33,024 bases of DNA. Source: a virus. The notes under the pieces are model-generated. The model saw nothing but the letters and a program-made list of their open reading frames with translations, was not told where the DNA came from and made no database searches. A program made the translations under genes and the position numbers. How positions within the stretch are numbered: position 1 is the stretch's first letter; every line of letters begins with the position of its first letter. The stretch spans positions 1-33,024 of the IMG/VR virus record IMGVR_UViG_3300043448_000859; one strand, given 5' to 3'. Of this stretch, positions 1 through 33,024 are shown piece after piece.

Positions 1-2
1 TC

Positions 3-461
3 CCACAAATGGGCATTAAATTGGTTAAGGAATTTGAAGGATGCCGTTTGAATGCATATCCTGATCCTTTGTCTGGTGGTTTACCAATCACAATCGGTTG
101 GGGTTCTACCAGAAATAAGAATGGGCAACCATTCAAGATGGGTGACAGTATCACTCAAGCAGAAGCGGATGAACTATTGATTGAAGAAGCAAAGCATCAC
201 TTCCTTCCAGCACTTCGTAAAATTCCTCACTGGAATGAAATGTCTGATGGTAAAAGAGGTGCTCTATTATCTTTCGCCTATAATCTTGGCGCTGGTTTTT
301 ATGGGGGCGATAATTTTAATACTATCACTCGTGTTCTAAAAAATAAAGAATGGGATAAGGTGCCAGATGCGCTTTACCTCTACAGAAATCCTGGTTCAAA
401 TGTAGAAGCAGGATTAGCACGTAGAAGAAAGGCGGAAGGTGAAGCTTGGAAAAAAGGTTAA
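3..461 (+). CDS. Phage lysozyme (GH24 endolysin), 5' partial
   Basis: T4/lambdoid-type muramidase that cleaves the peptidoglycan glycan strand at lysis. From the first visible Met (position 9) the protein has the GH24 signature: FEG with the probable catalytic Glu at residue 10, then the YPD and TIGWGST segments, and the AYNLGAG and RRRKAEGEAW blocks of the family at the C-terminus. The frame stays open to the left edge (codons for Pro-Gln precede the Met) and the FEG motif lies only ten residues in, so the true start is probably outside the window. The next gene encodes a membrane protein with holin-like features, which fits a lysis module. A second, unrelated lysozyme-like protein lies at 4637. 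The family is certain; the N-terminus is not. Confidence 0.9.
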   Translation, partial: PQMGIKLVKEFEGCRLNAYPDPLSGGLPITIGWGSTRNKNGQPFKMGDSITQAEADELLIEEAKHHFLPALRKIPHWNEMSDGKRGALLSFAYNLGAGFYGGDNFNTITRVLKNKEWDKVPDALYLYRNPGSNVEAGLARRRKAEGEAWKKG

Positions 462-502
462 CTTCACACTAAACTAAAATGGAAAATAAAAGAGAAAAGT
501 GT

Positions 503-829
503 ATGGGACAATTAATTCGTATTGTAATTCTTGGTTGGTCTGCTGCTCTTTTGACTGCTAGTTATGCTGGTGCCCTATCTAAAATGGACCCAACATTTAT
601 AGCAACAGTATTTACTGCATCTGCTGCTACTTTTGGTATCAATACCATGAAAAAAGGTGGAGATGATGATGATGAAAAAAAAGTAGAACCTCGTAGAGAG
701 GAATTTGTAGAAGCACCACCCGAACCACCAGTTCAAGAAGCACCAGTAACTCTTGAAGAAAGAGTTGAAGCACTTGAAACTAAAGTTGATGAAGGTGAAG
801 GATATGTTCAACCACGCACAGGTCTATAA
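503..829 (+). CDS. Small membrane protein, holin candidate
   Basis: The protein has two hydrophobic stretches near the N-terminus (LIRIVILGWSAALL, then TFIATVFTASAATFGI), an acidic DDDDE patch, a Pro/Glu-rich linker and a C-terminal heptad-like segment. A short N-terminal membrane hairpin with a charged cytoplasmic tail, directly after an endolysin, is the usual look of a phage holin, but there is no sequence signature that proves it. An ATG at 479 is also in frame; I prefer 503 because AGAG lies at a good distance upstream of it, while nothing precedes 479. The stop overlaps the ATG of the next gene by one base, so the two are translationally linked. Role inferred from position only. Confidence 0.7.
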   Translation: MGQLIRIVILGWSAALLTASYAGALSKMDPTFIATVFTASAATFGINTMKKGGDDDDEKKVEPRREEFVEAPPEPPVQEAPVTLEERVEALETKVDEGEGYVQPRTGL

Positions 830-942
830 TGTCTAAATCTCCAAACAAAGGCAAAAAAGGTTCTGCTGGATCTAAACAATCTAAGCAGAACCAAGGTAAT
901 GCAACTGCTAAAAAAGCAAAAAATGGCGGAAAGAAAAAGTAA
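829..942 (+). CDS. Lys/Gly-rich basic micro-protein (37 aa)
   Basis: A 37-residue reading frame whose ATG overlaps the TAA of the upstream gene by one base (TAATG), a strong sign of coupled translation. It is built almost only of Lys, Ser, Gly, Asn, Gln and Ala, has no hydrophobic core, and ends in three lysines. The composition suggests an unstructured nucleic-acid-binding or virion-packaged basic peptide, but no family is recognised and the function is unknown. Its low complexity means similarity searches would be weak evidence. Confidence 0.55.
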   Translation: MSKSPNKGKKGSAGSKQSKQNQGNATAKKAKNGGKKK

Positions 943-955
943 ATCATGAGGTATT

Positions 956-1150
956 ATGCCACGCGAATGGAATACACCTATTCGGGAACCCTGGAATCCT
1001 GTAATTAAAAAGTGCCTTGATGCTGTTGATGAACACATTAAGGCATACACTAAATCAGGAGATGACTGGCACTTATCGCAAGCAGAAATATTAAGAAAGT
1101 ATGTAAAAGATTTGAAAGTTTGGATTCATAAACAAGAGGGAAGAGAATGA
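956..1150 (+). CDS. Hypothetical protein (64 aa), small soluble
   Basis: Short soluble protein with a Trp/Pro-rich start (PREWNTPIREPW) followed by two predicted amphipathic helices rich in Lys and Glu. It has a GAGGT Shine-Dalgarno-like sequence just upstream. The stop TGA overlaps the ATG of the next micro-gene at 1147 by four bases (ATGA), placing it in the same translational chain. I do not recognise a functional family. The layout is typical of the small conserved genes that lie between structural modules in cyanomyoviruses. Confidence 0.65.
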   Translation: MPREWNTPIREPWNPVIKKCLDAVDEHIKAYTKSGDDWHLSQAEILRKYVKDLKVWIHKQEGRE

Positions 1151-1299
1151 ATCAATTTCCTTGGGGTGTTTTTGCAATTTTATCTTGTGGTCTTGCTTTT
1201 ACAGCATACATTATTTACTACATATTAAAGTTAGCATATTTGGAGATGCAAGATGAAAAACCTAGCACTCATTCTGTCAGCGACGAGTCTGACGATTAG
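1147..1299 (+). CDS. Single-pass membrane micro-protein (50 aa)
   Basis: ATG overlaps the upstream stop by four bases. Residues 7-32 form one long hydrophobic helix (GVFAILSCGLAFTAYIIYYIL) and the tail is hydrophilic and acidic (SDESDD). The 3' third overlaps the next gene (1253) by 47 bases in another frame, so one DNA stretch would encode both the tail of this protein and the signal-anchor of the next. A similar arrangement recurs at 1875/2074, which argues that the overlap is real and not an accidental ORF. Function unknown; small membrane proteins in a lysis region could be spanin- or antiholin-like, but no lipobox is visible. Confidence 0.5.
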   Translation: MNQFPWGVFAILSCGLAFTAYIIYYILKLAYLEMQDEKPSTHSVSDESDD

Positions 1300-1465
1300 T
1301 GGGGCACTTTGTGTAGGTGCTTATATCACTTACCAAAAAGCACAAAAGATTTTAGACAATCCAGAAGCATTTGTTGGTGCTGTTGTAGAGAAACAAGTCA
1401 CTAAAGCATTTGAAAAATTACCTATTCCCAAACTAAATACTGGGAGTATTAAATTTCCTTTCTAA
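1253..1465 (+). CDS. Hypothetical membrane-anchored protein (70 aa)
   Basis: N-terminal hydrophobic segment (residues 3-27, LALILSATSLTISGALCVGAYI) with the look of a signal anchor, followed by a short polar region with an EKQVTKAFEKL helix and a Pro/Phe-rich end. No cleavage motif is clear, so the protein is probably anchored in the inner membrane with a small soluble tail. It overlaps the previous micro-gene by 47 bases and its stop TAA shares one base with the ATG of the nuclease gene at 1465, so the chain continues. No known family is recognised. Confidence 0.65.
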   Translation: MKNLALILSATSLTISGALCVGAYITYQKAQKILDNPEAFVGAVVEKQVTKAFEKLPIPKLNTGSIKFPF

Positions 1466-1878
1466 TGGATAATAAAGACCCATACATATATCGTATTCGC
1501 TCAATCCATAAAGTAGTCGATGGGGATACTATTGACGCTGATATTGATTTGGGGTTCGATATATCTCTTACTAAACGGATTCGCCTTGCTGGGGTTGACA
1601 CTCCTGAAAGTCGCACAGCAGATGCGAATGAAAAGAAATATGGGATTGAATCAAAAGAATGGTTAAAGCATCATTGTGAAGGTGCTAAAAACATTCTTAT
1701 TAAGACTGAACTTCCAGATTCTACTGAAAAGTATGGACGTATCATCGGTCATTTGTTTATTAATGATGAACCAACATCATTAAATGATCAAATGATTGCT
1801 GAAGGTTATGCTTGGAATTATGATGGTGGTACTAAAGTCAAAAACTTTGCTGAACTTGACGCAAAGCGTAAGAAATGA
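1465..1878 (+). CDS. Thermonuclease-like (SNase family) nuclease
   Basis: A 137-residue protein that is almost entirely one staphylococcal-nuclease domain, a Ca2+-dependent phosphodiesterase fold that hydrolyses DNA and RNA. The key residues are all present: Asp19 and Asp21 in VVDGDT, Arg40 and Glu48 in RLAGVDTPE, and Arg92 in KYGRIIG, equivalent to Asp21, Arg35, Glu43 and Arg87 of the archetype. There is no signal peptide, so it should act inside the infected cell, perhaps in host DNA degradation or nucleotide recycling. The start overlaps the upstream stop by one base, and the next gene overlaps its end by four. The intact catalytic set makes an active enzyme likely. Confidence 0.88.
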   Translation: MDNKDPYIYRIRSIHKVVDGDTIDADIDLGFDISLTKRIRLAGVDTPESRTADANEKKYGIESKEWLKHHCEGAKNILIKTELPDSTEKYGRIIGHLFINDEPTSLNDQMIAEGYAWNYDGGTKVKNFAELDAKRKK

Positions 1879-2141
1879 TTTATTTTAATATTGTAAGATT
1901 ATTCTTAATCATTTGGAGTGCTTTAATGATTTCTTCTGTAGAATCAGTTGCGATTCGTACAGAAGGGCAAGTGGAATTGGAATCTACAAATAGAGATGCA
2001 TATGCCAAGGTGCTTACTCTTGCTGTTGGATCATTTCTTGGCGACGCCGCATTAAAATTGAGGAATAATCCAAATGACTCAAACCGTTCAAAGGCAGCAA
2101 GAAGAAGAAGTTCAAAAGAAGAAGAAACCTTCGAGGTTTGA
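1875..2141 (+). CDS. Hypothetical membrane protein (88 aa)
   Basis: Begins with an ATGA overlap on the nuclease gene. The N-terminus is hydrophobic (residues 2-22, IYFNIVRLFLIIWSALMISSV), a second weaker hydrophobic stretch follows (VLTLAVGSFLGDAAL), and the C-terminus is very basic then acidic (KAARRRSSKEEETFEV). It looks like a small inner-membrane protein with a cytoplasmic charged tail. The last 68 bases are shared in another frame with the next gene at 2074. No family is recognised. Confidence 0.6.
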   Translation: MIYFNIVRLFLIIWSALMISSVESVAIRTEGQVELESTNRDAYAKVLTLAVGSFLGDAALKLRNNPNDSNRSKAARRRSSKEEETFEV

Positions 2142-2232
2142 TAACTTCTTTTTTGATGCTTTATATAATATTATTACATATATACCAGTTGCAATTATTT
2201 CTTGGATTGTATCGAATTTAGATCTAGAATGA
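2074..2232 (+). CDS. Overlapping membrane micro-protein (52 aa)
   Basis: A 52-residue ORF whose first 68 bases lie inside the end of the previous gene. It has a charged N-terminus (QQEEEVQKKKKPSRF) and one hydrophobic helix (residues 27-47, ALYNIITYIPVAIISWIV) near the C-terminus, as in a tail-anchored protein. The stop codon overlaps the 3' end of the convergent gene on the other strand by nine bases, leaving no intergenic DNA. The repeat of the 1147/1253 overlap style supports it as a gene. Function unknown. Confidence 0.5.
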   Translation: MTQTVQRQQEEEVQKKKKPSRFDNFFFDALYNIITYIPVAIISWIVSNLDLE

Positions 2233-3039
2233 TAATCTTGCGGATAATTTTTTAGCGATTTTTTTAGCAGGGGCAAATAAATGTTTAAATCTTTTTTGCC
2301 CTTCTTTTGTAAATTTTTCTGCAATTATTTCATCAATAATAATTTTGTTGTCAATTTCATATAAAGCATTAATTTCAACTTGATCGCGGATATATTGCTC
2401 TACGTTGTCAACTTGTTTTACAAAACGAGTTCCATCGGAAGAATATTCAAAAATATCGATGTGACCATTATCAGACATCACATAGTGTAATACTGGTTTG
2501 ACTTGTTTGATTTTAATTTTAAACTTGTTTTTAGTTGCTTCTTTAATAAGAGGTTCAGCAGCATTTTTGAGGGCATTTAATGTTGTTGTAGCAACCATAG
2601 TGGATGCGGTGGTGACTACTGCGACAGCACCAGCCGTAGCAACAAGAGAAGGATCAGGTAAATTAATATCGATTCCACTGACAGTAAATGATGGTTGAGG
2701 TTTAGTTTCTGCTGCTATTTCAGAAATAGGCGTTTGAGTGGGGGAAGTTTGTACAAACTGAGGAACTTGAGGTGGGGGAGTCGGATCTGGGAGTCCTCTA
2801 TTTTTATCCTGTTGTTCTGATTCTTGCTTTTGTTTCTCTGCTCTTACAGCAGCATTAAATTCTTCTTGTGTTGGAACATTAATGATTGGATAATTTATTG
2901 CTGGACTTGGAATATTAATAACGGGTACTTCCAATCCACGAATAATTGGTTGTTGAGTCGTTTGTGTAACTGGAGGTTCTATTGTAGATATGATTCGTGG
3001 AGAATCAATTTTTGCTGATTTTATTGGTTGTATTTCCAT
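2224..3039 (-). CDS. Pro-rich protein of the antisense cassette (271 aa)
   Basis: Last gene of a four-gene block on the minus strand. Residues 1-115 are Pro/Ile/Thr/Gln-rich and probably extended. Residues 128-158 are Ala/Val/Thr-rich and hydrophobic (SLVATAGAVAVVTTAST), long enough to cross a membrane. The C-terminal third is Lys-rich and mixed alpha/beta, ending in a basic KKIAKKLSARL helix. There is no N-terminal signal peptide, unlike its three neighbours. It overlaps the upstream gene by 35 bases and meets the plus-strand gene tail to tail. The shape suggests a membrane-inserted protein with a periplasmic Pro-rich arm, perhaps partnering the exported neighbours. No family recognised. Confidence 0.7.
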   Translation of the reverse strand: MEIQPIKSAKIDSPRIISTIEPPVTQTTQQPIIRGLEVPVINIPSPAINYPIINVPTQEEFNAAVRAEKQKQESEQQDKNRGLPDPTPPPQVPQFVQTSPTQTPISEIAAETKPQPSFTVSGIDINLPDPSLVATAGAVAVVTTASTMVATTTLNALKNAAEPLIKEATKNKFKIKIKQVKPVLHYVMSDNGHIDIFEYSSDGTRFVKQVDNVEQYIRDQVEINALYEIDNKIIIDEIIAEKFTKEGQKRFKHLFAPAKKIAKKLSARLSF

Positions 3040-3604
3040 TGACTACATCCTGCATTCGTGGATATTTCACAACAACATCAGCACATATTTTTGCATAAGG
3101 ACTTTCTGGATGAAAACTTACTCCAGATTTCATTGCTTCCCCACATTTGAGTAATCGAACTAATTCGAAATCAAGTCTTGCTTTATCTGCTTCTGCCTGT
3201 TGTCTGGAGATTTCAACTTTTGCTCTTTCTTTACAAAGTTCTTGTAAAGATCCATCAAGAGGAAAGTTAAATCCTAAACTTACACCAAAATTTCCATTGT
3301 GGGATTGGTAAGATGTTGGATCTTGACTTCCGTTAAAACTCCCTAAAGCAAAAGGAGCAAGACTCATTGTCGGTCCTTGGCAACTGACTCCACCACCATA
3401 TGTGTTGAGTGCAAACGGTCCTTGTAATACTTGAACTGCTTGATTTGTTACATTTCCAGTAGCAGAAGCAGAAGGACCTGCGATATTGGTATTGCTTGGT
3501 GCCTGTTGAGCTCTACCTGATGCAGTCAATAGGAGAATTATTATTGGGTAAATACAGAAACCGAGTTTGTGGTAGATTGTTGTTCTGTGGTTCGATCTAT
3601 CCAT
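3005..3604 (-). CDS. Exported hypothetical protein (199 aa)
   Basis: Third gene of the antisense block. Residues 12-32 make a hydrophobic signal segment (LGFCIYPIIILLLTASGRAQQ) with a possible cleavage near GRA-QQ. The mature part begins Ser/Ala/Gln/Gly-rich, has a conserved-looking core (GGGVSCQGPTMSLAPF, GVSLGFNFPLDGS), then a charged helix (KERAKVEISRQQAEADKARLDFELVRLLKC split over residues 124-153) and a Cys-containing tail. Four cysteines in the mature part would permit disulphides in the periplasm. It overlaps both neighbours (64 and 35 bases), so the block is one transcript with coupled translation. Unknown function; an envelope or virion-associated role is possible. Confidence 0.7.
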   Translation of the reverse strand: MDRSNHRTTIYHKLGFCIYPIIILLLTASGRAQQAPSNTNIAGPSASATGNVTNQAVQVLQGPFALNTYGGGVSCQGPTMSLAPFALGSFNGSQDPTSYQSHNGNFGVSLGFNFPLDGSLQELCKERAKVEISRQQAEADKARLDFELVRLLKCGEAMKSGVSFHPESPYAKICADVVVKYPRMQDVVNGNTTNKISKN

Positions 3605-3933
3605 GTTTCTTTTGCCACTCCAGGCCCGAGATAAGTCTCACTAAACTGAAATGGAGCACCTTGATTCATTACACTATAATTTGCTCCTTTTTGGGGAGTG
3701 CCAGGAATGTTAATATTAGTTCCAGTTACAGTATAAGAAGTGCCAGTTGTATATTCAACTTGGCGAATTGATTCTATAATTTTTGTTTGAGTTTCTGTGG
3801 TTGCAGTAATAGTTCCTCTAGTAAAATTAGGAACTACGCTTTCTGCATTTGCAGGTGTGACAAGTGCAGCCACCGCAAGCAGGACAAACATTGCCCTGCT
3901 TTTGGAAGCACATGTAAATCCATCGTAAGACAT
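3541..3933 (-). CDS. Exported protein, paralogue of the next upstream gene (130 aa)
   Basis: Second gene of the antisense block. A signal peptide with a long n-region ends at the classic TPANA-ES cleavage site (about residue 30). The mature protein is Thr/Ser-rich and beta-like. It shares spaced motifs with the product of 3943-4428: SYTVTGTNINIPG against SYSTSGTNVQFSG, and FQFSETYLG against FSFSETYNA, so the two are paralogues of a small exported family. GAGG lies eight bases before the ATG on the coding strand and overlaps the stop of the upstream gene, supporting this start. Function unknown. Confidence 0.72.
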   Translation of the reverse strand: MSYDGFTCASKSRAMFVLLAVAALVTPANAESVVPNFTRGTITATTETQTKIIESIRQVEYTTGTSYTVTGTNINIPGTPQKGANYSVMNQGAPFQFSETYLGPGVAKETWIDRTTEQQSTTNSVSVFTQ

Positions 3934-3942
3934 GATTTAACC

Positions 3943-4428
3943 TCACTTAAACACGCTTAGTTCAATGCTACGTTGTGCTGTTGCTGTAGTACCAGCGCCC
4001 CCAGCAGTTACAGTAGGAACACCGGTAGGTGATAATGTACCGGCAAGAGTACCTTTGTCTCCTGCTAATTGAGTAACACTATCCCCATAAAGGTTGGGAG
4101 AAGCAATAACTCCAGCACTGACCGACTGAGAGGTGACTGCTGTATCAGCAGCATTGTAAGTTTCTGAGAAACTAAATGCTTGACCTGCTGTGCTGATAGA
4201 TGGAGTAGCATCGCTATATGCACCATTGGCACCTAGACCAAAACTAGTATTTTGACCACTGAATTGAACGTTGGTCCCAGAAGTAGAGTATGATGCTCCA
4301 ATTCTTGTTGATTGAACCGCTGCGCCCTGTACACCAAGTTGAACAGAATCAGTGATTTTTGATGTAATTTCAGCAGCACTAACAGGAGTAATAAAGAATA
4401 ACGAAAAGGCTAATAGAAGTCTTTTCAT
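3943..4428 (-). CDS. Exported protein heading the antisense cassette (161 aa)
   Basis: First gene of the antisense block. It has a short textbook signal peptide (KRLLLAFSLFFITPVSA-AE, cleavage after residue 18) and a mature part rich in Ser, Thr, Ala, Gly and Val with no cysteines and no long hydrophobic helix, as in repetitive beta-structures or fibre-like secreted proteins. It is a paralogue of the 130-aa product downstream (shared SY-T/S-TGTN and F-SETY motifs). A late-type box (CTAAATA on the coding strand) lies at 4455-4461, 27-33 bases before the start, so late expression is likely. No named family is recognised. Confidence 0.75.
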   Translation of the reverse strand: MKRLLLAFSLFFITPVSAAEITSKITDSVQLGVQGAAVQSTRIGASYSTSGTNVQFSGQNTSFGLGANGAYSDATPSISTAGQAFSFSETYNAADTAVTSQSVSAGVIASPNLYGDSVTQLAGDKGTLAGTLSPTGVPTVTAGGAGTTATAQRSIELSVFK

Positions 4429-4454
4429 TTTTCTTAGGTAATAAACACTACAAC

Positions 4455-4461
4455 TATTTAG
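4455..4461 (-). promoter_or_regulatory. Late promoter box for the antisense cassette
   Basis: CTAAATA on the minus strand (TATTTAG on plus). It matches the cyanophage variant of the T4 late box TATAAATA and sits about 27 bases before the start of the 3943-4428 gene. A second CTAAATA faces the other way at 4496-4502, so the intergenic region is divergently promoted. Confidence 0.5.
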
Positions 4462-4485
4462 TATTTGATTTTTTAATTTCTATAC

Positions 4486-4514
4486 TTGACAAATCCTAAA
4501 TAAAAACTTAATAT
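4486..4514 (+). promoter_or_regulatory. Sigma70-type promoter with late box in the spacer
   Basis: TTGACA (4486-4491), 17 bases, TAATAT (4509-4514). The late-type box CTAAATA (4496-4502) lies inside the spacer, so early (host polymerase) and late (phage sigma) signals overlap. It drives the exported lysozyme-like gene. Just downstream, AATCCC-CTACA-GGGATT (about 4520-4535) can form a hairpin in the leader, and the 120-base leader up to 4637 has no clear gene. Confidence 0.6.
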
Positions 4515-4636
4515 GGAAAATCCCCTACAGGGATTACATCATGAGTCTGTGATGTGAAATTAGAGCCGTGGAAGGTGCCCTTCGAGAGAGGTGGTGTACC
4601 CCCCTTCTATACGGATGTAGAGTTCAATTAAATTTA

Positions 4637-5269
4637 ATGCAACAATTCTTTACTGTAGCCCTGCCCCTTCTGGCATCGGTTACAACCAATATGGCAACAC
4701 TGCCTGTATTTCCTCCTTTAACGACACCTCCAGTGCCGTTTTCTGTTATTAAGGAGTTTGAAACTACGACAGCGACCAAAGAGGTTGCTCCCGAAAAGCC
4801 AAAAGAAAAAAGGCTAATTTGTAAAGGGTGTTCGGAATATGAGAACCTTGCTGTGGATTATTTTCAAGAGCAAGGAATTAAAGACAGAAACGCCCTTGCT
4901 ACTATCCTGGGCAATATTAAGCAGGAATCTATGTTCGTGCCTAATATTTGTGAAGGTGGTAGTAGGACTCAGTACCATCACTGCGGTCGTGGTTATGGAC
5001 TGATCCAATGGACATCTGCCGATCGTTATTATGGATTGGGTGATTTTGCTAAGAAGTTTGGTGGTTCTCCATCAACACTTCCAACGCAACTTCGTTATCT
5101 TACGAATGAAGTTCAATGGAAACGAATCGAAGACAGAATGAAAACTCCTGGTAAGTCTATCGATCGTTACATGAACTATGCGTATAGTTGGATTGGTTGG
5201 GGCATTCATGGTGCTCGCACTTCGTATGCTCATGAATATGCCTCTAAACTGATCACGGTAGAAGTTTGA
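4637..5269 (+). CDS. Exported phage-tail-lysozyme-like protein
   Basis: A 210-residue protein from ATG 4637. Residues 1-20 form a signal-like hydrophobic segment (QQFFTVALPLLASV), followed by a Pro/Thr-rich linker, a CKGC pair (62-65), and a lysozyme-like domain of the phage tail-lysozyme type: AVDYFQEQG, LGNIKQES with the probable catalytic Glu97, then GYGLIQWTSADR (119-130), and a TxLPTQLRYL segment. It should cleave peptidoglycan outside the inner membrane. An in-frame GTG at 4568 would add 23 residues before the signal segment; I reject it because the shorter form gives a normal signal peptide. It could be a second endolysin or a virion muramidase; the signal peptide favours secretion. 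Confidence 0.8.
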   Translation: MQQFFTVALPLLASVTTNMATLPVFPPLTTPPVPFSVIKEFETTTATKEVAPEKPKEKRLICKGCSEYENLAVDYFQEQGIKDRNALATILGNIKQESMFVPNICEGGSRTQYHHCGRGYGLIQWTSADRYYGLGDFAKKFGGSPSTLPTQLRYLTNEVQWKRIEDRMKTPGKSIDRYMNYAYSWIGWGIHGARTSYAHEYASKLITVEV

Positions 5270-5277
5270 TAAAATAG

Positions 5278-5285
5278 AATAAATA
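5278..5285 (+). promoter_or_regulatory. Late promoter-like box AATAAATA
   Basis: AATAAATA matches the T4 late box in seven of eight positions and lies 22 bases before the ATG at 5308. It sits directly after the stop of the lysozyme-like gene and just ahead of a hairpin. Confidence 0.4.
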
Positions 5286-5286
5286 A

Positions 5287-5307
5287 GGGGGAGTTCTCAA
5301 CTCCCCT
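5287..5307 (+). terminator. GC-rich hairpin, terminator or RBS-occluding leader
   Basis: GGGGAG (about 5288-5293) and CTCCCC (5301-5306) pair around a 7-base loop. The hairpin stands 18 bases after one stop codon and touches the ATG of the next gene. A T-rich run (TGTTTAATTTT) follows but overlaps the coding start. It can therefore terminate upstream transcription or, since the G-rich 5' arm is also the only Shine-Dalgarno-like sequence, control access to the 5308 start. Confidence 0.5.
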
Positions 5308-5712
5308 ATGTTTAATTTTGGTAAAAAGAAACCAGATATAAAACAATATGCAATTATAGGAATTGCATTATCATCTATTATTATAACACTTTCACAATGC
5401 ACGGGAGTATCACAAGATGGTCTTTGGAATTTATTGGACGAAATTCAAAGAAAGTATTTCCCACAAACTGTTCTTAATGAGTTTATACTTAAAGATTCTA
5501 AAAAATTAAATAGAAGAATTATTAGAGATGTAGACAACGCCATTAATAATGTGATTCCAGAATATGAACGTATTATTAAAGAAGAAGATAAAAAATATAA
5601 ACCAAAATATATTGAAGAAAAAAATGATGAATCTTTATGTTATAGTAATGAATGTAAAGCACTTTCTCCTTCAATGAGGATTTATTCACATTGGATAGAA
5701 AATGATATATAA
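5308..5712 (+). CDS. Membrane-anchored hypothetical protein (134 aa)
   Basis: After a basic N-terminus (FGKKKPDIKQ) comes one transmembrane helix (residues 14-32, YAIIGIALSSIIITLSQCT). The rest is a charged helical region with QRKYFPQTVLNEF and long Lys/Glu-rich stretches, and two Cys (ESLCYSNECKAL) near the end that may pair. The topology suggests a type II inner-membrane protein with a periplasmic helical domain, a shape seen in inner-membrane spanins, but there is no partner lipoprotein in view. No family recognised. Start preceded directly by the hairpin at 5287-5307. Confidence 0.65.
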   Translation: MFNFGKKKPDIKQYAIIGIALSSIIITLSQCTGVSQDGLWNLLDEIQRKYFPQTVLNEFILKDSKKLNRRIIRDVDNAINNVIPEYERIIKEEDKKYKPKYIEEKNDESLCYSNECKALSPSMRIYSHWIENDI

Positions 5713-5744
5713 TTACTGTATGTTTATTTTAAATATTTTTAGGC

Positions 5745-5957
5745 ATGGAAGAACAAGTTAAACATTTGGAAAATTTGATCAATCAAAAAAATTCCACTTT
5801 GTCCGATATAAATTTGTTGGAAAACAATTTAAAAATTAAAAAAGAATTATTGTTAAAAATTCAAGGAGTAATTGAGTATTTAACTCAAATTGGAGTTTCT
5901 CTGACAACAGAAAATACTGAAAATTCTTCTACGGGTGAAGAAAAACAAGAATCTTAA
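5745..5957 (+). CDS. Coiled-coil small protein (70 aa)
   Basis: Residues 1-45 form a continuous heptad-type coiled coil with Leu/Ile at a and d positions (EEQVKHLENLINQKNSTL and the following LLENNLKIKKELLLKI), then a Thr/Ser/Glu-rich disordered tail. It has no membrane segment or signal peptide. Small coiled-coil proteins in phages often serve as oligomerisation or chaperone factors, but no specific family is recognised. Confidence 0.6.
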   Translation: MEEQVKHLENLINQKNSTLSDINLLENNLKIKKELLLKIQGVIEYLTQIGVSLTTENTENSSTGEEKQES

Positions 5958-6014
5958 TGGTGATTAAAAAACTATTTTTTATACATACAAAAGTAAATTT
6001 TAATAAAGAACATT

Positions 6015-6206
6015 ATGTCAACTACAGTACAACAAATTAACGAAGCATTTCAAACTTGGCAAACTGAAGACGAAAAGTTTGTTAGTGGAAATGGTGCAGC
6101 TGGCACACGTGCCCGCAAAGCTCTTCAAGAAATCTCTAAACTCGTCAAAGCCCGTAGGTTGGAGATTTCTGAGGAAAAAAATGCTCGTAAAGAAGTAAAG
6201 GCTTGA
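6015..6206 (+). CDS. Histone H1-like (Hc1-type) DNA-binding protein candidate
   Basis: A 63-residue protein whose core (residues 25-45: GNGAAGTRARKALQEISKL followed by VKARR) closely resembles the Hc1/HctA pattern of histone H1-like proteins, in which an AAGTRARKAL helix is followed by Lys/Arg-rich turns. A short acidic helix precedes it. In bacteria such proteins condense DNA; in a phage it could act in nucleoid takeover, genome packaging or transcription. Hc1 proteins are usually longer with a Lys/Ala-rich tail; here the tail is only EEKNARKEVKA. The family match is by eye and the function inferred. Confidence 0.65.
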   Translation: MSTTVQQINEAFQTWQTEDEKFVSGNGAAGTRARKALQEISKLVKARRLEISEEKNARKEVKA

Positions 6207-6231
6207 CGGGTTGGGGTTAGTACCCTATAAT
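6203..6231 (+). promoter_or_regulatory. Strong promoter of the tRNA cluster
   Basis: TTGACG (6203-6208), exactly 17 bases, TATAAT (6226-6231), overlapping the end of the Hc1-like gene. GGGT and ACCC at the two ends of the spacer form a short inverted repeat. It points at the first tRNA (6271). A hairpin of GGGAGGA and TCCTC/TCCC (about 6245-6268) separates the start of transcription from the tRNA. Confidence 0.75.
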
Positions 6232-6270
6232 ACTCTCATGGGCAGGGAGGATTGCTCCTCTCTCCCACAT

Positions 6271-6342
6271 GGGACTGTTGCTTATTGGTTAAAGCCCACT
6301 GCTTATAACGGTGTGAACAGAGTTCAATTCTCTGCAGTCCTA
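6271..6342 (+). tRNA. tRNA-Ile (anticodon TAT)
   Basis: Full cloverleaf: 7-bp acceptor (G1-T72 wobble), D stem GCTT/AAGC, anticodon stem CACTG/CGGTG with loop CTTATAA (anticodon 6304-6306 TAT), T arm CAGAG-TTCAATT-CTCTG. It reads AUA directly. Bacteria usually read AUA with a lysidine-modified CAT tRNA, so a TAT tRNA serves the phage's AT-rich codon use. No encoded CCA. Confidence 0.85.
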
Positions 6343-6368
6343 CTTGATAATCCTAGGATTATCTTATT

Positions 6369-6442
6369 GCCTCAGTAACTCAGTGGACTAGAGTATCCGC
6401 CTTCTAAGCGGTTAGCCGTTGGTTCGAATCCAACCTGAGGCG
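6369..6442 (+). tRNA. tRNA-Arg (anticodon TCT)
   Basis: Acceptor GCCTCAG/CTGAGGC, anticodon loop CTTCTAA (anticodon 6403-6405), T arm GTTGG-TTCGAAT-CCAAC. A T-T mismatch tops the anticodon stem. It reads AGA/AGG, codons common in AT-rich phage genes. No encoded CCA. Confidence 0.9.
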
Positions 6443-6443
6443 C

Positions 6444-6474
6444 TTGACTTTTTGAGAAAAAAGTCTTATAAATA
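6444..6474 (+). promoter_or_regulatory. Palindromic promoter fused to a late box
   Basis: TTGACT (6444-6449) is followed by an inverted repeat GACTTTTT (6446-6453) and AAAAAGTC (6458-6465), then TTATAA (6466-6471, spacing 16) which overlaps a perfect late box TATAAATA (6467-6474). The repeat starts inside the -35 and ends where the -10 begins. It drives the 33-codon ORF at 6496 and may also end tRNA-Arg transcription. Confidence 0.65.
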
Positions 6475-6495
6475 AAAACACTTAGGTCGAAAACA

Positions 6496-6597
6496 ATGTC
6501 TTACCCAATGCCCACAAAACAGTTTAGTATTCTCGATTGCCGCTATTGGCATATTGAGGGTGCTCCCCTGTTTGCGGATATGGATAGACATATGTAA
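6496..6597 (+). CDS. Putative 33-aa peptide behind a late promoter
   Basis: A 33-codon ORF starting 22 bases after a perfect late box and ending 29 bases before a strong terminator (6626-6660), so promoter, ORF and terminator form a self-contained unit. The peptide (begins MSYPMPTKQFSILDCRYWHI) has aromatic, Cys and His residues but no recognised motif. There is no strong Shine-Dalgarno. It could be a small protein or the unit could be a small RNA of about 180 nt. Moderate to low confidence as a gene. Confidence 0.4.
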   Translation: MSYPMPTKQFSILDCRYWHIEGAPLFADMDRHM

Positions 6598-6625
6598 GAT
6601 ATGTAATCCATAAAAGCAAAAAGAC

Positions 6626-6660
6626 AGGGGAGAGAAACCAAAAGTTTCCTCCCCTTTTTT
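6626..6660 (+). terminator. Rho-independent terminator
   Basis: AGGGGAG then GAAAC pair with GTTTC then CTCCCCT around a CAAAA loop, followed by six T. It is one of the clearest terminators in the window. The next 130 bases up to tRNA-Lys contain no ORF; they hold a small GAGGG-ATCGC-CCCTC hairpin (about 6747-6761) and no other feature I can name. Confidence 0.85.
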
Positions 6661-6791
6661 GTTGCCTGTGACAGTTTCCTAAGTGTCCACCAACCTCCCC
6701 CCAGAGATCAAACGGTGGTATTCTAATCAAGTGGTTGAGGGATCGCCCCTCTCCCAGAACCTAGACAACTGAATATTTATCCATATTATTT

Positions 6792-6864
6792 GGGTCTGTT
6801 GCATAGCGGCTAATGCACCTGGCTTTTAACCAGTATATCGTGGGTTCGAGTCCCACCAGACCCA
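6792..6864 (+). tRNA. tRNA-Lys (anticodon TTT)
   Basis: Acceptor GGGTCTG/CAGACCC, D stem GCAT/ATGC, anticodon loop CTTTTAA (6825-6827), T arm GTGGG-TTCGAGT-CCCAC, discriminator A. It reads AAA/AAG, the most used Lys codons here. No encoded CCA. Confidence 0.92.
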
Positions 6865-6867
6865 TAT

Positions 6868-6950
6868 GGGAGGATTTCCGAGTGGCTAAAGGAACCTGAC
6901 TGTAAATCAGGCGGCTCTGTCCTTCGCAGGTTCGAATCCTGCTCCTCCCA
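6868..6950 (+). tRNA. tRNA-Tyr (anticodon GTA)
   Basis: Class II tRNA with a long variable arm. Acceptor GGGAGGA/TCCTCCC, anticodon stem CCTGA/TCAGG with loop CTGTAAA (6902-6904), T arm GCAGG-TTCGAAT-CCTGC, discriminator A. Only three bases separate it from tRNA-Lys, so processing from one transcript is certain. Confidence 0.93.
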
Positions 6951-6954
6951 CCTT

Positions 6955-7027
6955 GGCCCTATAGTGAAGTGGTCTATCACGCCTACCTGTCTAGTAGGAA
7001 TCTGGGATTCGAATTCCCATAGGGTCG
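6955..7027 (+). tRNA. tRNA-Asp (anticodon GTC)
   Basis: Acceptor GGCCCTA/TAGGGTC, anticodon stem CCTAC/GTAGG with loop CTGTCTA (6989-6991), T arm TGGGA-TTCGAAT-TCCCA, discriminator G as expected for Asp. Confidence 0.92.
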
Positions 7028-7072
7028 TTGCTACGCTGCCTGTGGAGTGTTCCTCCTTGGCGGTTGTAGCAA
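7028..7072 (+). ncRNA. Compact hairpin RNA between tRNA-Asp and tRNA-Glu
   Basis: The whole 45-base spacer folds on itself: TTGCTAC (7028-7034) with GTAGCAA (7066-7072), then GCTGCC (7035-7040) with GGCGGT (7059-7064, two G-T pairs and one bulged T), then an internal loop and GGAG (7044-7047) with CTCC (7053-7056). It begins on the base after tRNA-Asp and ends four bases before tRNA-Glu, so tRNA processing would release it as a discrete small RNA. T4 also encodes stable RNAs of unknown role within its tRNA cluster. Function unknown. Confidence 0.6.
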
Positions 7073-7076
7073 TCAA

Positions 7077-7148
7077 GGTCCTATCGTCTAGTGGTGAGGA
7101 CATCACTCTTTCACAGTGAAGACACGGGTTCAAATCCCGTTAGGACTA
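7077..7148 (+). tRNA. tRNA-Glu (anticodon TTC)
   Basis: Acceptor GGTCCTA/TAGGACT (G-T at the end), anticodon stem TCACT/AGTGA with loop CTTTCAC (7110-7112), T arm ACGGG-TTCAAAT-CCCGT. Confidence 0.9.
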
Positions 7149-7151
7149 TAT

Positions 7152-7225
7152 CCAGGTGTAGCTCAGTTTGGTAGAGCACTCCGTTTGGGGCGGAGAAGTC
7201 GGAGGTTCAAATCCTTTCATCTGGA
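7152..7225 (+). tRNA. tRNA-Pro (anticodon TGG), copy 1
   Basis: Acceptor CCAGGTG/CATCTGG, anticodon stem CTCCG/CGGAG with loop TTTGGGG (7186-7188), T arm GGAGG-TTCAAAT-CCTTT, discriminator A. The D arm and start of the anticodon stem are identical over about 24 bases to the second tRNA-Pro at 15164, which has the same anticodon. Confidence 0.9.
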
Positions 7226-7226
7226 C

Positions 7227-7305
7227 TTGGAAATGTATGGACTACGGGTTGGAATAGAGTTGATCGCCTATTTCAATACTTCAGGTTCAATTCCTGAATT
7301 TCCAA
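7227..7305 (+). tRNA. tRNA-like element with non-canonical core
   Basis: An 8-bp acceptor-type helix TTGGAAAT/ATTTCCAA and a perfect T arm TCAGG-TTCAATT-CCTGA are in the right register, directly after tRNA-Pro. The 46 bases between (7235-7280) do not give a normal D arm or anticodon arm: the best anticodon stem TTGAT/TTCAA has a T-T mismatch and a loop CGCCTAT that lacks T33. It is either a decayed tRNA or a tRNA-like RNA that keeps only the acceptor/T-arm minihelix. Amino-acid identity cannot be assigned. Confidence 0.5.
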
Positions 7306-7315
7306 AACGGCAACT

Positions 7316-7394
7316 GGATGTCGATAGTTGAGATTGCGATGCTTCTTATTGTATATTGCAAATACAATAAATGTTGGCGGTGATTTCAACATCC
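7316..7394 (+). ncRNA. Structured spacer before tRNA-Phe
   Basis: GGATGT (7316-7321) pairs with ACATCC (7389-7394), enclosing a 9-bp hairpin TTATTGTAT (7346-7354) with ATACAATAA (7362-7370) around ATTGCAA. No ORF is present. It fills the gap between the tRNA-like element and tRNA-Phe and would be released by tRNA processing. Function unknown. Confidence 0.4.
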
Positions 7395-7398
7395 TTAT

Positions 7399-7472
7399 GG
7401 GAACATAGCTCCAATTGGTAGAGCACATGATTGAAGATCATGGTGTTATCGGTTCAAATCCGATTGTTCCCT
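7399..7472 (+). tRNA. tRNA-Phe (anticodon GAA)
   Basis: Acceptor GGGAACA/TGTTCCC, anticodon stem CATGA/TCATG with loop TTGAAGA (7433-7435), T arm ATCGG-TTCAAAT-CCGAT. The discriminator is T, not the usual A. Confidence 0.9.
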
Positions 7473-7475
7473 CTT

Positions 7476-7587
7476 GACCTTATGGTCACGGAGATTCACT
7501 TCCTCCGTTATGAAACTTCGGTTGGTTAGTGATAGGTTTTTCAGTCCGAAAACTGAAACTGGTAGGTTGTTGATATCGACTCCTATC
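7476..7587 (+). ncRNA. Multi-hairpin spacer RNA
   Basis: Between tRNA-Phe and tRNA-Ile(GAT) lie four nested or serial helices: GACC/GGTC (7476-7479, 7484-7487), ACGGAG/CTCCGT (7488-7493, 7503-7508), and an outer GATAGG/CCTATC (7531-7536, 7582-7587) enclosing TTTCAGT/ACTGAAA (7539-7545, 7552-7558). No coding frame of note. This much pairing is unlikely for an idle spacer. Function unknown. Confidence 0.45.
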
Positions 7588-7591
7588 TTGA

Positions 7592-7665
7592 TGGAATGTA
7601 TCTCAGCTGGTTAGAGAGCACGACTGATAATCGTGAGGTCGTCGGTTCGAGTCCGACCATTCCAA
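7592..7665 (+). tRNA. tRNA-Ile (anticodon GAT)
   Basis: Acceptor TGGAATG/CATTCCA, D stem TCTC/GAGA, anticodon stem CACGA/TCGTG with loop CTGATAA (7626-7628), T arm GTCGG-TTCGAGT-CCGAC, discriminator A. It complements the TAT isoacceptor at 6271, so the phage covers all three Ile codons itself. Confidence 0.9.
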
Positions 7666-7683
7666 TTCCCTTATGGGAAACTC

Positions 7684-7774
7684 GGAAGTGTGGCAGAGTC
7701 AGGCTTATCGCAGAATCCTGCTAAGATTCCGTGTCAAGTAATTGGCACCGTTGGTTCAAATCCAACCACTTCCG
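7684..7774 (+). tRNA. tRNA-Ser (anticodon GCT)
   Basis: Class II with a long variable arm. Acceptor GGAAGTG/CACTTCC, anticodon stem GAATC/GATTC with loop CTGCTAA (7720-7722), T arm TTGG-TTCAAAT-CCAA, discriminator G as expected for Ser. Reads AGC/AGT. Confidence 0.92.
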
Positions 7775-7777
7775 CCT

Positions 7778-7862
7778 GGAGAGTTGTCCGAGTGGTTTAT
7801 GGTGAGATCTTGGAAAGGTCTTGTGTGTAACAGCACCAGAGGTTCGAATCCTCTACTCTCCG
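7778..7862 (+). tRNA. tRNA-Ser (anticodon GGA)
   Basis: Class II. Acceptor GGAGAGT/ACTCTCC, anticodon stem AGATC/GGTCT with loop TTGGAAA (7812-7814), T arm AGAGG-TTCGAAT-CCTCT, discriminator G. Starts three bases after tRNA-Ser(GCT). Reads TCC/TCT. Confidence 0.9.
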
Positions 7863-7864
7863 TT

Positions 7865-7938
7865 GGCAGTATAGCTCAGTCTGGTAGAGCACGGGTCTCA
7901 TATGCCTATGGTCGGTAGTTCAAATCTACCTACTGCCT
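7865..7938 (+). tRNA. tRNA with anticodon CAT (elongator Met or Ile2)
   Basis: Acceptor GGCAGTA/TACTGCC, T arm GGTAG-TTCAAAT-CTACC, anticodon loop CTCATAT (7899-7901). The anticodon stem CGGGT/GCCTA is weak: one C-A mismatch and two G-T pairs. Because an initiator-like CAT tRNA lies at 8486, this is more likely an elongator Met, but a lysidine-modified Ile2 cannot be excluded. Confidence 0.82.
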
Positions 7939-7939
7939 T

Positions 7940-8010
7940 GTGTCGTTAGCCTAGTGGTAAGGCAGCGGTTTGTGAAACCGCCCAGATGGGTTCAATTCCC
8001 ATACGGCACC
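7940..8010 (+). tRNA. tRNA-His (anticodon GTG)
   Basis: Acceptor GTGTCGT/ACGGCAC, D stem GCC/GGC, anticodon stem GCGGT/ACCGC with loop TTGTGAA (7972-7974), T arm ATGGG-TTCAATT-CCCAT, discriminator C. The base at position -1 is T, so the G-1 that bacterial HisRS needs is not encoded at the usual place. Confidence 0.88.
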
Positions 8011-8012
8011 CC

Positions 8013-8086
8013 GTTCAGGTGGCAGAGTGGTCAAATGCGGAAGTCTGCAAAACTTCTTATCGTGGGTTCGAATCCTACCCTGAACT
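8013..8086 (+). tRNA. tRNA-Cys (anticodon GCA)
   Basis: Acceptor GTTCAGG/CCTGAAC, anticodon stem GAAGT/ACTTC with loop CTGCAAA (8047-8049), discriminator T, which is the CysRS identity base. Confidence 0.92.
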
Positions 8087-8091
8087 CCTAT

Positions 8092-8162
8092 TGAGAAATC
8101 GTCTAATGGTAGGACACCTCCCTTTGAAGGAGTTTATCTAGGTTCGAGTCCTAGTTTCTCAG
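8092..8162 (+). tRNA. tRNA-Gln (anticodon TTG)
   Basis: Acceptor TGAGAAA/TTTCTCA, anticodon stem CCTCC/GGAGT with loop CTTTGAA (8124-8126), T arm CTAGG-TTCGAGT-CCTAG, discriminator G. Confidence 0.9.
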
Positions 8163-8165
8163 CCA

Positions 8166-8238
8166 GTCCGTGTAGCCCAATGGAAGAGGCACTACCTTGA
8201 GGGGGTAGGTGTTGGAGGTTCGAATCCTCTCACGGACA
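8166..8238 (+). tRNA. tRNA with anticodon GAG (Leu), class I shape
   Basis: Acceptor GTCCGTG/CACGGAC, anticodon stem CTACC/GGTAG with loop TTGAGGG (8199-8201), T arm GGAGG-TTCGAAT-CCTCT, discriminator A. The anticodon arm matches bacterial tRNA-Leu(GAG), but the variable region is only five bases where bacterial Leu tRNAs have a long arm. Charging identity is therefore uncertain. Confidence 0.78.
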
Positions 8239-8242
8239 CCTT

Positions 8243-8314
8243 GTTGGGTTGGTCTAATGGTAAGATGCAGGTCTCCAAAACCTTGCGATGGGGGTTCAAA
8301 TCCCTCACCCTTCG
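8243..8314 (+). tRNA. tRNA-Trp (anticodon CCA) with acceptor mismatches
   Basis: Anticodon loop CTCCAAA (8275-8277), D arm with GGTC-type stem, T arm GGGGG-TTCAAAT-CCCTC, discriminator G as for Trp. The acceptor GTTGGGT/ACCCTTC has two adjacent T-T mismatches at pairs 2 and 3. It is either tolerated, or the gene is decaying. Confidence 0.78.
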
Positions 8315-8317
8315 CCT

Positions 8318-8391
8318 GTCCTTTTAGCTCAGTGGAACAGAGCAGTAGGCTACGAACCTATGTGTCGGGAGTTCGAATCTCTCAAAGGACG
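8318..8391 (+). tRNA. tRNA-Arg (anticodon ACG)
   Basis: Acceptor GTCCTTT/AAAGGAC, anticodon stem GTAGG/CCTAT with loop CTACGAA (8352-8354), T arm GGGAG-TTCGAAT-CTCTC. A34 must become inosine by host TadA to read CGT/CGC/CGA. Confidence 0.9.
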
Positions 8392-8392
8392 C

Positions 8393-8421
8393 TTGACAAA
8401 CTTTTAAAAGTTTGTTACTAT
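8393..8421 (+). promoter_or_regulatory. Promoter with a perfect 20-bp palindrome
   Basis: TTGACA (8393-8398), 17 bases, TACTAT (8416-8421). A perfect 20-bp palindrome, half-site ACAAACTTTT, spans 8396-8415: it begins inside the -35 and ends on the base before the -10. It starts two bases after tRNA-Arg(ACG) and drives the initiator-like tRNA and the 67-aa gene. It may be an operator or a weak terminator fused to the promoter. Confidence 0.75.
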
Positions 8422-8436
8422 ATAAATTGTTGGAGG

Positions 8437-8477
8437 TTGAGTCCCTGTTACATCCTGATGAGATGTATTACACTCAA
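8437..8477 (+). ncRNA. Leader hairpin before the initiator-like tRNA
   Basis: TTGAGT (8437-8442) pairs with ACTCAA (8472-8477) and TACATC (8449-8454) with GATGTA (8462-8467) around CTGATGA. The two-tier stem lies in the leader made from the palindromic promoter, nine bases before the tRNA. Confidence 0.5.
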
Positions 8478-8485
8478 TCCATCAT

Positions 8486-8560
8486 CGTGGGGAAGTGTAA
8501 CGGTTGCACAGAAGTCTCATAAGCTTCAGGTAGGTGGTTCGATTCCGCCCCCCGCCACCA
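8486..8560 (+). tRNA. tRNA-Met (CAT), initiator-like, encoded CCA
   Basis: Acceptor CGTGGGG/CCCCGCC with a C1-C72 mismatch, D stem GTGT/GCAC, anticodon stem GAAGT/GCTTC with loop CTCATAA (8518-8520), T arm GGTGG-TTCGATT-CCGCC, discriminator A followed by a genomic CCA (8558-8560). An unpaired 1-72 end and a CGNGGGG acceptor are marks of bacterial initiator tRNA, but the three G-C pairs of the initiator anticodon stem are missing. It appears to be the only tRNA here with encoded CCA. Confidence 0.82.
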
Positions 8561-8589
8561 AAAACACACATACACACAAGAGTAAAACA

Positions 8590-8793
8590 ATGACACCTTA
8601 CGAACTACGATTTGAAATTTTTAAGCAAGCATATGCCTTTGCAAATGATAAGTTTTGTATTGAGATGGACACTGCCCGTACTTGGAATGAGTGTTCTATG
8701 AATACTGTAAAAATGGATCTTCCAGAATTTCCGTCATATCAAGAAGTTGAAGCACTTGCCGAAAAAATTAATAGTTTTGTGAGTTCTAAGTAG
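8590..8793 (+). CDS. Small conserved-type phage protein inside the tRNA cluster (67 aa)
   Basis: Starts at ATG 8590, 29 bases after the encoded CCA of the preceding tRNA; a longer in-frame extension back to 8209 runs through tRNA genes and is not real. The protein is soluble and helical (TPYELRFEIFKQAYAFANDK, then LPEFPSYQEVEALAEKINSF), acidic, with two Cys. No named domain is recognised. Being embedded in the tRNA cluster it is probably cotranscribed with tRNAs from the palindromic promoter at 8393. Confidence 0.72.
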   Translation: MTPYELRFEIFKQAYAFANDKFCIEMDTARTWNECSMNTVKMDLPEFPSYQEVEALAEKINSFVSSK

Positions 8794-8811
8794 TAGAACA
8801 TTCCCTTATAG

Positions 8812-8874
8812 CTCAATTGGCAGAGCACGGAGCTGTTAACTCTGGGGTTCCTGGTTCGAGTCCAGGTGGGGGAG
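8812..8874 (+). tRNA. tRNA-Asn (anticodon GTT)
   Basis: Acceptor TCCCTTA/TGGGGGA (two G-T pairs), D stem GCTC/GAGC, anticodon stem CGGAG/CTCTG with loop CTGTTAA (8835-8837), T arm CCTGG-TTCGAGT-CCAGG, discriminator G. Confidence 0.9.
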
Positions 8875-8875
8875 T

Positions 8876-9111
8876 TGGAAGGACTGGAAATGACTGGGAC
8901 TTCCTCTAAATCCTAACTTTTGTTAGGTCGGGGATTTGATCACCCCCGTTCGTAACAGAAAATGCTGGACAAACTTTGGAGGCAACTCCCACCCCATTTG
9001 GGTGCCTTCCTGAGAACAGGAAAAATAAGGTTTGGTGTTTTCTTATCACTGTCCTCTAACACAGTGAAAAAGCAGAAAGTGTCTTCTGCGAGTGGTGGTC
9101 ACTCACTACTC
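8876..9111 (+). ncRNA. Chain of hairpins between tRNA-Asn and tRNA-Thr
   Basis: This 240-base spacer has no credible ORF but folds into consecutive stems: CCTAAC/GTTAGG (8912-8917, 8922-8927), CGGGG/CCCCG (8929-8933, 8944-8948), GGCA with CCC / GGG with TGCC (8981-9006), CACTGT/ACAGTG (9047-9052, 9061-9066), GCAGAA/TTCTGC (9072-9077, 9084-9089) and GAGTG/CACTC (9090-9094, 9100-9104). It is flanked on both sides by tRNAs, whose processing would free it. It looks like a structured non-coding RNA; T4 has stable RNAs of unknown role in its tRNA cluster. Function unknown. Confidence 0.6.
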
Positions 9112-9115
9112 ATTT

Positions 9116-9187
9116 GCCCTTGTAGCTCAGTGGTAGAGCAACGGTTTTGTAAACCGTTGGTCGCTGGTTCAAATCCAGTCGGGGGCT
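9116..9187 (+). tRNA. tRNA-Thr (anticodon TGT)
   Basis: Acceptor GCCCTTG/CGGGGGC (two G-T pairs), anticodon stem ACGGT/ACCGT with loop TTTGTAA (9148-9150), T arm CTGG-TTCAAAT-CCAG. The 2OG oxygenase gene starts 30 bases downstream and lacks its own obvious promoter, so it may depend on tRNA-cluster transcripts. Confidence 0.9.
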
Positions 9188-9216
9188 TAAAATTAAATCA
9201 AAAAATAATTTTTGAT

Positions 9217-10290
9217 ATGAAAATTACTAAAATTGAAGGATTTGGATCTTTTGGAAATATTGTAGAAGACGTTGATTTAGAAAATATATCCGAAGAGGAT
9301 TGGTATGAGATTAAAATGTGTCATTCTAAAAACCTTTTAACAATAATTAGATTGGAAAAAAAACTTGATTATAAAAAATATTATTCATTAATTCAAAATA
9401 TAGGTATTCATAATGAAATTAGTCCTATTAGTATTCAAAAATTGTTTGGAAAAAAATCTTTAGATGAAATTAATAAGATAAAAAAAATATCAGATAATTT
9501 TAAAGTAGATAAAAATTTTGGCCAGTTATTTAGAGTTACTGCCCTTAAAGATGAAAATGGTTTACCTTTAGGTGCTTTTGATGATGGTGAATTGTTGTGG
9601 CATAGTAACAATGCTGGATTATTAGAATTTGGACCAGGTGTTGCTTTAATGGGATATCAGCAAATGACTAAAAGTGCAACTGGATTTTTGCAAACTGCTG
9701 ATTATTTTGAAACTCTCTCTGAGACCTTTAAAAAAGAACTTATGGATATGGTAGTTGTTCATAATTATAAAAAAGCAACTATTAATCCAGAAGAAATACC
9801 TGATCAAGAACTAGTTTACGAAACTAGTTTTTGTCCAGAAGAAAATTCTAAAATACCTCTAGTGATTAAAAGTCCATCGGGAATAGTTGGATTGCATATT
9901 CCTCTTAATACTATTGACTATATTGAAGGGATGTGTAAAAGAGAAAGTGATAAATTATTAGAATGTATTAAAAAAGATTTATTTAGTGAAAAATACATCT
10001 ATGATTATTGGTGGGAAAACGATCAAAATATTTTATTGTTCGACAATAGTATTACTTTGCACAGAAGACTTGTAAAGGGAAATAGTTGTGGAAATAGAAT
10101 TGCTTATAGAATTCCTTTTAGTTATGAAAGTCTTTATGGGTATTATGAACCATATTTTCAAAAGAAATTTAGTGATTTGAGAAAAGATAAATGCAATTAT
10201 TGTAAATCAATATCTTATTCCGATATTTCTTCATCTGAGATTAAAAAAATACAAATAATGGCGGATGAGCATCATAGATCTTATACATAA
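9217..10290 (+). CDS. TauD/TfdA-like 2OG-Fe(II) oxygenase, altered facial triad
   Basis: A 357-residue protein of the TauD-type dioxygenase fold. The catalytic segment LLWHSNNAG (His129, Asn131) aligns with the WHxD motif of the family, and the distal ITLHRR (His282) with GNRIAYRIPF (Arg294/298) supplies the second His and the 2OG-binding Arg. The normal Asp of the HxD metal ligand is Asn, which would weaken iron binding or change the chemistry. The likely substrate is a small metabolite and is unknown. The gene sits between tRNA-Thr and tRNA-Gly and is markedly AT-rich. An in-frame extension to 8962 crosses tRNA-Thr and is rejected; ATG 9217 is the first start after it. Confidence 0.78.
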   Translation: MKITKIEGFGSFGNIVEDVDLENISEEDWYEIKMCHSKNLLTIIRLEKKLDYKKYYSLIQNIGIHNEISPISIQKLFGKKSLDEINKIKKISDNFKVDKNFGQLFRVTALKDENGLPLGAFDDGELLWHSNNAGLLEFGPGVALMGYQQMTKSATGFLQTADYFETLSETFKKELMDMVVVHNYKKATINPEEIPDQELVYETSFCPEENSKIPLVIKSPSGIVGLHIPLNTIDYIEGMCKRESDKLLECIKKDLFSEKYIYDYWWENDQNILLFDNSITLHRRLVKGNSCGNRIAYRIPFSYESLYGYYEPYFQKKFSDLRKDKCNYCKSISYSDISSSEIKKIQIMADEHHRSYT

Positions 10291-10293
10291 ATA
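10286..10293 (+). promoter_or_regulatory. Late promoter box CATAAATA
   Basis: Matches the T4 late box core ATAAATA. It overlaps the stop of the oxygenase gene and lies just before the palindromic promoter, so the same spot carries late and sigma70-type signals directed at tRNA-Gly. Confidence 0.45.
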
Positions 10294-10294
10294 C

Positions 10295-10323
10295 TTGACA
10301 TAATACTCATTATGTCTTATACT
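10295..10323 (+). promoter_or_regulatory. Palindromic promoter upstream of tRNA-Gly
   Basis: TTGACA (10295-10300), 17 bases, TATACT (10318-10323). An inverted repeat GACATAAT (10297-10304) with ATTATGTC (10309-10316) starts inside the -35 and ends two bases before the -10. There is no T-tract, so it is not a normal terminator. Confidence 0.75.
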
Positions 10324-10372
10324 TTTCCTATCCGTGTGAAGGAAATGTGTTGGGGGAAAAATCTCCCATTTT

Positions 10373-10444
10373 GCGGAGTTAGTTCAGTGGTAGAACGCTA
10401 TCCTTCCAAGTTAGATGTCGTCGGTTCGAATCCGATACTCCGCT
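10373..10444 (+). tRNA. tRNA-Gly (anticodon TCC)
   Basis: Acceptor GCGGAGT/ACTCCGC, anticodon stem CTATC/GTTAG with one T-T mismatch and loop CTTCCAA (10405-10407), T arm GTCGG-TTCGAAT-CCGAT, discriminator T. Confidence 0.9.
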
Positions 10445-10461
10445 TCTTAACCAAATCTTAG

Positions 10462-10490
10462 TTGACATAAAACTCAAAATGCTCTAAGAT
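10462..10490 (+). promoter_or_regulatory. Porin promoter with flanking inverted repeat
   Basis: TTGACA (10462-10467), 17 bases, TAAGAT (10485-10490). ATCTTAG (10455-10461) and CTAAGAT (10484-10490) form 7-bp arms that enclose the promoter and include the -10. Downstream are two CTTAAG sites five bases apart, a late box, and a 9-bp leader hairpin. Confidence 0.65.
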
Positions 10491-10521
10491 ACTCTCAATC
10501 TTAAGGTTTGCTTAAGACTCT

Positions 10522-10555
10522 CTAAATAACGAAGATTTACTTTGTTGTAAATCTT
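10522..10555 (+). promoter_or_regulatory. Late box and 5'-UTR hairpin of the porin gene
   Basis: CTAAATA (10522-10528) is a late-type box 60 bases before the porin ATG. Immediately after it AAGATTTAC (10532-10540) pairs with GTAAATCTT (10547-10555) around TTTGTT, a 9-bp stem at or near the 5' end of the late transcript, which could stabilise the mRNA. Confidence 0.55.
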
Positions 10556-10587
10556 TACATTGTCGTTTAGTACAAAAAAACATTTTT

Positions 10588-12066
10588 ATGAAATTCAAAC
10601 AACTGATGCTTGCACCTGTTGCTTTTGGAATGGTTGCTCCTGTTGCTGCGAATGCCGCAGATCTTAATATGGCAGCAGTCAACCAATATTCCACTTCGGA
10701 ACAAGTCACAAGCATTACTCAACTGTCTGATGTAAAACCCACTGATTGGGCATATCAGGCACTCAATAATCTCGTTGAGCGTTATGGTTGCGTTGCTGGT
10801 TATGAAAACGGAACTTATCTTGGTGGTAAGGCGATGACCCGTTTTGAGGCAGCAGCACTTCTGAATGCTTGCCTTGACCGTGTGACTGAAGTTACTGATG
10901 AATTTTCTCGTCTCTCAAAAGAGTTTGCTGACGAACTTCTTGTTATTCGCGGTCGTGTTGCCAAATTGGAAACCCAAGTTGGTCAACTCCAAGCAACTCA
11001 GTTCTCCACAACTACCAAACTGAAAGGTGAAGCAACTTTTGTTCTTGGTGGTGTAGAAGGTGCTCGTCTTGCTAATAATACTAATGTTGGTAATACTGCA
11101 TTTAACTACGATCTTCGTTTGAACTTTGACACTTCGTTCACTGGTAAGGACCTGCTTCGTACTCGTCTGCGTACTGGTAATTTTTCCAGTCAACCCTTTG
11201 GTTCTTCTTCCTCCCTGTTCAAACTGGACAAGGCAGAAAGTTTCTCCAATGCTGTACAACTTGACCGTTTGTACTACAGTTTCCCTGCCCTTGCTAAGGG
11301 TGTGACCCTGACTGCTGGCGCTCTGGTTCGTAACACTGAGATGGCATGGATTCCTACTGCTTATAAGTCGGATGTTCTTGACTTCTTTGCTGTTGCTGGT
11401 GCTCCTGGTGTCTATAACAAGGCAACTGGTTCTGGTTTCGGTGCTCAGTGGGCACAACCTGGAAAGAAAGGTTTTGTTGCCAATCTGAACTATGTGGCAC
11501 AAAACGGTTCCGATTCTACCAAAGGTGAATTTGATGCCTCTGGTGCTTTGAATACTCTGGCGCAGGTTGGGTATCGTGCTCCTCAATATGGTATTGCATT
11601 TGGATATCGTAATGGTACTGAAGGCACTCGTGTTCGTACCTTCAACGGTGTTGCTGGCAATGGTGGTACACTTGCTGCCAATCAAACCTCCAACGGTTAT
11701 GCTTTGAATGCTTACTGGCAACCTAAGAAGTCGGGTATTATTCCTTCGGTTTCTGCTGCTTATGGTTGGAACTATGTGAGTGGTCCTGCAACTCCTAATG
11801 CTGCAACTAACTCTCAGACTTGGATGGCAGGCGTTCAGTGGAACGATGTGTTTGCTAAGGGTAATGCCTCTGGTTTCGCAATCGGTCAACCTGGCAACGC
11901 ACCTACCCTGAGTAAGGATGCTCTGATGTGGGAAGCTTTCTATCGTTACAAGGTTAGTGACAACATCAGTGTCACTCCTGCAATCTTTTATGTCTCCAAC
12001 AATCAGGCATTTAAGAACGCATCTTCTAACTATGGTGGTGTAATTCAGACGACTTTTAGGTTCTGA
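10588..12066 (+). CDS. Cyanobacterial outer-membrane porin (SLH + OprB-like)
   Basis: A 492-residue protein with all parts of a Synechococcus major porin (SomA/SomB type). Residues 1-23 are a signal peptide ending VAANA-AD; 42-100 form an SLH domain (LSDVKPTDWAYQALNNL and MTRFEAAALLNACLDR) that binds the cell wall; 105-136 make a short coiled coil; the rest alternates polar and hydrophobic residues as in a 16-strand OprB-like barrel and ends in TTFRF with the terminal Phe required for barrel insertion. GC content and codon use are visibly higher than in the neighbours, as if recently taken from a host. It should insert in the outer membrane of infected cells and change uptake or phage receptors. 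Confidence 0.92.
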   Translation: MKFKQLMLAPVAFGMVAPVAANAADLNMAAVNQYSTSEQVTSITQLSDVKPTDWAYQALNNLVERYGCVAGYENGTYLGGKAMTRFEAAALLNACLDRVTEVTDEFSRLSKEFADELLVIRGRVAKLETQVGQLQATQFSTTTKLKGEATFVLGGVEGARLANNTNVGNTAFNYDLRLNFDTSFTGKDLLRTRLRTGNFSSQPFGSSSSLFKLDKAESFSNAVQLDRLYYSFPALAKGVTLTAGALVRNTEMAWIPTAYKSDVLDFFAVAGAPGVYNKATGSGFGAQWAQPGKKGFVANLNYVAQNGSDSTKGEFDASGALNTLAQVGYRAPQYGIAFGYRNGTEGTRVRTFNGVAGNGGTLAANQTSNGYALNAYWQPKKSGIIPSVSAAYGWNYVSGPATPNAATNSQTWMAGVQWNDVFAKGNASGFAIGQPGNAPTLSKDALMWEAFYRYKVSDNISVTPAIFYVSNNQAFKNASSNYGGVIQTTFRF

Positions 12067-12092
12067 TAGGTATTCCTAAAAAGTAAAATATT

Positions 12093-12127
12093 GGGGGGTT
12101 GACAAAACCCCCTTTTTAGTTTATCCT
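12093..12127 (+). terminator. Terminator hairpin that contains the next promoter's -35
   Basis: GGGGGTT (12094-12100) pairs with AACCCCC (12106-12112) and five T follow: a complete intrinsic terminator for the porin gene. The sequence TTGACA (12099-12104) straddles the loop, and 17 bases later TATCCT (12122-12127) can serve as a -10 for the gene at 12149. Terminator and promoter thus share the same bases. Confidence 0.78.
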
Positions 12128-12148
12128 ATATAAGGAAAGAAAAAACTA

Positions 12149-12322
12149 ATGAAAATTAATTTATGGTTTTGTAAAGAAATGAATCAATGGCGTTGGACTT
12201 TGACCGATGATCATCGACCTATTGTTAAACAAGAATCTGGACAAAGAGATAATCTTCGTGATGCTATGAACGATGTTGCAAATACAGTAGAATATTTGTG
12301 CAAATTTAATGATACTTTTTGA
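12149..12322 (+). CDS. Hypothetical small protein (57 aa)
   Basis: Starts at ATG 12149, 22 bases after the -10 at 12122-12127, with AAGGAAAG as a Shine-Dalgarno-like sequence. The peptide (MKINLWFCKEMNQWRWTLTD and onwards) is aromatic-rich at the start and then helical and polar, with two Cys; it resembles a compact beta-beta-alpha domain. No family recognised. The stop overlaps the start of the next ORF by 14 bases. Confidence 0.65.
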   Translation: MKINLWFCKEMNQWRWTLTDDHRPIVKQESGQRDNLRDAMNDVANTVEYLCKFNDTF

Positions 12323-12791
12323 TAATTTTTTGGACATAAATTTATATAATTCTTTAGAAAATGTTTTTTTATTTGATAATAATTTAAAAAAAAATTTTAA
12401 AGAAATTACTCTCAGAAAACATATAAATTCTGATATTTTATATGATATAATTAGAGTAGATAATGAATTTATTTCAAACCTAGAAAAAGAATTGATTTCT
12501 AAAATAAATTATAAATTTAAATCTATTGAAATTCAATTCTGTTTGTGGGAAAATAATTCATATCTTAATATGCATTATGATTCAATTTATAAATATGGTG
12601 CAACGTTATATTTAAACGATTGGAAAAATGAGTGGGGAGGTTTATTTGTTTACAAAACACACTCAGGTACTATAAAAAAAATATGTCCTAAAAAAAATCT
12701 TTTAATTTTTAGTGATAAATCTGAAATTCATGGAGTAACTTTAATAAATTCTCCAGAAAAAAGAAAAACCATACAAATTTGGTTTAAATAG
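12309..12791 (+). CDS. 2OG-Fe(II) oxygenase (prolyl-4-hydroxylase-like)
   Basis: A 160-residue double-stranded beta-helix dioxygenase. The iron ligands are visible: His89 and Asp91 in MHYDS, and His141 in EIHGV; Arg152 in KRKTIQIW is the 2OG-binding residue. WGGLFVY (109-115) matches the family's GGE/GGxF segment. Substrate unknown; phage members may hydroxylate proteins or small molecules. Very AT-rich. It overlaps the upstream gene by 14 bases and is followed by a tRNA-Val-like element. Confidence 0.82.
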   Translation: MILFDNFLDINLYNSLENVFLFDNNLKKNFKEITLRKHINSDILYDIIRVDNEFISNLEKELISKINYKFKSIEIQFCLWENNSYLNMHYDSIYKYGATLYLNDWKNEWGGLFVYKTHSGTIKKICPKKNLLIFSDKSEIHGVTLINSPEKRKTIQIWFK

Positions 12792-12802
12792 TTAATACTA
12801 AA

Positions 12803-12877
12803 TGCCCGATGACCCAGCTAGTGAAGGGACCTGCCTTACAAGCAGACATCGGTAGGGGCGGAACCTATATCGGGCAC
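12803..12877 (+). tRNA. tRNA-Val-like element (anticodon TAC), degenerate loops
   Basis: Perfect acceptor TGCCCGA/TCGGGCA and a Val-type anticodon arm CCTGC-CTTACAA-GCAGA (12837-12839). The T loop reads GCGGAAC where TTCRANY is expected, its stem has a G-A mismatch, and the D loop lacks the GG pair. The D-loop/T-loop contact that shapes tRNA is thus lost on both sides. It is a decayed gene or an unusual tRNA-like RNA. Confidence 0.55.
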
Positions 12878-12880
12878 TAT

Positions 12881-12888
12881 TATAAATA
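12881..12888 (+). promoter_or_regulatory. Late promoter box TATAAATA for dps
   Basis: Perfect T4-type late box, 18 bases before the dps start and directly after the tRNA-Val-like element. It predicts late expression of the Dps-like protein. Confidence 0.65.
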
Positions 12889-12905
12889 CCTAAAAAACTG
12901 GTATA

Positions 12906-13343
12906 ATGGAAAAGTTATATAAATTACTTTCTGATACTCAGGCAAGTTTGTTTGTTCTCTTTCAAAAAACTTGGGTTTATCACTGGCATATTGTCGGACC
13001 TGACTTTAAACAAATTCACGACTTATTTGGTGAGCAGTATCTTTCTCTTCAAGAAGAAGTTGATCGTATTTCTGAGCATATGAGATTTCTTGAAATCAAA
13101 CCAGTCAGTTCTTTATCTAGAGTGGTAGAAGTTTCTGGTATTGGTGAAGCAAAATCTAATATTTCTGAAATGGAAATGATAAGTGATTTGATTGATGGTC
13201 ATCAAAAAATAATTACTATGCTTTCTGATGCTGCTGTTGAAGCAGACGAACAAAAGACAAGAGGAACAGTTAATCTTCTTGATGATTTAAATGAAGCACA
13301 CGGTAAATTCGTTTGGATGCTTCGCTCATTTACTGAAAAATAA
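12906..13343 (+). CDS. dps: Dps-family ferritin-like protein
   Basis: A 145-residue four-helix Dps-type protein, which in bacteria forms 12-mers that oxidise and store iron using H2O2 and protect DNA. The ferroxidase segment is clear: HWHIVGPDF (His26), IHDLFGEQY (His38), and EEVDRISEHMR (Asp53, Glu57), equivalent to His51, His63, Asp78 and Glu82 of E. coli Dps. The position equivalent to Asp67 is Gly42, with Glu43 beside it. There is no Lys-rich N-terminal tail. A perfect late box lies 18 bases upstream, so it is made late, perhaps to guard phage DNA or the photosystem from oxidants, or to be packed in virions. Confidence 0.85.
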   Translation: MEKLYKLLSDTQASLFVLFQKTWVYHWHIVGPDFKQIHDLFGEQYLSLQEEVDRISEHMRFLEIKPVSSLSRVVEVSGIGEAKSNISEMEMISDLIDGHQKIITMLSDAAVEADEQKTRGTVNLLDDLNEAHGKFVWMLRSFTEK

Positions 13344-13359
13344 TTAATTTATTGTAGCG

Positions 13360-13617
13360 ATGGAAAATTTAAGAATCAGATGCCGCTCCTGTGGTAAGGA
13401 GTTAGAAGGGCATCCTACAAAAACTGTGTCTTGTGGTTGTCCAAATATGGCAACCATTCGCGGAGGAGTTATTTCAGCAGTTGACTTATCACAGGTTGTT
13501 ATGCTAAACTCTATGAATAACAAATCTAAAAAAGGTGTTCTTACCAACGAAGATATTGCCTGGCAAGAGGCAAGAAGACAACGTAAAGTAAAACGCTTGG
13601 ATTTTGAAGTCCGCTGA
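13360..13617 (+). CDS. Cys-rich small protein, zinc-binding candidate (85 aa)
   Basis: The first 30 residues hold four Cys (Cys8, Cys11, Cys25, Cys27: RCRSCGKEL and VSCGCPNM), a CxxC-CxC layout suited to a zinc ribbon. The C-terminal half is helical and basic (WQEARRQRKVKRLDFEVR). It resembles small cyanobacterial and cyanophage proteins of unknown role. Nucleic-acid or protein binding is plausible. It follows dps by 16 bases and may share its transcript. Confidence 0.7.
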   Translation: MENLRIRCRSCGKELEGHPTKTVSCGCPNMATIRGGVISAVDLSQVVMLNSMNNKSKKGVLTNEDIAWQEARRQRKVKRLDFEVR

Positions 13618-13628
13618 GGACTTATTTT

Positions 13629-13714
13629 GGAAGATTGGCCGAGTGGTTGATGGCGATAGTCTTGAAAACTATTAACGTTAGTAGCGTTCCAGGGTTCGAA
13701 TCCCTGATCTTCCT
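13629..13714 (+). tRNA. tRNA-Ser (anticodon TGA)
   Basis: Class II. Acceptor GGAAGAT/ATCTTCC, anticodon stem ATAGT/ACTAT with loop CTTGAAA (13663-13665), long variable arm, T arm AGGG-TTCGAAT-CCCT. Third Ser tRNA of the window; it reads TCA and related codons. It lies outside the main cluster. Confidence 0.9.
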
Positions 13715-13726
13715 TGTTACAAATAT

Positions 13727-13761
13727 TACAAAATATAGATTATCTTAATCTATATTTTTGT
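13727..13761 (+). terminator. AT-rich hairpin after tRNA-Ser
   Basis: AAAATATAGATTA and TAATCTATATTTT pair around a two- to three-base loop, with T-rich 3' end. It is long but AT-only; it probably ends the dps-tRNA-Ser transcript and is palindromic enough to work on both strands. Confidence 0.6.
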
Positions 13762-13773
13762 ATCAACACATAG

Positions 13774-13804
13774 TTGACATGTTGAAACTACTGTCTAGTA
13801 TAAT
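13774..13804 (+). promoter_or_regulatory. Promoter of the small membrane protein operon
   Basis: TTGACA (13774-13779) with TAGTAT (13796-13801, spacing 16) or TATAAT (13799-13804, spacing 19). GACA and TGTC repeats (13776-13779, 13792-13795) again mark the edges of the spacer. It leads the gene at 13828. Confidence 0.55.
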
Positions 13805-13827
13805 TAGTAGTATTCATCTTAAACCTT

Positions 13828-13986
13828 ATGGATCAGCACACCTACCTTAATTGGGTGAAGATCAAGGCAACTTTTGAAGAGTCTGGTAATACGGACAATA
13901 TGTTTTATAAAAGAGCAGTGGAAATTGTAAAAACTCGTAAAGATCCTCTCTCAAAATTTTTAGGAGATGGGGGAAACGAAAGGTGA
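13828..13986 (+). CDS. Hypothetical small soluble protein (52 aa)
   Basis: Starts 24 bases after the -10 region. The peptide (MDQHTYLNWVKIKATFEESG and onwards) is a predicted helical bundle fragment with a C-terminal Gly-rich tail. Its stop overlaps a GTG start of the next gene (GTGA), which begins a chain of overlapping small membrane-protein genes. No family recognised. Confidence 0.6.
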   Translation: MDQHTYLNWVKIKATFEESGNTDNMFYKRAVEIVKTRKDPLSKFLGDGGNER

Positions 13987-14153
13987 CTCATTTAGTAGTT
14001 GAAATTTTAAACAATCAAATTTGTTTGGGAATATTATGTTTTTGTTTAGTTATGTTCCCTATTATCGGAATTGCTAAAATACATGACATATCACATGAAT
14101 CAAATAAACCCAGAAAAACTAATAACACAGAAAGAGTGTCAGGAGATGATTGA
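13983..14153 (+). CDS. Membrane micro-protein with GTG start (56 aa)
   Basis: GTG start overlapping the upstream stop by four bases, with GGGGGAAACGAAAG just before it as Shine-Dalgarno. Residues 11-32 form one hydrophobic helix (NQICLGILCFCLVMFPIIGI) and the tail is polar and charged (HESNKPRKTNNTERVSGDD). The last 70 or so bases overlap the next gene in another frame. The GTGA junction and strong ribosome site favour a real gene. Function unknown. Confidence 0.5.
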   Translation: MTHLVVEILNNQICLGILCFCLVMFPIIGIAKIHDISHESNKPRKTNNTERVSGDD

Positions 14154-14301
14154 TGCTGCTATACGAAGACACAATCGTAATGCTTCTATCATTAGCATGT
14201 GCGTCGGTTGGGTGGTTCTTGCTTTATTTGCTGAGGGACTTCTAAGACTCGTTGGGGTGATTCCACCTCTACTTCCATGGCTCAAAATCACTCTGAACTG
14301 A
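14083..14301 (+). CDS. Small membrane protein (72 aa)
   Basis: A polar N-terminus (QINPEKLITQKECQEMIDAA) followed by a C-terminal hydrophobic region (residues 37-66, ASIISMCVGWVVLALFAEGL then LVGVIPPLLPWL), as in a tail-anchored protein with one long or two short membrane helices. Two ATGs fit (14083, 14095); an upstream TTG at 14071 is less likely. It overlaps the genes on both sides (71 and 25 bases). No family recognised. Confidence 0.6.
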   Translation: MTYHMNQINPEKLITQKECQEMIDAAIRRHNRNASIISMCVGWVVLALFAEGLLRLVGVIPPLLPWLKITLN

Positions 14302-14567
14302 TTTTTTTGGTTCCTTGGTTTGTTCTTGTGGGAATTTCTATATCAATGTTTATGCAAGGATGGATGATAATGAATGCTCATCATGGATATTCGAAAAGTC
14401 CAAAGGTGAAGCATCCAGAAATGAACGATGTTAAGGCGGGAGATTCTTTACTAGTGATAAGATTCACAGACGAAGATTTACAAGAACTTCAGCAAAGAGT
14501 TTTACAGCAAAAAATAGATGAGTTATTTGAAGAACCTTCAACATATGAGGACGAAAACGATGAATAA
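14277..14567 (+). CDS. Small membrane protein with acidic tail (96 aa)
   Basis: One transmembrane helix (residues 8-32, LIFLVPWFVLVGISISMFMQGW) followed by a soluble part with HHGYSKSPKVKHPEM, then an RFTDEDLQELQQRVLQQKI helix and a very acidic end (EEPSTYEDENDE). The layout resembles small inner-membrane proteins widely seen in cyanomyoviruses. It overlaps its neighbours by 25 and 8 bases. Function unknown; the run of membrane proteins suggests one complex. Confidence 0.68.
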   Translation: MAQNHSELIFLVPWFVLVGISISMFMQGWMIMNAHHGYSKSPKVKHPEMNDVKAGDSLLVIRFTDEDLQELQQRVLQQKIDELFEEPSTYEDENDE

Positions 14568-14652
14568 TCTTTTTATATCTTCACTTTTACTTTTTGGTTC
14601 CATTGGGTTATTTGTTTATTGGGGACTTACACACGCATACCCAAATTTATAA
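14560..14652 (+). CDS. 30-aa single-helix membrane peptide
   Basis: Overlaps the previous gene by eight bases (ATGAATAA context). Nearly the whole peptide is one membrane helix (residues 4-22, LFISSLLLFGSIGLFVYWG) with a short THAYPNL tail. Its size and shape recall the low-molecular-weight subunits of photosystem II or cytochrome b6f, but there is no sequence match I can name. Small size keeps confidence moderate. Confidence 0.48.
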   Translation: MNNLFISSLLLFGSIGLFVYWGLTHAYPNL

Positions 14653-14705
14653 AATATGTGTTACAATGACATATATACATAAAGATAGAGTATTTTATTT
14701 AAAAA

Positions 14706-15158
14706 ATGGCAACAATTAATATTACTGTTAGTAGTCCCTCTGAAGGTGCAGCATGGACTGGTTCTATTGTAACTAATTCAGCTCTATCTGAAGTTGTTAA
14801 TGGTGATGTTGCAAATATAACTAGTATTTCCAGCACATATGCTGGAAGCACGATTTCTTTTACTCCAACTCAATTTAGATTTTTTCCAGCTCCTAATAAT
14901 AGCTATGTTACTTGGAGGTCGGTTACAGAATCTTCACAATATCCAAATACTGGTAGAAGTTTAGATATATGGTCTGATACTCTATACAATGATATTATTT
15001 TCAGCAGTGCCACTTGGAATGATTTAATTACTAATAGTGCAGCCGCAAATGGTGGCGCTGGATACACATTGAATTCTGGAAAATGGTCACTAACATATGA
15101 TTACGATTACCCTTATGCTGGTGCTTGGAGTAAAGGTGGATTTATCTTATTTACTTAA
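14706..15158 (+). CDS. Hypothetical Ser/Thr/Tyr-rich beta protein (150 aa)
   Basis: The composition (Ser, Thr, Asn, Tyr, Gly, with many aromatic residues and almost no Lys or Arg) and alternating pattern suggest an all-beta fold like virion fibre, head-decoration or carbohydrate-binding domains. There is no signal peptide and no catalytic motif. It ends seven bases before tRNA-Pro. No family recognised; a structural role is a guess from composition. Confidence 0.65.
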   Translation: MATINITVSSPSEGAAWTGSIVTNSALSEVVNGDVANITSISSTYAGSTISFTPTQFRFFPAPNNSYVTWRSVTESSQYPNTGRSLDIWSDTLYNDIIFSSATWNDLITNSAAANGGAGYTLNSGKWSLTYDYDYPYAGAWSKGGFILFT

Positions 15159-15163
15159 ATATA

Positions 15164-15237
15164 CGGGGTGTAGCTCAGTTTGGTAGAGCACTCGCTTTGG
15201 GAGCGAGAAGTCGTAGGTTCGAATCCTGTCACCCCGA
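15164..15237 (+). tRNA. tRNA-Pro (anticodon TGG), copy 2
   Basis: Acceptor CGGGGTG/CACCCCG, anticodon stem CTCGC/GCGAG with loop TTTGGGA (15198-15200), T arm GTAGG-TTCGAAT-CCTGT, discriminator A. It has the standard bacterial Pro acceptor, unlike copy 1 at 7152, but the same anticodon and a nearly identical D arm. It lies alone, far from the cluster. Confidence 0.92.
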
Positions 15238-15244
15238 TATTCTT

Positions 15245-15264
15245 GTCCAGTTTCAAAATTGGAC
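15245..15264 (+). terminator. Imperfect hairpin after tRNA-Pro copy 2
   Basis: GTCCA (15245-15249) and TGGAC (15260-15264) pair, with TTT/AAA inside. It is short and has no T-tract, so it may be an RNase-processing or transcription-pause site and not a full terminator. Confidence 0.4.
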
Positions 15265-15267
15265 TAC

Positions 15268-15296
15268 TTGACGATAAAAAAAATATCGTCTATAAT
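15268..15296 (+). promoter_or_regulatory. Palindromic promoter, best example
   Basis: TTGACG (15268-15273), exactly 17 bases, perfect TATAAT (15291-15296). The inverted repeat GACGATA (15270-15276) with TATCGTC (15284-15290) starts inside the -35 and ends on the base before the -10, around a seven-A loop. No T-tract follows. It drives the gene at 15320. Confidence 0.85.
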
Positions 15297-15319
15297 AACC
15301 TTGAAATCAAATTCAAACA

Positions 15320-15535
15320 ATGACCCTGGTTACAAAATTTAAAAAAGATATTGACACTCTCAAATCCGCTGTTTCTGGAGAGTTTTATCTTGATGTAAAA
15401 AATTCAAAACTTTATAAAAAGGTATTTCGATACTATCAAAATGAAGGTGTAGTTTTTTCTGGAGATCCTTTGGATGATTATGAAATTTTGATGGAATATC
15501 TTGAGCAAGATCTTCAAACTTCTGGTGTTGTGTGA
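15320..15535 (+). CDS. Hypothetical acidic small protein (71 aa)
   Basis: Soluble alpha/beta protein (TLVTKFKKDIDTLKSAVSGE, then FRYYQNEGVVFSGDPLDDYE) with a C-terminal acidic helix (ILMEYLEQDLQ). It is the first gene after the palindromic promoter and lies 24 bases downstream of the -10. No recognised domain or membrane segment. A small regulatory role is possible from its position only. Confidence 0.65.
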   Translation: MTLVTKFKKDIDTLKSAVSGEFYLDVKNSKLYKKVFRYYQNEGVVFSGDPLDDYEILMEYLEQDLQTSGVV

Positions 15536-15568
15536 AGACTGAAAATCTTGTTATATTAGAGACAATTG

Positions 15569-16156
15569 ATGAAAAAATTAAATATTGAATCTATAAGTCC
15601 TTCATTTATTTCTGGGTATTTTATTGAACCTTCTATTTGTGACGGACTTATAGATTTTTTTAATGAGGAAAATTATTTTCCAGTTTTGCGTGGGATGAAC
15701 TCTAGTGCAAAAGTTAATTTAGAGGAAAAAGATTCTTACGATAAACCAATTTCAGCAACAACTACGGATAAAAGAATATTATCTTATCTGGATTCTTTAT
15801 CCGAAGTAGTTGATTTGTACATAGAAGATTATCAATGGTGCAACATCACACAAAGTTCTTGGAAAATTACTGAACTTTTTAATATTCAATATTATCCACC
15901 TGGTGGTGGATTTAAAGTTTTTCATTTTGAAAGAAATGGATCTTTATCTTCAATCAAGAGGTATTTGACATTTATGACATATTTGAATGATGTCAACGAT
16001 GGTGGGGAAACAGAGTTTTATTATCAAAATCTTAAAGTTAAACCTCAGAAAGGATTAACTTTAATATGGCCAGTTGATTGGACTCATATCCATCGTGGTG
16101 TTCCTTCTGCAACTGAAGAAAAAATAATAGTTACTGGATGGTACAGTTTTGTTTAA
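15569..16156 (+). CDS. 2OG-Fe(II) oxygenase, HxE variant
   Basis: A 195-residue P4H-like dioxygenase. His119-x-Glu121 (VFHFER) stands where HxD is usual, the second His is in WTHIHRG (173-175), and Lys185 in EEKIIVTGW is the probable 2OG contact; GGETEFYY (145-152) is the family's GGET motif. HxE is accepted in some members, so activity is likely. Substrate unknown; similar cyanophage enzymes have been proposed to act on proteins or on nutrient-stress metabolites. I start at ATG 15569; an adjoining TTG at 15566 is less likely. It lies just before the glycan cassette. Confidence 0.82.
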   Translation: MKKLNIESISPSFISGYFIEPSICDGLIDFFNEENYFPVLRGMNSSAKVNLEEKDSYDKPISATTTDKRILSYLDSLSEVVDLYIEDYQWCNITQSSWKITELFNIQYYPPGGGFKVFHFERNGSLSSIKRYLTFMTYLNDVNDGGETEFYYQNLKVKPQKGLTLIWPVDWTHIHRGVPSATEEKIIVTGWYSFV

Positions 16157-16167
16157 ATGCAAAAAAG

Positions 16168-16196
16168 TTGCATAAACATAGTTTTTTTGATATAAT
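16168..16196 (+). promoter_or_regulatory. Promoter of the glycan cassette
   Basis: TTGCAT (16168-16173), 17 bases, perfect TATAAT (16191-16196). ATGCAA (16158-16163) and TTGCAT (16168-16173) are an inverted repeat covering the -35, so here too a palindrome overlaps the promoter. It is the only strong promoter I see before the 15 tightly packed glycan genes. Confidence 0.7.
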
Positions 16197-16219
16197 TGAA
16201 TTCAAGTCATTTATAATAT

Positions 16220-16990
16220 ATGTCTGAAACGATTACTGTAGTTCTTAATGGATATAAAAGACAAAATCTTAAAGAACAAGTTAATGCCATTAAAAATCAA
16301 ACTGTACCAGTAAAAGAAATCTTTTATTGGCAAAACACTGTTCCTGGATTTTCTTATGATGAAGAAACATATTCGGAATTAAATTCATCTCTCAGTAATT
16401 ATAATTATGGTGTTTGGGCAAGATTTGCTTATGCTTTAAACGCTAAATCTGATTATATTTGTGTTTTTGATGATGATACTATTCCAGGATCTAGATGGTT
16501 GGAAAACTGTTTAGAAACTTACAAGACACATCCTGGTCTTCTGGGTGGAATTGGTCTTAGATTTAAAAATGGCAATTATGAATTAGATCAATTACCTGAT
16601 GGTAGATACACTAGATTTGGGTGGGATAATAATCCAATTTGCGTAGGAAACAATACTGAGGTTGTTGAAGTTGATATTGTAGGTCACTCTTGGTTTTTTT
16701 CTAGAGATCTTCTTTCAGTCTTTTGGAGGGAACTTCCTGCAGAACATTGGACTATGCTATGTGGGGAAGACATTCATTTCTCACACATGCTCCAAAAATA
16801 CACGGATTTAAAAACCTATGTTCCTCCTCATCCTCCCAATGACAATTCAATGTGGAGTAGTTTAAAAGCAATGGAGTATGGGGGAGATCAATACGCTACT
16901 GCTCATATTACGTTAGGTACTGGTGAAATGAGACAGTATTTGCAAAATTGTGTTGATAATGGATTTATTCTTTATAGAGATAGAGTATGA
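16220..16990 (+). CDS. GT-A fold glycosyltransferase (GT2-like)
   Basis: A 256-residue transferase that opens the glycan cassette. It starts with a Rossmann-like strand (ITVVLNGYKR), then ...NYGVWARFAYAL and YICVFDDDTIPGSRW (residues about 76-90), where DDD is the metal- and sugar-nucleotide-binding DxD motif. WFFSRDLL and CGEDIHFSHMLQ (about 187-198) match the acceptor-side GxDxx region. It probably adds a sugar to the growing LPS or virion glycan; donor unknown. It ends with a four-base overlap on the next gene. Confidence 0.82.
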   Translation: MSETITVVLNGYKRQNLKEQVNAIKNQTVPVKEIFYWQNTVPGFSYDEETYSELNSSLSNYNYGVWARFAYALNAKSDYICVFDDDTIPGSRWLENCLETYKTHPGLLGGIGLRFKNGNYELDQLPDGRYTRFGWDNNPICVGNNTEVVEVDIVGHSWFFSRDLLSVFWRELPAEHWTMLCGEDIHFSHMLQKYTDLKTYVPPHPPNDNSMWSSLKAMEYGGDQYATAHITLGTGEMRQYLQNCVDNGFILYRDRV

Positions 16991-17451
16991 AATTAATCGC
17001 ACATAGGGGAAATGTTGATGGACCAAATCCATTATTAGAAAATCAACCAGAGACAATTGATAAAGCAATTCAATTAGGTTTTGATGTTGAAATTGACATA
17101 CGATATGATACTTTGGACGGAGAGTTTTATTTGGGGCACGATGATCCACAATACTTAGTGACATCTTATTGGTTGGCACAGCGCATGGAAAATTTGTGGA
17201 TTCATTGTAAAAATATTGATGCTCTTTACCATTTTGCCACTAAAACTGGTGGATATAATTATTTTTGGCATCAAGAAGATGATTATACTTTAACTAGTAA
17301 AGGATATATTTGGACTTATCCTGGTAAAACATATACTTCTAAATCTATAATTGTAATGCCAGAAACTATAGTTGATAAAAATAATTTAAATGATATGAGA
17401 GGATATAATTGTTTTGGTATTTGTAGTGATTTTGTGGGTAAACTATCATGA
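16987..17451 (+). CDS. GDPD/PI-PLC-like phosphodiesterase (short form)
   Basis: A 154-residue TIM-barrel-type protein with the catalytic start of glycerophosphodiester phosphodiesterases: AHRGN (His6, Arg7), ENQPETI (Glu18, Glu22), FDVEIDIRY (Glu35, Asp37) and LGHDD (His51). It is shorter than classic GDPDs (about 240 residues), so it is a compact member. In bacteria such enzymes cut glycerophosphodiesters; inside a glycan locus it may trim a phosphoglycerol-type substituent or act in lipid recycling. ATGA overlaps join it to both neighbours. Confidence 0.75.
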   Translation: MKLIAHRGNVDGPNPLLENQPETIDKAIQLGFDVEIDIRYDTLDGEFYLGHDDPQYLVTSYWLAQRMENLWIHCKNIDALYHFATKTGGYNYFWHQEDDYTLTSKGYIWTYPGKTYTSKSIIVMPETIVDKNNLNDMRGYNCFGICSDFVGKLS

Positions 17452-18167
17452 ATGATCTTGCACTTTTTACCTGGACAAATTCGGAATATGATGATTTGTT
17501 TCCTGTTTACTTTGGCAATATCAACAAGTATTTTAAAGATCTGAAAAAAAGTTATGTTGCAATTAATGCCTTAAGTGAAAAAATTTCTGATGATCATATA
17601 CAACTAATTAATGATGAAAATAATACTTATTGTGAAAGAATAATAAGTTGTCTTGATTATATTGAAGAAGAATATATTCTTTATGCACAAGAAGACTTCA
17701 TACTGTATGATAATGTTAATTTTCAGGAATTTTTAAAATGTTTTGAATTCCTAAAGAGTAGTGATTATTCCTGTATTAAATTACTTAGATCTGGATCAGA
17801 TTCTTTAGAAATAAAAAAATCCGAAAACATATATCAAAGCTGTAAAGAATTATCTGCAGTTCACCAGTCTTTGATTTGGAAGAAAAAAGATTTTATAGAA
17901 ATAATATTAAATTTAAATCCAAGAACTATTAGAGATTTTGAATTTAATTCAAATGCAAGTTATATTATGAATAGATTGGGATATAAATCATGCTTTTATT
18001 TCCATAAAGATTCTCCTCCTCGTGGTGGACATTATGACAGTATAGTTTTCCCTTATACTGCTACTTCTATTTCCGCTGGTAAGTGGAATATGACGGAATA
18101 TTCTAATGAGATTAATCAATTCTCTACCGAATATAATATAGATCTTAACAAAAGAGGAATTGTTTGA
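17448..18167 (+). CDS. Putative GT-A-like glycosyltransferase (239 aa)
   Basis: No firm family, but YILYAQEDFILYDNV (about residues 74-88) looks like the QED/LED variant of a DxD nucleotide-sugar site that is common in uncharacterised LPS-locus transferases. It starts with ALFTWTNSEYDDLFPVYFG and has a C-terminal YFHKDSPPRGGHYDS segment. The ATGA overlap with the GDPD-like gene and TTTGATG overlap with the HAD gene keep it in the operon. Likely a sugar transferase; no substrate can be named. Confidence 0.62.
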   Translation: MNDLALFTWTNSEYDDLFPVYFGNINKYFKDLKKSYVAINALSEKISDDHIQLINDENNTYCERIISCLDYIEEEYILYAQEDFILYDNVNFQEFLKCFEFLKSSDYSCIKLLRSGSDSLEIKKSENIYQSCKELSAVHQSLIWKKKDFIEIILNLNPRTIRDFEFNSNASYIMNRLGYKSCFYFHKDSPPRGGHYDSIVFPYTATSISAGKWNMTEYSNEINQFSTEYNIDLNKRGIV

Positions 18168-18709
18168 TGATTAAACTTATTATTCTTGATATTGATGGTG
18201 TTATGACCGATGGTACTAAAGTATACGATCGTGAGCATAAAGTTTTGTCTAAAAGATTTTTTTGTAAAGATTTTACAGCGATAAAAAGATTTATTGCTTC
18301 TGGAATAAATGTTATAATGCTTTCTGGTGATGAGTGGAATCGTTCCATGGCAGAAAAAAGAAATATTGAATTTTATTGTTCTCGTGGTGAAAATCTTAGT
18401 TTAGATAAATCTCTTCTTTTACCAACTTTAATTGAAAAATATAACCTTTCTTTGGATGAAATTGCTTTTGTTGGTGATGATTATTTTGATCTTTCTATGT
18501 TTGAAAAATTAAAATACACATTTTGCCCCTATGATTCTCCTTTAATTATTAAGAATAAATCATATGTAACCTTAACTAAATGTGGGGGAACTGGAGTTGT
18601 ATCTGAACTTTATGATTATTTTGTAGAAAATAAATTTGTTGAGGATTCTGACCCTGAGCAAGTTGCTCTATTAGATAAAAAAGAAATTACAAGTCAAGAA
18701 ATGAAATAA
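18167..18709 (+). CDS. HAD-family phosphatase, KdsC-like
   Basis: A 180-residue HAD hydrolase of the C0 (KdsC) type: ILDIDGVMTDG (Asp8, Asp10 with the GVMTDG signature), MLSGDEWNRS (motif II Ser) and FVGDDYFDLSMF (motif IV acids). KdsC removes phosphate from KDO-8-P; related enzymes act on other nonulosonic-acid or sugar phosphates. With the following kinase and nucleotidyltransferase it could make an activated sugar. The start is ATG 18167, which shares one base with the upstream TGA; a TTG at 18164 is rejected. Confidence 0.85.
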   Translation: MIKLIILDIDGVMTDGTKVYDREHKVLSKRFFCKDFTAIKRFIASGINVIMLSGDEWNRSMAEKRNIEFYCSRGENLSLDKSLLLPTLIEKYNLSLDEIAFVGDDYFDLSMFEKLKYTFCPYDSPLIIKNKSYVTLTKCGGTGVVSELYDYFVENKFVEDSDPEQVALLDKKEITSQEMK

Positions 18710-19392
18710 TGAATAATTACGATCTGTGTCTTTATGGTCATTTAACTGTTGATAGAGTTTTTACTGGATTTAGTGAAAGTTTAACACTAGGTGCCCTTGC
18801 CAATGTTTGGTATGCTTTCACTAAAATTAATCCTTCTCTTAAAATTAAATTGAATCCTATATCTTTAGGTGAAGCCATTGTTCTTGTAAACTGTGAAAAT
18901 TCTCAAAGAATAGGACGAGCAAATTTAAACATAAAGGAAAGAAAAGTAAATATAGAAAAATCTAAGTGGCATCATATAATGTATTTGAACCATCTTAAAG
19001 ACCTTTCCTTTATTAACCATATTGATACTGGAACAATATCTGCAGATATATCTGCTGGTGGTGATTTTGAAAGAATTATTCCTTTTCTGAATAAGATAGA
19101 TTTTCTTTTTATTTCTGATGAAGATCTTTTTATGGATGTTTACGAACTATCTAAAAAAGTTTCTGGAAAAGTAATATTACATTATCCATCTGGAAGTTTA
19201 GTTGTTGGATCTGATGGTGAGGAGATAGAAACCCAAACTTCGGTTGTTGATAATTTGGATGTTCTTGGTGCTGGAGATATTTTTGCAGCAAGTTTTATTT
19301 CTTCCTACATGGAATCCAATGAGTTAAAAAAATCTATAGAATTTTCACATCAAAAAACTACAGAAATATTAATGGAGAAAAAAAGTATATGA
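18709..19392 (+). CDS. PfkB-type sugar kinase, short
   Basis: A 227-residue member of the ribokinase/PfkB family. The C-terminal signature VLGAGDIFAASF (Gly187-Ala188-Gly189-Asp190, Asp190 as catalytic base) is intact, and the N-terminus CLYGHLTVDRVFTGF resembles the usual substrate-side start. It is about 80 residues shorter than normal, mainly in the lid and middle part. It probably phosphorylates a sugar or sugar phosphate, as the kinase half of HldE does for heptose-7-phosphate. It lies between a HAD phosphatase and a nucleotidyltransferase, with one- and four-base overlaps. Confidence 0.75.
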   Translation: MNNYDLCLYGHLTVDRVFTGFSESLTLGALANVWYAFTKINPSLKIKLNPISLGEAIVLVNCENSQRIGRANLNIKERKVNIEKSKWHHIMYLNHLKDLSFINHIDTGTISADISAGGDFERIIPFLNKIDFLFISDEDLFMDVYELSKKVSGKVILHYPSGSLVVGSDGEEIETQTSVVDNLDVLGAGDIFAASFISSYMESNELKKSIEFSHQKTTEILMEKKSI

Positions 19393-20111
19393 AAACTAAT
19401 ATTGTCCTTCCAATAGCGGGAAATGGTCAGCGTTTTGTTGATGGTGGGTATAAGACCATCAAGCCTTTAATAGAATTTGAAGGTAAGTATTTAATTCAAA
19501 AATCAATGGAATCAATTGATTATGAAAATTCAAATTTAATTTTTATAGTCAGGAGAGAGCATGTTCAAACATTTAATTTGGATTTAAAATTAAAGGAAAT
19601 TTTTGGACAAGATATAATTATTATTATTCTAGAAAACCCCACAGAGGGGGCTCTTTGTACTTGCCTATTTGCGGAAAAATATATTAATAATGATTATCCT
19701 CTAATTATTTTTACTCCAGATTGCTATTTTGAACCAAAATTTTCTATTGAACGTGTGCCATCAAATTATGATGGGGCAGTATCTACTTTTTCTTCTACTA
19801 GTCCAGCGCATAGTTATGTTCAATTGAATAGTGATAATCTTGTGGTTAAAGCAGCAGAAAAAGAAGTTATAAGTGAAAATGCTGTAGGTGGTCTTTATTA
19901 CTTTAAACGAGGTAGTGTATTTGTAAAATATGCAAAAGATCAAATTGAAAAAAATATCAAAACAAAAGGAGAATTTTATATCTGTCCAGTATATAATTTA
20001 TTAATAGATGCTGGTTTAAAAATTGGCATAGACAAAAATACCAGGCACGATATACTTGGAACACCAGAAGATTTAGATTTTTATTTAAAAAATAAAAAAG
20101 AGAATCTCTGA
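19389..20111 (+). CDS. Sugar-phosphate nucleotidyltransferase
   Basis: A 240-residue NTP_transferase-type enzyme: IVLPIAGNGQRFVDGGYKTIKPL has the GxGxRF nucleotide loop (residues 11-16) and a Lys-Pro pair, and a DCYFEP segment (about 119) supplies the metal Asp. EFYICPVYNLLIDAG and HDILGTPEDLDFYL match the C-terminal part of RfbA/RmlA-like enzymes. It should couple a sugar-1-phosphate to a nucleotide. Together with the HAD phosphatase and PfkB kinase it forms a sugar-activation module. The exact sugar is not predictable from sequence. Confidence 0.83.
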   Translation: MKTNIVLPIAGNGQRFVDGGYKTIKPLIEFEGKYLIQKSMESIDYENSNLIFIVRREHVQTFNLDLKLKEIFGQDIIIIILENPTEGALCTCLFAEKYINNDYPLIIFTPDCYFEPKFSIERVPSNYDGAVSTFSSTSPAHSYVQLNSDNLVVKAAEKEVISENAVGGLYYFKRGSVFVKYAKDQIEKNIKTKGEFYICPVYNLLIDAGLKIGIDKNTRHDILGTPEDLDFYLKNKKENL

Positions 20112-20818
20112 TGAATACAATACCATTAATGATTCAAGGACCAACTGAATATTACAAAGAAATAGTAGAATTTTATAAAGATTATGAATGTGTTTGGTCA
20201 ACTTGGTCCACCGAACCTAAACAAAATATTGATTATATAAATTCTAAAGAAAATTTTACAGTATTATTATCAGAAATTCCAAAATTTAAATATGACTATC
20301 ATTGGGGTCTATATGCGTGGATTTCTACACTCAATGGATTTGAGTATTTAAAAAGTAAAAATTATGAATTTGGAATAAAAATTAGATCTGATTTTTTAAT
20401 TGATATTTCTGAAATACTTAAAATTACAAAATTTGACCACTTTAATTGTTTTGGGTGGGATACTGGTGGGGTTGGATATTTGTGTGATTATTATTTTTCT
20501 AGTCCAGTTGATACTATGTGTGATATAATGAAAGAATGTATAAGTATAGAATCTGAATCATTTCCAGAAAATATCTTAACATATGCTTTACTTCAAAAAC
20601 TTAACTTTAGAAAAATAAATTATACTTTAACAGACAATACTAAATTTTGGTGGTTGAAACGGGGTATAAGTGAGCAACATTATATGGATCATGTCAGAAA
20701 TGGAACTTGGTATAATATAACCGATAAAAAACAAATTTCTAAGTGTGTTGATTATAACTTTTATAGAGATAATTTTCCAGAAAATTATGAACTAACTTAT
20801 AAATGGGGTCCCAAATAA
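20111..20818 (+). CDS. WavE-like LPS synthesis protein
   Basis: A 235-residue protein with the WavE pattern: IQGPTEYYKEIVEFY near the N-terminus, CVWSTWSTE (about 29-37), and GIKIRSDFLID (about 90-100), where RSD is the family's donor-site motif. WavE proteins contribute to the LPS core of Vibrio cholerae and are seen as putative transferases. Stop-start overlap of one base with the nucleotidyltransferase and none with the next gene. Assignment to the family is good; the transferred sugar is unknown. Confidence 0.75.
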   Translation: MNTIPLMIQGPTEYYKEIVEFYKDYECVWSTWSTEPKQNIDYINSKENFTVLLSEIPKFKYDYHWGLYAWISTLNGFEYLKSKNYEFGIKIRSDFLIDISEILKITKFDHFNCFGWDTGGVGYLCDYYFSSPVDTMCDIMKECISIESESFPENILTYALLQKLNFRKINYTLTDNTKFWWLKRGISEQHYMDHVRNGTWYNITDKKQISKCVDYNFYRDNFPENYELTYKWGPK

Positions 20819-21514
20819 ATGAAAGACTATCATAAAGAAATTGAATTTTTTTATAGTAAACTTTTTAATAATGAAAAGTTTGCTCTAGGAAAATTTGCAG
20901 ATGGTGAATGGGGTGCTATAAAAGGAACTTATTTTTTTCCTGCTAATGGCGAATGGCAAGCAAATGGAAATGATCCTAGTTTTGAAGAAGCAAGATTAGC
21001 ACTTATTGAATCAATTCAATATAAACATCCAGATTATTATGTTGCAATTTGTCCTTGTTATAAAGAAGCAATAGAATTTTCTGGGCAAAATGAAAAAAAT
21101 ATTACTTATGCTAATATTTTTGTAAACTCAAATTATCAATATTACAAAAAATATTATATTAACTTATATAAAGAAAGAGACATTCATTTAGTTACTCATA
21201 GAAACACAAACTTGGAAGATCTTCCATTTAAAGTTGAAAAATTTTATCCAATCGATTATAATGCTTGGATAGTCAATAAAGATCTTCCATATCAAATTCT
21301 TGAACAGGATCCAAAAGACAAATTATTTTTATTTGCTGCTGGATCTTTTGCAAATATTTTGGCTCATAAATTGTGGGTCAATAATAAAAATAATACGTAT
21401 CTTGATGTCGGTTCTACTTTAAATATTTGGACAAAAGTAGAGAGATTAAAAAGAGACTATTATATGGGAAATCAAGAATTAGAAAATCTCTCTTGTCCTT
21501 GTCCAAATTTTTAA
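20819..21514 (+). CDS. GT-D fold glycosyltransferase
   Basis: A 231-residue protein that begins with the GT-D hallmark: FALGKFADGEWGAIKGTYF (residues 21-39), equivalent to the RxGDGE motif of the DUF1792/GT-D family, in which the acidic pair binds the metal-nucleotide complex. FLFAAGSFANILAHKL and YLDVGSTLNIW (about 169-201) match the C-terminal pocket. The family transfers glucose and other sugars to glycoproteins or polysaccharides. It directly precedes gmd. Confidence 0.78.
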   Translation: MKDYHKEIEFFYSKLFNNEKFALGKFADGEWGAIKGTYFFPANGEWQANGNDPSFEEARLALIESIQYKHPDYYVAICPCYKEAIEFSGQNEKNITYANIFVNSNYQYYKKYYINLYKERDIHLVTHRNTNLEDLPFKVEKFYPIDYNAWIVNKDLPYQILEQDPKDKLFLFAAGSFANILAHKLWVNNKNNTYLDVGSTLNIWTKVERLKRDYYMGNQELENLSCPCPNF

Positions 21515-21529
21515 AAAGTTAATTATAAG

Positions 21530-22531
21530 ATGAAAGTTGCATTAATAACAGGTATAACGGGTCAAGATGGATCTTATCTTGCCGAACTTCTTTTAGAAAA
21601 AGGATATGAGGTTCACGGTATTGTTCGGAGATCTTCTTTGATTAATACTGATCGTATTGATCATATTTACGATCAAATTAAACTTCATTATGGGGATCTG
21701 ACTGATTCCACAAACCTTGTAAGAGTCATTCAGCAAGTTCAACCAGATGAGATTTATAATCTAGGTGCTCAAAGTCATGTAAAAGTATCTTTTGAGATGC
21801 CCGAATACACTGGACAAACTGATGGGTTGGGAACTCTTCGTATTCTTGAAGCAGTTCGTCTTTTGGGAATGGAAAGAAAGACTAGAATCTATCAGGCATC
21901 TACGTCAGAAATGTATGGTAAGGTTCAAGAAATTCCTCAAAAAGAAACTACACCTTTTTATCCTCGTTCACCTTATGGAGTTGCAAAAGTTTATGGATAC
22001 TGGATCGTCAAAAACTACCGAGAGTCGTATGGATTACATGCAAATTCTGGAATTCTTTTCAATCACGAATCCCCAAGAAGAGGAGAAACTTTTGTCACAA
22101 GAAAAATCACTCGCGGATTATCATCTATTTCAACTGGGCAACAAGACATATTATATCTCGGGAATCTGAATGCGAAACGTGATTGGGGACATGCTAAAGA
22201 TTTTGTTGAGGCAATGTGGTTGATGTTGCAGCAGGATGAACCTGATGATTACGTAATCGCCACAGGAAAGCAGTATTCGGTGCGTGAGTTTGTAGAAGAA
22301 GCAGCACCATACTTTGGTATGAATATTGTATGGGAAGGTGAAGGTATTATGGAAAGGGGTATTGATAAAAGTACTGGTAAAACGATCATTAAGGTCAACG
22401 CTAAATATTTTAGACCTGCTGAAGTAGAGACTTTATTAGGTGATGCCACTAAGGCAAAGGAAAAACTAGGTTGGGAACCTAAGATTTCTTTTAAACAACT
22501 TGTTGAGGATATGTGCATTTATGGACAGTGA
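21530..22531 (+). CDS. gmd: GDP-mannose 4,6-dehydratase
   Basis: A full-length (333 aa) short-chain dehydratase that converts GDP-mannose to GDP-4-keto-6-deoxymannose with NADP. It has [14 protein letters not shown] (Gly-rich loop, residues 6-19), GIVRRSS with the cofactor-contacting Arg pair, NLGAQSHV, the STSEMYG (Thr-Glu) active site and Tyr-x3-Lys in [10 protein letters not shown]. Its base composition is less AT-rich than the adjacent glycosyltransferases. It is the first step to GDP-fucose and is followed by fcl with an 11-base overlap. Confidence 0.95.
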
Positions 22532-23459
22532 TTCTAGAGTATTAGTCGCTGGTGCCAACGGAATGGTTGGATCAGCAATTGTTAGAAACCTTGAAAGTAA
22601 AGATTATACTAACATTATTAAAGGAACTCGTCAGACTGTAGATTTTACAGATCAAGAAGCGACTGACACCTTTTTTAGACTTAAAAAACCCGATTATGTA
22701 TTTGTTGCTGCTGCCAAAGTTGGTGGTATTATGGCAAACAGTACGTATAAAGCAGATTTTCTAACTCAGAATATTCGTATTCAAACAAATATTATTGATT
22801 CTGCTTATCGTTGGGGTGTAAAGAAACTGTTGTTCCTTGGATCATCTTGCATTTATCCTAAGTTTGCAACTCAACCTATCACCGAAGATCAGTTGATGAC
22901 TGGTGCTCTGGAACCTACCAATGATGCCTATGCGATTGCTAAGATCACTGGTATTATGATGTGTCAGGCATATCGCCAGCAGCACGGTTTTAACGCTATC
23001 TCTCTGATGCCTACCAATCTTTATGGTCCTAATGATAATTTTAATTTAGAAACCTCACACGTTCTTCCTGCAATGATTGCAAAATTTCATGATGCAGTTT
23101 CATATCATAGTGAGTATTGGGAAGTTAAACTTTGGGGCGACGGATCTGCCATGAGAGAGTTTCTACATGTTGATGATCTTGCAGAAGCGTGTTATGTTTG
23201 TATGCAGAAATATGATGAGGTAGAGCATATTAATGTTGGAACTGGTGAGGACGTAACAATTAAAGAACTTGCAGAAACTGTTGCTAATATTGTTGGATAT
23301 GATAGACAAATTAATTGGGATATTACAAAACCAAATGGTACTCCACGTAAAGTTTTAAACGTAGATAAAATTAAATCTCTTGGGTGGAATCCAAATATTT
23401 CTCTTTGTGAAGGGATTAAAAACACTTACGAATGGTATAAAAAAAATGTTGTCATTTAA
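22521..23459 (+). CDS. fcl: GDP-L-fucose synthase
   Basis: A 312-residue epimerase/reductase that finishes GDP-L-fucose from the Gmd product using NADPH. Seen: [18 protein letters not shown] (cofactor loop), [23 protein letters not shown] (Ser of the triad), [11 protein letters not shown] (Tyr and Lys) and [11 protein letters not shown]. The start is ATG 22521, overlapping gmd by 11 bases; an upstream TTG is rejected. With gmd it gives the phage its own fucose donor for the GT11 enzyme next door. Confidence 0.95.
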
Positions 23460-24234
23460 TCATATTGGAAATCTTGGTCGTCTTGGAAATCAAATGTTTC
23501 AATATGCTTCTTTAAAGGGCATTGCAAAATATAGAGACTATGAATATTCAATACCTCCAAAAGAAGTTTTTGGAAATATTGACAATAATGTTAAAAGAAG
23601 TGAATGTAACCTTCATGATGTTTTTGATTTAGAGAAAGAAAAAATTGGATTAATTAAAAATCCAACCTTACCCGAAAGAATGCATGAATTTGATGAAGAT
23701 CTTTTTGTAAATTTTCCCGATAATGTAGATTTGTTTGGTTATTATCAAAGTGAAAAATATTTTAAACATATCGAAAATGAAATTAGGAAAGATTTTTCTT
23801 TTAAAGAAGATTTATTTGATATGTGTAAAAATGTTATTAATGGCGATGAAGTAGTAATATCTTTACACATAAGACGTGGAGATTACATAACTAATAATAA
23901 TCATCCTGTTCAAGATATTGAATATTACGAAAAAGCATTATCCAAATTTGATAATTACCCAGTAATTGTTTTTTCGGATGATCCAGAATGGTGCAAGAAT
24001 AAAAATATTTTTTCTTCCGATAGATTTTTAATATCTGAAAATAATACGACAGATTTTGATTTATGTTTGATGAGTTTGTGCGATTATCATATAATTGCAA
24101 ATAGTTCTTTTAGTTGGTGGGGAGCTTGGTTGGCAAAAAGTAAGCAGGTAATTGCACCTAAAAAATGGTTTGGTGGGGAGTGTGTAAATAAAAATGTAAA
24201 AGATATGCCTTTTGGTAATTGGATTTGGTTATGA
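23446..24234 (+). CDS. GT11 alpha-1,2-fucosyltransferase
   Basis: A 262-residue GT-B inverting fucosyltransferase. The three GT11 motifs are all present: GRLGNQMFQYA (residues 11-21), HIRRGDY (141-147, which binds GDP-fucose) and ANSSFSWWGAWLA near the C-terminus. It transfers L-fucose from GDP-fucose to galactose in alpha-1,2 linkage, as in the H antigen. It overlaps fcl by 14 bases, so donor synthesis and use are coupled. The start is ATG 23446; the longer frame from 23380 lies inside fcl. Confidence 0.93.
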   Translation: MLSFNHIGNLGRLGNQMFQYASLKGIAKYRDYEYSIPPKEVFGNIDNNVKRSECNLHDVFDLEKEKIGLIKNPTLPERMHEFDEDLFVNFPDNVDLFGYYQSEKYFKHIENEIRKDFSFKEDLFDMCKNVINGDEVVISLHIRRGDYITNNNHPVQDIEYYEKALSKFDNYPVIVFSDDPEWCKNKNIFSSDRFLISENNTTDFDLCLMSLCDYHIIANSSFSWWGAWLAKSKQVIAPKKWFGGECVNKNVKDMPFGNWIWL

Positions 24235-25088
24235 TTAATTTATGGTATGAGGATTTTCATCTTCCTCCTGGTATGAATGGACCAAGAAAACTTCTTATAA
24301 ATTTAAAAGAATCTTTAATAGATTCTAATATACCATTTTCAGTAAATTCTGAGAAATATAAAATTAATTTTTTAGTTCATTATGATGAGTATGCTTATCC
24401 AAAACACGAAAAACTGGAACACAGCACGTGTTTTATTGGTCCTCAATTTTGGCCATTTAACGACTATGGTAAATTTTTAATCGAACATCCCGAATACTAT
24501 AATAAAATTATCGTTCCTTCTAAATGGGTAGAAAATAAGTTTATTGATAAATTTAATTTTCCTAAAAATAAAATTTGCATTTGGCCAGTTGGAATTGAAA
24601 AATTAAACACTAAAAAAGAAATTGAATTTGATTGTTTAATATACTTTAAAAGACGCAGCACTCATGAATTAAAAATTGTAGAAGATTTTTTTGCAAGTTT
24701 AGGTATTTCATATCAAGTCATCTCTTATGGTAATTATCAAGATGATGATTTGGAAAAACTTTGCAGTAAGTGTAAATTTTGTTTTCTTTTAAATGGAACT
24801 GAAAGTCAAGGTATAGCAGTTCAACAAATAATGTCGTCTAACACGCCATTGCTTGTTTGGGACGTTACTGAGTGGACAGATCAAGGTGAAGAATATAAAG
24901 TCTCTGCTACTTCTATACCCTATTGGTCTGATGAATGCGGAAAAGTTTTTTATGATAGGGATGATATAGAAATTACTTTTTTTGAGTTTTGTGATAAAAT
25001 TAATGAATACAATCCAAGAAAATATATCGAAGAAAATCTTTCTTTTGAAAAATCTGTAAAAAAATTAATGGAGATTATAAATGATTGA
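24231..25088 (+). CDS. GT-B fold glycosyltransferase (GT4-like)
   Basis: A 285-residue protein that reads like a retaining GT-B transferase: a first Rossmann half (INLWYEDFHLPPGMNGPRKL, then IIVPSKWVENKF), then VGIEKL, CLIYFKRRSTHEL and the donor-side LNGTESQGIAVQQIMSSNTPLLVWD, where E-x7-E-like spacing is seen in GT4 enzymes. No signal peptide or membrane helix. It starts with ATGA over the GT11 stop; the TTG at 24219 is rejected. Probable sugar transfer in the same pathway. Confidence 0.75.
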   Translation: MINLWYEDFHLPPGMNGPRKLLINLKESLIDSNIPFSVNSEKYKINFLVHYDEYAYPKHEKLEHSTCFIGPQFWPFNDYGKFLIEHPEYYNKIIVPSKWVENKFIDKFNFPKNKICIWPVGIEKLNTKKEIEFDCLIYFKRRSTHELKIVEDFFASLGISYQVISYGNYQDDDLEKLCSKCKFCFLLNGTESQGIAVQQIMSSNTPLLVWDVTEWTDQGEEYKVSATSIPYWSDECGKVFYDRDDIEITFFEFCDKINEYNPRKYIEENLSFEKSVKKLMEIIND

Positions 25089-25851
25089 AAATTGGAGTTG
25101 CCTCACGACACAAGACACTACTCCATATGCAGAGATTTGCATAGAGGCAGTTGAGAATGATGAAGTCTTTGAAAAATTTAAGCAGGACCCCAGATATACT
25201 GCTATTCTAGAACACGTGTCCCCAGAACACGGTCAAAAATATTTTAATGGAATTATGTACTATGAGTTAAATGCAGAACTTATAGAAGCATTTAAAGAAA
25301 ACGATAAACTTGGTGGAGCAAATCTAATTGATTATGGAAATCCTTTTGGATATGTTTCACCTTCAACATTGAGGTATGTCCAAAATACTCTTGATATTGC
25401 TCACTTTGTTGGTGAAGGTGAAATTAATAAAATTGTAGAAATTGGTGGAGGTTACGGAGGACTGTGTAAGACAATTAGTTGCCTTTGTGATTTTGATGAA
25501 TATCACATTTATGATCTCGAATCAGCATCTAAATTGCAGCAAAAGTATCTTTCTAATTTTAATATTAAAGATAAAGTATTTTTTCACTCGGTCCCAGAAA
25601 AAATTGAAGATGTGGATTTGCTAATTAGTAACTACGCTTATTCGGAACTTAATCTAGAACTTCAGAATCTTTATTATGAAAATGTTATTAAGAATGCAAA
25701 GAGAGTATACATGATTCTCAATCGTGGAGAAGTAAGTAGAGATGTTTTATTGAAGCGAGCAGAAGAAGATTTTGAAGTTGATGTTCAAAAAGTTTTAGAT
25801 TTTTGGCCACCTAATGGATATCTTTACTATACAACTATGGTGAAGAAATGA
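25081..25851 (+). CDS. Putative sugar O-methyltransferase
   Basis: A 256-residue SAM-dependent methyltransferase. Motif I is KIVEIGGGYGGLCKT (about residues 117-131), followed by EYHIYDLES as the ribose-binding acid. The N-terminal NPFGYVSPSTLRYV segment and EIGGGYGG are typical of the putative sugar O-methyltransferases found in polysaccharide loci. It would cap or modify a sugar in the finished glycan. It overlaps its neighbours by eight and four bases. Confidence 0.8.
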   Translation: MIENWSCLTTQDTTPYAEICIEAVENDEVFEKFKQDPRYTAILEHVSPEHGQKYFNGIMYYELNAELIEAFKENDKLGGANLIDYGNPFGYVSPSTLRYVQNTLDIAHFVGEGEINKIVEIGGGYGGLCKTISCLCDFDEYHIYDLESASKLQQKYLSNFNIKDKVFFHSVPEKIEDVDLLISNYAYSELNLELQNLYYENVIKNAKRVYMILNRGEVSRDVLLKRAEEDFEVDVQKVLDFWPPNGYLYYTTMVKK

Positions 25852-26543
25852 AAATCTGCATCTTAACTATTGCAACAAACAAGTATATTCAGTTTGTTGA
25901 AAGACTTCTTGATAATATTGAAGAGAACTTTCTTAATGGGCACGATATTGAGTGTTTGCTTTTCACAGACCATGAAGTAGAAGCATCTGAAAATGTAAGA
26001 GTTTGTCAAATTGACCACGAACCTTGGCCAATGCCTACTTTGAAGAGATACAATTACTTCGTAAAAGAAAAAGAGTTTATCTCTCAGTTTGATTATTGTT
26101 TCTACTTTGATGTGGATATGGGTCTGGTAGATAAGGTTGGTGATGAGGTTCTAAGCGACCTAATTGCCACTCAGCACCCCTACCAGTCCTTCTATCCTAA
26201 GGAGCAGAGGTCGTATGATAGAAACCCACAATCGCTGGCATACGTGCCTGTGGGTGGGGAAGGTGAGCACTATTATGCTGGTGGATTTAATGGTGGGTCT
26301 ACAAAGAGATTTCTTGAAATGGCAGAGGTTCTTGCAGACCGTGTAACCAAAGATCTTGAAAAAGGAGTTGTTGCTTTATGGCACGATGAATCTCAAATGA
26401 ATCGCTATTTAATTGACAATCCACCAACTTTGAGTCTGACACCTTCATATTGTTTTGCGGAAGAACAGATGGGAAATCCAGAGTACCCATTTGCTCCTAA
26501 AATTATTGCCTTGAAGAAAAATCACAATGAACTTAGATCTTAG
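25848..26543 (+). CDS. GT6-family transferase (ABO blood-group type)
   Basis: A 231-residue retaining GT-A enzyme of family GT6, which includes the human ABO transferases. It has YCFYFDVDMGLVD with the DxD motif (Asp88-Val-Asp90), HYYAGGFNGGSTKRF (141-155) and ALWHDESQMNRYL (176-188) with the conserved His-Asp-Glu, and LSLTPSYCF. The enzymes transfer Gal or GalNAc in alpha-1,3 linkage, often onto Fuc-alpha-1,2-Gal. As I recall, bacterial GT6s have NxN, whereas vertebrate and cyanophage ones have DxD; DxD here fits the phage type. The N- and C-terminal stem and membrane parts of the animal enzymes are absent. Confidence 0.9.
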   Translation: MKICILTIATNKYIQFVERLLDNIEENFLNGHDIECLLFTDHEVEASENVRVCQIDHEPWPMPTLKRYNYFVKEKEFISQFDYCFYFDVDMGLVDKVGDEVLSDLIATQHPYQSFYPKEQRSYDRNPQSLAYVPVGGEGEHYYAGGFNGGSTKRFLEMAEVLADRVTKDLEKGVVALWHDESQMNRYLIDNPPTLSLTPSYCFAEEQMGNPEYPFAPKIIALKKNHNELRS

Positions 26544-27171
26544 AGAAATACCTGCTCTTTATATGAATTTGGAGCAGCATACTGAAAAGAATGAGAGTAT
26601 GCAAACTCTTTTGAAAGAATGTGGATTTAAACATATCATTCGTGTAGAAGGTGTTGCTCGTCCAGATCGTCCTGTTGCAGGATGCTCTGCTGCTCATCAC
26701 AAAGGATTGTCCGAGATTGATCCACCATTTATTCTTTTTGAAGATGATTGTGTAATCAAGAATTTCCGTCCAGAGATTGAAATTCCTGATGATGCCGATG
26801 CAGTTTATCTTGGCATTTCATCTTGGGGGAGAATGAATGGACACTCTGGACCTTATGTTCAATATGAACACGTTAAAGATGATCTTTATCGTGTTTATAA
26901 TATGTTAGGAGGACATTCTGTGTTGTATCTGAATGATGAATATGTTAGAATGTGCCAAAGGATTACTTATCATGCTGGATACATAATAGAAGATTACCAA
27001 GATATTGGATTTGCTGAGATTCAGAGATGGTTCAATGTCTATACATTTAATAATCCATTCTTTTATCAAACTAGTGGATATCATGGAACGGTTAATCCTC
27101 TAACAAGTTATCCGACAGAAGAGTGTTTTGTTTATAATAAAAATTATTTTTTACCTGAGAGAGTTGTATGA
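26527..27171 (+). CDS. GT25-like glycosyltransferase (214 aa)
   Basis: A short GT-A protein: IPALYMNLEQHTEKNESM (start strand and Arg/Lys helix of GT25-like enzymes), CSAAHHKGL, FILFEDDCVIK (residues about 68-78, EDD metal site) and a YNMLGGHSVLYLNDEYV segment. The GT25 family includes LPS galactosyltransferases. It overlaps the GT6 gene by 17 bases and the epimerase gene by four. Confidence 0.72.
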   Translation: MNLDLREIPALYMNLEQHTEKNESMQTLLKECGFKHIIRVEGVARPDRPVAGCSAAHHKGLSEIDPPFILFEDDCVIKNFRPEIEIPDDADAVYLGISSWGRMNGHSGPYVQYEHVKDDLYRVYNMLGGHSVLYLNDEYVRMCQRITYHAGYIIEDYQDIGFAEIQRWFNVYTFNNPFFYQTSGYHGTVNPLTSYPTEECFVYNKNYFLPERVV

Positions 27172-28094
27172 CTAAATCACTAGTTACTGGCGGTGCTGGA
27201 TTTATTGGTTCCAATCTTGTTGATCGCCTCATAGAAATAGGACACGAAGTTGTCGTTATTGACAATGAGTATTCCGATGCTCATGACCGATTCTATTGGA
27301 ACGATAAAGCACAAAATTATAAGTATGATATTCGTGATTATGAAAATACACGCCCACTTTATGATGGTGTAGATTATGTTTTTCATATTGCGGCAGAAGC
27401 ACGTATTCAACCCGCAATTTTAAACCCTATCGAAGCTGTAAGTATTAACTCTGTCGGCACAGTAACGGTTTTGCAGTGTGCTCGTGAATCTGGTGTTAAG
27501 AGAGTGATATATTCTTCTACATCTTCTGCATATGGAATGAACCAAATTCCCAACGTTGAAACTCAACCAGATGATTGTTTAAATCCATATTCAGTTTCGA
27601 AAGTGAATGGAGAAAAACTATGTAAAATGTATAATAATCTTTATAATCTTTCTACAATTTGTTTTCGGTATTTTAATGTTTATGGTGAGCGTCAACCACT
27701 TCGTGGACAATATGCTCCAGTAGTTGGAATTTTTCTTAGGCAAAATGCTGCTGGAGAACCACTCACGATTATCGGTGACGGAAATCAGCGTAGAGATTTT
27801 ACATATGTTGGTGATGTTGTAAATGCAAACATTCTCGCAGCAACTAAAGACGTTGATGAAAGTGTGTTTGGACAACTTTATAATGTTGGGACTGGAAAAA
27901 ATTATTCTATTAATGAGGTTGCCAGTTTTATTTCCACGAATATCGTAAATATTCCACCCCGCCCTGGTGAAACAAGAATTAGTTTATCAAATAATTCTAA
28001 ATTGTGTGAAACTTTTGGGTGGAAACCAACAGTGATACTTGAAGATTGGATTAGTAAACAAATAGAAACATCTGAAACTTTAGATAGTAATTAG
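27168..28094 (+). CDS. NDP-sugar epimerase (GalE-like SDR)
   Basis: A 308-residue extended SDR: SLVTGGAGFIGSNLVDRL (NAD loop), VVVIDNEYSDA (Asp for the adenosine ribose), FHIAAEAR, IYSSTSSAYG (Ser), NPYSVSKVNGE (Tyr-x3-Lys) and FRYFNVYGERQ. It is closest to UDP-glucose or UDP-GlcNAc 4-epimerases, which make UDP-Gal or UDP-GalNAc. That would supply the donor needed by the GT6 and GT25-like enzymes next to it. Exact substrate not determinable by eye. Confidence 0.85.
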   Translation: MTKSLVTGGAGFIGSNLVDRLIEIGHEVVVIDNEYSDAHDRFYWNDKAQNYKYDIRDYENTRPLYDGVDYVFHIAAEARIQPAILNPIEAVSINSVGTVTVLQCARESGVKRVIYSSTSSAYGMNQIPNVETQPDDCLNPYSVSKVNGEKLCKMYNNLYNLSTICFRYFNVYGERQPLRGQYAPVVGIFLRQNAAGEPLTIIGDGNQRRDFTYVGDVVNANILAATKDVDESVFGQLYNVGTGKNYSINEVASFISTNIVNIPPRPGETRISLSNNSKLCETFGWKPTVILEDWISKQIETSETLDSN

Positions 28095-28095
28095 T

Positions 28096-28857
28096 ATGAC
28101 AGTTCAAATTTTTACGTCTGTGGTAAATAGACCACAATTTTTAGAGTTGCAAGTTAAGTTATTTTCTAAATTTTTGGAAAATGACTATCAATTTCATGTA
28201 GTGTATGATGATGGAATAGATAAAAATATTCTCAAAGAGTTTGAGAATATCTGCCAAAATAATAATTTAATTCTACATAAAGCGGATAATTCTGTAATAC
28301 ACAGTAATCCTTCTACTTGTATTAGTAAAGTCGTAAAATGGATTTATGATGAACTATTAATTAAAACATATCATGATGATATTTGCATGATTGTTGATTC
28401 TGATATGTTTTTGATTGATAAATTCAATGTTCAAGAATACATTTCCGAATATCCAATTGCTGGCATACCTCAATATAGAGGACATGTTAAGTACATTACA
28501 AATCAATTGATGATATTCAACATGAAAGAAATATTAAAGATAGATTCGAATATTGATTTTATGGATGGAACTGTTGAAAATCAGCATGTGGATAGTTGTG
28601 GAGAAATGCATTATTGGTTTAAAAAGAATAATATTAATTTGAAAGAAGTATTGACAGTCTATCCAACACATTTTAATGACATAGAGTTGCAAGATCCAAA
28701 TATTACCAACGGCATTAATTTTGAGTTGTATGACGATATATTTTTACACTATAGGGCTGGATCAAATTGGTTTTCAAAATGGAAAGAAAATGAAGATCCT
28801 TTAATAGAAAAAGAAAAGATATTTAATAAAATAATCGAAAGTATCTTAATATCATAA
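28096..28857 (+). CDS. GT-A-like glycosyltransferase (253 aa)
   Basis: AT-rich gene. The protein starts with a Rossmann-type strand (VQIFTSVVNRPQFLELQVKL), then FHVVYDDGID and DICMIVDSDMFLIDKF (about residues 95-110), where DSD is a clean DxD metal site. VENQHVDSCGEMHYWFKK follows, and IFLHYRAGSNW ends the fold. A sugar transferase is likely; no CAZy family can be named with confidence. Only one base separates it from the epimerase stop. Confidence 0.68.
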   Translation: MTVQIFTSVVNRPQFLELQVKLFSKFLENDYQFHVVYDDGIDKNILKEFENICQNNNLILHKADNSVIHSNPSTCISKVVKWIYDELLIKTYHDDICMIVDSDMFLIDKFNVQEYISEYPIAGIPQYRGHVKYITNQLMIFNMKEILKIDSNIDFMDGTVENQHVDSCGEMHYWFKKNNINLKEVLTVYPTHFNDIELQDPNITNGINFELYDDIFLHYRAGSNWFSKWKENEDPLIEKEKIFNKIIESILIS

Positions 28858-28862
28858 TTATA

Positions 28863-29654
28863 ATGGACAAAAATAAATCAATCTATAAACTTAAAGGTCT
28901 TCCTCCAATTTATTATTTAAATCTTGATGGACAACCTGAAAGATCAGAATATATGGAGAATCAATTTAAATATTGGGAAATTGAAAACTATACTCGTATT
29001 TCTGCTTATGATGGGCGCGAAGATGATTTAGGGCACATTCTTAAAGGAAAGTATCCTGATAATATGTCTTCTGGAGAAGTTGGATGTGTAACTTCTCACC
29101 TTAAAGCATTGGAGTATTTTTTGCAAAATTCAGATTCTCCCTGCGCTTTAATTATGGAAGATGATTGTGATTTAGATACTGTTAAGCATTGGTCTTTTAA
29201 TTGGAAAGATTTCTTTTCAAAAGTTCCTTATGCTTATGATGTAATTCAATTGGCAATTATTAATCCTGCTCAGGTTCATTTGAAAATTCACCGACGATTT
29301 GTGAATGACTTTTCAACCGCTTGTTATTTAATAACTAGACGTCACGCTCAAAAACTTATAGATCTACATGTAAGAGATGGAAAATATAAGTTGGATAATG
29401 GAGTTAAACCTAGAGCGGTTGCTGATGACTTAATTTATAATTCTGGTAATACTTATGCTATACCATTATTTCTTTATAAGATTGAACTGGGGTCATCAAT
29501 ACATCGTGACCATGTTGATGTTTTTCATCGCAGTAGTTATGAAGGGTTGTGGCAATTTTGGAAAAATCAATCATCAGAAATAGATGATTGGAATGCAATC
29601 TTCGATTATGACCCTTATTTTGGAACACTTCCTCCTGGTTGGGAAGGGAAATAG
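28863..29654 (+). CDS. GT25-family LPS glycosyltransferase
   Basis: A 263-residue protein with classic GT25 features: PPIYYLNLDGQPERSEYM (N-terminal strand with the family's Asn-Leu and Arg), RISAYDGRED, GEVGCVTSHLKALEYF (SH motif, about 76-91), LIMEDDCDLD (EDD, about 98-107), and TACYLITRRHAQKL, PRAVADDLIY (DD pair). It likely transfers galactose or glucose to an LPS core or O-unit. Last gene of the cassette; a terminator fused to the hli promoter follows 37 bases later. Confidence 0.87.
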   Translation: MDKNKSIYKLKGLPPIYYLNLDGQPERSEYMENQFKYWEIENYTRISAYDGREDDLGHILKGKYPDNMSSGEVGCVTSHLKALEYFLQNSDSPCALIMEDDCDLDTVKHWSFNWKDFFSKVPYAYDVIQLAIINPAQVHLKIHRRFVNDFSTACYLITRRHAQKLIDLHVRDGKYKLDNGVKPRAVADDLIYNSGNTYAIPLFLYKIELGSSIHRDHVDVFHRSSYEGLWQFWKNQSSEIDDWNAIFDYDPYFGTLPPGWEGK

Positions 29655-29690
29655 TAAGCATTTATACTTATAATGTGCGAAAATCGTAAC

Positions 29691-29727
29691 AGGGGTGCTT
29701 GACACCCCTTTATTTTTCCTATATAAT
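29691..29727 (+). terminator. Terminator with the next promoter's -35 in its loop
   Basis: AGGGGTG (29691-29697) pairs with CACCCCT (29703-29709), loop CTTGA, then TTATTTTT: an intrinsic terminator for the glycan cassette. TTGACA (29699-29704) starts in the loop, and exactly 17 bases later stands a perfect TATAAT (29722-29727) for the hli gene. Stop of one operon and start of the next are fused in under 40 bases. Confidence 0.85.
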
Positions 29728-29754
29728 TGTGTAACAATTCTTAACGAATTTACA

Positions 29755-29949
29755 ATGACTGTAACAACTAATGATCGTGGTCAACAAAACATGTGGGCAA
29801 AAGAACCCACCATGTACTACGAAAACTACGGGATGGATACTCCCAATCAAGTAAAGGAAAGATACAATGGACGCTGGGCAATGGTCGGCATTATTGCTGG
29901 TGCTATTTCTTATGCTCTCACTGGCAAACTCTTCTTCGGAATCTTCTGA
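29755..29949 (+). CDS. hli: High-light-inducible protein (Hli)
   Basis: A 64-residue protein whose C-terminal half is the chlorophyll-a/b-binding-like helix of Hlips: VKERYNGRWAMVGIIAGAIS with the conserved E-x2-NGR-x-AM motif, followed by YALTGKLFFGIF. Hlips bind chlorophyll and carotenoid near photosystem II and dissipate excess light energy. The start is ATG 29755, 27 bases after the -10; the in-frame extension to 29695 would run through the promoter. With the second hli and psbA it helps keep host photosynthesis running during infection. Confidence 0.93.
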   Translation: MTVTTNDRGQQNMWAKEPTMYYENYGMDTPNQVKERYNGRWAMVGIIAGAISYALTGKLFFGIF

Positions 29950-30038
29950 TGACTGAACTTATTTGGACAGTAACCACTGTTGCTTTTTTTGTGACTTTAG
30001 GTTATGCTGTGGAGAAACTTGCTGAAACTTATTCATGA
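29949..30038 (+). CDS. 29-aa single-helix membrane peptide
   Basis: Begins at an ATGA overlap with the hli stop. Nearly all of it is one membrane helix (residues 3-21, ELIWTVTTVAFFVTLGYAV) with a short EKLAETYS tail. In a photosynthesis operon such a peptide could be a small photosystem II or cytochrome b6f subunit-like protein, but it does not match any that I can recall. The next gene begins with another ATGA overlap. Confidence 0.55.
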   Translation: MTELIWTVTTVAFFVTLGYAVEKLAETYS

Positions 30039-30232
30039 GTGCTAATATGCTTGGGCAACTTGGAGTTGCTCTTCAAGAGGTTGGTTGGGATCGAGATGTA
30101 GAACTAGAAGTCAAAGTCGCAGGCACCCTCAAAAATGATAAGTTTATTGTAATTAAACCTATCAAAGAAAAACTGGTTTCTAATCTAGATCCAAGTCTTA
30201 AACAACAACACCCTTATAAAGGAGAAAACTAA
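30035..30232 (+). CDS. Hypothetical small soluble protein (65 aa)
   Basis: Starts with a four-base overlap (ATGA) on the previous micro-gene. The sequence (NMLGQLGVALQEVGWDRDVE then LEVKVAGTLKNDKFIVIK) reads as a helix followed by a beta-hairpin, like a small ligand-binding or dimerisation domain. Its TAA shares a base with the ATG of the second hli gene, so it is part of the same operon. No named family recognised. Confidence 0.62.
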   Translation: MSANMLGQLGVALQEVGWDRDVELEVKVAGTLKNDKFIVIKPIKEKLVSNLDPSLKQQHPYKGEN

Positions 30233-30351
30233 TGGAAAAAATTTTTACTGAAAAAGCAGAACGTCTGAATGGTCGTCTTGCAATGCTAGGATTTGTTGCC
30301 GCTGTTGGTGCATATATCACTACTGGGCAAGTGATTCCTGGTATTTGGTGA
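30232..30351 (+). CDS. hli: High-light-inducible protein, minimal form (39 aa)
   Basis: Very short Hlip: FTEKAERLNGRLAMLGFVAA contains the full A-E-x2-NGR-x-AM-x-G motif, followed by VGAYITTGQVIPGIW. The motif helix is complete, so it can bind chlorophyll as a dimer, while the N-terminal extension of longer Hlips is absent. A GGAGAA Shine-Dalgarno lies eight bases upstream, inside the previous gene. Second hli gene of the operon. Confidence 0.9.
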   Translation: MEKIFTEKAERLNGRLAMLGFVAAVGAYITTGQVIPGIW

Positions 30352-30397
30352 GTATTATAAAATCAACACATCTTTGAAATAAGACTTAATCATTCTT

Positions 30398-30429
30398 AAC
30401 TCTGCTCTAAATAAAGGGCAGAGTTTTTT
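30398..30429 (+). terminator. Terminator with a late box in its loop
   Basis: AACTCTGC (30398-30405) pairs with GCAGAGTT (30418-30425), followed by four more T: an intrinsic terminator for the hli operon. The 12-base loop carries the late box CTAAATA (30407-30413). The late promoter would restart transcription for the gene at 30436. Confidence 0.78.
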
Positions 30430-30435
30430 AGTATT

Positions 30436-30597
30436 ATGCCACGCGGACAATTGACCAAGCAGGAAATAAAGAGAATATTATTGATGTATAAGAACGAATT
30501 ATACGAAGAAAATATTGGATACACTTCAGATCCAAAGGGACTTGCTCACAAGTATTTGAACAAGGTTTTAGACAAGATAGAGGAATACGCCAGATAA
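30436..30597 (+). CDS. Hypothetical small helical protein before psbA (53 aa)
   Basis: Starts 23 bases after the late box in the terminator loop. The peptide (PRGQLTKQEIKRILLMYKNE, then TSDPKGLAHKYLNKVLDKIE) is highly helical and basic, like a small DNA-binding helix-turn-helix fragment. Cyanophages often have a similar short gene near psbA. No confirmed function. It lies between a late promoter and the psbA promoter and could be expressed late only. Confidence 0.65.
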   Translation: MPRGQLTKQEIKRILLMYKNELYEENIGYTSDPKGLAHKYLNKVLDKIEEYAR

Positions 30598-30610
30598 GCA
30601 CTCATACTTA

Positions 30611-30644
30611 TTGACAGGATTTCCTGACAATGTTATGATAAATA
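30611..30644 (+). promoter_or_regulatory. psbA promoter with palindrome and late box
   Basis: TTGACA (30611-30616), 17 bases, TATGAT (30634-30639). TTG-A-CAGGA (30611-30619) and TCCTG-A-CAA (30622-30630) are inverted arms with one mismatch, beginning at the -35. The late box GATAAATA (30637-30644) overlaps the -10, so psbA can be read by host sigma early and by the phage late sigma later. Confidence 0.8.
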
Positions 30645-30650
30645 CATCAA

Positions 30651-30784
30651 ACATTAAGGAATGTAACAATTCTCTAATGTTGTCCTCTACCTAACCGAGA
30701 CCTATGGGGAGGTTAAACACAGTCTCTCATACCCACAATGGAGGGTGTTGTGGGAAATACTGTAACCATCCAGTTCCCCCTGGA
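30651..30784 (+). promoter_or_regulatory. Structured psbA 5' leader
   Basis: The leader of about 160 bases has four hairpins: ACATTA/TAATGT (30651-30656, 30675-30680) extended by inner pairs, TAACC/GGTTA (30692-30696, 30711-30715), CCCACAA/TTGTGGG (30732-30738, 30748-30754) and TCCAG/CTGGA (30769-30773, 30780-30784). Such a leader can stabilise the message or gate translation. No ORF longer than a few codons is inside it. Confidence 0.55.
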
Positions 30785-30809
30785 CTTTTACTTACCCCTT
30801 TAACGAAAA

Positions 30810-31892
30810 ATGACTGCTACAATCGCTACACGTCGCTCAACTACTTCGGCGTGGGATTCATTCTGTGAATGGATTACTTCAACGAACAACCGCCTTTATG
30901 TTGGTTGGTTCGGAACTTTGATGATTCCTACATTGCTTGCGGCAACTGTATGTTTCATCGTCGCCTTCATTGCTGCCCCGCCTGTGGACATTGATGGCAT
31001 TCGTGAACCTGTTGCTGGTTCACTCATGTATGGTAATAACATCATCTCTGGTGCTGTTGTTCCTTCAAGCAACGCTATTGGTCTGCACTTCTATCCCATT
31101 TGGGAAGCAGCAAGTTTGGACGAATGGCTCTATAACGGTGGTCCTTACCAACTTGTTGTTTTCCACTTCCTTATTGGCATCTTTAGCTATATGGGTCGTG
31201 AATGGGAACTTTCCTATCGTCTTGGTATGCGTCCTTGGATTTGCGTAGCATATTCGGCACCCGTTGCTGCTGCTACTGCTGTATTCTTGGTATATCCTTT
31301 TGGTCAAGGAAGTTTTAGTGATGGTATGCCACTTGGTATTTCTGGAACCTTCAACTACATGCTTGTGTTCCAGGCAGAGCACAACATCCTGATGCACCCC
31401 TTCCACATGCTTGGAGTTGCTGGTGTGTTCGGTGGTTCTCTGTTCAGTGCGATGCACGGTTCTCTGGTTACTTCTTCCCTGGTTCGTGAAACCACTGAGA
31501 ATGAGTCACAGAACTATGGTTACAAGTTCGGTCAAGAAGAAGAGACTTATAACATCGTTGCTGCTCACGGGTATTTTGGACGCCTTATTTTTCAGTATGC
31601 TTCGTTCAATAACTCCCGTTCGCTGCACTTCTTTTTAGCGGCGTGGCCAGTAGTTGGTATTTGGTTTGCTGCTCTAGGTGTAAGCACCATGGCATTTAAC
31701 CTTAACGGATTTAATTACAACCAGAGTATTCTTGACTCACAAAATCGTGTAATTAACTCTTGGGCTGATGTTCTTAACCGTGCTAATCTTGGTTTCGAGG
31801 TGATGCATGAGAGAAACGCCCACAACTTTCCTCTGGACCTTGCTGCTGCAAGCAACACCCCTGTTGCTCTTACTGCACCTGCAATCGGTTGA
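30810..31892 (+). CDS. psbA: Photosystem II D1 protein
   Basis: Full-length 360-residue D1, the reaction-centre subunit that is damaged and replaced under light. The sequence matches cyanobacterial D1 throughout: [69 protein letters not shown] (chlorophyll and iron His), and [20 protein letters not shown] with the C-terminal processing site. The residue equivalent to D1-130 is Glu (the high-light form), shifted to 131 by one extra N-terminal residue. There is no intron. Phage D1 keeps photosynthesis going for energy while host D1 decays. A terminator follows at 31909. Confidence 0.98.
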
Positions 31893-31908
31893 TAAAAACT
31901 CAATAGTT

Positions 31909-31938
31909 TTTAAGACCTCCTTTCGGGGGTCTTTTTTT
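31909..31938 (+). terminator. psbA terminator
   Basis: AGACCTCC and GGGGGTCT pair around TTTC (one G-T pair), followed by seven T. It lies 17 bases after the psbA stop. Confidence 0.85.
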
Positions 31939-31942
31939 ATGC

Positions 31943-31950
31943 TATAAATA
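31943..31950 (+). promoter_or_regulatory. Late promoter box TATAAATA for the HNH gene
   Basis: Perfect late box, five bases after the T-tract of the psbA terminator and 30 bases before the HNH start, so the endonuclease has its own late promoter. Confidence 0.6.
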
Positions 31951-31979
31951 ATAATGTAGTAGAGACAGTAGCAGTAAGA

Positions 31980-32564
31980 ATGAAGCATAAGCATCATATT
32001 GTTCCAAGACATATGGGTGGAACTGATGACCCATCAAATCTTGTTGAACTGACTGTTCAGGAACACGCAGAGGCGCATAGGAAACTTTGGGAGGAGTATG
32101 GAAATATTAAGGACTATGCTGCTTGGAAAGGTTTGTCTGGAACCATAGGTAAGGAAGAAATAGTTAAGATGTTAATGGACCCCACAGGAAGAAAACATAG
32201 TGAGGAAACTAAAAAGAAGATAAGTGAAGCATGTAAAGGAAAAAAATTAAGCGATAAAACCAAAGAAAAATTAAGTGCTATTAATAAAGGTAAAAAGTTG
32301 AGTGAAGAGCATAAGAAAAATATTTCCAAAAGTTTAAAAGGAGATCCCCGACTTGCTTCCAACTTGGGTAAGAATTTAAGTGAAGAACAAAAACAGAAGT
32401 TGCGTATTGCGAATATGGGAAATAAAAATGCTTCTGGTCCTCACAAAGTAAGTGAAAAATCTCGACAAAATAGAATAAATGCAACAAAGGAAAGATGGAG
32501 ACAGTATAGAATATCAAAGGGATTGGACCCAGATAAACCTGTTGATAAGAGATATAATAAGTAG
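31980..32564 (+). CDS. Free-standing HNH homing endonuclease with NUMOD3 repeats
   Basis: A 194-residue protein. Residues 1-40 form the HNH nuclease: KHHIVPRHMGG (His5, His6), DDPSNLVELTV (Asn20) and EHAEAHRKLW (His29, His33). Residues 70-150 hold about four NUMOD3 DNA-binding repeats (GRKHSEETKKKISEACKG and variants). The domain order suits an intergenic homing endonuclease that spreads its own region into related phages. It sits exactly between psbA and psbD, where a homing endonuclease is known in cyanophage S-PM2. No intron is nearby. Basic C-terminus. Confidence 0.9.
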   Translation: MKHKHHIVPRHMGGTDDPSNLVELTVQEHAEAHRKLWEEYGNIKDYAAWKGLSGTIGKEEIVKMLMDPTGRKHSEETKKKISEACKGKKLSDKTKEKLSAINKGKKLSEEHKKNISKSLKGDPRLASNLGKNLSEEQKQKLRIANMGNKNASGPHKVSEKSRQNRINATKERWRQYRISKGLDPDKPVDKRYNK

Positions 32565-32573
32565 AATTTCTTA

Positions 32574-32607
32574 TTGACTTTTATTGTAAAGTATTGTAAA
32601 CTAAATA
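32574..32607 (+). promoter_or_regulatory. psbD promoter with late box
   Basis: TTGACT (32574-32579), 17 bases, TAAACT (32597-32602), overlapped by the late box CTAAATA (32601-32607). AGGAGG (32621-32626) is a strong ribosome-binding site before the psbD ATG. Confidence 0.6.
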
Positions 32608-32630
32608 TGAGAAATAATAAAGGAGGTTTG

Positions 32631-33024
32631 ATGGTTTCATCTACACTTTCAAAACCAATTCAACAAAGGGGGTGGTTTGATGTCTTGGATGATTGGCTTA
32701 AAAGAGACCGTTTCGTTTTTGTTGGCTGGTCTGGACTTCTTCTTTTTCCCACTGCTTATCTTGCTCTTGGTGGTTGGCTTACTGGAACAACTTTCGTTAC
32801 GAGTTGGTACACTCACGGGCTTGCAAGTTCCTATTTGGAGGGCGCGAATTTTCTTACAGCGGCAGTTAGTAGCCCAGCAGATTCTATGGGTCATTCTCTT
32901 CTGCTTCTCTGGGGTCCTGAGTCTCAGGGGGATTTCGTCAGGTGGTGCCAACTTGGGGGACTCTGGACTTTTGTGGCGCTCCACGGAGCCTTCGCTCTTA
33001 TAGGTTTCATGCTTCGCCAGTTTG
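32631..33024 (+). CDS. psbD: Photosystem II D2 protein, 3' partial
   Basis: The frame from ATG 32631 is open to the right edge (131 codons) and encodes the N-terminal third of D2: [39 protein letters not shown] (first membrane helix), [19 protein letters not shown], and [21 protein letters not shown]2 pairs with D1 in the photosystem II core. Many cyanophages carry psbD together with psbA. An AGGAGG site lies five bases before the start. The rest of the gene is outside the window. Confidence 0.96.

Follow-up and report, generated by a model that had tools for sequence, protein, structure and literature searches.

Candidate tRNA-trailer hairpins overlapping predicted sigma-70 promoters in a virus related to freshwater Synechococcus myoviruses

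Three inverted repeats located within promoter-like sequences, at positions 6444, 8393 and 10295 of the window, are quite likely to be hairpins of tRNA 3' trailers on which a sigma-70 promoter, of predicted activity, is superposed. The window is the whole stretch of DNA analysed here, a 33-kb virus record in which ARAGORN finds 23 tRNAs and which encodes an OprB-type porin and, by similarity, psbA. Its closest named relatives are freshwater Synechococcus myoviruses, e.g., S-SRM01 and the DSL-LC phages. With somewhat less assurance, we favor a broader reading: a dual-coded phage element of about 29-33 bp that acts as a host-type promoter in DNA and as a tRNA-trailer hairpin in RNA, in which the -35, the spacer and even the -10 co-evolve by pairing with the promoter kept, and which is widespread in cyanophages and marks gene-insertion junctions.

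Hairpin-promoters and tRNA 3' ends

A first-pass annotation of this DNA had described five palindromic promoters, all five of which lie at the coordinates given. It placed the -10 at 16-17 bp from a TTGAC-type -35, and the spacer is 17 bp at every site. Arms of 7-10 bp had been claimed; they are perfect over 8, 10, 8 and 7 bp at 6444, 8393, 10295 and 15268, respectively, and reach 5 bp at the psbA site. The tRNA genes abutting two of the five sites had gone unremarked. The sites and their neighbors are as follows.

6369..6442, + strand: tRNA-Arg(tct) (ARAGORN; Rfam tRNA match 6369-6442), whose trailer is the 6444 element
6444..6472, + strand: candidate hairpin-promoter 6444, TTGACT, N17, -10 TATAAA, beginning 1 nt past the tRNA discriminator base; arms GACTTTTT (6446-6453) and AAAAAGTC (6458-6465)
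8318..8391, + strand: tRNA-Arg(acg) (ARAGORN, Rfam), whose trailer is the 8393 element
8393..8421, + strand: candidate hairpin-promoter 8393, TTGACA, N17, -10 TACTAT, beginning 1 nt past the tRNA discriminator base; the repeat is a perfect 20-bp palindrome (8396-8415)
9116..9187, + strand: tRNA-Thr(tgt) (ARAGORN, Rfam, relatives), ancestral upstream neighbor of the 10295 element
9217..10290, + strand: TauD-like dioxygenase gene (Pfam PF02668, E 6.8e-08), between tRNA-Thr and the 10295 promoter
10295..10323, + strand: candidate hairpin-promoter 10295, TTGACA, N17, -10 TATACT; arms GACATAAT (10297-10304) and ATTATGTC (10309-10316)
15268..15296, + strand: predicted promoter, TTGACG, N17, TATAAT, with a 7-bp stem; arms GACGATA (15270-15276) and TATCGTC (15284-15290)
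30611..30639, + strand: predicted psbA promoter with a 5-bp repeat, only CAGGA (30615-30619) and TCCTG (30622-30626)

The repeat begins 2-3 nt past the tRNA 3' end at 6444 and 8393, and does so for 10295 in relatives; the 10295 element adjoins tRNA-Thr in relatives and in S-SRM01, and in the window the TauD-like gene intervenes. The only families matched by Rfam at the hairpins were tRNAs. The same search gave an extra tRNA at 8486-8557 (46.6 bits, anticodon apparently CAT) that ARAGORN does not report. As the arms differ in sequence, the sites have a structure in common and are not a repeated site. The conserved architecture with differing arms proposed earlier is thus retained for the structure and the unlike arms, but not as a general promoter feature, since it is tied to tRNA 3' ends.

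A scan against controls had been proposed, and the enrichment it was meant to reveal is real in the window: four hairpins of at least 7 bp lie on promoters, compared with 0.62 per offset in shifted controls, and with strict -10s only, two such stems were found where 0.08 were expected. RB49 has 11 hairpins of at least 7 bp on promoters against 1.2 in offset controls. The enrichment does not extend to the cyanomyovirus isolates tested: most others have 0-2 against 1-2 in offset controls, with none in S-CRM01, S-CREM1, S-PM2, S-SM2 and DSL-LC03, and a general rule for cyanomyovirus promoters was rejected as unsupported in these isolates. Distance from a tRNA is what separates the cases. Across 80 loci around porin relatives in viral contigs, a stem of at least 6 bp was observed in 25 of 29 promoters at most 5 nt from an upstream tRNA. 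The figure was 2 of 31 for distances of 6-39 nt and 8 of 222 for distinct promoters not near a tRNA.

Viral contigs were further scanned for TTGAC preceded by the T-loop or acceptor end of a tRNA, whether or not a hairpin was present, and the porin and psbA loci were added. Among the matches listed, a -35-anchored helix is present in 205 of the 263 distinct TTGAC promoters next to a tRNA, compared with about 8 after shuffling; related sequences inflate these counts, and the anchoring was defined after examples had been seen. The helix lies within the spacer in 134 of the listed promoters (class I), and in the other 71 its 3' arm runs through the -10 (class II), as in GACAATC...GATTGTC, where TATGAT supplies the GAT. 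The remaining 58 listed sites have no helix of 6 pairs, which counts against the trailer reading; in several of them, the match is not a promoter but the beginning of the next tRNA. Named examples of the element are tRNA-Met, tRNA-Arg(acg) and tRNA-Arg(tct) of S-PM2 and tRNA-Thr of S-SRM01. Two hairpin promoters with no adjoining upstream tRNA, at S-SRM01 165173 (MW015081; TTGACCtaatgccgattaggtgaTATAAT, just upstream of a tRNA-like sequence) and Syn9 18629 (NC_008296; TTGACAccctggacagggtgtgcTATAAT), fall outside the tRNA-trailer rule and are not explained by it.

The spacing of the -10 argues that the superposed promoter is a real one, of sigma-70 type with -35 and -10 at 17 bp. When a -10 was not required, a match of at least 5/6 was found at spacer 17 in 135 of 245 tRNA-adjacent TTGAC sites among the matches listed, compared with 11 sites at spacer 16 and 4 at spacer 18. 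A second peak at spacer 22 (47 of the listed sites) is read as coming mainly from ATAAA after the -10 in one family. We infer from these motifs that the hairpin-promoters would be active.

Compensatory changes within the helices

Pairing is maintained through sequence change. In the Arg(acg) family (37 sites among the matches listed that are orthologous or similar to 8393), 96.4% of cells are paired, compared with 32-44% in slid registers, and double changes number 24 against 6.3 after shuffling. The Thr family (10295) gives 97.8% against 33-59%, and 33 double changes against 10.3; its orthologue arms include GACATAAT/ATTATGTC, GACGAAA/TTTCGTC and GACAAAATA/TATTTTGTC. Orthologues of 6444, one of which is in S-PM2, likewise have varied arms. 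In class II, spacer base 3 covaries with -10 base 4 (C-G, U-A and U.G intermediates); this covariation is weaker, as the other pairs are nearly invariant and the set was picked partly by its 3' motif. The compensatory base changes expected of an RNA secondary-structure element are thus seen in the Arg(acg) and Thr families and, more weakly, in class II. Among the matches listed, non-Watson-Crick pairs read on the tRNA strand are G.T in 68 sequences and A.C in 5, many of these sequences reflecting a single position of a single family. The ratio falls to 12 to 5 (P=0.14) once similar contexts are collapsed, so the G.U strand bias is only suggestive. Taken together, the paired compensatory changes and the G.U wobbles on the tRNA strand point to selection on an RNA hairpin in the tRNA trailer. 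Since the promoter's own RNA starts downstream of the hairpin, the structure would act as RNA only in tRNA read-through transcripts.

These alignments bear on two other explanations. Chance, i.e., short palindromes arising in AT-rich spacers, is hardly credible as an account of the whole set: the orthologue alignments rule it out at 6444, 8393 and 10295, and compensatory changes and the excess at tRNA ends speak against it, but it probably does hold for the two other sites of the first-pass annotation. At psbA, the spacers of about 30 orthologous promoters are unrelated and form stems of 3-6 pairs at best; the repeat is lost on comparison, the site was rejected as a member and its repeat is probably fortuitous. 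Orthologues of 15268 lack the 7-bp repeat and have stems of only 2-4; this site was likewise dropped, its stem probably being due to chance or lineage-specific. A structure at the DNA level, with the promoter regulated through a cruciform or through a palindrome to which a protein binds, is very improbable. The repeats are indeed perfect palindromes in DNA and overlap promoter elements, but the arms are different at every locus, the wobbles are G.T over A.C on one strand, hairpins follow promoterless tRNAs, and promoters away from tRNAs have no hairpins. The extrusion suggested earlier is disfavored by the same G.U wobbles, whereas its companion suggestion, a hairpin acting in upstream RNA, gains support for tRNA trailers.

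Trailers, terminators and known stem-loop promoters

Hairpins also follow tRNAs where no promoter is superposed. Two lie in the window.

6346..6363, + strand: tRNA-Ile(tat) trailer hairpin, GATAATCC/GGATTATC, promoterless and inside a tRNA array
15245..15264, + strand: tRNA-Pro trailer hairpin, GTCCA...TGGAC, between tRNA-Pro (15164-15237) and the 15268 promoter

The sequence just 3' of the tRNA-Ile is GATAATCCTAGGATTATC. In array-internal gaps of 12-60 nt, a stem of at least 5 bp was found in 86% of trailers among the matches listed, compared with 14% after shuffling, and tRNA-Pro and tRNA-Arg of S-CRM01 have trailer hairpins without a promoter. At tRNA-Pro of the window, where orthologues have TGCCAGTT/AACTGGCA, trailer hairpin and promoter are adjacent and not superposed, which would explain the freedom of the 15268 promoter to be hairpin-less in relatives. 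As judged from sequence, the hairpin belongs to the tRNA, not to the promoter.

According to the proposed mechanism, a transcript reading through the tRNA would leave 1-3 nt past the last tRNA base unpaired; these are typically C-U-U, in which UU corresponds to the TT of TTGAC. The remaining -35 (GAC...) would pair with the end of the spacer in class I and, in the class II elements of relatives, with the -10 and the next four bases. With the hairpin formed, the trailer would be unavailable for pairing with the tRNA, and a short single-stranded stretch would remain at which the tRNA 3' end could be matured. The promoter in the same DNA would start the next transcription unit with a transcript of its own that has no hairpin. 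In a folding test, mean acceptor-stem pairing was 0.911 with the native hairpin trailer, 0.735 with shuffled trailers and 0.917 with no trailer; hairpin-less trailers also beat their shuffles, which counts against the trailer reading, so the test is supportive, not specific. We infer that the hairpin may insulate the tRNA fold or assist 3' processing. RNase Z is reportedly activated by downstream uracils, going by the title of Pellegrini et al. (2012), cited in PMC11649783. An unpaired C-U-U or U between tRNA and hairpin would suit this enzyme.

Hairpins directly downstream of a tRNA are likewise found in bacterial tRNA trailers and intrinsic terminators. Unlike those, the phage trailer hairpins are short and lack a T-tail, and they either overlap a predicted promoter or sit within arrays; the bacterial tRNA/TTGACA sites sampled mostly have no hairpin, or have long T-tailed stems without a -10. 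A host-like origin was rejected, as no hairpin accompanies the four tRNA/TTGACA sites of the cyanobacterial genomes sampled.

The closest known system is that of the PeSLs (promoter-early stem-loops), which Arbiol et al. in 2010 and Comeau et al. in 2014 are said to have described in RB49, phi1 and other T4-like phages. In the RB49 sequence, the stem-loop fills the 17-bp spacer of a TTGAC-type -35/-10 just past the end of the upstream gene, and the predicted overlap of a sigma-70-type early promoter with a stem-loop is found here as well. The RB49 copies, about ten in number, follow coding genes and have almost the same GC-rich stem throughout (AGGGGATC/GATCCCCT and variants). In contrast, the stems of the cyanophage elements are AT-rich, diverge through compensatory changes and are linked to the 3' ends of tRNAs; a repeated cassette sequence is absent, the arms of 6444, 8393 and 10295 being unrelated beyond GAC/GTC, and class II geometry was not seen in RB49.

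A composite terminator-promoter of the PeSL kind, whose hairpin ends the upstream transcript and shields the promoter from read-through, is an unlikely alternative to the trailer reading. Its appeal is that the site lies between two transcription units, that this layout recurs in RB49 immediately behind coding genes and that some T-rich bases follow the hairpins (mean 3.8 T of 8). However, none of 70 hairpins among the matches listed is followed by at least 6 T in 8 nt, so that the U-tract expected behind the GC-rich stem of an intrinsic terminator is missing; the stems are AT-rich, at about -6 to -8 kcal/mol; and a conventional terminator, GC-rich and with a T-tail, is present in the phage at ~6627-6660. 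Hairpins are present between tandem tRNAs as well, and termination there would split the array. The missing U-tract and this placement make termination unlikely and tell against the weak terminator of the first-pass annotation.

Insertions, overlapping motifs and implications

The tRNA-Thr/promoter junction looks like an insertion hot spot. Two unrelated genes, for the TauD-like dioxygenase and an HNH endonuclease, occupy this one junction in different relatives. The TauD-like gene is missing from the junction in relatives. The displaced 10295 hairpin of the window has stayed perfect without an adjoining tRNA, which counts against the trailer reading, and a new hairpin follows tRNA-Thr.

9197..9216, + strand: hairpin after tRNA-Thr, ATCAAAAA/TTTTTGAT, just before the inserted TauD-like gene; a possible alternative pairing is AAAATTA/TAATTTT

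In six contigs where tRNA-Thr and the promoter are separated by an HNH gene, a new 12-bp hairpin follows the tRNA, and an A.C mismatch interrupts the hairpin of the displaced promoter. The stop codon of the HNH gene of L197 (2098-2547) is inside the TTGAC box. These insertions, along with the tRNAs that mark non-syntenic regions of cyanophages (PMC3037559), could suggest a mobile promoter cassette whose repeat is kept as a recombination or insertion site. This is quite improbable: arms not common to the loci offer little homology for recombination, and in the HNH lineage the promoter hairpin decays while the tRNA gains a new one. As regards the modular gene shuffling by homologous recombination attributed to PeSLs, two gene insertions are seen at one junction, and the loci have no homology in common. 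About 170 bp downstream of 10295, a second promoter upstream of the porin (TTGACATAAAACTCAAAATGCTCTAAGAT, 10462-10490) resembles 10295 in sequence and may be a decayed copy of it; its hairpin is almost never present in relatives.

A further overlap concerns late transcription. The T4-type late motif is NATAAATA (PMC2984593).

6467..6474, + strand: T4-type late promoter motif TATAAATA, overlapping the -10 of the 6444 promoter

At psbA, the -10 followed by AAATA forms the late motif GATAAATA (30637-30644). TTGAC and the -10 are conserved in about 30 psbA promoters, most of which also have the AAATA that yields NATAAATA. Overlapping early and late promoters are known in RB49 and S-PM2 (PMC2984593). 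Those are two promoters with no hairpin, and 6444 and psbA likewise carry NATAAATA over the -10, which suggests early/late dual use. Between the 6444 promoter and the strong terminator (~6627-6660) lies a 33-codon ORF (6496-6597). Since promoter, spacing and ATGTCT start recur unchanged in S-PM2, this ORF may be a genuine small gene.

Full-text literature searches returned nothing on tRNA-adjacent hairpin promoters. Promoter/stem-loop overlap is already known from the RB49 PeSLs; what is new is a diverging tRNA-trailer element in cyanophages. Two overlapping codes, a promoter and an RNA structure, would co-evolve in it within a few dozen bases, giving a testable reason for the palindromic look of some phage promoters. 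Such hairpin-promoters may mislead promoter motif searches as well as terminator predictors. Overall, the findings suggest that phage tRNAs may need protected 3' trailers, which bears on how host enzymes mature 20 or more phage tRNAs.
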